A stretch of DNA of 54,800 nucleotides from Actinomycetota bacterium (GTDB lineage: Bacteria; Actinomycetota; Actinomycetes; Nanopelagicales; Nanopelagicaceae), in assembly GCA_016870835.1 (NCBI GenBank), contig VGAG01000004.1, positions 1 to 54,800 on the forward strand, in the 5' to 3' direction. Under the pieces are notes generated by a model. The model saw only the letters and a list, made by a program, of their open reading frames with translations. It was not told where the DNA came from and did no database searches. The position numbers and the translations under genes are program-made. Of the stretch, positions 1 to 54,800 are shown in pieces (within the stretch, counting starts at the first letter, position 1; the number at the start of each line of letters is the position of its first letter).

Positions 1-637
1 CATCAATAATCACATCATCGCTATCAGGAGCTCTGCCTGACTTATCTAGACCTGCGAACTCGGTTTCGTTTGGAATCACCCAATCTGAATTCTTGAGTAG
101 TTCTGGTAAAAGAGGTGCGAAGGGCGCTGGGTTAAGAATTGTTGTAATACCTCTAGCGCGAGCGGCGGCAAAAGCAGCGGCGCTAACTTCTTGGCGAATT
201 TCCAATTGCCCAACCAAAACATCAATTTCAGAAATTTCTGAGAGCGCGCTTTGAACCTGTGGGACAGTCATTGCAAAGTTCGCACCAGGTACACAGATGA
301 TTCGATTGGAGCCATCAGCCTCAACCCAGATTGGAGCTACTCCGCTGGGTCCTGGAACTCGATTTACATAAGTTGTATCGATTCCCTGTTCTTTAAAGTT
401 CTTCAAAGTTGTTTCACCAAAGACATCATCGCCAAGGGTGTTAATCATTTTTACTTTTGCCCCAAAACGGCTAGACATAACAGCCTGATTGGCCCCTTTA
501 CCCCCAAAGCCAACGGAAAATGAGTCGCCAATCACAGTTTCTCCTGAGTTTGGAGCTCGATTTACATAAGCAATCATGTCGGTCATCGTGCTTCCGACTA
601 CAACGATTTCTGGGGGTTTTTGGTTTATGGCGCTCAC
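1..637 (-). CDS. rbsK: Ribokinase / PfkB-family carbohydrate kinase (3' end truncated by window edge)
   Basis: Minus-strand translation from GTG at 637: VSAINQKPPEIVVVGSTMTDMIAYVNRAPNSGETVIGDSFSVGFGGKGANQAVMSSRFGAKVKMINTLGDDVFG..., typical ribokinase N-terminus with GGKGANQAV; reading frame open to position 1. Confidence 0.85.
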   Translation of the reverse strand, partial: MSAINQKPPEIVVVGSTMTDMIAYVNRAPNSGETVIGDSFSVGFGGKGANQAVMSSRFGAKVKMINTLGDDVFGETTLKNFKEQGIDTTYVNRVPGPSGVAPIWVEADGSNRIICVPGANFAMTVPQVQSALSEISEIDVLVGQLEIRQEVSAAAFAAARARGITTILNPAPFAPLLPELLKNSDWVIPNETEFAGLDKSGRAPDSDDVIID

Positions 638-655
638 TGCGGCGTACCCTTTCGG

Positions 656-1939
656 CTAGACAATCTTTGTTACAACAAGTGGCAATCGCTCCACTGGCGA
701 AGTCCCGATAACAACGGCTCCGCTCAAAGCCGCCTCTGCTCTTTCAAATCGCGCTGCTTCATCGGTATGAAGGGTGAATATGGGATCGCCCTTATTTACT
801 TGACTTCCAGGTTTGGCATGAATCTCGATGCCCGCGCCGGCTTGAACTTTCTCGCCCTGTCGCTCTCTGCCGGCACCTAAACGCCAGACCGAAATACCGA
901 CTTGAAGTGCATTCATACTCGAGATAACGCCGCTCTCTTCTGCGGTGATTAATTTCTTTTCTCTAGCGATTGGTAGTGCAGCATTTGGATCTCCGCCCTG
1001 CGCTCTGACCATTCGGCGCCAATGGTCCATAGCGCTGCCATTTTTTAGCGCCGACTCCGGATCTTTTCCACTCACTCCCGCTGCATCAAGCATCTCCTGT
1101 GCGAGAAGGATAGTAAGTTCAACTACATCGGCTGGTCCGCCACCGGCAAGAACTTCAAGAGACTCGCGAACTTCAAGTGCATTTCCGGCGGTAAGTCCTA
1201 GTGGAACATCCATCGCTGTTACTAAAGCGCGAGTCGTTACACCAGCTCGTTTCCCTAACTCAACCATGGCGTTTGCTAACCGTCTTGCATCTTCTGGTTC
1301 AGACATAAAGGCGCCATTACCAGTTTTAACATCGAGAACTAGCGCGCTAGTTCCTTCTGCAATTTTCTTGCTCATAATTGACGAAGCAATCAGAGGAATT
1401 GAGGGTACGGTGCCTGTTACATCACGGAGCGCATAGAGTTTCTTATCAGCTGGTGCTAATCCACTTCCAGCGGCACAGATAACTGCGCCACAATCTTGAA
1501 GGGCCTTTAACATTTCCGGATTTGTTAAAGATGCTCGCCAACCGGGAATTGATTCCATCTTGTCCAATGTGCCTCCGGTATGTCCCAATCCCCTTCCCGA
1601 AAGTTGCGGGACTGCTGCTCCACAGGCCGCAACTAAAGGTGCTAATGGAAGAGTTATCTTGTCTCCGACGCCACCCGTTGAGTGTTTATCGACTGTGGGT
1701 CTATCAAGCGCACTCCAATTCATGCGCTCACCACTTTTAATCATGGCATCTGTCCAACGAGATAACTCACGAGAGTTCATTCCATTTAATAAAATAGTCA
1801 TGAGGAGTGCAGACATCTGTTCATCAGCGACTACCCCGCGCACATAGGCGTTAATTACCCAATCAATCTGGGAATCGCTTAATTCTTGCCGATCCCGTTT
1901 CACAGAAATAATTTCTACCGCTGTAAATGACTCCACCAT
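656..1939 (-). CDS. deoA: Thymidine / pyrimidine-nucleoside phosphorylase
   Basis: 427 aa; KHSTGGVGDKITLPLAPLVAACG and GHTGGTLDKMESIPG motifs. Confidence 0.95.
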   Translation of the reverse strand: MVESFTAVEIISVKRDRQELSDSQIDWVINAYVRGVVADEQMSALLMTILLNGMNSRELSRWTDAMIKSGERMNWSALDRPTVDKHSTGGVGDKITLPLAPLVAACGAAVPQLSGRGLGHTGGTLDKMESIPGWRASLTNPEMLKALQDCGAVICAAGSGLAPADKKLYALRDVTGTVPSIPLIASSIMSKKIAEGTSALVLDVKTGNGAFMSEPEDARRLANAMVELGKRAGVTTRALVTAMDVPLGLTAGNALEVRESLEVLAGGGPADVVELTILLAQEMLDAAGVSGKDPESALKNGSAMDHWRRMVRAQGGDPNAALPIAREKKLITAEESGVISSMNALQVGISVWRLGAGRERQGEKVQAGAGIEIHAKPGSQVNKGDPIFTLHTDEAARFERAEAALSGAVVIGTSPVERLPLVVTKIV

Positions 1940-1941
1940 AA

Positions 1942-2328
1942 TTAACTTAAATCTTTAGGACCAAAACTCCAAGGGAGAATAAATTCCATATTCTTTGGCC
2001 CTTCTGGAGTCAGTACCTCCAGCGAGTCACCGCCATGTTCATAAAGGAGTTGGCGGCATCGGCCACACGGTGATAGGAGGCTTCCCTCTTTATCCACGCA
2101 GACCACAGCGAGAAGACGACCGCCACCGCTCATAATCAAGTCGGATATCAGAGAACATTCGGCACAGAGCGTTAGGCCATAACTAGCATTCTCAACATTG
2201 CAGCCACTCACAAAGCGGCCATCGCTAACTAGAGCAGCTACACCTACGGGAAACTTTGAGTACGGGGAATATGACTGCTTCATGGCTTGAGTAGCTTTAA
2301 GTTTAAGCGCTTCCCAATCTATATTCAT
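1942..2328 (-). CDS. cdd: Cytidine deaminase
   Basis: 128 aa; C-x-E-x-S / PCGRCRQLL zinc-site motifs (VENASYGLTLCAECS, SPCGRCRQ). Confidence 0.93.
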   Translation of the reverse strand: MNIDWEALKLKATQAMKQSYSPYSKFPVGVAALVSDGRFVSGCNVENASYGLTLCAECSLISDLIMSGGGRLLAVVCVDKEGSLLSPCGRCRQLLYEHGGDSLEVLTPEGPKNMEFILPWSFGPKDLS

Positions 2329-4292
2329 CGTGGAAATCCTGCCGCAACGCCGCCGTCTACGGGGATGACAGCACCCGTTGTTCGTGATGATTCATCGGAA
2401 AGTAAATATGCAACCGAGCGCGCAACATCCTCGGAGCGCACTCGTGCTTTGAGGATATTCCGCTTAGCATAAAAATCCTCTAACTCTTCCGGTCTTACAC
2501 CATGCTCTTTTGCGCGCTGCTCTCTAACGCCACCCTCCCAGAGTTTGCTGTTATCAAACACCGCGTCGGGATTCAATGCGTTAGCTCTAACTCCTATCGA
2601 TCCACCTTCGAGAGCTGAGATTCTCATGAGTTGGATCATCCCAGCTTTAGATACGGAGTAGCCTCCAAAGCCAGCGCCAGGTGAAAATGCATTCTTGCTA
2701 GCGATGTAAACCAAACTCCCGCCCATGCTTTGGACGCGTAGCGCACGCAAACCAAATTTAGTTAGCAAGAAGGCAGAAGTTAAATTGACTTCAAGTCCCT
2801 TTCGCCAAGATTCAGCGGACAATTCTTCTATCATCCCTGAAACGGGGATTCCGGCATTTAAAACTAAGCCGTCTAATCCACCGAAGTTATCTACTGTCTT
2901 GGCAATCGTTTCTTCTGCGACTTTCTCTTCGCTCTGATCACCAGAGACGATCAACGGCGCGGGGTACTTAAGTCGGATGAATTCAGCTTCCGTTTCGCTA
3001 AGTCCCTTTTCATCAATATCTGCAAGTACAACGCTCGCTCCGAGGGAGCCAAGATAAAGCGCTATGCCTCGACCTATTCCGCTTCCGGCGCCAGTAACAA
3101 CAAATATGGAACCGGTGAACTTAGGAGCAGCAGGCTTTAGCTTCAATTTATAGAGCTCCATGGGCCAATAATCGAAACCGAAGATCTCATTATCTGGAAG
3201 AGTTCGTGGATGTGCGAAACAATCTACGACTGTCGCCCCGACGGTGTGTGAATGAAATGCGATATCCGCCAACATCTTTGTCTCGGCAATGCTTGCTCCA
3301 GCGCCGATCATTCCAAGCCCCGGAACCAGGAAGACCCTCGGATCATTTCCATGACTTGTGTACCCAGGTGGCAGAAGAGACTTATTCGCTTCAAAGTACG
3401 CGGCGTACTTTCTTTGATAACTTTCCACATCAGTGTCAAGCGTTTCTGCAGTTAAGAGACATGACCACGGTCGGATTCTTAACATATGATCTGCGCTTGC
3501 AGCACCTGCAGCTAACACCTTGGTGAGATCTGTACGATCCGCGATTGCTCTTAGTCGATTATCGCGACGAAGAATTTGGCGTCTCTTTAGCTTGCCTCGT
3601 AGACGCAACAATAGTTCAAAGATATCGCGATCAGAGAGATCCTCGTGGCGAAAATCTGGCTTTGGCGGTTTGGCAAGAGTCCGCAAAAATGAATCAGCCT
3701 TTGCTACAGCAGCAAGAGTCTTTTCATAACATTTATCACTATCTTCATCCCACACAATCAATCCATGATGGGCGAGAATTACACCTTCATAAGAGTTCAA
3801 CTCACTTACTAACTTTGAAAGTGTAAATCCAGGGCGAATCCACTCGACAAATGCAAATCCATCACCGAGTGCTTCCTCAACGGCAGCTTTGCCATCTACA
3901 TGATTCGTTAGTGCGCAAATCACATCTGCATGAACATGATCTATATGGCGTGCTGGAAGAAAGGCGTGAAGTAAGGTTTCGATTGAAGGACGACGCGCCG
4001 TTGGATCAACAAGGGCTCTAGTCACATAATCGACCATGGTTTCGTCATCGAGCTCATCTTTCTTATGTAATGCAACAAGTTCTTCCAGGTAGAGCGCGGG
4101 ATAATCAACGGCTTCCCCGTACTGCATATCTGCGCCCGATCCCTTGACCCAGAGAACATCACGATTTCTACCGAGATAATCCCTTATCTCACCTTTCGCT
4201 GAAGTGTTTCCACCGCCATAGACCACTAGTGATTGGTCACTCCCAATTTTTTTTGATCGTGCAACTAATTTCTCTAACTCCGGGTACTTCAT
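2325..4292 (-). CDS. Bifunctional class II aldolase / short-chain dehydrogenase fusion (RhaD/RhaEW-YuxG type)
   Basis: 655 aa; N-terminal class II aldolase (GGGNTSAKG, HIDHVHADV, AHHGLIVW) plus C-terminal SDR (VTGAGSGIGRGIA, YSVSKAG). 4-nt overlaps with both neighbours. Confidence 0.9.
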   Translation of the reverse strand: MKYPELEKLVARSKKIGSDQSLVVYGGGNTSAKGEIRDYLGRNRDVLWVKGSGADMQYGEAVDYPALYLEELVALHKKDELDDETMVDYVTRALVDPTARRPSIETLLHAFLPARHIDHVHADVICALTNHVDGKAAVEEALGDGFAFVEWIRPGFTLSKLVSELNSYEGVILAHHGLIVWDEDSDKCYEKTLAAVAKADSFLRTLAKPPKPDFRHEDLSDRDIFELLLRLRGKLKRRQILRRDNRLRAIADRTDLTKVLAAGAASADHMLRIRPWSCLLTAETLDTDVESYQRKYAAYFEANKSLLPPGYTSHGNDPRVFLVPGLGMIGAGASIAETKMLADIAFHSHTVGATVVDCFAHPRTLPDNEIFGFDYWPMELYKLKLKPAAPKFTGSIFVVTGAGSGIGRGIALYLGSLGASVVLADIDEKGLSETEAEFIRLKYPAPLIVSGDQSEEKVAEETIAKTVDNFGGLDGLVLNAGIPVSGMIEELSAESWRKGLEVNLTSAFLLTKFGLRALRVQSMGGSLVYIASKNAFSPGAGFGGYSVSKAGMIQLMRISALEGGSIGVRANALNPDAVFDNSKLWEGGVREQRAKEHGVRPEELEDFYAKRNILKARVRSEDVARSVAYLLSDESSRTTGAVIPVDGGVAAGFPR

Positions 4293-5299
4293 AGTGAGAC
4301 TCCCGAACTAACTTCATAGACCTTCTCATCTGTTACAACGGCTTTTATATAACGAGCAGGCGTTACATCAAAAGCTGGGTTATAGGTTCGAGAACCAAAC
4401 GGAGCAGTTTGCACTCCAGCTATTTGGGTCACCTCGTCATCTCCTCTAAATTCAATCTCAATCTCATTGCCAGTTGCGATAGATCTATCGACCGTAGATT
4501 CAGGCGCTATTACAAGAAATGGAACACCTACTTGATTTGCCGAAACAGCGACTCCCAACGAACCAATTTTGTTTGCTGAATCGCCATTTCTCGCGATTCT
4601 ATCGGCGCCAATCAAAACCGCATCAATCAATCCGCTGAAAAGAGCACTAGCCGCTGCGCCATCCGGGAGAATCCGATAAGGAATTCCTGCTTTTTGTAGT
4701 TCCCATGCAGTCAGCCGAGAGCCTTGTAATAACGGTCTAGTTTCATCGGCAAGGACTTCCTCAATCAATCCTCTGGAGTGGAGTTCCTGGACTACACCAA
4801 GCGCAGTGCCCCACTCGGTGGTCGCAAGAGCCCCTGTGTTGCAGTGAGTAAGAATCCTCAGCTTGCGATTTCCTAAAATCTCAACTAAAAAATCAGCGCC
4901 GAGTCTTCCCATCTCACGGCAAGAGACGGCATCTTTAGCTGCAATCTCAAGTGCGCGCTGCAACACTTCATTTGAGCCTTTGGATATCAATGGCTCTACC
5001 TCACTGACTCCCCAGGCGAGGTTTACTGCCGTAGGTCTGGCATTCCTTAGCGCAAAAATCTCACGCTCGATAAGGGCAGTCGACCAGCCCTCTCGCTCAC
5101 TATTCTTAAGAATTAGAGCTACGCCAAGAGCTCCGGCTACTCCGAGCGCAGGTGCACCTCGAATACATAGACGTTGAATTGCGGTGACAAGTTCGGCGGG
5201 CCTTGTGATTACTAACTCTTCTACTGATAACGGCAACTTGGTCTGGTCAAGAAGATGAATACTTCCGCCGCCCGCTTCACTCCACGAGATAGTCCGCAT
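4289..5299 (-). CDS. mtnA: MtnA-like S-methyl-5-thioribose-1-phosphate (or ribose-1-phosphate type) isomerase
   Basis: 336 aa; catalytic THCNTGALAT and IGADRIARNGDSANKIGS motifs intact. Confidence 0.9.
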   Translation of the reverse strand: MRTISWSEAGGGSIHLLDQTKLPLSVEELVITRPAELVTAIQRLCIRGAPALGVAGALGVALILKNSEREGWSTALIEREIFALRNARPTAVNLAWGVSEVEPLISKGSNEVLQRALEIAAKDAVSCREMGRLGADFLVEILGNRKLRILTHCNTGALATTEWGTALGVVQELHSRGLIEEVLADETRPLLQGSRLTAWELQKAGIPYRILPDGAAASALFSGLIDAVLIGADRIARNGDSANKIGSLGVAVSANQVGVPFLVIAPESTVDRSIATGNEIEIEFRGDDEVTQIAGVQTAPFGSRTYNPAFDVTPARYIKAVVTDEKVYEVSSGVSL

Positions 5300-5305
5300 G
5301 GCACT

Positions 5306-5333
5306 AGCCTAAACCCTGACTTTATAGTTCCAA
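5306..5333 (-). promoter_or_regulatory. Putative leaderless promoter of the mtnA-aldolase-cdd-deoA operon (TTGGAA-16-TAGGCT-6-ATG)
   Basis: Reverse complement of 5306-5311 is TAGGCT, of 5328-5333 is TTGGAA; ATG begins 6 nt after the -10. Confidence 0.55.
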
Positions 5334-5466
5334 GTCTTTCTTTAGGTATGGGTATAACAGAATCGTGATGTGACTCGCCAATCTAGCCTTGGGGGGGGGT
5401 TGCTTGGCGCACTTATCTCTTAGGTAGGATTCCTCGAGCCGACAAGCGCTTTCCCTGCGTAGTTGA

Positions 5467-5499
5467 TTGCGCGCAAGTTAGTTGGAAATCGATCGATTT
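5467..5499. promoter_or_regulatory. Two perfect palindromes (TTGCGCGCAA 5467-5476; AAATCGATCGATTT 5486-5499) in the divergent intergenic region; candidate operators
   Basis: Both equal their own reverse complement; centres 21 bp apart. Confidence 0.45.
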
Positions 5500-5502
5500 A
5501 AA

Positions 5503-5526
5503 CTCTGGTTCATCTCAAAACCAGAG
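5503..5526 (+). promoter_or_regulatory. Hairpin CTCTGGTT-catctcaa-AACCAGAG in the bmpA leader
   Basis: Perfect 8-bp stem just upstream of the GAGAGGAG ribosome-binding site. Confidence 0.5.
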
Positions 5527-5544
5527 ACTCTTGAGAGGAGATTC

Positions 5545-6576
5545 ATGTTCAGAAGGTTTACTACCCTTGTAGTTGTTACAGCACTGACAGCTCTAGGTTT
5601 TGCAACTCCGGCGAAAGCTGCATCGGAAAGTGATTGTGGCACCGGAAGACTCTTCTGTATCGGATTAGTTACCGATACTGGAAAAGTTGATGACAAATCA
5701 TTTAACCAATCTGCCTGGATGGGTGCGCAAATGGCAGCGAAGGTTAATGGTGGCTTCGCTAAGTACATTGAAACTACTGACCCAAAGGACTACGCCAAGA
5801 ATATTGGGCAATTCGCTGACAAAAAGTACAATGTGATTATTGGTGTTGGCTTCCTAATGGCAGAAGCGATGACAACTGCTGCAGCTAAGTATCCAAAGAT
5901 TAAGTTCATTGGAGTAGATCAATTCCAAGGTACTGCTGTTCCGAATCTAACGGGTCTAGTTTTCCCTGAAGATAAGGCCGGCTTCCTCGCAGGGTACCTA
6001 GCTGGACACTTGACTAAGACTGGGAAGACTGGCGCAGTTCTTGGAACTGAAGTCGTCCCACCGGTTCGATATTTTGGAGAGGGATACCGTAATGGTGTGG
6101 CCTACGCTGCAAAAGAACTTGGCAAGAAATATCCCGCATCAAAATTAATTTATCACGCCCCAGACAATGCATTCAACGATCCGGCTTGGGGAGCTACAAC
6201 TGCACAGCAACTCCTCTCCCAGGGTTTTGACGTCATCTTCGGCGCAGGCGGTAACACCGGAAATGGTGCGCTCCTTCGCGTTGCCAAGAAAAAAGGCGCA
6301 TATTGCATTGGCGTTGACAGCGATCAATGGGGAACTCTTCCAGAAGCTCGCCCTTGCCTCGTAACTTCAGCAATGAAGTTAATCGACAAGGGAGTTGCCG
6401 CTGTTGTAGCAAGTATTGTGGATGGAACAGATAAGGGCGGAAACTATTTTGGAGCTGTAGGTCTTGCTCCATTACATGATTTCGCAAAGAAAGTTCCAGC
6501 TGCTTATCAAGCTAAGTTGAAGGCCGTCACTCCAAAGGTTCTTAAGGGAACAATTCCGACTGGAGTTAAGCTCTAA
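5545..6576 (+). CDS. BMP-family nucleoside ABC transporter substrate-binding protein
   Basis: MFRRFTTLVVVTALTALGFATPAKA signal peptide then IGLVTDTGKVDDKSFNQSAW BMP motif; GAGAGGAG RBS supports start at 5545 rather than 5482. Confidence 0.9.
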   Translation: MFRRFTTLVVVTALTALGFATPAKAASESDCGTGRLFCIGLVTDTGKVDDKSFNQSAWMGAQMAAKVNGGFAKYIETTDPKDYAKNIGQFADKKYNVIIGVGFLMAEAMTTAAAKYPKIKFIGVDQFQGTAVPNLTGLVFPEDKAGFLAGYLAGHLTKTGKTGAVLGTEVVPPVRYFGEGYRNGVAYAAKELGKKYPASKLIYHAPDNAFNDPAWGATTAQQLLSQGFDVIFGAGGNTGNGALLRVAKKKGAYCIGVDSDQWGTLPEARPCLVTSAMKLIDKGVAAVVASIVDGTDKGGNYFGAVGLAPLHDFAKKVPAAYQAKLKAVTPKVLKGTIPTGVKL

Positions 6577-6597
6577 GACGTAAGGACCCTCGTAAAG

Positions 6598-6633
6598 AAA
6601 AGGAGACACGCTCAAAAGAGCGTGTCTCCTTTT
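6598..6633 (+). terminator. Rho-independent terminator after the substrate-binding protein gene
   Basis: AAAAGGAGACACGCTC-aaaa-GAGCGTGTCTCCTTTT, 16-bp perfect stem, T-rich tail. Confidence 0.85.
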
Positions 6634-6676
6634 GGTTCAAAAAGAGAAGTTGATTTGAGAGTATTCGGAGAAAATC

Positions 6677-7741
6677 ATGGATGCTAAGCAAGGCAAGAAT
6701 TTTGATCTAAGTTCAGTCTTTCTGCCTTTCCTGTCTATCATTGTAGCGTTAGCTTTTGGTGGTCTACTGGTTCTCATTCAGGGTATTCAACCCCTTCAGG
6801 CTTATAGGGTTTTATTTGCTACTGCATTTGGCTCGTTTGATGGAATCGCACTGACACTCGCTAAGGCAACGCCATTGATTCTAAGTGGCCTAGCAGTTGC
6901 TATTTGTTTTAGAGCCGGTTTATTTAATATTGGGGCACAGGGCCAGTTAATTTCGGGGGCTTTAGCCTCTGCTTGGGCTGGTTACACATTCGTTGGCCTA
7001 CCAACTCTAGTTCATATTCCGCTTGCACTGATTTATGGTGCTTTCTTTGGTGCAATTGTTGCATTAGTTGCTGGTGCCTTAAAAGCCTATAGAGGTGTAC
7101 ACGAAGTGATTACAACTATTATGTTGAACAGCATTGTGATAGCGCTGGCAGACTACTTAACTAGCACTCCCTTTAAAGAGCCCGATCAACCGCTAACGAG
7201 AACTCCAAAAATTCAAGAATCCGCTCAGATGCCTGATTTTTTGGGGCTTCCGTTGGGATTCTTTTTGGCAATAGGACTCTCCGTAACTCTCTGGTGGATG
7301 ATGAGAAAGACCACCACTGGATTTAGTATTGAAACAATCGGGCGAAACAAGAACGCCGGCTGGTATGCAGGTATTTCCGTGAAGAAGACCGTGATTATAA
7401 GTATGCTCATTGGTGGAGCAGTAGCTGGCATTGCAGGAGCCGTTGAGACTCTAAGCATCACTGGAAGATTTGAGCCAGCCTTCAATGCTGGATTGGGATT
7501 CGATGGAATAACTGTTGCGTTGCTGGGACGCGCAAATCCCCTTGGAGTGATTCCTGCCGCAATACTCATTGGAGGAATGCGTGCTAGTGCGTCAACTGTT
7601 CAGTTTGAAGCAGGCGTAGCACCGGAGTTAGTAGACCTTCTTTTGGCCATGATTCTCTTCTTTGTCACTGCTCCTTTGTTGGCAAAATTCTTCAAAAGTC
7701 GAAAAGAAAACGTGGCGATGACGAGTGGCTGGAGTAATTGA
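6677..7741 (+). CDS. Nucleoside ABC transporter permease (YufP-like)
   Basis: 354 aa polytopic; GLAVAICFRAGLFNIGAQGQ motif. Confidence 0.9.
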   Translation: MDAKQGKNFDLSSVFLPFLSIIVALAFGGLLVLIQGIQPLQAYRVLFATAFGSFDGIALTLAKATPLILSGLAVAICFRAGLFNIGAQGQLISGALASAWAGYTFVGLPTLVHIPLALIYGAFFGAIVALVAGALKAYRGVHEVITTIMLNSIVIALADYLTSTPFKEPDQPLTRTPKIQESAQMPDFLGLPLGFFLAIGLSVTLWWMMRKTTTGFSIETIGRNKNAGWYAGISVKKTVIISMLIGGAVAGIAGAVETLSITGRFEPAFNAGLGFDGITVALLGRANPLGVIPAAILIGGMRASASTVQFEAGVAPELVDLLLAMILFFVTAPLLAKFFKSRKENVAMTSGWSN

Positions 7742-8721
7742 TGAAGTTGCGTTCCATTCATTACTTACCGTTGGCATTCGTTGTAACTTTTGCCTATTTC
7801 TATCGACAAGACGGATTGGTAGCAACTTCCGTTCTTTACACTGCGATTCAGTTTGCACTTCCCTTAGCCCTTGCTGCAATGGTTGGAATCATGTGTGAGC
7901 GGACTGGAATTGTAAACATCGGTATTGAGGGAACCATGTTGATATCAGCGTTCACAGCATTTTTTGCGGGAGCAATTCTGCAAAATACCGGTAGAGGAAT
8001 GATTGTAGGAGTATTAACAGGCGTAATTATGGGATTGCTATTAGCGGTCATGGCAATCACTTGGAAGATGGATCAGATTATTGCTGGTGTAATCCTTAAC
8101 ATCTTGGCAGCTGGAGTGACCTCCTTCTATTACCGCCAGAACTATTCGATTCCCTCAACCCTAGATCCAATTGACTTGCCAGTGGTTGGAGCATGGCCAA
8201 TCCTGGGCCCAGTGCTCTCTTTTCATGGGCCGATAACATATTTTGGAGTCCTAATTGTTTTCACACTCTGGTTTGCTCTATATAAAACTTCTTGGGGTTT
8301 ACGCTCTCGGGCGGTCGGCGAGCACCCTTCCAGTGCCGATACAGCGGGTGTATCTGTAACCAGGCTTCGATACTTGAATGTCACCATTGCTGGGGCGGTG
8401 GGTGGGCTTGCCGGTTCTTACCTAGCTCTTGAAGCAGTTGGAATATTTGAGCGTGGGTTCACCGCTGGAAAAGGCTTCACGGCGCTGGCAATTATGATAT
8501 TTGGCAGATGGAATCCGTTAGGTGCATTTGCTGCTGCTCTGTTCTTCGGCTTAACTCAAGCGTTGACTAATCAACTGATGATTGCTGAAGTTGTAGAGAT
8601 TCCGTTCCAATTCGTGACTATGCTTCCCTACATTCTGACAATCCTGATTCTAGCGATTTCTGCAGGAAAAGTTCGTCCACCGGCCGCTGAAGGAATTCCT
8701 TACGAAAAGGAAAAGTCATGA
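7741..8721 (+). CDS. Nucleoside ABC transporter permease (YufQ-like)
   Basis: ERTGIVNIGIEGTML motif; overlaps upstream stop codon. Confidence 0.9.
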   Translation: MKLRSIHYLPLAFVVTFAYFYRQDGLVATSVLYTAIQFALPLALAAMVGIMCERTGIVNIGIEGTMLISAFTAFFAGAILQNTGRGMIVGVLTGVIMGLLLAVMAITWKMDQIIAGVILNILAAGVTSFYYRQNYSIPSTLDPIDLPVVGAWPILGPVLSFHGPITYFGVLIVFTLWFALYKTSWGLRSRAVGEHPSSADTAGVSVTRLRYLNVTIAGAVGGLAGSYLALEAVGIFERGFTAGKGFTALAIMIFGRWNPLGAFAAALFFGLTQALTNQLMIAEVVEIPFQFVTMLPYILTILILAISAGKVRPPAAEGIPYEKEKS

Positions 8722-10226
8722 AAACTCTCCTAGAAATTGAAGGAGTTAGTAAGATTTTTGGTTCCGTCATTGCAAACGAGGACATCTCCCTTTCCATAAA
8801 GGAAGGGGAAATCTTGGCCTTACTTGGGGAAAATGGCGCTGGAAAGTCCACCTTGGTCAAAGCTGTCTTTGGCCTAGTTAAGCCAGATTCTGGGAGCATC
8901 AAAATTGATGGGGAAGTGATGGAGAGCGGAGACACTGCTGCAGCCATTGCCCAAGGCGTAGGTATGGTTCATCAACACTTTCAACTTGTTCCCGTTATGA
9001 GCGTTACAGAGAATCTAATACTCGGAGATGAACCAAAGAAATTTGGTGTAGTAAGTATGAAAAGGGCCAGATCAGAAGTCCTTAAATTATCTAAGCATTT
9101 CAGCTTGGAGGTAAATCCTGATGCCAAGATAGAGGATCTACCCGTAGGAATGGCTCAAAGAGTTGAGATTCTAAAGGCGCTGCGGCGTGAAGTTAAATTG
9201 CTGATATTGGACGAACCAACCGCAGTTTTGACGCCTCAAGAGACCGATGAATTGCTTGAAGTGCTTCGAAAACTTGCCAAGCGCGGGGTCGGAATCCTCT
9301 TTATAACTCATAAATTGCGCGAGGTAATGGCCGTTGCAGATCGAATTGCAGTTCTTCGTGGCGGACGGCTTGTGGGAACAACGACCCCCAAAGATAGTGA
9401 TGAATCAAAATTGGCCCAGATGATGGTGGGCCGTGATGTAGTCCTTAGTGTGGCGAAGAGTCCAGCCAAGCCAGAGCAAGTGCTGCTCGCCGTAAAAAAC
9501 CTTAGAGTAAATGATGACAGAAAGATAGAAGCAGTAAAAGATCTATCTCTGGAGGTTCGCTCTGGTGAAATTCTTGGAGTTGCGGGAGTTGAAGGAAATG
9601 GACAAAGAGAATTAGTTGAGGCAATTTGTAGCATGCGCTCTCGCTTAAGCGGTGAAGTGTTTGTTAAAGGGAAGAGCGTCCCTAATATGAATCCGAGAGC
9701 GGCTCACCTTTCAGGGGTCTCTCACATACCAGAAGATCGTGAGAAACATGGCCTGGTAAATTCTTACTCTATTGCGGATAACTTGGTTCTAAATAGGTTC
9801 AATGAAGTTCCCTTTTCAAGAGGTTGGATTAGAGACCTGGAGAAAGTTGCTCAGAATGGCAGTGAGTTAGTCGATAGATTTGATATTAGAGCTACATCAG
9901 CCTCGGTATCCGCAGCTTCTCTCTCCGGCGGAAACAAGCAAAAGGTAGTTGTAGCGCGTGAATTGAGTCAGCAGTTAGATGTAGTTGTTGCATCGCAGCC
10001 CACAAGAGGAGTGGATGTAGGTTCTATTGAGTTCATACATAAACAATTAATTGCCGCCCGTGATTCTGGGTCTGCAGTGCTATTGGTTTCGGCAGAGCTT
10101 GATGAAATCCTCTCTCTTGCAGACAGAATTGCTGTGATATCAGATGGAAAAATTGTTGCCACCTTTAGTTCTGCGGAGGCAGACAGAAACACCATTGGTC
10201 GACTAATGGCAGGTCTTAGCGCTTAG
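8718..10226 (+). CDS. Nucleoside ABC transporter ATPase with two nucleotide-binding domains (YufO-like)
   Basis: 502 aa; GENGAGKSTLVKAVFG Walker A, second domain with LSGGNKQKVVVAREL. Confidence 0.93.
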   Translation: MKTLLEIEGVSKIFGSVIANEDISLSIKEGEILALLGENGAGKSTLVKAVFGLVKPDSGSIKIDGEVMESGDTAAAIAQGVGMVHQHFQLVPVMSVTENLILGDEPKKFGVVSMKRARSEVLKLSKHFSLEVNPDAKIEDLPVGMAQRVEILKALRREVKLLILDEPTAVLTPQETDELLEVLRKLAKRGVGILFITHKLREVMAVADRIAVLRGGRLVGTTTPKDSDESKLAQMMVGRDVVLSVAKSPAKPEQVLLAVKNLRVNDDRKIEAVKDLSLEVRSGEILGVAGVEGNGQRELVEAICSMRSRLSGEVFVKGKSVPNMNPRAAHLSGVSHIPEDREKHGLVNSYSIADNLVLNRFNEVPFSRGWIRDLEKVAQNGSELVDRFDIRATSASVSAASLSGGNKQKVVVARELSQQLDVVVASQPTRGVDVGSIEFIHKQLIAARDSGSAVLLVSAELDEILSLADRIAVISDGKIVATFSSAEADRNTIGRLMAGLSA

Positions 10227-10228
10227 GG

Positions 10229-10984
10229 ATGGCAGGCAAAATAGGAATCATCGCCGGCACCGGTTTTTACGACTTACCGGGGCTTAAAAACACGAATCGT
10301 GAGGAGTTGAATACCAGTTACGGCGGCGCACTCCTTTTGAGTGGGACTTGGGAAGGCGTTGAGATTGCATTCCTAACGCGCCACGGAGTAAAGCACTCGG
10401 TACCGCCACATAGAATCAATTATCGAGCAAATGTAAGAGCGATGAAGGATCTAGAAGTATCTGCCATTATTGCTATCAATGTGGTTGGAGGAATTGACTC
10501 TAACCTAAATCCTGGTGATATCTCACTCATTGATGACTTCGTTGACTTTACTTCTGGCCGTGCAAGTACTTTCTTCGATGGAACCGGGCCCGAGGGCGTC
10601 CAACATATCGATATGACAAGCGTTTACGATAAGAATCTGCAAGCTCTTTTAATTGCGAGCGCGACTTCCCAGGGAATCAAGTTAACTACTGGCGGTGTAT
10701 ATGCCGGCTTCAATGGACCGCGCTTTGAAACTCCTGCAGAGATTCGATTTGCTCGGCTTGCTGGTGCGACTGTTGTGGGAATGACGGGTTGCCCAGAAGC
10801 TCCATTGGCCCGGGAGTTAGGAATTCCATTTACTTCAATTGCTCTTGTGGTGAATCCGGCGGCGGGACTTGGCCATGGCGAGATCACTATGGATGAGATA
10901 AATGCCGCTCTTGATTCAGGTAAGAGTAAGGTGCTAAATGTAATTGCAGGAGCGCTACCGAATGTGGCAAAGCTCTATGTTTGA
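10229..10984 (+). CDS. mtnP: MTA/MTI-type nucleoside phosphorylase (MtnP family)
   Basis: 251 aa; IGIIAGTGFYDLPG, GVYAGFNGPRFETPAEIR, MTGCPEAPLARELG, VVNPAAGLG. Confidence 0.88.
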   Translation: MAGKIGIIAGTGFYDLPGLKNTNREELNTSYGGALLLSGTWEGVEIAFLTRHGVKHSVPPHRINYRANVRAMKDLEVSAIIAINVVGGIDSNLNPGDISLIDDFVDFTSGRASTFFDGTGPEGVQHIDMTSVYDKNLQALLIASATSQGIKLTTGGVYAGFNGPRFETPAEIRFARLAGATVVGMTGCPEAPLARELGIPFTSIALVVNPAAGLGHGEITMDEINAALDSGKSKVLNVIAGALPNVAKLYV

Positions 10985-12269
10985 CTTGGCAATTAATGGT
11001 GCAGAATTAATCGTAACTTGTGACGAAAAGAATCGAGTACTCTCAAAATCGTCAATAGGAATCACTGACGGGGTTATTGCTGAGGTTAGTTCAGCTCCAC
11101 TTCCCGCTGGAAAGACTTTTGATGCTCAAGGTAAGTTGATTTCACCAGGCTTAATTAATACGCACACGCACCTCGCAATGACGCTCTTTCGTGGCTGGGC
11201 CGAAGGGGTCGATCTTCAGGGTTTCCTTGAAAGAGTTTGGGCGGCTGAAGGCGCGATTATGAATCCGGAAACTGCTGAACTTGGTACCACCTTAGGAGCC
11301 CTAGAAGCGCTATTGGGGGGAACAACGACCGCACTTGATATGTACCTGTTTCCAGATGCTGCTCATAAGGGTGCTGTTCGAGCTGGGCTTCGACATATCT
11401 CGGGGCCTATTTTCTTTGACTTTGCGGGTTTAGATGGATTGGAGTGGGCTGATCGAATCAAATTTGCGAGATCGTGGAACGAGAGGATGAAAGGGATTGG
11501 TGGACCCGAAGTTCCTCTTTACCTCATGCCCCATTCCACGTATACCTGTTCGCCCGAACATCTCCATGAGATAGCAAGTCTTGCCCACGAGCTTGGCGCA
11601 TCTATTCATATCCATGCCTCAGAAAATATTAAAGAGAATGACGATGTGGCGAGAAGGTTTGGAAAAACCCCGACTGAAATACTAAGTGAGACTGGAATAT
11701 TGAATCAGCATACGGTTTATGGCCACGGCGTCCACTTATCCAATTCAGACTTAGAGTCGCTCGGTAATAACGGTATTGCACACTGCCCCGGAAGTAACTT
11801 GAAATTGGCTAGCGGTATTGCAGATGTTACCGAGTATGTCTCCAGGGGCGTGAAGGTCGGGCTTGGTACAGATGGTTGCTCCTCCAGTAATGACCTGGAT
11901 ATGTGGAGTGTCATGCGCTTAGCCGGATATTTAATCTCTCAATCACGTGGGCCTACGAAGTCAAATGCAGAAAAAATATTTCGAATGGCGACAATTGAAG
12001 GAGCTGCAACTCTCGGCATGGAGAAGAGAGTTGGAAGCATCGAGATTGGAAAGCGAGCAGACTTGATTGCCATTGACCTCAATGCTCCACACCTCATCCC
12101 ATTACACAATGTATTTGCGCAACTGGTCTACGCGGCTGGCCGATCTGATGTTAGTGATGTCTGGGTCGACGGTCATAATGTAATTCAAAATCGAAAATCG
12201 ACTTTGATTGATTTTTCCGCCTTAATGCTCCAAGTTCAAGATTGCATCACGGCTTTGACAAGTAAATAA
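10977..12269 (+). CDS. mtaD: MTA/SAH deaminase-type amidohydrolase (TRZ/ATZ family)
   Basis: NTHTHLAMTLFRG, HIHASEN, LGTDGCSSSNDLDMW; ATG at 10977 overlaps the mtnP stop (ORF track start at 10944 is TTG). Confidence 0.85.
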   Translation: MFDLAINGAELIVTCDEKNRVLSKSSIGITDGVIAEVSSAPLPAGKTFDAQGKLISPGLINTHTHLAMTLFRGWAEGVDLQGFLERVWAAEGAIMNPETAELGTTLGALEALLGGTTTALDMYLFPDAAHKGAVRAGLRHISGPIFFDFAGLDGLEWADRIKFARSWNERMKGIGGPEVPLYLMPHSTYTCSPEHLHEIASLAHELGASIHIHASENIKENDDVARRFGKTPTEILSETGILNQHTVYGHGVHLSNSDLESLGNNGIAHCPGSNLKLASGIADVTEYVSRGVKVGLGTDGCSSSNDLDMWSVMRLAGYLISQSRGPTKSNAEKIFRMATIEGAATLGMEKRVGSIEIGKRADLIAIDLNAPHLIPLHNVFAQLVYAAGRSDVSDVWVDGHNVIQNRKSTLIDFSALMLQVQDCITALTSK

Positions 12270-12686
12270 ATGACGATTCAATCCATAATCCAGAAGTTGG
12301 GACTGTCTCCGCTCGCTGGCGAGGGTGGGTTGTGGTCCCCGATTTATCTAGATGACACCAGTAACGCGATTTACTTCGCAATGATCGCACCCGATTTCTC
12401 CGCCTGGCATCGAATTCCAGAGCCCGAACTATGGATTCATATAGCTGGCTCGCCGGTAGAGCTTTTTACAGTTGAAGATAAGGTTCTGGTTCGAAATATT
12501 CTTGATGGTACATCTAGCAATTTCACTTACCGAGTCCCGGCGCAAACATGGATGGCAGCGCGACCCATTGGCGATTGGTCTCTCTTAATCTGTACATTGA
12601 CCCCACCATTCTCAAAAATGGAATTACTCGATAAGTCAGCTCCAATCGCTAAGGAACTCAATCTGCCAGGATTGTTTCATGGCTAA
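12270..12686 (+). CDS. Cupin, DUF985 family
   Basis: 138 aa; LGLSPLAGEGGLWSP...SNAIYFAMIAPDFSAWHRI...ELWIHIAGSPVEL...VPAQTWMAARP pattern of the DUF985 cupin fold. Confidence 0.7.
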   Translation: MTIQSIIQKLGLSPLAGEGGLWSPIYLDDTSNAIYFAMIAPDFSAWHRIPEPELWIHIAGSPVELFTVEDKVLVRNILDGTSSNFTYRVPAQTWMAARPIGDWSLLICTLTPPFSKMELLDKSAPIAKELNLPGLFHG

Positions 12687-13356
12687 GGTATTGATTACGG
12701 GAGCTTCCGGCCTTATCGGGAGAGCGTTAGTCGCCAGATTTCTTACAGATGGTTGGGAGGTATCTGCACAAATCCGGCGAGACGATGAATTCGAGCTTGG
12801 TAAATCAGCAAGAGTTATCTCATTTGATTTGGAAAGGCAAAGTGGCGGCGAACTTATAAATGAGGTAGGAGTTGTGGATCTTGTGGTCAATAATGCAGCC
12901 AATCAAGAGCAACTCCAACTATCTGACCGAGAGGGCGCAATCCGCCAATTTATTGTTAATGCAATTGCCCCGACTGAGATTGCTGCTGCCGCAAAGAAGA
13001 AGGGCGTTGCCCAGCTGATTAATATCTCATCAGTTGAGGCTCTCAGCGCAAGGGCTGGACATGAATACTATGGTGCGACTAAATCGGCCTTGGAATCTCT
13101 AACAAAAAGCCTTGCAATCTCTCTGGCTCCCATGCGGCTACTCTCAATTAGATTGGGTCTTATCGGCGATAGTGCACTTTCAACCCGCTGGCCTGAGGGT
13201 GTTGCGGCTTGGAAAGAAGCGACCCCGCTTGCGCGATATGCAGCTCCAGAGGAAGTGGCTGATTTTGTCGCACTACTAAGCTCAGATTCACTCCGTTTTG
13301 TGACTGGCTCTACCTTTGATTTCGACGGTGGCAAGAGCGCTAACCCTGGTTGGTAA
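12679..13356 (+). CDS. Short-chain dehydrogenase/reductase
   Basis: 225 aa; LITGASGLIGRALV, VVNNAAN, YYGATKSALESL. Confidence 0.88.
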   Translation: MAKVLITGASGLIGRALVARFLTDGWEVSAQIRRDDEFELGKSARVISFDLERQSGGELINEVGVVDLVVNNAANQEQLQLSDREGAIRQFIVNAIAPTEIAAAAKKKGVAQLINISSVEALSARAGHEYYGATKSALESLTKSLAISLAPMRLLSIRLGLIGDSALSTRWPEGVAAWKEATPLARYAAPEEVADFVALLSSDSLRFVTGSTFDFDGGKSANPGW

Positions 13357-13373
13357 CAAATTTAGACCTCGGT

Positions 13374-14339
13374 CTATTGCGCCTTCAGGTCAATCTTAGG
13401 AAAGCTCTTTCGTAGCGCAGCAATCTGACTTGAAGTAAATCCAGTCGCAAGATTGAGACGATAGCCGCCATTGGTGAATCCATAGATTCGACCAAAGACC
13501 CCACGAGCGCCATCCACTTCATCAATCAAGGCCCGGTTCTCCAGGCCCAATTTCACAAGTTGCGAGATTGGTTTATCTAACCGCTTCTCTAAGACCGCAA
13601 TTACTCGTTTGCTGGAGCCCATCTTTGCAAAGTACTGATCTGGATTTCGTGCGATATAGAAGGTCCGAGGGATCCTCTTAGTTACCGCTTCAAAGATCAC
13701 GGCATCTTTATCCCAGAGTGAATAGACCACATCGACTTGGCCTAGCTCTGTCATCAGATTGGCACTATCTCCCTCAAAGTTAACTTTTACAACTTGCATA
13801 CCCTTAGCACCCGATTCAAATGCAGCATTTAGCGCATCAGATCCTGAAATTATCGCGACCTTTTTACTTTTGCTTCGCATCGCTGCGATAGTCCCAGCAA
13901 TACGGGCAGCTTGAAGTTCATCAAAGTAGATATTTGAGATATTCAGTTGTGCCAAGTTTTGATCATTGATTATCGCAAATTGAGTATCTGGGTATTCCAT
14001 GGATACCCGTCTCACCGTCTCTCGATATCCAGCACCTACTGTGATTATTAAGGTGTAACCACTCTTAGCGAGAAATCTAATCTTTGTGATTCGGTCAAGA
14101 GCTGTTCCACTTGTTGGCAACTCTCGCACAAACGGTTCAACTAAGTTGTAGCGCTTCTTTGCAATTTCAAGAGCTGCGCTAACTGCATCATTAAAGCCAC
14201 CATCTCCTTTGAATCCAATGTCGTAAGCAACCGCGATTCTCGGCGTAGGTTCTTCAGCGGCAAGAGCGCTGGTAAATGAAATTGTCGCAGTGAAGAGAAT
14301 TATTGAAAGTAGAAAGGAAAACTTTCTTCGAAGGCCCAT
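13374..14339 (-). CDS. Second, divergent BMP-family substrate-binding-like secreted protein
   Basis: Signal peptide MGLRRKFSFLLSIILFTATISFTSALA; IAVAYDIGFKGDGGFNDAVSAAL; no adjacent ABC genes. Start placed at ATG 14339. Confidence 0.78.
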   Translation of the reverse strand: MGLRRKFSFLLSIILFTATISFTSALAAEEPTPRIAVAYDIGFKGDGGFNDAVSAALEIAKKRYNLVEPFVRELPTSGTALDRITKIRFLAKSGYTLIITVGAGYRETVRRVSMEYPDTQFAIINDQNLAQLNISNIYFDELQAARIAGTIAAMRSKSKKVAIISGSDALNAAFESGAKGMQVVKVNFEGDSANLMTELGQVDVVYSLWDKDAVIFEAVTKRIPRTFYIARNPDQYFAKMGSSKRVIAVLEKRLDKPISQLVKLGLENRALIDEVDGARGVFGRIYGFTNGGYRLNLATGFTSSQIAALRKSFPKIDLKAQ

Positions 14340-14340
14340 C

Positions 14341-15351
14341 TCAGCCCTTAAGTTGGGAGCCAGGTACCAATCCAAGCGCGTCATAAGTCTTCTTTAACGT
14401 CTTAGCTGCCACTTCACGCGCCTTTGCACTTCCCTCTTCCAAGATAGAAAGTAGCGACTGCTCATCTTTAAGAAGTTCCTCGGTTCGAGCCTTTACTGGG
14501 GCAAAGAAGGAGGTAACTACTTCTGCGACCGCTCCTTTAAAGTCACCATAACCTTTGCCGGCAAACTCATTTTCTAGGCTAGTAATACTCTTCCCAGAGA
14601 GCGCCGAATGAATAGTTAGTAGATTTGAGATTCCAGGCTTGTTCTTCTCATCAAACTTAACATCTTTTCCAGTGTCGGTGACTGCGCTCTTTATCTTCTT
14701 TGCATTTACATCAGAGCTATCCAAGATGTCTATTACGCCTGAGTTAGAAGCCGCTGACTTACTCATCTTTGAGTTTGGATCCTGTAAGTCATTGATCTTG
14801 GCAGCGCTCTTGATGATGTGTGCATCTGGGATAGTGAATACCGGACCATACTTGGCATTGAATCGTTGCGCCAAATCTCTAGTTAATTCAATATGTTGTC
14901 TCTGGTCTTCCCCGACTGGGACGCTATTTGCTTGATAGAGCAAAATGTCAGCAGCTTGAAGGATTGGATATGTAAAAAGTCCGACAACAGTTCGATCCGA
15001 TCCAGATTTTGCTGATTTATCTTTGAACTGTGTCATGCGACTAGCTTCACCAAAACCGGTGATGCACTCGAATATCCAACCTAACTGATTGTGTTCACTT
15101 AAATGAGATTGAACAAAAAGAGTACATTTTTTAGGATCGAGTCCTATCGCGATTAATTGGGCGGCGGCAGCGAGTGTGCGACGTCGAAGTATCGCTGGAT
15201 CGGTCTCGATTGTGAGTGCATGTAAATCAACAATGCAATAGAACGCGTCGTTTCCCTCTTGAAGTTCAACCCACTGTTTTACAGCACCTAAATAATTTCC
15301 CAAGTGGAGTGAATCAGCGGTGGGCTGGATTCCAGAGAGTATCCGTTTCAC
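14341..15351 (-). CDS. trpS: Tryptophanyl-tRNA synthetase
   Basis: [31 protein letters not shown] (KMSKS); GTG start. Confidence 0.96.
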
Positions 15352-15373
15352 TTGGGTATTCTCTCAGTAAAGA

Positions 15374-16675
15374 TCAATTCGTGGTTCGCGTTAGAAGTAG
15401 CGAGCCAACCCGCTTTCCTTCCATTGAGAGAACCTTTATCTGGGCGCCTGGGATTTGAAGGAGATCGCTCACTTCAGGTATGCGTCCTAATTCATGCATA
15501 ACAAAACCACTTAAAGTTTCATAAGGGCCTTCCGGCACCTCGACGCCGGTCTGCTCGGCTAGATCTTCAAGAGCGATTAGGCCATCAATTTCAAAGACCC
15601 CGGTTCGAGGTGTATTTGCAACTTCTTGTGAATGATCGTCGTACTCATCATGGATCTCACCAATAAGAGTCTCAACCAAGTCTTCCATGGTGACAATTCC
15701 ATCTGTTCCGCCGTATTCATCAAGAACAATTGCAATCTGTTGGCGCTTTGAGCGCATCTCGGTAAGGGCAGGTAGAACTCCCTTTGTTCCCGGCAAAAAG
15801 ATGATTGGTCGTACTAAATCCATAACGGTCTTACCGTTTTCAGGACGTTCTAATAGATCTCGAGCATGGATAAATCCAATTACCTCATCATTACTTCCAC
15901 GCACAACTGGGTAGCGCGAATGGGCTTTATCGATAGCAATTGCGGTTGCTTGATTAAGAGTCAATCCAGCATCCATAAAATCAACTTCAGTTCTTGGAAC
16001 CATAACTTCATGAACTGAGCGCTCGCTCGCATTGAATACTTCTTCAACGATGTCACGCTCTTCCTCGGTGAGCGCCTTATGCCCGGTGACGAGATCGACT
16101 AGCTCCTCTTCACTTATCTCTTCTCTAGAAGCTTTGGGATCGATGCCGAATGCGCGAAGTACAAGGTCAGATGAGTGAGCAAGTAACCAGATTAAAGGGC
16201 GGAAAACTACGCTAATGATTGATACTGGAGTTGCAACAGCAAGTGCGATCTTCTCGGTTTTATGTAGGGCAACTCGTTTAGGGACAAGTTCACCAAGGAC
16301 GAGTGAGAAATAAGCAATAACGAGCGTCAAGAAAATTAATGAGATAACGCCAGCAAGGCTCTCTCCTAACCCCCATTGGATAAGAACCGGAATCAGGTAA
16401 TCGCCTAATTGATCAGCTCCAAAGGCTGCCGATAGAAATCCTGAGAGCGTTACTCCGACCTGGACGGCAGCTAGGAAGTTCTTGGGATGGCTTGCAAGGT
16501 AGGCGACCCGGCGACCCCGGCGACCCTGCTCGCTAAGGGCTTTGACCTGGCCTTCTCTAAGGGAGATAAGGGCGATCTCAGCGGCTACGAAGATTGAGCC
16601 GAGGAGGATGAAAATCAGTACAACAAAAAGGTCACCGGCGAGGCCAGCGACCGAAAGGGCACCATCAGGGTCCAT
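15374..16675 (-). CDS. HlyC/CorC (CNNM) family membrane protein with CBS domains
   Basis: 433 aa; N-terminal membrane domain, VMVPRTEVDFMDA, DEYGGTDGIVTMEDLVETLIGEI. Confidence 0.92.
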   Translation of the reverse strand: MDPDGALSVAGLAGDLFVVLIFILLGSIFVAAEIALISLREGQVKALSEQGRRGRRVAYLASHPKNFLAAVQVGVTLSGFLSAAFGADQLGDYLIPVLIQWGLGESLAGVISLIFLTLVIAYFSLVLGELVPKRVALHKTEKIALAVATPVSIISVVFRPLIWLLAHSSDLVLRAFGIDPKASREEISEEELVDLVTGHKALTEEERDIVEEVFNASERSVHEVMVPRTEVDFMDAGLTLNQATAIAIDKAHSRYPVVRGSNDEVIGFIHARDLLERPENGKTVMDLVRPIIFLPGTKGVLPALTEMRSKRQQIAIVLDEYGGTDGIVTMEDLVETLIGEIHDEYDDHSQEVANTPRTGVFEIDGLIALEDLAEQTGVEVPEGPYETLSGFVMHELGRIPEVSDLLQIPGAQIKVLSMEGKRVGSLLLTRTTN

Positions 16676-16827
16676 GGGGCCCTAAGGGTAGCCGAGGGGC
16701 GAGAATCCTGGCTAAACCCCCTTCCCTCACGCTCACCTCTCGCATAACCTTCGCCCGTTCCCCACTAAACCTTGCTTCATCCAACGGACCGTCGGGCACG
16801 TACCTGCCCGGAGAAGGAAGTGAAAAC

Positions 16828-17907
16828 ATGGCAACAGTCGTATTCAAAGATGCATCTCGCATCTATCCCGGAACTGCAGCTCCTGCAGTCGATAAATTAA
16901 ATCTAACTGTCAATGATGGCGAGTTCTTAGTACTCGTCGGACCATCCGGTTGCGGAAAATCAACATCACTTCGCATGCTTGCTGGTTTGGAAGAGATTGA
17001 CACTGGAGCAATCTTTATCGGTGATCGCGATGTTACAAATGTCGCACCGAAAGATCGCGATATCGCTATGGTCTTCCAGTCCTATGCGCTCTATCCACAT
17101 ATGACCGTTGCAGAGAACATGGGCTTTGCTCTAAAGATTGCCGGCGTATCAAAGGAGGAACGTGAGCGTCGCGTACTTGAAGCTGCAAAACTTCTTGATC
17201 TTGAACCATATCTGGAGCGCAAGCCAAAGGCGCTTTCAGGTGGACAGCGTCAGCGTGTAGCTATGGGTCGCGCGATTGTTCGTGAACCACAAGTCTTTTT
17301 GATGGATGAACCTCTATCAAACTTGGATGCAAAGTTGCGCGTTGCAACTCGTACCCAGATTGCGGCGCTACAGCGCCGCCTTGGTATCACTACCGTTTAT
17401 GTAACGCACGACCAAGTCGAAGCTATGACTATGGGTGATCGCGTAGCGGTGCTAAAAGATGGATTATTGCAACAAGTCGATACACCTAGAAATCTCTACG
17501 ATCGCCCAGCAAATGCTTTCGTTGCTGGATTTATCGGTTCACCTGCGATGAATCTTTTGATTGCGCCAGTCTCCGGAGGTAAAGCCCAACTTGGACACCT
17601 TGAAGTAGATGTCCCTGCATCAGCCGGAAGTTCTGTAATTGTCGGAATTCGTCCTGAGGGCTTTGAACCTGCAAGCACAGGATTTGAGGTACAAGTTGAA
17701 GTTGTAGAAGAACTTGGCGCCGATGCCTTTGTGTACGGAAAGCCACTTGATTCTGCAGTTAAGTTCAACAATGCAAGTGATGAGGGAGCTCAAGTTATCG
17801 TCCGCTGGGATCCCAAGAACCCACCGAAGGCTGGACAGAGCGTCACCGTCGCAGCTAAGAAGGATTCAGTTCACTTGTTTAACGCCCAGAGCGGTCTTCG
17901 TATCTAA
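16828..17907 (+). CDS. Carbohydrate ABC transporter ATP-binding protein (MsmK/UgpC type)
   Basis: 359 aa; GPSGCGKSTSLRMLAGLE, LSGGQRQRVAMGRAIVREP, C-terminal regulatory domain. Confidence 0.93.
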   Translation: MATVVFKDASRIYPGTAAPAVDKLNLTVNDGEFLVLVGPSGCGKSTSLRMLAGLEEIDTGAIFIGDRDVTNVAPKDRDIAMVFQSYALYPHMTVAENMGFALKIAGVSKEERERRVLEAAKLLDLEPYLERKPKALSGGQRQRVAMGRAIVREPQVFLMDEPLSNLDAKLRVATRTQIAALQRRLGITTVYVTHDQVEAMTMGDRVAVLKDGLLQQVDTPRNLYDRPANAFVAGFIGSPAMNLLIAPVSGGKAQLGHLEVDVPASAGSSVIVGIRPEGFEPASTGFEVQVEVVEELGADAFVYGKPLDSAVKFNNASDEGAQVIVRWDPKNPPKAGQSVTVAAKKDSVHLFNAQSGLRI

Positions 17908-17918
17908 GGCCAAACATT

Positions 17919-17948
17919 AAAAAGCCCCCGATTTTTCGGGGGCTTTTT
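17919..17948. terminator. Bidirectional Rho-independent terminator between msmK-like gene and icd
   Basis: AAAAAGCCCCCGA-tttt-TCGGGGGCTTTTT. Confidence 0.9.
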
Positions 17949-17964
17949 ACTTTAATGGTTACTT

Positions 17965-19179
17965 CTAGTTCATCGCTTTCTTTAGACTTTCATCGATTGC
18001 AGCTAGGAACTCTTGGGTATTTAGCCAAGGCGCATCATTACTAATTAAGAGCGCTAGATCCTTTGTCATCTTTCCGCTCTCAACCGTTTCGATACAAACT
18101 CGCTCTAGAGTTGCTGCAAAGTTGGCTACTTCTGGGGTGTTATCTAACTTCGCGCGATGTTGTAGACCCTGAGTCCAAGCGAAAATTGAAGCAATTGGAT
18201 TTGTTGAGGTTGCTTTACCGGCCTGGTGATCACGGTAGTGACGTGTCACAGTTCCATGAGCCGCTTCCGCCTCAACAGTCTTCCCATCTGGAGTCATGAG
18301 AACTGAAGTCATTAGTCCAAGTGAGCCATAACCTTGTGCGACGGTATCGCTCTGAACATCGCCATCGTAATTCTTACAGGCCCAGATGTAGCCACCCTCC
18401 CAGCGAAGAGAGGTTGCGACCATGTCATCAATCAAACGATGATCATATTCAAGGCCATTCTTTTTGAATTCATCCTTAAATTCCGCCTCAAAGATCTCGG
18501 CAAAGATATCTTTAAATCTGCCATCATAAGCTTTCAGAATCGTATTCTTGGTAGAGAGAAATACTGGATATTTTCTAACTAAAGCGTAATTAAACGATGC
18601 GCGAGCAAAATCGCGGATTGATTGATCAAGGTTATACATAGTCATAGCCACGCCAGAACCTGGGAAATCAAAGACATTAAACTCCATCGGCTTTGAACCA
18701 TCGGATGGTGTAAATGTGACAGTTAGTTTTCCTGGACCTGGGACTTTGAAATCGGTTGCGCGGTATTGATCACCAAAGGCGTGACGGCCGATAACAATTG
18801 GCTTACTCCAGTGAGGAATCAACCTAGGAACATTCTTAATGATGATTGGTTCGCGGAAGATGACTCCGCCAAGGATGTTTCGGATAGTTCCATTTGGGGA
18901 CTTCCACATCTGCTTTAAATTGAACTCTTTTACGCGGGCTTCATCCGGAGTGATAGTTGCGCACTTAACGCCAACGCCATGCTTCTTAATCGCATTTGCA
19001 CAATCGATCGTGACTTGGTCATTGGTGGAGTCGCGATATTCAATACCGAGGTCGTAATAATCAAGATTTATATCGAGATAAGGAAGGATTAACTGCTTCT
19101 TTATGAAGTCCCAGATGATTCGGGTCATCTCGTCGCCATCTAGCTCGACGACTGTTCCTTGCACTTTTATCTTTGACAT
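17965..19179 (-). CDS. icd: NADP-dependent isocitrate dehydrogenase (type II)
   Basis: 404 aa; [46 protein letters not shown]. Confidence 0.96.
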
Positions 19180-19189
19180 GAATTCCTCT

Positions 19190-20146
19190 CTAGAGATCCT
19201 TCACATCTGCTTGCTTAGAACGTACAGCTTCGGCAGCTTTCTTTAATTCTTCCAACTCTTGAGCTGAAAGAGCTCCCTCAACCACTTTAGTTATGCCGCT
19301 TCTACCAATTTCTGCTTCGACACCAAGATAAACACCGCTAATTCCATATTCACCCGTGACCCAGGCGCATACCGGCATGACTTCGCGCGAGTCAGTTATT
19401 ACTGCGCGAGCCATTCTTGCTGCCGCCGCAGATGGGGCGTAATAAGCAGAACCGGTCTTTAGTAGGGCAACGATTTCTGCTCCGCCGTTTCTGGTTCTCG
19501 TTACTAATTCTTCAATCTCAGTCGCGCTCAAAAGTTCGCTGAGTGGCTTTCCATTAACGGTACATCGACTTGGGACCGGGACCATAGTTTCACCATGTGA
19601 ACCCAAAGTTAGAGTTCTTACAGATGCAACCGGAACATTTAATTTCTCTGCAACAAAGTGGGTGAAGCGAGCAGTATCAAGCATTCCAGCTTGTCCCATA
19701 ACTCGATTATGTGGAAACTTAGATGCAATTTGAGCGAGAGCAGTCATCTCATCTAGAGGATTGGAAACCACAATCAAAACAGCATTGGGTGAATGTTTAG
19801 CGATGTTTTCTGCGACGCCACGAACTATCCCCGCATTAACACCAATCAAATCCATTCGACTCATACCAGGCTTGCGAGGTAGTCCAGCCGTAATCACAAC
19901 TACATCTGAGTTGGCAGTTGCTTCGTAACCGGAGCCTTCAGCTGTGGTCGACTTACCAATCAACTTTGTCTCAAAATTTTCGATGGAGCGGGATTGATTT
20001 ATATCTAGAGCAATTCCTTCGGGCTTGCCTTCAACAATATCTGTGAGAACTACTGTTTCGAAGATGTCGTACTCGGCTAGACGTAGCGCCGTAGTTGAAC
20101 CATAAAAACCTGCACCAACGACAGTGACTTTCCCTGATCTACTCAT
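19190..20146 (-). CDS. mdh: Malate dehydrogenase (LDH-like type)
   Basis: 318 aa; [37 protein letters not shown]. Confidence 0.92.
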
Positions 20147-20164
20147 AGCGGGAGAACCTACCGG

Positions 20165-20371
20165 CTACCTGCGTGGCAACGCCAATGCAACTGTAATGAG
20201 GGACACAACAAGAAGAATTGGAATCAACAAATCCATCTTCCTTCGATTTCGCCCACCGGGTAGTGAGTAAAGCGCTAGCGCTACCGCAAGTGAGATAGCG
20301 CCCGCTCGAACTGAATAAAGCGCAGCCACTGCGATTGATAGCGCTGCAAGAAGAAGTGCTAGCCGCTTCAA
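20165..20371 (-). CDS. Small membrane protein, DUF3017-like
   Basis: 68 aa, hydrophobic, between mdh and folD as usual for the family; overlaps folD stop. Confidence 0.65.
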   Translation of the reverse strand: MKRLALLLAALSIAVAALYSVRAGAISLAVALALYSLPGGRNRRKMDLLIPILLVVSLITVALALPRR

Positions 20372-21201
20372 GTCCGCTTACCAATCTCCAAGATATTTCG
20401 TAGCAGTAGCGCCCGCGTCATAGGGCCGATACCGCCTGGGACCGGTGAATAAGCAGTTACAAAGTCATGAACTTCAGGGTCAACATCTCCTAACAATTTG
20501 CCGTCAACTCTTGTAAGCCCCACATCAATAACAACTGCGTTTGCAGAAACCATTTCTCTCTTAAGAAAGTGCGCTTTACCAATAGCGGCGATTACGACAT
20601 CGGCTCGCTTGGTAATCTCGCTAAGATTCTTAGTTCCAGTATGTGTAAGAGTTACTGTTGCATTTACACTCTTCTGGGATAGTAAAAGTCCGAGTGGTCT
20701 TCCAACTGTTGTTCCTCTACCAATTACAACTACTTCTTTACCAGACCAAGAAATTTCATTTCGCTCAACTAGCTCAATAATCGCCTTTGGGGTACAGGGA
20801 AGAGTTGAGTTCTTATTCAATACTAACCGCCCTAAGTTCAATGGATGTAAACCATCCGCATCTTTACCTGGGTTGACTGTCTCTAATACTCTCTCTGTAT
20901 TGACCCCCCTTGGTAGCGGCAGTTGAACAATAAAACCTGTGCATTTTGAATCACTATTCAAACGCGCTACAGCATCTAGAACTTCTTTCTCACTCGCTGT
21001 TGCGGGTAAATCTATTCGAATCGAATCTATTCCGACCTCTGCACAATCTCTATGTTTTCCCGAAACATAAGCATGAGAGCCAGGATCATCGCCTACCAGA
21101 ATCGTTCCTAAGCCGAGCTTTAGCCCGTTTTCTTTAATACCTTTAGAGATTTCTGCCTTGATTTCATTGGCTGCTATTCGGCCATCAAGGAGTTTTGCCA
21201 T
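20368..21201 (-). CDS. folD: Methylenetetrahydrofolate dehydrogenase/cyclohydrolase
   Basis: 277 aa; GFIVQLPLPRGVN, IGRGTTVGRPLGLLL, SPVPGGIGPMT. Confidence 0.96.
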   Translation of the reverse strand: MAKLLDGRIAANEIKAEISKGIKENGLKLGLGTILVGDDPGSHAYVSGKHRDCAEVGIDSIRIDLPATASEKEVLDAVARLNSDSKCTGFIVQLPLPRGVNTERVLETVNPGKDADGLHPLNLGRLVLNKNSTLPCTPKAIIELVERNEISWSGKEVVVIGRGTTVGRPLGLLLSQKSVNATVTLTHTGTKNLSEITKRADVVIAAIGKAHFLKREMVSANAVVIDVGLTRVDGKLLGDVDPEVHDFVTAYSPVPGGIGPMTRALLLRNILEIGKRT

Positions 21202-21207
21202 GGGCAG

Positions 21208-21213
21208 ATTCTA
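21208..21213 (-). promoter_or_regulatory. Putative leaderless -10 (TAGAAT) 6 nt upstream of folD ATG
   Basis: Reverse complement of ATTCTA 21208-21213; no Shine-Dalgarno. Confidence 0.45.
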
Positions 21214-21224
21214 GAGCCCAATTT

Positions 21225-22361
21225 TCATGAAATATTGCGAGTCCTGATTTTGGCGACAAGTTTCGGAGTGAAGAAGTAGATAGCTCCCCCAATTGCAATT
21301 TCAACAGTAGCAACTAATGGAAGGGCCCACCAGATTGGTCCGACCGATGGAAGATTAGATGAAAATAGTTCACCACTACTCATACGCGCGATGCAGAGAA
21401 GAAGAAGAAAGAATATGAGGGCAAACGAGAGATAGAAGCGCTTCAACTCAATCTCATCGCTATAAGTACTTCTTCCATATTTAACTACAAACGCTCCGAG
21501 AGCAAGGATTAGTAGCGCCGAAATAAATATGAAGGTGTGACTAGTTGCAGGCAATGCCCCCAAGATTGGAATTGCTGGGATCTCATCAATTCGATGAACG
21601 AATGGCGAAAGAAGACTTCCCTCACCGATTGTTAATCCGCTTCCTGATATGTAACTAAGTGCAGCGACTGCAGTATTTGGGATGTAGAGAATTTGGCCAA
21701 TTAATAAGACGAGGCCACCAAAAATCCCCGGCTCAACAACTCGAGTCAGATCTGTGACCACATTAAAGTGATAAATCAAAGAAATTGAGAGAAATATTGA
21801 ACCTACACCAACCAATGCAATCAGGATTATCCAGGCTAGTCGTAGCGCTCGTTGCCAGGGAAACTGAAGTTTGTGTTTAGGCAGCATGCCACTTGATATG
21901 AAGATTGCAATGGCCGCGACTACAAATAGAACTGGAATCGCAATATAGAACGGTGCCTTTACCGTCCCGCCAAGAGTTGGAAGTGCAAGGAGATAAGAAA
22001 CAATCGCATAGCTAGTCGCTAGGGATAAAACGTAGCTCCTCTTCTCACGACCATTTGGCTCGCCGAGAGACTCCACCATCCTTAAGTAACCGCTGCGAAG
22101 TGCAAAGAAAGGGATTAGTAGCGCTCCGACTGGAAGAAATGTAAGTGAACCAGAACTAGTCGCATCCGAAAGTGAAAGTTGTAGCGGAACTTGATGAGCT
22201 GCCAGAAAAAACCAGAGCCCAGCTCTTAGCGGATCTGCGGTATTTCCCGATGAACTTCCGGCAGTCGCCCAGGCTACGAGTGTGATGAAGGAGATCGGTA
22301 GAAGAATTAAGGTGATGCTGCGAATTCCTTGTTGGAGTCCAACACGGAGAATTCGATTCAT
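21225..22361 (-). CDS. Polytopic membrane protein, DUF6350-like
   Basis: Multiple hydrophobic segments; downstream of sucD with overlapping stop/start as in many actinobacteria. Confidence 0.7.
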   Translation of the reverse strand: MNRILRVGLQQGIRSITLILLPISFITLVAWATAGSSSGNTADPLRAGLWFFLAAHQVPLQLSLSDATSSGSLTFLPVGALLIPFFALRSGYLRMVESLGEPNGREKRSYVLSLATSYAIVSYLLALPTLGGTVKAPFYIAIPVLFVVAAIAIFISSGMLPKHKLQFPWQRALRLAWIILIALVGVGSIFLSISLIYHFNVVTDLTRVVEPGIFGGLVLLIGQILYIPNTAVAALSYISGSGLTIGEGSLLSPFVHRIDEIPAIPILGALPATSHTFIFISALLILALGAFVVKYGRSTYSDEIELKRFYLSFALIFFLLLLCIARMSSGELFSSNLPSVGPIWWALPLVATVEIAIGGAIYFFTPKLVAKIRTRNIS

Positions 22362-22365
22362 TACA

Positions 22366-23250
22366 TTATTTAGCGCTGAGAATTTCGCGCAGTAATCTCG
22401 CAGTCTCACTTGGGGTCTTGCCCACTTTTACTCCAGCAGCCTCAAGCGCGACTTTCTTCGCCTCAGCGGTTCCCGAAGATCCAGAAACGATTGCCCCAGC
22501 ATGTCCCATTGTTTTGCCTTCTGGCGCGGTGAAGCCGGCAACATAACCAACAACCGGCTTAGTTACGTATTCTTTAATGAAGGCGGCGGCACGTTCTTCA
22601 GCATCTCCACCGATCTCGCCAATCATCGCTATCGCTTCAGTTTTTGGATCGTCTTGGAAAGCACGTAGGCAATCAATATGAGTCGTACCAATAATTGGAT
22701 CGCCACCGATACCGACAGCAGTAGTGAATCCAATATCCCGTAGTTCGTACATCATTTGGTAGGTAAGAGTTCCTGACTTAGAAACCAAGCCGATCTTTCC
22801 TGGGCCAGTGATATCAGCTGGGGTGATTCCGATATTGCTCTTGCCTGGTGAAATTAAACCTGGGCAATTTGGACCGATGATTCGGGTAGTTCCTTTTTTC
22901 TCGGAGTACGCAAAGAAGGCTGCGGTGTCATGGACCGGGATTCCTTCGGTAATCACTACAACTAGTGGAAGCTTGGCATCGATTGCATCAATTACGGCTG
23001 CTTTTGCAAACTTTGGCGGCACAAATACAACTGAGGCATTTGCGCCGGTAGCGGCAACTGCCTCGCTAACAGTATTGAAGACTGGGAGTTGTTTACCCTC
23101 GATTTCAACAACCTGTCCGCCTTTTCCAGGAGTTACTCCTCCAACAATTTTTGTGCCACTCGCAATCATGCGCTTGGTGTGCTTAGTTCCTTCTGACCCA
23201 GTCATGCCTTGCACAAGTACTTTGGTATTTTCATCGATGAAGATAGTCAT
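22366..23250 (-). CDS. sucD: Succinyl-CoA ligase alpha subunit
   Basis: [48 protein letters not shown]. Confidence 0.97.
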
Positions 23251-24410
23251 CGCTTCGCTGCTAATTCTGCAGCGCGTGCGGCCGCTCCATCCATTGTGTC
23301 TAGTTGTTCAACAAGAGGATGTTTCGCTTCATTAAGGATTCGTCGACCCTCGAGCACATTATTTCCATCAAGTCTTACAACTAGTGGCTTTGTGGCTTTA
23401 TCACCCAGCATTGCAAGCGCTTGGATGATTCCGTTTGCGACCGCGTCGCATGCAGTTATTCCACCAAAAACATTTACAAAAACTGAGCGAACAGCAGGAT
23501 CGCCAAGGATTATCGATAACCCGTCAGCCATTACTTGAGCGGAAGCTCCGCCGCCAATATCTAAAAAGTTCGCCGGCTTTACGCCGTATTTCTCACCTGC
23601 GTACGCGACTACATCAAGGGTGCTCATAACAAGGCCCGCCCCGTTGCCGATAACGCCAACTTCGCCCTCTAACTTTACATAGTTCAAATCTCTCTCTTTA
23701 GCGAGCGCCTCTAAAGGATTTGTTGCAGCATGATCAATAAGGGACTCGTGGTCGGGATGTCGAAAGGCGGCATTGTCATCCAAGGTAACTTTTCCATCGA
23801 GTGCGATTATTCGCCCATCCTTTGTCTTCACTAATGGGTTTACTTCCACCAGCGTTGCATCAGATTCTTGGAAAGTCTTCCAGAGTAAGGCAAGGACATC
23901 GGCAACCTTCTCGATTACATCTTCAGGGAATGCGCCTTTGCGAATAATTTCTATAGCGCGTGCTTTATCTAATCCATCATTTGCATCAACATGAACTCGA
24001 GCTAATTTTTCAGGAGTCTTATGCGCTACCTCTTCAATATCCATTCCGCCTGCAACAGAGGCCATAACTAAAAATGATCGAGCTGCGCGATCAAGCAAAA
24101 TTGCTAAGTAGTACTCGCTCTCAATCGGAGCAGCTTGGGCAATCATGACTTTATGGACAGTATGTCCTTTGATGTCCATGCCCAGAATTGCTTTTGATTT
24201 CTCAAAGGCATCATCAGCGCTCTCTGCCAGTTTTACACCGCCAGCTTTTCCACGTCCGCCAATCTTTACTTGGGCTTTAACTACTACTTTCCCACCAAGT
24301 CGCTCTGCTGCAGAACGCGCTTCTTCCGGGGTCGAAGCAACTGCTCCACCTAAGACTGGAACGCCTTTTGCTTCAAATAGATCTCGGGCCTGATATTCAA
24401 ATAGGTCCAT
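23247..24410 (-). CDS. sucC: Succinyl-CoA ligase beta subunit
   Basis: [39 protein letters not shown]. Confidence 0.97.
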
Positions 24411-24413
24411 GGG

Positions 24414-26633
24414 TCATAACTTATCTACTGGGGCATAACGGAGCAACAATCGCTTCTCACCATAACTGCCAAAATTAATAGTTGCTTCGGCTTTCTCTCC
24501 TTCTCCTGAGACTGCAATCACAGTACCTAAACCAAAGGTGTCATGTGATACGCGATCACCAATCGAAAGTTGAATACCAGAACTCTGCTTTCCGGTAGCG
24601 CGTGGTGGAGGTGGAGATGAGTACTTCTTTCTTGTGATTGGTGGCGAAGTAAATCCACTTGCAGATTTGTTCCACTCAATTAAGTTTTCAGGAATCTCCT
24701 CGAGAAACCTTGAGGGTGGATTGTAATTCGGGGCTCCCCACGCAGATCTATATTCTGCTCTTGATAAATAGAGTCGCTCGCGCGCTCTTGTAAGGCCAAC
24801 ATAAGCAAGTCTTCGCTCCTCTTCTAGCTCATTCTTTTCACCGAGGGTGCGCGAGTGCGGAAAAACTCCTTCTTCCATTCCAGTAAGAAATACCGTGGGA
24901 AACTCAAGACCTTTAGCGGTATGCAAAGTCATAAGAGTCACGACTCCACCATGATCATCACCTTCAGGAATTTCATCAGCATCAGCGACTAGAGATACCT
25001 CTTCAAGAAATGCGCCAAGGGTCGGAGTCTCGCCTTCACTTATTGCACGTTCTTCATACTCTTCAATCACAGCAACGAGTTCCTCTAGATTCTCAACTCT
25101 TACTTCATCTTGGGGATCGTGGCTTGCGCGAAGTTCCTCTAACAAACCGGATTGCTCAAGTATTGCCGCGGCAATTGTCGAGGGTGGTCGAATAGCTTCT
25201 ACTAAAACTTGCAGAGCAACAAGCATCGAGACAAATGCTTGGATCGAGGCGTTTGCTCTTGGTGATAGCTCAGTTGAGTTACTTGTAGCGAGTGCGCTCC
25301 AGAAGGATATGGAATCGCGCTTAGAAACATCATCAATAGCATCAAGCGCCCTATCCCCGATTCCTCGTTTAGGGGTGTTGATGATTCTTCGGAGTGAGAC
25401 TTCATCGCTTGGATTAACTAAAACTCGTAAGTATGCGAGTAGATCCTTAATCTCTTTACGCTCATAAAAGCGGACTCCGCCGACTACTTTGTAGGGCACG
25501 GCCGAGCGCATAAAAACTTCTTCAAAGACGCGGGATTGGGCATTCGTTCGATAGAAGATTGCGGTCTCGCCAAACTTTGAAGTTCCTTCATTACTCAATT
25601 TGAATAACTCATCTCGGACAAACTCAGCTTCATGGTGCTCATTTTCAGCAACAAATCCAGAGAGCTTTGGGCCACTTCCGGAATCTGACCAGAGATTCTT
25701 CTCTTTCCTTGACTCGTTCTTTGAAATAACAGAGTTGGCAGCGCTCAGAATGTTTTGGGTTGAGCGATAATTTTGTTCAAGCAGAATCGTTGTTGCATCT
25801 GGGTAATCCTCTTCGAACTGGAGGATATTTCGAATCGTTGCTCCTCGGAAGCCATAGATAGATTGGTCGGCATCACCAACAACGCACAACTCAGCGGCAG
25901 GTATTCCATCTCGGTCTGTTCCAACTAACTCTCTAATCAGAATATATTGAGCGTGATTTGTATCTTGATATTCATCGACCAATATATGCTTAAAGCGAGT
26001 CCGATATCTTGCTCTTGCATCAGGAAATTTCTGTAGGACTTCTACTGTTTTCATAATCAAATCATCAAAATCCATCGCATTTGCGCTAGTTAATCGCTGT
26101 TGGTAAATCGCATAGACCTCTGCAACAATCTCTTCAAAGTGATTAGTAGTCGCATTTCGATAGTCAGCTGGGCCAAGTAGTTCATTTTTCGCATTTGAAA
26201 TAAGGGCGGCAACGGCGCGCGGGTTGTAACGCTTCTGATCAAGGTTCAAGTCCCGCATAACTAGGGTCACTAAACGTACGCTGTCTGCTTGGTCGTAAAT
26301 TGAGTAGGAAGATGAGAATCCGAGCCTCGTTCCTTCTTGACGGAGAATGCGCACACATGCCGAGTGAAAAGTTGAGACCCAGATTGCTTTTGCTCTCTTT
26401 CCAACCAGTGCTGCTACCCGCTCTTTCATCTCGCCTGCGGCTTTATTTGTAAAAGTAATAGCGAGAATTTCAAAAGGTTCAACTTTTCGCGTCGCAAGTA
26501 GATATGCAATTCTTCGCGTAAGAACACGAGTCTTTCCTGATCCAGCGCCTGCTACTACTAAAAGTGGTCCGCCTTGGTGTGTGACTGCAGATTCTTGTTC
26601 TGGGTTTAACCCTTCAAGCAATCTGTCAGACAT
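24414..26633 (-). CDS. pcrA: ATP-dependent DNA helicase PcrA/UvrD
   Basis: 739 aa; LNPEQESAV, VAGAGSGKTRVLTRRIAYL, DEYQDTN, VYVGLTRARERL-type motif. Confidence 0.96.
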   Translation of the reverse strand: MSDRLLEGLNPEQESAVTHQGGPLLVVAGAGSGKTRVLTRRIAYLLATRKVEPFEILAITFTNKAAGEMKERVAALVGKRAKAIWVSTFHSACVRILRQEGTRLGFSSSYSIYDQADSVRLVTLVMRDLNLDQKRYNPRAVAALISNAKNELLGPADYRNATTNHFEEIVAEVYAIYQQRLTSANAMDFDDLIMKTVEVLQKFPDARARYRTRFKHILVDEYQDTNHAQYILIRELVGTDRDGIPAAELCVVGDADQSIYGFRGATIRNILQFEEDYPDATTILLEQNYRSTQNILSAANSVISKNESRKEKNLWSDSGSGPKLSGFVAENEHHEAEFVRDELFKLSNEGTSKFGETAIFYRTNAQSRVFEEVFMRSAVPYKVVGGVRFYERKEIKDLLAYLRVLVNPSDEVSLRRIINTPKRGIGDRALDAIDDVSKRDSISFWSALATSNSTELSPRANASIQAFVSMLVALQVLVEAIRPPSTIAAAILEQSGLLEELRASHDPQDEVRVENLEELVAVIEEYEERAISEGETPTLGAFLEEVSLVADADEIPEGDDHGGVVTLMTLHTAKGLEFPTVFLTGMEEGVFPHSRTLGEKNELEEERRLAYVGLTRARERLYLSRAEYRSAWGAPNYNPPSRFLEEIPENLIEWNKSASGFTSPPITRKKYSSPPPPRATGKQSSGIQLSIGDRVSHDTFGLGTVIAVSGEGEKAEATINFGSYGEKRLLLRYAPVDKL

Positions 26634-26644
26634 ATAAACAAGTC

Positions 26645-26650
26645 TAGAAT
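26645..26650 (+). promoter_or_regulatory. Putative leaderless -10 (TAGAAT) 6 nt upstream of PIG-L GTG start
   Basis: TAGAAT-acggcg-GTG; overlaps divergent pcrA -10-like sequence. Confidence 0.5.
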
Positions 26651-26656
26651 ACGGCG

Positions 26657-27379
26657 GTGACTCCGCTACCCGATGAAGAAATCAAGCGCATTCTTGTTGT
26701 AATGGCTCATCCAGATGATTGCGATTTTGGAGCCGGCGGAACAATCGCCCAATGGACCGCAAAGGGCATTTCCGTCTCATATTGCATCATTACTAATGGT
26801 GATCAAGGTGGCGAAGAATCTGATGTTCCCCTTGAAGAGATGGCGAAGGTGCGTCAACGGGAACAGCGAGATGCCGGAAAGGCACTTGGTGTAACTGATA
26901 TTACTTACTTAAATCAACGCGATGGTTGGTTGGTTCCTACTATTGAACTACGTAAAGAAATCGTTCGCGAAATTAGAAAATCAAAACCAGATCGTATGGT
27001 TATCCAATCTCCAGAGCGAAACTATGAGCGCATCTTTGCTAGCCACCCAGATCATATGGCTGCCGGCGAAGTTGCAATTCAAGCTGTATATCCCGATGCC
27101 CGAAATCCTTATGCATTTACCGATCTAAAGGATGCAGGGTTTGAACCTTGGCGAGTAAAAGAGGTTTGGATTACGAGTTCTCCAAGCCCAAATCACTTTA
27201 TTGATATCACCGATACTTTTCCAAAGAAAATTGCTGCACTTAAGGCCCATGTAAGTCAGACAGCACACAATACAGAGCTCGAAGAGATGGTTAGAAGTTG
27301 GGGCGAGCGAAATGCAGAAGCAAACGGACTACCAACTGGGCGAATAGCCGAAATATTTAAGATTATAAATACTTATTAA
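26657..27379 (+). CDS. PIG-L/LmbE-family deacetylase
   Basis: 240 aa; VVMAHPDDCDFGAGGTIA, SHPDHMAAG. Confidence 0.92.
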   Translation: MTPLPDEEIKRILVVMAHPDDCDFGAGGTIAQWTAKGISVSYCIITNGDQGGEESDVPLEEMAKVRQREQRDAGKALGVTDITYLNQRDGWLVPTIELRKEIVREIRKSKPDRMVIQSPERNYERIFASHPDHMAAGEVAIQAVYPDARNPYAFTDLKDAGFEPWRVKEVWITSSPSPNHFIDITDTFPKKIAALKAHVSQTAHNTELEEMVRSWGERNAEANGLPTGRIAEIFKIINTY

Positions 27380-28038
27380 CGAACGGAAATCCGTTCGATA
27401 ACGAGATTACGAAGTGGAATTCCTTCTGCGTTCCCGCCCCTTACTCCGCCTTCAGCAATATATTCGAGTATCTCAATCCCCGAAATTACCTCTCCCCAAA
27501 TCGTGTAATTAGGTGAGCGAAGAGTTGAGTCTTCATAGAAAATCATAAATTGGCTTCCATTTGAATCAGGTCTACCAAAGTTGGCCATCGCTACAGTTCC
27601 GCGCGGATAGTTGTCTTGCTCTTGCTCAGGAAGATTCTCATCCTTATAGCTAAACCCTGGATCACCAAGGCCTGTTGCTGTTGGATCCCCGCATTGAATC
27701 CAATATGTGCCCTTAGTTGAGAGACGGTGACATTGGGTGCGTGTGTAATAACCAGAATTAATGAGAGCTGTCAGAGCAGTTACAGTTAAAGGCGCGTCAC
27801 GAAAATAAGTGCGGATAGCAATTACGCCACAATTTGTTGAGATAGTTATCAATCTAGGAGCACGCTTTAGAAGAGTGGTAGGCGGACTAACTTTCTTATT
27901 TGCCTGGGCACTGACTTTTACTGGCCGACACTTAACGCGATCTTCTTTATCTTTTACATCTGCGCTAACCGGAGTCGCTAAAGCGAAGAGTGAAGTGATG
28001 AGCGATAGTGCTAAGAAAAGAGAAAACTTCTTAATCAA
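27376..28038 (-). CDS. Secreted cyclophilin-type peptidyl-prolyl isomerase
   Basis: Signal peptide IKKFSLFLALSLITSLFALATPVSA; GTVAMANFGRPDSNGSQFMIFYED. Start placed at TTG 28038 behind AGGAGAGGG. Confidence 0.85.
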   Translation of the reverse strand: MIKKFSLFLALSLITSLFALATPVSADVKDKEDRVKCRPVKVSAQANKKVSPPTTLLKRAPRLITISTNCGVIAIRTYFRDAPLTVTALTALINSGYYTRTQCHRLSTKGTYWIQCGDPTATGLGDPGFSYKDENLPEQEQDNYPRGTVAMANFGRPDSNGSQFMIFYEDSTLRSPNYTIWGEVISGIEILEYIAEGGVRGGNAEGIPLRNLVIERISVR

Positions 28039-28063
28039 ATTACCCTCTCCTAACATCTATCTT

Positions 28064-29620
28064 TTACTCCCATTCGATTGTGCCTGGTGGTTTTGAAGTT
28101 ACATCCAAAACAACTCGGTTTACTTCTCGAACTTCATTTGTGATTCGGGTTGAAATTCTTGAGAGAACTTCACTTGGTACCCGAGCCCAATCAGCTGTCA
28201 TTGCATCTTCGCTAGTTACGGGGCGGAGCACAATTGGATGGCCATAAGTTCGACCATCGCCTTGGACTCCTACGCTCCTAACATCTGCGAGAAGCACGAC
28301 TGGACATTGCCAAATCTGCCGATCAAGTCCTGCGAATTGTAATTCTTGGCGCGCAATAAAGTCGGCCGACCGCAAAACTCTAAGTCTTTCTTGAGTAACT
28401 TCACCGATTATTCGAATCGCCAAGCCCGGACCTGGGAATGGTTGACGCCAAATAATCTCAGGTGGAAGTCCTAGCTGGATTCCGACCTCCCTGACTTCAT
28501 CTTTAAAGAGATGGCGTAGCGGTTCAATTAGCTCAAACTTAAGATCCTCAGGTAGGCCACCGACGTTGTGATGCGACTTTATATTTGCCGTTCCACTTCC
28601 GCCTCCAGATTCAACAATATCTGGATACAGGGTGCCTTGAACAAGAAACTTAATTTCATTTCCACTTGCTATCTCTCGAGCGGCTTCCTCAAAAACTCGA
28701 ATAAATTCACGTCCGATGATTTTCCGCTTCTCTTCTGGATCAATTACCCCTTGAAGAGCAGTTAAGAATCGTTCCTTTGCATCCTTTTTAACAAGCTTCA
28801 CACCAGTTGCTGCTACAAAGTCCTGCTCTACTTGTTCGGCTTCACCCTCTCGCAGCAAACCATGGTCGACGAATACACAAGTTAGTTTTGATCCAACTGC
28901 GCGCTGGACAAGAGCAGCAGCTACTGCTGAATCAACTCCACCAGAGAGCCCGCAAATCACACTTTCGTTTCCAACTTGTGATTTGATATTTATGATTTCA
29001 TTTTCGATTATGTTCTCGGGGTTCCATGTCGGTTTGCATTTCACAATATCTATCAGCCAACGTCTTAAAATCTCTTGGCCAAAATCGCTATGTAGAACTT
29101 CTGGGTGGAACTGGACGCCAGAAAGTAATCCAGATTCATTTTCAAATGCTGCAACTGGAGTGTGTTCGGTTCTGCCTATCGTCGCAAATCCTTGTGGCGC
29201 CTCAGCAACGCTATCTCCGTGGCTCATCCAGACATCAAAGTTAGATTCAAGTCCACTAAAGAGTTGTGAGGTCGTATCCGCGCTGAAGTGGGTGCGCCCA
29301 AACTCGGAGATATCGTTTTTTGCGACTTTGCCACCAAGGCTTTTAGCCATAACTTGAAAGCCGTAACAGATGCCAAAAATTGGAATTCCTAATTCAAAAA
29401 GTTTTATATCCACCTGGGGCGCATCTTTTACATAGACCGAAGAGGGACCGCCCGAAAGGATTATGGCGCGTGGATTTCGAGCTTGTATCTCGGAGACTGA
29501 GAGCGTTGAGGGAACAATCTCGCTATAGACGTTGGCTTGCCGTACCCGCCTTGCGATTAATTGTGCGTATTGAGCGCCAAAATCAACTACAAGAACGTGA
29601 TTGCTTCGCTGCACCATCAA
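28064..29620 (-). CDS. guaA: GMP synthase (glutamine-hydrolysing)
   Basis: [44 protein letters not shown]. Confidence 0.97.
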
Positions 29621-30728
29621 CCTTTATTTAGAACTATTTCTACCCGTTGGAATTCCTTTAGCTCGGAGTAGCCACAAGTTGCCATTGCCCTACGAAGTGC
29701 GCCAAATAGATTCATAGTCCCATCGGCAGAGTGCGATGGTCCGATGAGAATCTCTTCGAGTGATCCACTAGTTCCAACATGAACACGTGTTCCACGTGGA
29801 AGTTCTGCATGATGGGCTTCGCTACCCCAATGCCATCCTCTTCCGGGAGACTCTTCTGCTCTAGCAAGAGGCGAGCCGAGCATTACGGCATCTGCGCCAC
29901 AAGCAATCGCTTTTGCGATGTCCCCGCTCTTACCAATTGATCCATCTGCAATTACATGGACATATCTGCCACCAGACTCATCTAGGTATTGGCGCCTCGC
30001 AGCGGCTACATCAGCAACGGCAGTTGCCATCGGAACTGAAATTCCTAGTACTTGACGAGTTGTATGTGCAGCGCCACCACCAAAACCAACTAGGACTCCC
30101 GCTGCTCCGGCGCGCATTAGATGAAGGGCGCTTGAAGTCGTCGCGCAGCCACCAACAATTACTGGGACATCAAGATCGTAAATAAATTCTTTCAAATTTA
30201 GAGGTTCGGTTTTTGTCGAAACATGTTCGGCGCTAACGGTAGTTCCACGGATTACAAATAAATCAACGCCGGCATCGACAACTGCTTTATGAAATTCTGC
30301 GGTGCGTTGCGGTGAGAGAGCGCCCGCTACGGTAACTCCGGCCGCTCTAATCTCAGCAATCCGCTGCTTGATTAGCTCAGGTCGGATCGGGGCTTTATAA
30401 AGCTCCTGCATCCTCGCAGTTACTTGCTCGTTAGGAATTGAAGAGATCTCGCCTAATTGAATCTTGGGGTTCTCATAACGAGTCCATAAGCCCTCAAGAT
30501 TTAAAATTCCAAGTCCGCCAAGTTTCCCAATCGCAATCGCGGTTTCAGGCGAGACGACTGAGTCCATCGGAGCTGCAAGAAGTGGGAGTTCAAAGCGGTA
30601 GGCATCGATCTGCCAATTGAGCGAGACTTCTTGTGGCTCTCGGGTCCTTCTCGAAGGCACGATTGATACGTCATCAAATGAGTATGCGTCCCGGGCTCTC
30701 TTACCCTCTGAAATCTCAATATCTACCA

Positions 30729-30729
<1 letters not shown>
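29617..30729 (-). CDS. guaB3: GuaB3-family IMP dehydrogenase-like protein
   Basis: 370 aa; [51 protein letters not shown]; no CBS module. Confidence 0.9.
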
Positions 30730-31862
<1,133 letters not shown>

Positions 31863-31875
31863 ATGGGTAGTGTCT

Positions 31876-32829
31876 TTAGGCTCCAACTGCCCGCAGGATC
31901 TCCTCGCATGCCTCGACCAAATCCTCAACATGGATTGCAGGTTTCGGAATTGAATCTCCCCAACCTGGGCCACCAACAACGATTCGCGGGGCGGGGCGAA
32001 CATTTGGAAGCTGATCTAGTACCGCCAAGTCACCATTCTTGTTTAGTTGCGCCCATAGGAAAACTGCTGGAGGCGCAGAGCGCTTTACAACTGCGCTGAT
32101 TGCTTCAACAGGAGTACGAGCGCCAAGGAATTGAGTTTGAATTTTCCGCTCCGAGAGAGCTGCCGACAATGCATAGAGCGCAAGTGAGTGCATCTCCTCT
32201 CCGATACATGCAAGTAGAACAGGGCGAGAATTTATTGGATCTACAACATTGGAGTTCCACTCTTGCATCAATCGCTTAATGATTTCACTAACCATGTGCT
32301 CAGTTTCGATTCCGGTTCCAGAATCCGCCCACTCTTCGCCAATTAGGACCAACACCGGGGCAATGACTTCATTCCAAGTATTCGCCACCCCCCGCATCTG
32401 CATCTCAGATCGAAGAACTTCTTCAACAAAACTCTTGTCATATGCTCGAGCGGCCCGCATCACAGCCTTAACTAACTCTTCGCGAATTGTTACCTCTTTA
32501 TTCAAGGTATCTGAGATGAGTTGAGCTGAGCTCACGCCATCAAAATCAAGGGCTCTTCGAGCAGCTTCCGCAGGCGATACACCTGAGATTACTAATTTGC
32601 GCATCAAAGTGAGGCGGGCGAGATCAAGGGAGTTATAGCGACGATGTTCACCTGTGCTGTGATCGCTTGGACCAAGGCCATAGCGACGGTCCCAAGTCCG
32701 AAGTGTGGCCGGCGCCACACCCAATCTTCGAGCCACTGCGGCAACAGTGAGGTTCTCTACCGGATCCACTATTTGGGAGCTCTCTGAGAACTTTCTCGCC
32801 ACTGGGCAATGGTGGAGGTATCTCGCCAC
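31876..32829 (-). CDS. MerR-family regulator with C-terminal cobalamin-binding-like domain (CarH-like)
   Basis: VAAVARRLGVAPATLRTWDRRYGLGPS HTH; W-x9-EH (WADSGTGIETEH) and GEEMHSLAL motifs. Start codon uncertain (32829 or GTG 32769). Confidence 0.85.
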   Translation of the reverse strand: MARYLHHCPVARKFSESSQIVDPVENLTVAAVARRLGVAPATLRTWDRRYGLGPSDHSTGEHRRYNSLDLARLTLMRKLVISGVSPAEAARRALDFDGVSSAQLISDTLNKEVTIREELVKAVMRAARAYDKSFVEEVLRSEMQMRGVANTWNEVIAPVLVLIGEEWADSGTGIETEHMVSEIIKRLMQEWNSNVVDPINSRPVLLACIGEEMHSLALYALSAALSERKIQTQFLGARTPVEAISAVVKRSAPPAVFLWAQLNKNGDLAVLDQLPNVRPAPRIVVGGPGWGDSIPKPAIHVEDLVEACEEILRAVGA

Positions 32830-32853
32830 GCCCGCATCTTGAAATGGGGGTAC

Positions 32854-32882
32854 TTGAACAACTTACGGCGCGATTGTATACT
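32854..32882 (+). promoter_or_regulatory. Promoter of whiB: TTGAAC-17-TATACT, 6 nt from ATG (leaderless)
   Basis: TTGAAC 32854-32859, TATACT 32877-32882, ATG 32889. Confidence 0.7.
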
Positions 32883-32888
32883 CCGCGC

Positions 32889-33191
32889 ATGTCCGAAACG
32901 ACTCGCTTACCGAAGCCGGTAGAAGCAAACTGGGAGTGGCAGTATGAGGGTGCTTGCCGTTCCCTTCCAACTGAGATGTTCTTTCATCCAGATGGCGAGC
33001 GCGGCCCCCGCCGCAAGGCTCGTGAAGATGCTGCGAAAGCTGTTTGTGCAAGCTGTCCTGTAATTGCCCAATGTCGAGCGCATGCCTTAGCTGCGCAAGA
33101 GCCATACGGAATTTGGGGCGGATTAACTGAAGAAGAGCGTCTCGAGATCATCAGCAAAGCGCAACGTTTATCACGCGTCTTTACTGCGTAA
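32889..33191 (+). CDS. whiB: WhiB-family Fe-S regulator (WhiB3/WhiD-like)
   Basis: ACRSLP...CASCPVIAQCRAHAL...EPYGIWGGLTEEER; position near groSL and guaB. Confidence 0.92.
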   Translation: MSETTRLPKPVEANWEWQYEGACRSLPTEMFFHPDGERGPRRKAREDAAKAVCASCPVIAQCRAHALAAQEPYGIWGGLTEEERLEIISKAQRLSRVFTA

Positions 33192-33209
33192 ATCTCCTCC
33201 TTTCCATCT

Positions 33210-33240
33210 AACGCCTCCGAGCTCATCACTCGGGGGCGTT
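33210..33240. terminator. Bidirectional terminator between whiB and terC
   Basis: AACGCCTCCGAG-ctcatca-CTCGGGGGCGTT (one G-U pair). Confidence 0.75.
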
Positions 33241-34153
33241 ATTCCTTTATTGCCTGATTCGCTCTCAAGCTAATGACAGTTGTGGCAGCAAGTGCAGAGA
33301 TTATGACTCCCAAAGAAACGGTTATAGGAATCTCTGGAATCTTGAACCCTGCAATATCGTGAATTCCAATTCCATGTAGCGCTTCAATAATTAACTTAAC
33401 GCCAATAAAGCCAAGCACAATGGAGAGTCCTTTAGATAAATAAATCAACTTCTTAAGAAGAATTCCGACTAAGAAGTAGAGTTGCCTTAGCCCCATTAAA
33501 GCAAATGCATTTGCCATAAAGACAATATAAGGGTCTCGTGTTAATCCAAAAATTGCTGGAATTGAATCTAGCGCGAAGAGAAGATCTGTAGTGCCAACTG
33601 CTACAAGCGCGATAGTAATGGTTGAGTAGCCGCGCTTACGTAGCGATTTGATTATGCGATTTTCTTGCCATTCATCTTCTTCCGGATCTTCCGTTACTAA
33701 CTTGTACGCAGTCCAGAGAAGTATTGCGCCAAAGAGGAAAAAAATTGCCACAAAGCGCTCGACTACCGCAGCTCCAATAATTATGAAAAATCCACGCATT
33801 ACAAGCGCCATAATAATTCCAAGAAGTAGTACTAATTGCTCTTTCTGTTTCTCAACTTTTAAACGGGTGAGAATTATCAAGAAGACAAAAAGATTATCTA
33901 CGGATAAGGAATACTCGGTTATCCATCCCGCAAAAAATTCTCCACTTGCTTTAGGACTATCCCAGCTACGCATTGAAATTCCGAAAATTATCGCTGAACT
34001 AACGTAAATTACTGTCCAGGTAGCCGCCTCCCGAAACGAGGTTAAAGAGTTCCTGCGATACCAAGCCCAGGCTAAATCCAAGAGTATGACCAGGCTTACG
34101 ATGCCCAGAGTTATAAACCAGACTGTAGTTGAGACGTTTCCACTTTCAGACAT
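33239..34153 (-). CDS. TerC/Alx-family integral membrane protein
   Basis: 304 aa; LSVDNLFVFLIILTRL, LLFALDSIPAIFGLTRDPYIVFMANAFALMGLRQLYF. Confidence 0.93.
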   Translation of the reverse strand: MSESGNVSTTVWFITLGIVSLVILLDLAWAWYRRNSLTSFREAATWTVIYVSSAIIFGISMRSWDSPKASGEFFAGWITEYSLSVDNLFVFLIILTRLKVEKQKEQLVLLLGIIMALVMRGFFIIIGAAVVERFVAIFFLFGAILLWTAYKLVTEDPEEDEWQENRIIKSLRKRGYSTITIALVAVGTTDLLFALDSIPAIFGLTRDPYIVFMANAFALMGLRQLYFLVGILLKKLIYLSKGLSIVLGFIGVKLIIEALHGIGIHDIAGFKIPEIPITVSLGVIISALAATTVISLRANQAIKE

Positions 34154-34159
34154 TGTGCG

Positions 34160-34165
34160 AGTGTA
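34160..34165 (-). promoter_or_regulatory. Putative leaderless -10 (TACACT) 6 nt upstream of terC ATG
   Basis: Reverse complement of AGTGTA 34160-34165; no Shine-Dalgarno. Confidence 0.45.
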
Positions 34166-34228
34166 ATGAGAGAGGGCCCCGATTTACTCAGAGCCCCCTC
34201 AGATTATTAATCTACTTCTCTCTGATAA

Positions 34229-35869
<1,641 letters not shown>

Positions 35870-35881
35870 TTATCGTCTCGA

Positions 35882-36175
35882 TTACTTCGCAATTACGGCC
35901 AAGATGTCGCGAGCCGAGAGGACTAGGTATTCCTCGCCGCCATGCTTAATCTCTGTTCCGCCGTATTTGCTGTAGAGAACTACATCGCCAACTTTGATAT
36001 CCATTGGAACGCGAACTCCATCATCGAATCGACCTGGGCCGACTGCGACAACTGTTCCTTCCTGTGGCTTTTCTTTAGCGGTATCTGGGATAACGAGACC
36101 TGATGCGGTCTTCTCTTCTGCTTCGCTGATCTTTATGACGATTCGATCTTCTAGTGGCTTAATGGCAATGGCCAT
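35882..36175 (-). CDS. groS: Co-chaperonin GroES
   Basis: 97 aa; [45 protein letters not shown]. Confidence 0.97.
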
Positions 36176-36227
36176 CGGTGTAGCTCCTTCGTATCTAGTC
36201 TCTGTACTTTTTTAAGGTTCGGATGAA

Positions 36228-36254
36228 TTATCACTCTCACCCGGCGAGTGCTAA
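36228..36254 (-). promoter_or_regulatory. CIRCE element (HrcA operator) upstream of groS
   Basis: Minus strand TTAGCACTC-N9-GAGTGATAA, one mismatch to TTAGCACTC-N9-GAGTGCTAA. Confidence 0.9.
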
Positions 36255-36255
36255 C

Positions 36256-36390
36256 GCCAAGCCTATGGGGAGGTATTCCCGACCTCAAATCAGCCTCTGG
36301 CTTGGCCTGATTTCAAGTGGGGAGCCGTGAGCGAACGTTGTCGGAGCGCAGCGGAGACGGTTCGCGGCGGCGACCCCGAGAAATCAGGCC
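36256..36390. other. Densely structured tsaD-groS intergenic region with nested and competing inverted repeats
   Basis: GCCAAGCC 36256-36263 / GGCTTGGC 36299-36306; GGCCTGATTTC 36304-36314 / GAAATCAGGCC 36380-36390; AAATCAG 36287-36293 competes for the middle arm; GCGAAC / GTTCGC inside. Confidence 0.6.
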
Positions 36391-37418
36391 CAAAGAGGCT
36401 GTGTGGGCGGAGTATCTGATGCGGCAGCAATCCCAAGGCTTGAGGGGGCAAGGCCCTTTGAGAGAGCTAGTGAGCCGAGCGCAGCAACCATCGCCCCATT
36501 ATCGGTACATAGGGCTGGCGGGGGCGTGCGAAGTTCAATCCCAGCGGCCTTACAGCGGGTAGCGGCAAGTTCCCTAAGTCGAGAGTTAGCAGCAACTCCC
36601 CCGGCGATTATTAGGGAATCGATTCCCGTATCTACACAGGCCTTAATTGATTTGATAAGTAATACATCAACGACGGCTTCTTGAAATGATGCCGCAACAT
36701 CAGCTCGCTTGTAATTTGAATTAGCAGTTAAGTATCGCGAGACCGCGGTCTTTAGCCCGGAAAAAGAAAAGTCAAAAGCATGTTCCGCCATATCTTTTGG
36801 AAGTGAAAGTCCTCTCGGGAAGTTAATTGCCTCTCGATCTCCACCCTTCGCTTCGCTATCAATGATTGGGCCTCCGGGAAAACCTAATCCAAGGACACGA
36901 GCTATCTTGTCAAAAGCTTCTCCAGCTGCATCATCAAGAGTTTGGCCAAGGCTTTCGATTTCTGAAGCTAGATCACTAACTTTCAAGATTGAAGAGTGAC
37001 CGCCGCTAACAAGTAATGCGATGCTGGGACGAAACTCTTGGGTGTGAGTAAGTAAATCCACCGCTACATGAGAAGCTAGATGATTAACTCCATAAAGCGG
37101 TTTATCAAGGGCTAGAGCGAGTGCATTAGCTGAAGAGACTCCAACTAAAAGCGCGCCAACAAGTCCAGGTCCTGCTGTTACGGCAATGGCATCGAGATCG
37201 CTTAATTCAATCTTGCTCTCTTGCAAAGCGCGCATGATTGTGGGCTGCATTGCCTCCAAGTGGGCACGCGATGCTACTTCGGGTACGACTCCACCGAAGC
37301 GAGCATGCTCTTCGACACTTGATGCAATTACATTTGCAAGTAACTTTCGACCGCGAACGACTCCGACCGCGGTTTCATCACAGGAAGTCTCAATTCCAAG
37401 AACAAGGGGTTCAGACAT
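36384..37418 (-). CDS. tsaD: tRNA N6-threonylcarbamoyladenosine transferase TsaD
   Basis: [39 protein letters not shown]. Confidence 0.97.
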
Positions 37419-37863
37419 GCTTCACCTCTTTACGCATGATTAAGGCATGAATCCCAGTTGCGTAGTAGTTATCTCTTCGAGAAATGATTTTGTAACCGCG
37501 CTGTTCGTAGAGTGGCTGGGCCTCGGTATTGCCCTCACGGATCTCAAGCATTAGAGCAACAACGCCCTTTTCAAGGGCCCACGCTTCAAGCTCATCGAGT
37601 AAGTGGGATGCGATTCCTTGTTTACGGTGTGAAGGAATGACCGCGATGTTGTGCATATCTGCAACATCTCCGGCAAGTGCGACTCCTGCGTAGCCCACAA
37701 TTTTTCCATTCTCAAGTGCCACCAAATATTTTCGTGACTTAGGTACACCGGAAAGTTCTTCCCGAAACTGTGCAGCGCTCCATGGAGACTCAGGGAAAAC
37801 TTCTTTTTCAATTCCAACTAAGGCTGGGACATCAAAGGTGGACATTTCTCTATAGGAAATCAT
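37411..37863 (-). CDS. rimI: Ribosomal protein S18-alanine N-acetyltransferase
   Basis: GNAT fold [37 protein letters not shown]; within tsa operon. Confidence 0.92.
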
Positions 37864-38417
37864 TTGCGCTCGCTTGTCGGAACGGCATCTGGACGCCTTA
37901 GATAGAGCGGGCTTGAGACTGGTGAACTCTTTGACTTTACGAGGAGTAGATGTGGCGAGGGATAAACAGGTTCAGTAAATCCAAAACCAAACTTCGCCTC
38001 ACTTCGTTTTACTAACTCCTCTACTTTGGAAACAAAGGGTCCCTCTACCCTCGAGCCAGATTTGTAATGTGCCCAATAAATTTCCTTTCTGCGGGCATCG
38101 GTGGCAACGATGTAGTTTTCGCTATCAATATCAATTCCATCTAACGAGCAGACTCCTATGCAAGGAATTCCTCTAGCAAGTGCAAAACTCTCTGCAAAAA
38201 CAATTCCTACTCTCAAGCCCGTGAACGGACCAGGTCCCATTCCAACTACGACTTGATTTATTGCGCTTTCGACCTCGAGAGCAGATGCGACCATTTTTGG
38301 AAGCGCTTCTGCATGTTCGGTAGCGCCATCATGTTGCGAAGTAAATAAAAGTTCACTTTCACTAAAGAGTGCACAACTTGTCCTTGTGGTTGAAGTATCA
38401 ATTACAAGCGTATTCAT
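37860..38417 (-). CDS. tsaB: tRNA threonylcarbamoyladenosine biosynthesis protein TsaB
   Basis: LVIDTSTTRTSCAL, VVGMGPGPFTGLRVG. Confidence 0.94.
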   Translation of the reverse strand: MNTLVIDTSTTRTSCALFSESELLFTSQHDGATEHAEALPKMVASALEVESAINQVVVGMGPGPFTGLRVGIVFAESFALARGIPCIGVCSLDGIDIDSENYIVATDARRKEIYWAHYKSGSRVEGPFVSKVEELVKRSEAKFGFGFTEPVYPSPHLLLVKSKSSPVSSPLYLRRPDAVPTSERK

Positions 38418-38860
38418 AGTTCAAATCCCAACCAGCGAGCACCGTGAGGGTAAGAAGTAACTTCGCGCTCATCCTCGCCTGACGCAAAGCTGATTTCAAT
38501 CTCTAGAAAATCTTCTCCGAATCTCTCCCCTACTTGCCCGCCCCACTCAATAACAGTTATTGCATCTTCTCGTCCCGTATCTAGATCCAAAACATCAAAC
38601 TCAAATTTGGAATTTGGGCTCGCAAGAAGACGATAGGCATCTACATGGATAAGAGGGATTACGCCTTTATGAACTCTTGAAATTACAAAAGTGGGCGAAG
38701 TTATTCCCTTTATTCCAAGGAATTCTCCAATACCTTGAGTAAGCGCCGTCTTTCCTGCCCCGAGCGGGCCAGATAAAAGAACAATATCTCCGGCTTTGAG
38801 TCTTGCTGCCAACTTCTTTCCCAGTTCGCGCATCGCATCGACAGAGCTCACATTGCGCAT
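38414..38860 (-). CDS. tsaE: tRNA threonylcarbamoyladenosine biosynthesis ATPase TsaE
   Basis: LLSGPLGAGKTALTQGIGEFLGI, SPTFVI. Confidence 0.94.
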   Translation of the reverse strand: MRNVSSVDAMRELGKKLAARLKAGDIVLLSGPLGAGKTALTQGIGEFLGIKGITSPTFVISRVHKGVIPLIHVDAYRLLASPNSKFEFDVLDLDTGREDAITVIEWGGQVGERFGEDFLEIEISFASGEDEREVTSYPHGARWLGFEL

Positions 38861-38866
38861 TTGATA

Positions 38867-38872
38867 AGGCTA
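38867..38872 (-). promoter_or_regulatory. Putative leaderless -10 (TAGCCT) 6 nt upstream of tsaE ATG
   Basis: Reverse complement of AGGCTA 38867-38872; downstream of a terminator-like hairpin, so an own promoter is needed. Confidence 0.4.
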
Positions 38873-38886
38873 TCTAAGAAATGAAG

Positions 38887-38910
38887 CGGGGCCCGGTTTC
38901 CCGAGCCCCG
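38887..38910 (-). terminator. Terminator-like hairpin between hydrolase gene and tsaE
   Basis: CGGGGCCCGG-ttt-CCCGAGCCCCG, one internal mismatch, no long U tract. Confidence 0.5.
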
Positions 38911-38929
38911 TACACTTATTACTAACTAA

Positions 38930-40555
38930 TCAACCACCTAGGCCCTTCAGCCTCGCAGCTGCATAACCTCTATCAAAGGTCATGTTTCCAGCTTTACGAA
39001 GTTTTGTAAGAAGTGCTCCACCGGACAAGTTCTTTCCGTTGACGGCGGCATAAGCGAGCATGTCAGCAATTGCTAGATGCTGCGCGACCGTGAAGTTACA
39101 GTGGTTAGTTCCCGTTGCTGCTGGAACCGTGGTATCCGGAGATCCAGCGGCAGTGAACTTGGTGTACTTCTCTGGTGGAAAGTTCCACAATACCAACTGA
39201 TTGTTTGCTGGTCTTGTGCGAATTCCTGCCTTCTTGTTTGCGGCCCACTTCTCAGACCAGTAAGCAGCATACTTGTCTGCGACAGACTGTTGATTTCCAG
39301 CTGTTGTTACCGGATCAGCAGTTCCTGTGAAAAGAATTGTTGGAATCTCAACCTTTCCGCTATGGCCTGTCAGTGTCGCCAACTTCGCAACCGCAGCAGG
39401 ATTTGCCTTGGCGCGTGGTGATGCTGCAAGTACGCTTAATAATCCACCGATACCAGAAACACCTGATAGCGCGGAGCTCCAGATGAACTGTTCTTCTGCG
39501 ACTCGAGCCGCATAATTTGTTGCGGTGTTATCAAAGATTGCACCGCCAGCTTGTAGCTCAAGATCATGCGTCGCTAGAACTGCAAGGGCTGCAGCGTTAG
39601 CGACATTTTCAAGAGCAGCAAGTGCTGGATTAATCGCGAGTTGGAATGAAAGTGCGCTTGTTGCAGGAATTCCTGGGGGCGCAGATGTTGAATCGAAGTG
39701 CGCCGATTGCAACGGAACACCTGACATCAGGGCCACCATCACTAAAGCGCTTCGCGATGGAATCGCCTTAATTGCTGCAGGGACCTGTGAGGTAGCCGGC
39801 CAAGCAGGGGCGGATGCATTTGCACCGATTGCTGCTTGAAGTGAGCCGATAACTGTGAAGACCTTCACAAGATCACCCATCGCTTCGGCATAACCCGCTT
39901 GTCCCGCAGAATAGTTTCCACCCTTGATTGTTGGATCAAAGAATGTCTTTATTCCCCAGAGCGCATCTCCGGCCATCGTCATCAATGGTCCGATATCGCT
40001 AGCCATACAGAGTGGCGCAGCTGCGCTAACTAATTCCGGATGCTTTTCGGCAAGCGCCTGAGTAATAAAGCCGCCCAGGGAGTGGCCCCAAGCGACTACT
40101 TTTGTTGTCTTTGTGAATTGTTTTTTGAAGACACCAATCAACTCGACATTTGTCTTTATTGCGGAATCAGCATTCCAGCCTTGGCGCGCAAAGCCAGATC
40201 CCATTACTGCGTAACCCTTACCAAGAAGAGCTCCGATGATCTGTGCGTTTCCACCAGGTGCTGGCTCTGGCGTATTAGTGACTGTGTAACCACCATAGCC
40301 CGGGATTCCGGCTGGGACTGGAACATTGGGACGATACCCATGTGAATAAAGATAAACAGTTCCATTGAAATTAGCTGGAACCATCATCATGTAAGGAGCT
40401 GTATCTGATGTTGCTCCTAAGCATGTAGTTACAAAGTTAGCTGTTGTACAAGCTGGAGTTGCTTGAGCAACAGTAGGAATTGAAACTACCGTTAGTGACA
40501 ACATAGATGAAGCAGCAACAAGCGTTAGTGAACGCTTCAGTTTGAAGTTTCTCAT
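38930..40555 (-). CDS. Secreted alpha/beta hydrolase
   Basis: 541 aa; signal peptide; WGHSLGGFITQALAEKHPEL; LFTGTADPVTT; HCNFTVAQ near C-terminus. Confidence 0.85.
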   Translation of the reverse strand: MRNFKLKRSLTLVAASSMLSLTVVSIPTVAQATPACTTANFVTTCLGATSDTAPYMMMVPANFNGTVYLYSHGYRPNVPVPAGIPGYGGYTVTNTPEPAPGGNAQIIGALLGKGYAVMGSGFARQGWNADSAIKTNVELIGVFKKQFTKTTKVVAWGHSLGGFITQALAEKHPELVSAAAPLCMASDIGPLMTMAGDALWGIKTFFDPTIKGGNYSAGQAGYAEAMGDLVKVFTVIGSLQAAIGANASAPAWPATSQVPAAIKAIPSRSALVMVALMSGVPLQSAHFDSTSAPPGIPATSALSFQLAINPALAALENVANAAALAVLATHDLELQAGGAIFDNTATNYAARVAEEQFIWSSALSGVSGIGGLLSVLAASPRAKANPAAVAKLATLTGHSGKVEIPTILFTGTADPVTTAGNQQSVADKYAAYWSEKWAANKKAGIRTRPANNQLVLWNFPPEKYTKFTAAGSPDTTVPAATGTNHCNFTVAQHLAIADMLAYAAVNGKNLSGGALLTKLRKAGNMTFDRGYAAARLKGLGG

Positions 40556-41844
40556 GAGTTGTTTGGCAATCCTTTCGCTGGCATCGCTGGGCGCTTGAAG
40601 TTGGATTTAACAACTGGACCATTACCGCTATCCGTTGTATAGAGCATTACCGTTCCACCGAATGGCTTTCTATCACCGGTTGGACCCATAACCGCCATGT
40701 AGTAACCAGTATGGCCAACATTGCTGGTGCGTGAATAACCAAGAGGTGAGTAAGCAACCGATGCAAAGGTGGAACCCTTTGCTTCCATCGCGCGGATTAA
40801 TCCCCTACGGGTCAAGCTCGGTCCTGCTGCACGGAGAGCCTGAACTGTCATAAGACCTAGATTCATGCCCTGAAGTACATAGTCATCAAATGCAGCTTTG
40901 TTGTACTTGGTGTTGATCTCTTGGAACTGCTTCACATATTCATCAGTTAAGTCATTAGGTGAAGGGTTACCAGCAGGCGTTAGCGCGCCATTAAGTACTG
41001 CGACTGGAACGCCAAGTGCCTGGAGAGTCAATGGATCGGATCCGACTGAACCGAGGATCCATTGTGGTGCGTACTTAGCACCAGCAGCTACCGCGAGTAG
41101 AGGTGCGGTTGCTGAGGTAACACCGAAGAAGACGACTACTTGGGCGCTACCGGCTGCAAGCTGGGAGACCCAGGTCTGGGCGGTAGCTGCGCTCTGGGTA
41201 CCAGAGGTGTACGGAATAGATACATCGAATTTCACTCCTGCTGCCGTGAAGGCGCCAAGCGCGTCTATTCCAAACTCATCGTTCTGGTAAACAAGGCCAA
41301 GCTTCTTGCCTGCAAAGTTCTCTTTGAGGAACTGAGCAACAATCTTTGCTTCCATTGCGTACGAAGGAAGGATTGTGAATGAAGTTGGATAACTCTTCTT
41401 ATTTGCAAATCCACTAAATCCAGTATTTAGGAAAAGGCTTGGGATGCCTCGCCTCTGAAGGCCGACAGATTTATGAACTGCAGTGAAATTCGCAGTTCCG
41501 AGTGGTCCGACAAGTGCGAATACCTTGTCCTTAAGAATCAATTCATTTGTCTTAGCAATGGATAGCTGAGGAGAGTATTGGTCATCTTTCTGAATCAATT
41601 GAATCTTTCGACCATAAACACCGCCGTTATCGTTTACGTACTTGAAGTACGCATCCATGGCGTTGCCGATCTTGTTATAACCTGGCGAAGCAGCTCCCGT
41701 TAACGGAAGAGTTATTCCAAGTTTGATTGAGTTGGTGGTAACTCCCGTCTCGGCATGAGCTGGAAGCGTCGTTGCCAGCAGGCTGCCAGCAGCAAGCACC
41801 GCAGCCGCGAACCAAGTCCGCCTTCTACGAGTCTTTCTGATCAT
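40552..41844 (-). CDS. Branched-chain-amino-acid-type ABC transporter substrate-binding protein (LivK-like)
   Basis: 430 aa; LGITLPLTGAASPGYNKIGNAMDAYFKYVNDNGGVYGRKI. Confidence 0.9.
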   Translation of the reverse strand: MIRKTRRRRTWFAAAVLAAGSLLATTLPAHAETGVTTNSIKLGITLPLTGAASPGYNKIGNAMDAYFKYVNDNGGVYGRKIQLIQKDDQYSPQLSIAKTNELILKDKVFALVGPLGTANFTAVHKSVGLQRRGIPSLFLNTGFSGFANKKSYPTSFTILPSYAMEAKIVAQFLKENFAGKKLGLVYQNDEFGIDALGAFTAAGVKFDVSIPYTSGTQSAATAQTWVSQLAAGSAQVVVFFGVTSATAPLLAVAAGAKYAPQWILGSVGSDPLTLQALGVPVAVLNGALTPAGNPSPNDLTDEYVKQFQEINTKYNKAAFDDYVLQGMNLGLMTVQALRAAGPSLTRRGLIRAMEAKGSTFASVAYSPLGYSRTSNVGHTGYYMAVMGPTGDRKPFGGTVMLYTTDSGNGPVVKSNFKRPAMPAKGLPNNS

Positions 41845-41887
41845 TTTCTTCCTTCCATCGAGGGTCTAGCTGGTTTCCCACACTAGT

Positions 41888-41905
41888 GGTTACCTTTAAG
41901 TAACC
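41888..41905. other. Short hairpin GGTTAC-ctttaa-GTAACC between livM-like and substrate-binding protein genes
   Basis: Perfect 6-bp stem in the 63-bp gap. Confidence 0.35.
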
Positions 41906-41907
41906 GG

Positions 41908-42903
41908 TTAATGCGCGGACTTCTTATGGAAGTGCTTGCGCAAGTTTTCCCCTGGACCATTTGGGGTATAGATCACTGAAAGAATCAGCAACACACTCAC
42001 AAATAACCCAGGTAGATAGCTATTAAGTTTATCTTGATTGCCCAAGCTGGCTGCAAGAGCATCTGCAATCTCGGGGATTGCAACTAGGATGAATCCTCCC
42101 AGTACGACCCCCGGAAGGCTAGATATTCCGGCCAACACCGCGCCGGTAACTAAGGCAAATGAGAGCGCAAGGGTGTAGGCCCCGGGGGCGACGAGACTTA
42201 TGGTCATGGCCAATACCGCTCCCGCCAATCCAGCAAGTCCGGAACTCACAGTAAATGCCAAGATTTTCATCTGGGAGGAATGGATTCCAGATAGCTCGGC
42301 CGCAAGTGAGTTACCGCGAATTGCTTTCCAAGTTCTACCAAATCTAGATTGCAAAATATTCGAAGTTATAAATAATGAAACAAGCGCGATAAAAGTCGCA
42401 ATCCAGAAATACCATTTATATTGCGTGAACTCTTCGCCAAATCTTTCTGGTGGAAAACCAACATCAAAGAGAAGTCCCGGTTCGCCGCCCAAAAATGAAA
42501 ATTGATTTGCAATTGCAGGTAATCCAACGGCTAGAGCAAGAGTCGTTCCAGCAAGATACGGACCCGATAATCGCGCTGCGGCAAGTCCCAAGAAAGCGCC
42601 AAATAATGCAGCGACAAGGATTGCCATCATAAAGGCGCTCCAAATTGGAGTCTGTAAGTTATTTAAAGTCAGCGCTGCGGCATAACCACCAACCGCCATC
42701 ATCGCACCATTTCCAAGTGAGACTTGTCCTGAATACCCGGTCAACAAAACTATGGAAGCGAGAGCAATGGTGTACATCGCGATTTGGGCGCCTTGATAAA
42801 CTCGCAGTTCATCGAGTCGATCACCGATTATCAGCAATACCCAACCCAAGAAAATGAAGAGAAGTAATTTCTTTCTTACTTTTTTTGCTGACTCATTAAC
42901 CAC
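41908..42903 (-). CDS. Branched-chain-amino-acid-type ABC permease (LivM-like)
   Basis: TGYSGQVSLGNGAMMAVGGYAAAL; GTG start chosen at 42903. Confidence 0.9.
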   Translation of the reverse strand: MVNESAKKVRKKLLLFIFLGWVLLIIGDRLDELRVYQGAQIAMYTIALASIVLLTGYSGQVSLGNGAMMAVGGYAAALTLNNLQTPIWSAFMMAILVAALFGAFLGLAAARLSGPYLAGTTLALAVGLPAIANQFSFLGGEPGLLFDVGFPPERFGEEFTQYKWYFWIATFIALVSLFITSNILQSRFGRTWKAIRGNSLAAELSGIHSSQMKILAFTVSSGLAGLAGAVLAMTISLVAPGAYTLALSFALVTGAVLAGISSLPGVVLGGFILVAIPEIADALAASLGNQDKLNSYLPGLFVSVLLILSVIYTPNGPGENLRKHFHKKSAH

Positions 42904-43792
42904 GGCGCACCTTGCCTCTTGCCATGATTCCATCTGGCTTAATTAAGAGCACCAAGAGTAAGACTGCGAATCCACCAATGAAGACAAGTGATGTACCGAC
43001 ATAGTTCAAAATTATGGTTAGACCAACGCCCAGCACCAAGGCTCCAACTACCGCGCCAGCCATACTCTCTAATCCACCAATCACAGCTGCTATAAAACCA
43101 AAGACTAGAAGTAGATCGAGAGAATAAGGTGTTAAGAAGTTGTATGAGGTCACCAACATTCCAGCCACGCCGCCAACCCCTCCGGCAATAGCCCAACCAA
43201 TCGTTCTAGTACGCGCCGTTCTAATTCCGGCAAGCTGGGCAATCTCAGGTGCATAAGCTGAAGCTCTCAGCGCCAAACCTAAATTGGTGCGTTGAAAGAG
43301 AATTGCCAGAATAATAAGAATTATCGCTACCGTTACGATAATCAAAGTGTTCAGTGGAGAAAACGGAATTGTGATTTCTCCAAAGGTGTATCCATCTTTT
43401 GATGCGGGAGCTTCAATAGCTCTAAATTCTCCACCCCAAGTTAGGCCAACGATACTTCGAATTAAACCGAGCAATCCAAGAGTTGCAATCACAGGCGCAA
43501 CAACTGCGGCCGGTCCAGAGTTGGCATGCTTAAAGAGAACCCGCATAAAGAAGTAATCAACGCCAGCTCCAAGCACCGCTCCAGCAACGATTGCAAAGAT
43601 GAGTCCAAGCCAGAAGATTTGCGAGCGACTTGCTATCTCAAAGCCAATGTAAGTAGAGAACATGGCCTGACCTGCTTGGGCAAAGTTAACAACACGAGTT
43701 GATCGCCAAACAAGTACTAAGGCAAGCGACATCAAGGCATAAATTGATCCAGTAGAAAGTCCAATCAATAGAGTTTCTAGAGCTTTTTGCAT
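42896..43792 (-). CDS. Branched-chain-amino-acid-type ABC permease (LivH-like)
   Basis: GLSTGSIYALMSLALVLVWRSTRVVNFAQAGQAMFSTYIG. Confidence 0.92.
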   Translation of the reverse strand: MQKALETLLIGLSTGSIYALMSLALVLVWRSTRVVNFAQAGQAMFSTYIGFEIASRSQIFWLGLIFAIVAGAVLGAGVDYFFMRVLFKHANSGPAAVVAPVIATLGLLGLIRSIVGLTWGGEFRAIEAPASKDGYTFGEITIPFSPLNTLIIVTVAIILIILAILFQRTNLGLALRASAYAPEIAQLAGIRTARTRTIGWAIAGGVGGVAGMLVTSYNFLTPYSLDLLLVFGFIAAVIGGLESMAGAVVGALVLGVGLTIILNYVGTSLVFIGGFAVLLLVLLIKPDGIMARGKVRRG

Positions 43793-44505
43793 TAGTACCC
43801 CAAGTACGCAGCGCGAAGCGCTGGATCGTTGATTAGTTCGTTAGCCGGTCCCGTGGCAACCACTTCGCCCAGGTTGATAATGACTCCGATGTCGGCAATC
43901 TCCAGCGCGCTCATAGCATTCTGTTCTACTAGTAGAACTGTCAGCCCTAACTTCTGGCGGAGCTGGTCGATAGTCTGGAAAATCTGCTCGATCACAATCG
44001 GAGCAAGGCCGAGTGATGGTTCATCTAGCAATAGAAGTTTTGGGCGTGAAACAAGCGCTCGACCAATCGCAAGCATCTGTCGCTCGCCACCAGAGAGTGT
44101 ATTTGCGCTCTGTTCCATCCGCTCGCCAAGGCGAGGAAATAGTCCAACTACTTCTTCAATCGCCCTTGCCGTATCTGCTTTATCGCCGCGCCAAATGCCA
44201 CCGAGAACTAGGTTCTCCTTGACAGTAAGTTCGGGGATGACGGATTTACCTTCCGAGACATGAGAAATACCGCGCCTAACTAAATCTTCTGGTTTCTTTC
44301 CTAAAATTTCACGCTCTTTCCAAGTAGCGCTTCCGGAGTTTGCATCCTTCAGTCCTGATAACGTACGGAGCAATGTGGTTTTTCCAGCGCCGTTAGCTCC
44401 AATTACGGCTGCTAGTTGTCCCAGCTCTACCGAAAAATCAACGCCTCTTAGTGCAGATATAGCCCCATGCGAGACACTCAGATTTGTGACAACCAATCCA
44501 CTCAT
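43792..44505 (-). CDS. Branched-chain-amino-acid-type ABC ATPase (LivF-like)
   Basis: IGANGAGKTTLLRTLSGL, LSGGERQMLAIGRALVSRPKLLLLDEPSLGLAP. Confidence 0.93.
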   Translation of the reverse strand: MSGLVVTNLSVSHGAISALRGVDFSVELGQLAAVIGANGAGKTTLLRTLSGLKDANSGSATWKEREILGKKPEDLVRRGISHVSEGKSVIPELTVKENLVLGGIWRGDKADTARAIEEVVGLFPRLGERMEQSANTLSGGERQMLAIGRALVSRPKLLLLDEPSLGLAPIVIEQIFQTIDQLRQKLGLTVLLVEQNAMSALEIADIGVIINLGEVVATGPANELINDPALRAAYLGY

Positions 44506-45275
44506 TTGCGAGCCTTTGAGTGTGTTCCGAGATAAGCCTCAATCACGTTCTTGTCATTCTTTACAGTTTCCGGATCGCCAGAAGCGATAATCTCGCCAAA
44601 GTTCAAGACATAGATTCGATCACAGACAGACATGACAACATCCATGTGATGTTCAACGATAATGATTGAGGTGCTGCTTCGTAGATGTCTAATTAAGCCA
44701 TTTAGCCACTCAATATCTTGAGCGCCAAGACCACCAGCAGGCTCATCCAAAAGAAGAATCTGCGGTTCACTAACTAGCGCTCTTGCTATAGAGACTCTCT
44801 TTGTGTCTGGGTAAGAAAGCGTCTCGGCTTTGCGTTCTGCTACCCCACCCACATAGAGCCGTTCTAAAGTGCTCTGTGATCTCGACTTTAACGCTTCCTC
44901 ATCTTTCCCACTAAAACCCAGAGCGGATTGGATAAATCCAGTTTTAGCAAATTTGCTCGCACCTAACATCACATTCTCTGAGACAGTTAAGTCTGGAAAT
45001 AGACCCACTCCCTGGAGCGTGCGAGATATGCCACGGTCAACAAGTTGATAGGGCTTTGGCCACTTAACATTCCGACCATAGAGTTCAAGAGATCCACTTG
45101 CTGGAGTAACGAGCCCGGAGAGCGCGTTGAAGACCGTCGTTTTACCCGCACCATTTGGACCAATTAGTCCCAACACTTCTCCCTTATGCAAATTGATATC
45201 TACATTTGAGAGTGCTTTAAGTCCACCGAAATTTACCGAGAGATTACGGATCGAGAGGACTTGTTCCGAAGTCAT
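44502..45275 (-). CDS. Branched-chain-amino-acid-type ABC ATPase (LivG-like)
   Basis: IGPNGAGKTTVFNALSGL, IIIVEHHMDVVMSVCDRIYVLNFG; ATG 45275 behind GGAG chosen over ORF start 45335. Confidence 0.92.
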   Translation of the reverse strand: MTSEQVLSIRNLSVNFGGLKALSNVDINLHKGEVLGLIGPNGAGKTTVFNALSGLVTPASGSLELYGRNVKWPKPYQLVDRGISRTLQGVGLFPDLTVSENVMLGASKFAKTGFIQSALGFSGKDEEALKSRSQSTLERLYVGGVAERKAETLSYPDTKRVSIARALVSEPQILLLDEPAGGLGAQDIEWLNGLIRHLRSSTSIIIVEHHMDVVMSVCDRIYVLNFGEIIASGDPETVKNDKNVIEAYLGTHSKARK

Positions 45276-45300
45276 CTTTGAATTCGCTCCTCGATCAGCT

Positions 45301-46422
45301 TTAGTTTTTGAAAATCCGTGGAACTCTTGCGCCAATTCGCGTCACAATCTCGTAATTGATTGTGCCACAAGCCTTTGCCCAAGCGTCGGCAGTGTAGCCG
45401 TCTGACCCTTCGCCGCCAATGAGATAAGCCCATTCACCAGCACGTGCAATCGAATCGTTACCTAATTCCACAACAAATTGATCCATCGAAACTCTTCCAA
45501 TAATCGGGGCTTTACGGTTACCGACAAGTACACCAGCAGAAGAATCAGCATTTCTGGGAATGCCATCTGCATAACCCATCGGAATCACACCTAACTTTGT
45601 GTCTTTAATTGTTAACGCAGTTCCACCGTAGCCGACCTGGGAACCGGCTGGGACATCTTTTACAAGATGAACTTGGGAACGCAAACTCATTACTGGAATT
45701 AAATCTAATTTCTTGGAATCACCCATCGCCTCTATATCTGGAGAAAGCCCATACATTGAGATTCCTAATCTAACTAAATCAAAATGTGATTTCGGATTAG
45801 TAAGTGTCGCGGCCGAATTACTTAAGTGAAGAATGGACGGATTAATTCCAAAAGACTTTGCTTCTGAAACACGTGCTTCAAAATTTCGGAGTTGCTCATC
45901 GTTAAATGTATGTCCTGGTTCATCAGCGCGGGCAAAGTGAGACCAGATTCCAATTACCTCAATCTTCTTCTCACTTACTAACTTACTTGCACTCTTGCAT
46001 AAGTCGTTCCATTCACGAAGTGCTCCCCCGCGCGACATGCCAGTATCTACTTCGAGATGAACTCGCGCCGGTTTTCCAAGACCTGTTGCGGCGCGACTAA
46101 TTACTTCCAAATGTGCCAAAGATGGAATTGCCAGATCAATATTGCTGGTAATCGCGCCTTCAAAATCATCATTAATCGGGGTCAGCCAGGCAATTATTGG
46201 TGCAGTAACACCTTCATTTCGAAGCGTTAGAGCCTCTTCAAGTAACGCTGTCCCAAGCCAACTGGCTCCAGCTTTCAGTGCGCGCTTTGCGACTGGGACT
46301 AATCCATGGCCGTAAGCATCTGCTTTTACAACGGCAAGACCAGCCGCTCTGGTTGTGGCAAGTATCCGCTTTACATTTACTTCTAGTGCGCCCAGATCAA
46401 TTAGCGCCTCAGCCCGATTCAT
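45301..46422 (-). CDS. alr: Alanine racemase
   Basis: AVVKADAYGHGLVPVA (PLP lysine), VGYGGTA, GRVSMDQFVVE. Confidence 0.96.
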   Translation of the reverse strand: MNRAEALIDLGALEVNVKRILATTRAAGLAVVKADAYGHGLVPVAKRALKAGASWLGTALLEEALTLRNEGVTAPIIAWLTPINDDFEGAITSNIDLAIPSLAHLEVISRAATGLGKPARVHLEVDTGMSRGGALREWNDLCKSASKLVSEKKIEVIGIWSHFARADEPGHTFNDEQLRNFEARVSEAKSFGINPSILHLSNSAATLTNPKSHFDLVRLGISMYGLSPDIEAMGDSKKLDLIPVMSLRSQVHLVKDVPAGSQVGYGGTALTIKDTKLGVIPMGYADGIPRNADSSAGVLVGNRKAPIIGRVSMDQFVVELGNDSIARAGEWAYLIGGEGSDGYTADAWAKACGTINYEIVTRIGARVPRIFKN

Positions 46423-46428
46423 TAGGTA

Positions 46429-46434
46429 ATCCTA
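46429..46434 (-). promoter_or_regulatory. Putative leaderless -10 (TAGGAT) 6 nt upstream of alr ATG
   Basis: Reverse complement of ATCCTA 46429-46434; no Shine-Dalgarno. Confidence 0.4.
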
Positions 46435-47127
46435 AGAAGGTTGCTTTTCAGATGGGATAAATCGATCGATTGCAACGACAAGTACCAAGATTGCGCCACC
46501 AAGGAATATCCCACCAAGTAAGTCGGTAAACCAATGAGTATTGCGAATCAATGATGCGAAACAGACTAGAACTGTAATAACTCCAACGAGCCAATAAAGC
46601 CTTAAGCCTTCAAAAGGCGCCCGGTGGGTATATCTAAAAATGATGTAGGCAAATAAGCCCCAAGTGACGAGCGCGTTTGCTGTGTGACCACTCGGATAGG
46701 CCATCCCATCTGTGAACATACAAATATCAAAATCTTCTTTCGCTTTGCATCTTCCAAAACCAATCTTGGCAGCTCCCACAAAGAGATTTAATGAGATTAA
46801 GGAGAGGATTGATAGATTCAAAGGACGCCATGATTTAAATCTTCTTCCGATAAGTGTTGCAATTATTAGAAGAATTAAGGCGGTCACCCAACGAAGGCCA
46901 AGGTCATCAAGCCTAAGAACTACAAACTCATTTATGCCATCTAATTTGGGTCTATCAAGATCTGCGAAGAATTGATCAACTCTCCAAAGTGCACCTTCAT
47001 AAATCACATCGAGCGTAACAAGGATGAAGGCGGCGAATAGTGCAATCGCCCAACGTAAAGCAACCGCCATATCGTGACGACGGACCTCGAGACTTTGGTC
47101 TACAACGTCATCAAAACTCTTGGTCAT
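46432..47127 (-). CDS. PAP2-family phosphatase membrane protein
   Basis: 231 aa; KIGFGRCKAKEDF, YPSGHTANALVTWG, RNTHWFTDLLGG. Confidence 0.88.
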   Translation of the reverse strand: MTKSFDDVVDQSLEVRRHDMAVALRWAIALFAAFILVTLDVIYEGALWRVDQFFADLDRPKLDGINEFVVLRLDDLGLRWVTALILLIIATLIGRRFKSWRPLNLSILSLISLNLFVGAAKIGFGRCKAKEDFDICMFTDGMAYPSGHTANALVTWGLFAYIIFRYTHRAPFEGLRLYWLVGVITVLVCFASLIRNTHWFTDLLGGIFLGGAILVLVVAIDRFIPSEKQPS

Positions 47128-48950
47128 TCGACCGTTACCGATTTAGCAAGATTTCTAGGTTGATCAACATCATTACCGCGCGCTACTGCCATTTCATAGG
47201 CAAATACCTGTAACGGAACAATTGAAAGTAACGGTTGTAGTAACTCTTCGCACTCAGGAATGCGAATCAAATTAGGTATATCGAGATTGTGGCTCGGATC
47301 AGCGATAGCAATCACATTGGCTCCACGCGCACGCACTTCCTGGATATTGCTACGCATCTTCTCGGCAATCTCACTAGAAGCTGGGGGCAATATCGCAATG
47401 ACTGGAGTGCCTTTATCGATTAGCGCTATCGGGCCATGTTTTAACTCGCCACCTGCAAAACCCTCGGCATGCATGTACGCGAGCTCTTTGAGTTTCAAGG
47501 CGCCCTCTAGTGCCGCAGGGAAACCAACATGACGTCCTAAAAAGAGAACAGAATTTGAGTCTTTGTAGCCACGAGTCATCTCACGGAGTGGTTCTACCGT
47601 CTCGAGAATCTCTTCGATCTTGTTGGGCAGCTCTAGTAGTTCAGAGATTAATTCTTTGATGCGCGATTTCGAAAGCGAGCCACTTCTATTTGCGATGTAG
47701 AGCGCGACTAAGTGAAGAACGACAACTTGAGTTAGTAACGCTTTAGTTGAAGCGACCGCTATCTCAGGGCCGGCATGGGTGTAGAGAACTGCATCAGATT
47801 CTCTAGGAATTGTTGAACCGATTGTGTTACAAATAGAGAGCGTCTGCGCACCGAGAGATTCTGCGTGACGGAGCGCCATCAAAGTATCCATGGTCTCACC
47901 AGATTGAGAGATTGTTATCACTAAAGTCTTTGAAGTTAGAACTGGCTTGCGATAACGAAATTCTGAGGCAAGTTCAACATCGACTGGGATTTGTACCCAC
48001 TCTTCAATTGCATACTTTCCGATTAGCCCCGCGTGATACGCCGTTCCGCAGGCAAGAATTAAGATTCGATTGCAATCTAGGGCAAGATTTTCTAACTCTT
48101 TTAGCTCAATCGAATCAGAGCTTGGAAATCTTCCAAGTAAGGTGTCGGCAACCGCCTTTGGTTGCTCAAAGATTTCTTTGAGCATGAAATGCTTGAAACC
48201 GCCTCTCTCGGCAGCTTTTGCATCCCATGTAATTTCATACTCTTTCGGAGTAATCGCCGCACCTGATAAGTCAGTAACTACAACCTTTTCGGGGGTGACC
48301 TGGACGACTTGATCTTGACCTAGCTCTAACGCTCGCTTTGTATGGGAAATAAATGCAGAGACATCAGAGGCTAAGAAGTTCTCACCAGTTCCTACTCCAA
48401 CAACCAATGGCGAATTTCGGCGAGCGCCAACAATCAAATCGGGGCGATCAGAATGTATTGCCAGCAATGTGAAGGAACCTCGCAATCGCGAACAAACGCT
48501 GCGCATCGCAGTTGCTAGGTCGCCGGAAATTTTGAATTCTTCGCTGAGAAGATGAGCGACTGATTCAGTATCGGTCTCGGACTTGAATTTATGGCCACGC
48601 CGTTCTAACTCTTCTTTTAACTCAATATAATTTTCAATGATTCCGTTATGAATTACCGCAAGCTTTCCGCTCTCATCTAAATGTGGATGAGCATTCACAT
48701 CGGTAGGTCCACCATGAGTGGCCCAGCGAGTATGTCCGATTCCGCCATGTGCATTTGAGTAGTCACTCGTTAACGTACCTTCGAGATTTGCTAACTTTCC
48801 AGCTTTCTTCTCAACGACTAATTTCTCGCCTACCTTTGTAGCTAGAGCAACTCCAGCAGAGTCATAGCCACGGTATTCAAGACGACGAAGTCCTTCAATA
48901 ACTCGCGAAAGAGCGGGATTAGGGCCGGTGTAGCCGACGATCCCACACAT
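47124..48950 (-). CDS. glmS: Glutamine-fructose-6-phosphate aminotransferase
   Basis: MCGIVGYTG, GHTRWATHG, C-terminal DQPRNLAKSVTVE. Confidence 0.97.
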   Translation of the reverse strand: MCGIVGYTGPNPALSRVIEGLRRLEYRGYDSAGVALATKVGEKLVVEKKAGKLANLEGTLTSDYSNAHGGIGHTRWATHGGPTDVNAHPHLDESGKLAVIHNGIIENYIELKEELERRGHKFKSETDTESVAHLLSEEFKISGDLATAMRSVCSRLRGSFTLLAIHSDRPDLIVGARRNSPLVVGVGTGENFLASDVSAFISHTKRALELGQDQVVQVTPEKVVVTDLSGAAITPKEYEITWDAKAAERGGFKHFMLKEIFEQPKAVADTLLGRFPSSDSIELKELENLALDCNRILILACGTAYHAGLIGKYAIEEWVQIPVDVELASEFRYRKPVLTSKTLVITISQSGETMDTLMALRHAESLGAQTLSICNTIGSTIPRESDAVLYTHAGPEIAVASTKALLTQVVVLHLVALYIANRSGSLSKSRIKELISELLELPNKIEEILETVEPLREMTRGYKDSNSVLFLGRHVGFPAALEGALKLKELAYMHAEGFAGGELKHGPIALIDKGTPVIAILPPASSEIAEKMRSNIQEVRARGANVIAIADPSHNLDIPNLIRIPECEELLQPLLSIVPLQVFAYEMAVARGNDVDQPRNLAKSVTVE

Positions 48951-48962
48951 TTGAAATCTCCC

Positions 48963-50288
48963 TTACAACGCGAGTTCTGATTTTACTAGCGCTGCTAGCG
49001 CCGAGGCGAATCCTTCCGCTTTATCTTGGCTCTGGGCTTCAATCATCACTCTAATCACAGGCTCAGTTCCTGATGCTCTAAGGAGTACCCGACCGCTTGA
49101 ACCTAATTCACTTTCAATCTCAGTAATTCGCTTCTTGATAACGGAATTTGAATTCAAGCGCGATTTATCTACACCTTTCACATTTATTAGAACCTGTGGG
49201 TAACGCTCCAAAAAGGAAGCCAGCTCCTTTAGAGATTTCTTGCTCTGTACAACCTCTGAAACTAGATGTAGCGCAGTCAAGATTCCATCTCCAGTAATCG
49301 CGAACTTCCGCATAATCACATGACCTGATTGCTCCCCGCCCAACATGTGACCTTCGGCCAACATCTTCTCTAGCACGTAACGATCGCCGACGGGTGTCGC
49401 TGCAAAACCAATCCCACGCTTCTCTAGTGCGCGAATCAATCCTAAGTTGGTCATTACCGTGCCAACTATTTTCTTTGTGGGAAGTTCTGTGTGATCTGCG
49501 AGTATTCCTAGGATGTAATCGCCATCAACAATATTTCCCTCATGATCAATCGCCAGCACTCGATCGGCATCACCATCATGAGCAATACCGATGTCTGCGC
49601 TCTCACTCTTTACTTTTGCAATCAAATTTTCTAAATGGGTAGAGCCGCAATTCTCATTTATGTTTTTCCCGCTTGGTTTATCCGATATTGCTATAACTTC
49701 TGCGCCGGCTCTCCGTAAAACTTCTGGTGCAACAAATGATGCTGCTCCATTTGCACAATCAACAACAATCTTCAAACCTTTGAAATCGGTATGGATTGTT
49801 CCTAAGAGATATCTGATGTAACTCTCTCGAGCGCCCTCATCAAATCTGATTTCGCCGCGATTGCCATTTGGCTGCCAAGGTTTTCCAAGCTGCGCTTCTA
49901 CTTGAGCCTCAACAGAGTCAGCAAGTTTCTTGCCATCGCGCGCGAAAAACTTTATGCCATTATCAGTCGCTGGATTATGTGAAGCGCTAATCATTACGCC
50001 GAGATCCAAACTCAATTCAGTTACTAGAAATGAGACAGCCGGCGTAGGCAGAACCCCAACCCTGATTACATCAACGCCTGATTCGGATAATCCCTTTGCA
50101 ATAGCTTCTTCCAAATAAGCCCCTGATTCGCGCGAATCTTGAGCGATTACGGCTTTAGGTTTATGGCCTGCAAATTCACCAAGATCAGTAAGTACATGCG
50201 CGGCAGCAACAGCAAGATCGTGGGCTAACTCGGAAGTTAAATCAACGCCCGCAACACCTCGGACACCATCTGTGCCGAATAGGGCCAT
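48963..50288 (-). CDS. glmM: Phosphoglucosamine mutase
   Basis: FGTDGVRGVAG, ISASHNPATDNGIKFF, AHDGDADR, RASGTEPVIRVM. Confidence 0.97.
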   Translation of the reverse strand: MALFGTDGVRGVAGVDLTSELAHDLAVAAAHVLTDLGEFAGHKPKAVIAQDSRESGAYLEEAIAKGLSESGVDVIRVGVLPTPAVSFLVTELSLDLGVMISASHNPATDNGIKFFARDGKKLADSVEAQVEAQLGKPWQPNGNRGEIRFDEGARESYIRYLLGTIHTDFKGLKIVVDCANGAASFVAPEVLRRAGAEVIAISDKPSGKNINENCGSTHLENLIAKVKSESADIGIAHDGDADRVLAIDHEGNIVDGDYILGILADHTELPTKKIVGTVMTNLGLIRALEKRGIGFAATPVGDRYVLEKMLAEGHMLGGEQSGHVIMRKFAITGDGILTALHLVSEVVQSKKSLKELASFLERYPQVLINVKGVDKSRLNSNSVIKKRITEIESELGSSGRVLLRASGTEPVIRVMIEAQSQDKAEGFASALAALVKSELAL

Positions 50289-50306
50289 GAAGGAAACGCT
50301 AGAGGA

Positions 50307-50768
50307 TTAGCGCTTGCTGTACTGGGAGCGCTTACGGGCTTTCTTCAAGCCGTACTTCTTACGCTCAATTACACGTGGGTCACGTGTTAGGAATTTAGCT
50401 TTCTTAAGAGCTGGGCGATTTGCATCGACGTCAATCGCATTTAGGGCGCGCGCGACGCCTAGGCGAAGTGCGCCAGCTTGTCCGGAGATTCCGCCGCCAT
50501 CGATACGTGCAATTACATCGTACTTACCCTCTGCGCCAACGGTGCGAAGAGGTTCAGAGATTGATTGTTGATGAACTTTATTTGGGAAATATGCTTCAAG
50601 AGTCTTCTCATTTACAGTCCAACGTCCCGAGCCTGGGACTAAGCGAACGCGAGCAACTGCTTCCTTACGACGACCAACACCAGCACCTGGGGCGATAACC
50701 GCAGCGCGGTTTGTTGCACCAGCAGGAGTGCTAGAGCTAAATGCAGTAGTTGTCTCGTTCTCTGACAT
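50307..50768 (-). CDS. rpsI: 30S ribosomal protein S9
   Basis: [17 protein letters not shown] ... [17 protein letters not shown]. Confidence 0.97.
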
Positions 50769-50777
50769 CATCATCCT

Positions 50778-51236
50778 TTACTTGCCTAACTTAGTTTGAT
50801 CGACTTGAGTAAAAACGTATGGGATTGGGGCTTGTGAACCGTGTGGGTGATTAGGTCCGGCATAAACCTTTAGCTTGGAAGCCATCTGCTTACCGATTGA
50901 ATTCTTTGGAAGCATTCCCTTAACCGCTTTCTCTACGGCGCGAGTAGGGAACTTCTCCATAAGAAGTGCGTAGTTACGCTCAGTAAGACCGCCTGGATAT
51001 TGTGAGTGTTGATAGGCAATCTTCTCGGTCATCTTGCTACCGGTAAGAACAACCTTGTCAGCATTGATAACGATTACGAAGTCGCCCATATCCATATGCG
51101 GCGCAAAAGTTGGCTTATGCTTGCCGCGAAGAAGTGTTGCGGCATGGCTGGCGAGGCGCCCGAGAACTACGTCGGCTGCATCAATGATGTACCACTTGCG
51201 CGCAACATTGCTCGGAGATGGAGTAAAGGTACGCAC
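50778..51236 (-). CDS. rplM: 50S ribosomal protein L13
   Basis: [36 protein letters not shown] start. Confidence 0.97.
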
Positions 51237-51334
51237 GGCAAACTCGCTTTCTTTAATACTTCTTTATTTGGTCCGCTCCACAAGCAGCGGAGGCAGAAGG
51301 AGGAGGCTACCCGCCCCTCTCAGGAGGGTCAAAA

Positions 51335-52936
51335 TCAGTGGTTCCAGACGGGCTCGGGGCTCTCGTAGACCTGGCCTTCAGCCCCAAAAATAAGGAATCT
51401 TGTGAAGCCGCGGGCAAACCAACGATCATGCGTCACAGCGATAACAGTTCCTTGATAAGAATCCAGCGCGCGCTCTAACGCCTCTGCACTTGCAAGATCT
51501 AAGTTATCGGTCGGCTCATCGAGTAATAACAAAGTATCGCCCGCTAATTCAAGAAGTAGCACTTGAAAACGTGCCTGTTGGCCACCAGAGAGAGTTGAAA
51601 ACTTCTGCTCTGCTTGATCGGCAAGTTCATACCTACCCAGAACGCTCTTTGCCGCTCCCAGTTGTAAAGAATTTTGCTCCCACAAAATCTCAAGAAGGCT
51701 CTTACCTTCAAATTCTGGATGGGCATGGGTTTGAGCAAAAAAGCCAGGTTTAACTCGAGCACCAAGTTTGAAAAGTCCGGTGTAACGAACGCTCTCATCC
51801 CCCGATAACCTTCGCAAGAAGTGCGACTTACCAGTTCCGTTTTTTCCTAAGATTGCTACTCGATCTTGATAATAAATTTCAAAATCAAATGGTTCGGTTA
51901 GATTTTCTAAAGTCAACTTCTCGCAAGTAACAACGCGCTCACCAGTCCTGGTACTTCTTAAGTTCACTCTTACTTGTTGTTCGATTGGTGGAGGAGGAGG
52001 TGGTCCAAGCTCTTCAAACTTACGGAGTCGAGTCTGCATCGCTCTATATCTTGATGCCATATCTTGTGATGATGCAGCCTGCCATTGCAGGGTTAGAACT
52101 AACTCTTTAAGGCGCTTATGTTCATCTTCCCAGCGCTCAACGAGTTGAGCGAACTGCTCATTTCGTGCTTTACGAGCATCGTAATAAGTGGCAAAACCTT
52201 CGCCATGAATCCAAGTTGAGTTCCCATTCACACCCTGCTCAAGTGTGACAATTTTGTTTGCAGTTGCGGCAAGTAATTCACGATCATGGCTGATAAAGAG
52301 AATTGTCTTCTTAGAGTTTCTAATCTCCTCCTCTAGCCATCTTTTTGCTGGGACATCAAGATAGTTATCCGGCTCATCAAGAATTAGTACTTCATCCCCA
52401 CCATTTAAAAGCGCCTGAAGAACAAGCTTCTTCTGCTCGCCACCAGAAAGTGAATTAACCTCTCTATTTGAAACGCGATCAAAGGTTTTTCCGAGCGCAT
52501 TGGAACAGGCGATATCCCATAAGACTTCCTCTTCATATCCACCAGCATCTCCCCAGTCAGAAAGGGCTTGGGCATAAGCCATCTGTTCTTTCTCGGTGTC
52601 GCTTTGAGCAAGCGCCTTCTCGGCTTCACTTAGCTTTGTGGCAGCGTTTCTTATCTTCGGCGAAGAGATTGAAACAAGTAAATCTCGCACCGTCGACTCG
52701 TCCCGGATGGAGCCGATGAACTGGCGCATAACTCCAAGACCACCGGTAACAATGATGCTGCCATTGTCCGGCTCGAGATCCCCAGCAATCATCCGAAAGA
52801 GCGTTGTCTTTCCGGAACCATTTGCACCAATTAACGCAACCTTTGCCCCATCTCCAACGCGAAAAGAGACATCACTTAACAGAACACGACCATCTGAGAG
52901 GGCGTACTCCACCCCTGAAACATTTATCTGGCCCAA
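51335..52936 (-). CDS. ABC-F family ATPase
   Basis: 533 aa; two ABC domains (GANGSGKTTLFRMIAG; LGKNGTGKSHFLRRLSG), LSGGEQKKLVLQ, LSGGQQARFQV, no TM; TTG start. Confidence 0.9.
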   Translation of the reverse strand: MGQINVSGVEYALSDGRVLLSDVSFRVGDGAKVALIGANGSGKTTLFRMIAGDLEPDNGSIIVTGGLGVMRQFIGSIRDESTVRDLLVSISSPKIRNAATKLSEAEKALAQSDTEKEQMAYAQALSDWGDAGGYEEEVLWDIACSNALGKTFDRVSNREVNSLSGGEQKKLVLQALLNGGDEVLILDEPDNYLDVPAKRWLEEEIRNSKKTILFISHDRELLAATANKIVTLEQGVNGNSTWIHGEGFATYYDARKARNEQFAQLVERWEDEHKRLKELVLTLQWQAASSQDMASRYRAMQTRLRKFEELGPPPPPPIEQQVRVNLRSTRTGERVVTCEKLTLENLTEPFDFEIYYQDRVAILGKNGTGKSHFLRRLSGDESVRYTGLFKLGARVKPGFFAQTHAHPEFEGKSLLEILWEQNSLQLGAAKSVLGRYELADQAEQKFSTLSGGQQARFQVLLLELAGDTLLLLDEPTDNLDLASAEALERALDSYQGTVIAVTHDRWFARGFTRFLIFGAEGQVYESPEPVWNH

Positions 52937-52938
52937 AT

Positions 52939-54786
52939 TTAACCTTTGTTAATTTTCAACGAGGCTGAAGTTTTAGCGAGAGAAGTAACTTCGATAGTTA
53001 TCCCTGAGACCGTAATCTTGTCGCCGGTTCGAAGAGCTGCATCGCTAAAGTTGCTTTCCGTTGATCCGGGTCGCCGTTGAACTTGCCAGCCACCTTTTAT
53101 TGATTGGATGGTCGTATCAACTGTGTAAATCAACACGCCCACTTCTTGCTCTGGAATTACGTCATAACCGCCTGTTGTCCGGTACTCCAAAACTAGAATC
53201 TTTGTATCACTCAATTTAACAAATTGAGCTTTTTGCCCCGAAACGTTTTCAACTAAAGGAACAAGGTTTCTTGTAATAGCACTTGAAGAAATTGCGACGG
53301 AATCAAGACAATCTATCTGAGATTCCGCTAGCCAACCGGTCAAGTATCGATTCCATGCATTCAATTCAATAGCCCGAGTTGTCCAATTTAGTGACATCAA
53401 ATCCCACTCACCGAAAGTTCCCTCTTGTGGGGCAATTGTGTAAAGATCATGAAGCCCAAATAGATGTCCGGTTTCGTGTGCCATCCACTTCCAACTTGCA
53501 CCTGGAAAATTTTTGTAGGCATCAGCGCCAGAGATAGTGCCGTTCATAACAAAACCATCTTCTACTACCACTTTGGTCGGAAATGCTGGTCCATATGCAA
53601 TAGATGCTGATGGGATTGTTTTGGGACTTAACACATAAACCACATCAAATTTGGAGTAATCAACATATGGATCTGCTGCAGCCAGCGTTGCTTTCCAATA
53701 TCCAAAACTATCTCCTTTGTTCCAGGATCCAAGGTTGTAAGCGGTAGATAGAAATTCCATACGAAGATATCTAGGAAGAACTTGGTAAGTAAAAGAGACT
53801 CGTTTATCGGATACCTTTCTAAAATAGGCATCCATTTCAGTCGCCATTTCATAATAGATCTCGGCAGGATCGCCTCTACCAATCACATCTGGAAAGTCGA
53901 CCGGAATAATTAGAGCTCTTATCTCTCCCGAGCTTGGTAAGCGACCTGGTACCCGAGGAAATCCGTTTGTAACTGAACTACTTCCTACTGGTCCTCTCAG
54001 TTGACAGAGATTCGCAGGCTGAAAAGTCGGTGACGCCACCACTAAATCTAAAGTTATCGTGAAGAAACCTTGGCTATTAGCTCCAAGTTGAGTAATTGAT
54101 GCCTTGCCAGCGCTATCTATAGTTGCTGTGTACGCTTTACGTTTGTACTTAGTTGTGTTGTTGTTAGGCTCAACTGTGTCTAGCGTGTATGTCCCCGCAG
54201 ATAAAGTAAGGTAGATCGTTCCATCGCTATTTGTTAGTGCAAGAATCCAATCGCCATCGCTCTTTCGATAGAAAAGCCCAGGCGAGTTAGCCGATTTGGA
54301 GTTGTTTTCTGGATCATGGATCCAGAGTTTTAGATTTGCTGCAGTAGGGGCGCTCTGTGGCGTGAAATTTAGCTCAACGCTCTTTGCGATACTCGATCCC
54401 TCAGCAGTACCACGGCCACCGGTATAAATAGTTAGCGTCTTTACCGTCGGAGTCGGTGTCGGAGTTGGTGTCGGAGTCGGTGTCGGCGAAACAGATTGAG
54501 TCGGAGTTGCCGATGGTGATGGGGAAACTGATGGGGTTGGAGTTGCCGAAGGTGAAGGAGTAGGTGCTACAGGCTTTGCTTTAACCACCTGAGTCCAAAG
54601 TAACTTCTTTCCGCTTTTCTTACAGATGAATTCTTTGGCACCAACGCTTCGAATCACGCCACTCTTTTTGCATGTTGCTCCGGCTTTGATTTGAGCCGCG
54701 CTTGAAAGAGTTGGAACTAAGTTAAAAGTAGAAGCAATGAGAAGAAGAGATAGCGTTGTGGCTAAATTACGCGCCTTACTCTTCAT
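52939..54786 (-). CDS. Secreted M6-like metalloprotease with Cys-containing N-terminal module and Thr/Pro/Ser-rich linker
   Basis: 615 aa; signal peptide; HETGHLFGLHD zinc motif; GGAG RBS (aataaggaggcgcgATG). Confidence 0.85.
   Translation of the reverse strand: MKSKARNLATTLSLLLIASTFNLVPTLSSAAQIKAGATCKKSGVIRSVGAKEFICKKSGKKLLWTQVVKAKPVAPTPSPSATPTPSVSPSPSATPTQSVSPTPTPTPTPTPTPTVKTLTIYTGGRGTAEGSSIAKSVELNFTPQSAPTAANLKLWIHDPENNSKSANSPGLFYRKSDGDWILALTNSDGTIYLTLSAGTYTLDTVEPNNNTTKYKRKAYTATIDSAGKASITQLGANSQGFFTITLDLVVASPTFQPANLCQLRGPVGSSSVTNGFPRVPGRLPSSGEIRALIIPVDFPDVIGRGDPAEIYYEMATEMDAYFRKVSDKRVSFTYQVLPRYLRMEFLSTAYNLGSWNKGDSFGYWKATLAAADPYVDYSKFDVVYVLSPKTIPSASIAYGPAFPTKVVVEDGFVMNGTISGADAYKNFPGASWKWMAHETGHLFGLHDLYTIAPQEGTFGEWDLMSLNWTTRAIELNAWNRYLTGWLAESQIDCLDSVAISSSAITRNLVPLVENVSGQKAQFVKLSDTKILVLEYRTTGGYDVIPEQEVGVLIYTVDTTIQSIKGGWQVQRRPGSTESNFSDAALRTGDKITVSGITIEVTSLAKTSASLKINKG
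54446..54487. repeat. Degenerate 12-bp tandem repeat (GTCGGAGTYGGT) encoding a Thr-Pro linker
   Basis: GTCGGAGTCGGT/GTCGGAGTTGGT/GTCGGAGTCGGT/GTCGGC; encodes TPTPTPTP on minus strand. Confidence 0.85.
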
Positions 54787-54800
54787 CGCGCCTCCTTATT

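Follow-up and report, generated by a model that had tools for sequence, protein, structure and literature searches.

A divergent operon pair in a freshwater actinobacterium predicted to encode an importer-fed DHAP shunt for MTA and 5'-deoxynucleosides

The genome of a streamlined freshwater Nanopelagicales (acI-type) actinobacterium contains two divergent, tightly packed operons that probably encode a DHAP shunt for MTA and 5'-deoxynucleosides, fed by a nucleoside importer and built on an MtnA-family isomerase and a class II aldolase. Support for the shunt comes from gene identity, active-site residues, linkage, co-occurrence, the interchangeability of feeder enzymes and aldolases, and the lack of alternative routes; from these we infer all of the individual reactions, which substrate is used, whether the SDR oxidises or reduces, and a role as carbon or sulfur source. 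The window (the whole stretch of 54,800 nucleotides that was analysed) belongs to genus g1, and its own genome is 76% complete. The comparison covered 121 related genomes, of which 23 carry mtnA and 98 do not; some searches covered 36 genomes, and genome content was judged by single-family searches. The features of the locus are as follows.

2..637, minus strand: rbsK, ribokinase, an open frame truncated at the contig end and lying beyond the range 656-13356
656..1939, minus strand: deoA/pdp, thymidine/pyrimidine-nucleoside phosphorylase (NF004490, 618.6 bits, cut-off 269)
1942..2328, minus strand: cdd, cytidine deaminase (NF004064, 175 bits, cut-off 74)
2325..4292, minus strand: class II aldolase-SDR fusion (PF00596 plus adh_short_C2)
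4289..5299, minus strand: mtnA, predicted 5-methylthioribose-1-P (5-deoxyribose-1-P) isomerase (TIGR00512, closest PDB entries)
5482..6576, plus strand: BMP-family nucleoside-binding lipoprotein (PF02608, 147.5 bits)
6677..7741, plus strand: ABC permease 1 (PF02653, 164 bits)
7738..8721, plus strand: ABC permease 2 (BMP-type similarity; NF047928, 174.8 bits, below cut-off 465)
8718..10226, plus strand: double-domain ABC ATPase (PF00005, two stretches)
10229..10984, plus strand: MTAP-family phosphorylase, predicted 6-oxopurine-type (NF006599, closest PDB 3ozb, residues)
10944..12269, plus strand: amidohydrolase, predicted MTA/5'-deoxyadenosine deaminase (PF01979; translation more likely begins at an ATG near 10977)
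12270..12686, plus strand: Cupin_5 (DUF985) protein (PF06172), kept in most copies of the block
12679..13356, plus strand: SDR2, a stand-alone SDR (SDR models), conserved in the block

The minus-strand genes run from mtnA through the fusion, cdd and deoA to rbsK, and the plus-strand genes from the lipoprotein to SDR2, with a gap of 182 bp between the two divergent sets. The junctions are -4, -4 and 2 bp from mtnA to deoA; between permease 1 and SDR2 they measure -4, -4, 2, an overlap, 0 and -8 bp. The divergent, near-overlapping locus described in the original prediction is confirmed, with every named gene present in an intact frame; its gene list has to be extended by the Cupin_5 gene and SDR2. 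The same block, with its linkage kept, was found again in the genomes of relatives, so that the two operons are not an assembly artefact and their arrangement is not due to chance. The sole Rfam match, an msiK RNA at 16767, lies outside the locus, and no regulatory RNA was found within it.

In the proposed route, a nucleoside would be taken up by the BMP-ABC importer and deaminated by the amidohydrolase, MTA to MTI or 5dAdo to 5'-deoxyinosine, after which the MTIP-type phosphorylase would release hypoxanthine and (methylthio/deoxy)ribose-1-P. MtnA would convert the latter to the corresponding ribulose-1-P, the aldolase half of the fusion would yield DHAP plus methylthioacetaldehyde or acetaldehyde, and the fused SDR (or SDR2) would oxidise or reduce the resulting aldehyde. 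The components that mark a DHAP shunt are all encoded: an MtnA-family isomerase, an adjoining class II aldolase, and a feeder, here an MTAP-family phosphorylase (mtnK in relatives). The absence of sulfate assimilation from acI strains (PMC5301498) was counted in favour of this MTA shunt.

The mtnA product is the sole PF01008 protein of its genome, and its closest structures are MtnA enzymes (1t9k and 2yrf, 248 and 231 bits, versus 84 bits for R15P isomerase). A function as ribose-1,5-bisphosphate isomerase was rejected on that last score and because the R15P-isomerase model stayed below its cut-off. With 373.5 bits against TIGR00512 (cut-off 279), the protein passes the threshold of a methionine-salvage model, as it would if it fed MtnB, MtnC and MtnD encoded elsewhere in a classical methionine salvage pathway. 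Such a pathway, which would have spoken against the original prediction, was rejected as very improbable, since acireductone dioxygenase (ARD, MtnD) is absent from all 36 genomes searched, the window's own (76% complete) and relatives of up to 100% completeness included. The window's own genome, moreover, encodes no class II aldolase-fold protein other than the fusion, and therefore no separate MtnB.

The fusion is predicted to combine a (methylthio/deoxy)ribulose-1-P aldolase with an aldehyde dehydrogenase/reductase. Its aldolase half scores only 54 bits with PF00596 and is distant from the characterised Ald2 and DrdA; its Zn/Glu site is intact and its gene adjoins mtnA. Aldolase residues E105, H119, H121 and H176 and SDR residues Y545/K549 are invariant in 12 fusion homologues. 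A class II aldolase, usually an aldolase-SDR fusion, is adjacent to mtnA in every complete mtnA neighbourhood. In two relatives (G041 and G092), a stand-alone FucA/DrdA-like aldolase sits in the fusion's place; these two proteins are 78% identical to each other and only 25% identical, over 68 aa, to the fusion, and the swap is thus one of a different protein in the same position.

The curated models nearest to the fusion are those of RhaD-type bifunctional enzymes, as might be expected of a rhamnulose/fuculose-1-P aldolase-dehydrogenase whose location near mtnA is incidental, yet the fusion falls below every cut-off (TIGR02632, 490 versus 568; NF006190, 535 versus 1014). No rhamnose isomerase was found over cut-off in the window's own genome (best match 30 bits versus 531), and mtnA is never near fusions of 39% identity or less to that of the window. 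One relative (G013) carries two distinct fusions, of which the one adjacent to rhaI is 34% and the one adjacent to mtnA 67% identical to the window's. On account of this separate rhaI-linked copy a rhamnose function for the fusion was rejected, and that explanation is the least probable of those weighed. Where rhamnose catabolism is present in relatives, it relies on a different fusion paralogue, and the check on a rhamnose role leaves the shunt standing. The rhamnulose-1-P aldolase/SDR fusions (TIGR02632, PRK08324) share the domain architecture of the window's fusion, and differ from it in identity (about 34-39%) and in their rhamnose context, whereas the window's fusion is below the model cut-offs and in an mtnA context.

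The phosphorylase had been assigned to the MtnP family. Its membership of the MTAP family holds, but it passes the S-methyl-5'-thioinosine phosphorylase model (NF006599, 254.7 bits, cut-off 223) and not the MTAP model (242.8 versus 274.9). Its closest structure is 3ozb (194 bits, the next being 142), with which it shares the Glu and Asn motifs FETPAE and VVNPAAG of the base motif FE..N, and it has Met where the ordinary PNPs of relatives have His. These residues, which we take to line the base pocket and the 5' pocket, mark the enzyme as a 6-oxopurine, 5'-apolar type, a predicted 5'-methylthioinosine/5'-deoxyinosine phosphorylase. The closest structures to the deaminase are 4f0r (MTA/SAH deaminase), 4dzh, and 4dyk/4gbd, the last two presumably enzymes of the Pseudomonas aeruginosa route from MTA to MTI. 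Both proteins resemble enzymes of the known MTA to MTI route (PMC6302742), and a methylthioinosine-type phosphorylase combined with an MTA-deaminase homologue makes MTA to MTI to MTR-1-P the likely order of events.

The phosphorylase is present in 22 of the 23 genomes with mtnA and in none of the 98 without it (Fisher p ~3e-23, kinship ignored), and the deaminase in 22 of 23 versus 2 of 98. In the sole mtnA-bearing genome lacking the phosphorylase, mtnK adjoins mtnA and the fusion instead. Co-occurrence of mtnK is not significant by itself (5/23 versus 0/13, p 0.14), and mtnK counts as evidence because of its adjacency. The absence of mtnK noted earlier for the window extends to its own genome.

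Ordinary nucleosides might be imported and phosphorolysed instead, with ribose-1-P passing through MtnA and the aldolase to DHAP and glycolaldehyde, a variant that the original prediction had entertained and that we consider unlikely. The operon is shared with cdd and deoA, and no ordinary PNP was found in genera g1 and g10, so that the phosphorylase might also serve inosine or guanosine; moreover, four relatives (G002, G009, G012, G058) without an ordinary PNP, or mtnK over cut-off, have a phosphorylase with His at the 5' position. Against this, the enzymes of the window and 17 relatives have Met, Thr or Leu there, and the 5-methylthioribose kinase MtnK replaces or joins the phosphorylase as feeder in five mtnA-bearing relatives; the Met in place of the PNP His and the interchangeability of MtnK disfavour the variant at this locus. 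A conventional exit for ordinary nucleosides is also available, with deoC, an aldehyde dehydrogenase (ALDH) and a PGM/PMM-type mutase encoded elsewhere in the genome. Because these form the ordinary deoxyribose route, cdd, deoA and rbsK, which the original prediction had listed in the locus, are ordinary nucleoside catabolism outside the shunt. Contig C3 carries a 311-aa ribokinase to which the rbsK fragment is 97% identical.

The lipoprotein, two permeases and double ATPase of one operon constitute a predicted BMP/PnrA-type nucleoside ABC importer; the closest structures to the lipoprotein are 7x0r and 2fqw (TmpC/PnrA), and a B6-type BMP transporter was rejected (39.7 bits, cut-off 400). The presence of cdd and deoA in one operon with mtnA suggests that the importer also carries ordinary nucleosides. 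The importer genes are part of the conserved block, which argues against the view that the cell merely clears, as housekeeping, MTA and 5dAdo of its own making, with no nutrient role. Bacillus thuringiensis does dispose of such compounds with the same kinds of enzymes (PMC6079011), and radical SAM enzymes, the usual source of 5dAdo, are to be expected in any genome and may be an endogenous source of it here. Disposal is nevertheless quite improbable here: spermidine synthase is absent from 36 genomes, hence no polyamine-derived MTA, and mtnA is missing from 98 of 121 related genomes, a patchiness like that of nutrient genes. The importer-fed MtnA-aldolase shunt is thus supported by linkage, co-occurrence, enzyme swaps and the lack of competing pathways.

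A RuBisCO-like protein (RLP), the mark of an MTA-isoprenoid shunt, is absent from the window's own genome; G000, G037, G041 and G092 are the genomes without it, and it is present in 18 of the 19 other genomes with mtnA. Neither an RLP nor a split transketolase pair was found in the window's genus. In one relative (G044), mtnK, the RLP, phosphorylase, deaminase and BMP importer form a single run of same-strand genes. Tentatively, and with considerable doubt, mtnA and the aldolase may be the hub of an undescribed two-branch catabolism of MTA and methylthioribose in freshwater actinobacteria, of which the window would be a reduced, one-branch form. In many relatives the hub would also supply the RLP together with a TPP enzyme of a split, DXS/transketolase-like type. 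This enzyme may cleave 1-methylthioxylulose-5-P with release of methanethiol and so be a methylthio counterpart of phosphoketolase; completion of the aldolase branch would fall to the fused SDR. Bacteria that do not assimilate sulfate would in this way obtain both carbon and sulfur in reduced form from MTA dissolved in the water. In most freshwater lakes, according to PMC5301498, no bacteria are more abundant than the acI-type actinobacteria. If correct, the importer and shunt would identify a concrete dissolved substrate taken from other organisms as a source of carbon, and perhaps sulfur; they would extend the DHAP shunt by an entry through a deaminase and MTI and by a fused aldolase-dehydrogenase, and supply an annotation for a protein currently named after rhamnose metabolism.

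In Pseudomonas aeruginosa the product of the MTI route enters methionine salvage, unlike in the proposal for the window. According to Guan et al. (cited in PMC6302742; PDB 3ozb), a deaminase and then an MTI phosphorylase yield hypoxanthine and MTR-1-P there, as proposed here. Neither the DHAP shunt nor its operation on substrate from outside the cell is new, both being known from E. coli and R. palustris (PMC10986504, PMC12632272, PMC5893883). In E. coli ATCC 25922 (mtnK-mtnA-ald2 plus permease; PMC10986504, PMC12632272), MtnA and a class II aldolase likewise produce DHAP and an aldehyde, exogenous MTA or 5dAdo is used as carbon source, and the operon includes a transporter gene; there, however, a nucleosidase and a kinase precede MtnA, in contrast to the deaminase, MTIP-type phosphorylase and BMP-ABC importer of the window, whose aldolase is of another subfamily than Ald2 and fused to an SDR. 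In R. palustris a phosphorylase-type shunt (MtnP-MtnA-Ald2) exists beside an MTA-isoprenoid shunt (PMC5893883). Its MTA phosphorylase acts without prior deamination, its aldolase is separate and its role is sulfur salvage; methylthioacetaldehyde is presumably the substrate of an alcohol dehydrogenase, as the fused SDR is proposed to act on the aldehyde here. The passages of PMC5893883 considered describe no dedicated importer, whereas the window has a predicted one; the combination of aldolase and RLP known from R. palustris is found in relatives of the window, which itself lacks the RLP. The drdKIA cluster of B. thuringiensis and related 5-deoxyribose clusters, some with sugar transporters, also combine a kinase or phosphorylase with an MtnA paralogue and a class II aldolase; unlike the window, drdKIA has a FucA-like stand-alone aldolase, a kinase feeder and a detoxification role (PMC6079011). 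The novelty lies in the architecture and in the host lineage, and also, though confined to relatives, in the attached RuBisCO-like/split-transketolase branch. The locus appears to be a new assembly of a known pathway, with an importer of its own, deamination as the first reaction, and a fusion of aldolase and dehydrogenase.

The gene content of the original prediction was borne out: two divergent operons lie 182 bp apart; within each, adjacent genes overlap or almost touch at nearly every junction, and the forward operon additionally encodes a further SDR and a Cupin_5 protein.

Principal genes of the divergent locus
2325-4292, reverse strand: class II aldolase-SDR fusion
4289-5299, reverse strand: mtnA
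5482-10226, forward strand: BMP-type ABC importer
10229-10984, forward strand: phosphorylase
10944-12269, forward strand: deaminase
12270-12686, forward strand: Cupin_5 (DUF985) protein
12679-13356, forward strand: second SDR

The ribokinase gene (2-637) is truncated by the end of the contig. Contig C3 carries a copy of 97% identity that neighbours genes for an aldehyde dehydrogenase, DeoC and a PGM/PMM-type mutase, and also another BMP-type ABC importer, the near-identical pair reflecting either strain mixture or recent duplication. A second, orphan BMP-like lipoprotein gene (13374-14384) adjoins trpS, as in several relatives, and an RNA motif at 16767-16826 matches msiK (RF01747, 61.7 bits), which in actinobacteria regulates sugar-import ATPase genes in cis. 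The source genome (1.01 Mb in 49 contigs, 76% complete, the window being one contig of 54.8 kb) has freshwater Actinomycetota MAGs (L046, L048) as its nearest named relatives and Candidatus Nanopelagicales (L050) and Aquiluna (L052) as more distant ones; the host is one of the streamlined, acI-type freshwater actinobacteria.

Of 121 genomes from the order, 23, dispersed across nine genera, carry mtnA. The block proved to be conserved in relatives: the divergent layout recurs in G037, G041, G092, G027, G020 and the named MAG L048, and elsewhere the importer-phosphorylase-deaminase block is separated from mtnA with its gene content retained. The phosphorylase (53-68% identity) is encoded by 22 of the 23 genomes with mtnA and none of the 98 without, and the deaminase (at least 53% identity, one a fragment) by 22 and two, respectively; these counts, uncorrected for kinship, span nine genera, most of which include both states. 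G022, the only mtnA-containing genome that lacks the phosphorylase, carries mtnK immediately after mtnA and the fusion gene, indicating that phosphorylase and kinase are alternative feeders, as in known 5-deoxyribose/methylthioribose clusters (PMC6079011). The methionine-salvage gene mtnD was found in none of 36 genomes, and no mtnK was found in the window's own, 76% complete genome. The Cupin_5 gene accompanies the block in most genera; none was seen beside it in genus g2.

The fusion retains the class II catalytic Glu and three zinc-binding His, its SDR active site is intact, and it is the only class II aldolase-fold protein found in its genome. A stand-alone FucA/DrdA-type aldolase of 216-217 residues takes its place behind mtnA in G041 and G092, which is the strongest single hint that the required step would be aldol cleavage. 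A role as a rhamnose enzyme was rejected: G013 has both a fusion beside rhamnose isomerase (619 bits against a cut-off of 531), 34% identical to that of the window, and one beside mtnA, 67% identical. Fusions from other phyla with no more than 39% identity had no mtnA nearby.

The phosphorylase exceeds the cut-off of the methylthioinosine phosphorylase model, and its nearest structure is 3ozb (194 bits; next best, 142), with which it shares Glu and Asn motifs in place of the Ser and Asp of MTA phosphorylases. Both have Met where ordinary purine nucleoside phosphorylases (PNPs) of related genomes have His, the residue that contacts the 5'-OH in PNP; residues are assigned to pockets by analogy with PNP and MTAP structures. 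The deaminase is nearest to MTA/SAH deaminases, and in Pseudomonas aeruginosa deamination of MTA precedes phosphorolysis (PMC6302742). Together, these features make MTA or 5'-deoxyadenosine (5dAdo) the most likely substrate, rather than plain nucleosides, with the caveat that no ordinary PNP was found anywhere in the window's genus. Strikingly, His occupies this position in the phosphorylases of G009, G012, G002 and G058 (L164-L167), genomes in which no ordinary PNP was found; this may reflect regained PNP activity and perhaps a shunt fed by ribose-1-phosphate. These are exactly the mtnA-containing g2 genomes without a detected ordinary PNP.

An external source of the substrate is favoured: the importer genes are part of the conserved block, spermidine synthase was found in none of 36 genomes, and sulfate assimilation is missing from acI strains (PMC5301498); thus, imported MTA would serve for both carbon and sulfur. 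Endogenous 5dAdo is a possible source.

Outside the window's clade (its genus and G092), 18 of 19 mtnA-containing genomes encode a RuBisCO-like protein (RLP), that of G027 being most similar to 3qfw, compared to none of 13 tested genomes without mtnA. In several relatives a split transketolase/DXS-like pair is located between the fusion and RLP genes; such extended cassettes, often with mtnK and a ribose-type ABC importer, were noted at L030:10706-16972, L037:4797-9806, L039:2998-13000, L049:9992-20368 and L052:4033-16970, and no published account of them was found in the literature searched. In g2 genomes (L032:11431-15081), the mtnA-fusion-RLP genes adjoin homologues of an ApnL-like lactonase and mercaptopyruvate sulfurtransferase and a Gfo/Idh-type dehydrogenase gene. 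In G044 (L215:3003-18669), genes for a ribose-type ABC importer, MtnK, the split transketolase pair, RLP, phosphorylase, deaminase, Cupin_5, SDR and BMP importer are consecutive on one strand, which ties them all to one pathway; kinase and phosphorylase entries and both importers are thereby united. The window's genus yielded neither an RLP nor any closely similar transketolase pair. RLP/transketolase arrangements are among the deepest rows of the MtnA tree (midpoint-rooted only) and the window's clade, which lacks them, is on a well-supported branch; this suggests that the version in the window is a reduced form.

No description of the deaminase/MTI-phosphorylase/BMP importer/fusion combination was found in the literature searched, although this does not prove that none exists. 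Judged from sequence, the locus would be a new variant of the DHAP shunt. Published work shows E. coli growing on exogenous MTA or 5dAdo via MtnK-MtnA-Ald2, its operon including a permease gene (PMC10986504, PMC12632272). R. palustris has a version that uses a phosphorylase, and there the aldehyde is presumed to be handled by an alcohol dehydrogenase (PMC5893883). Unlike either, the window encodes a predicted deaminase, a 5'-methylthioinosine (MTI)-type phosphorylase and a BMP importer, and, unlike in R. palustris, the presumed dehydrogenase is fused to the aldolase.
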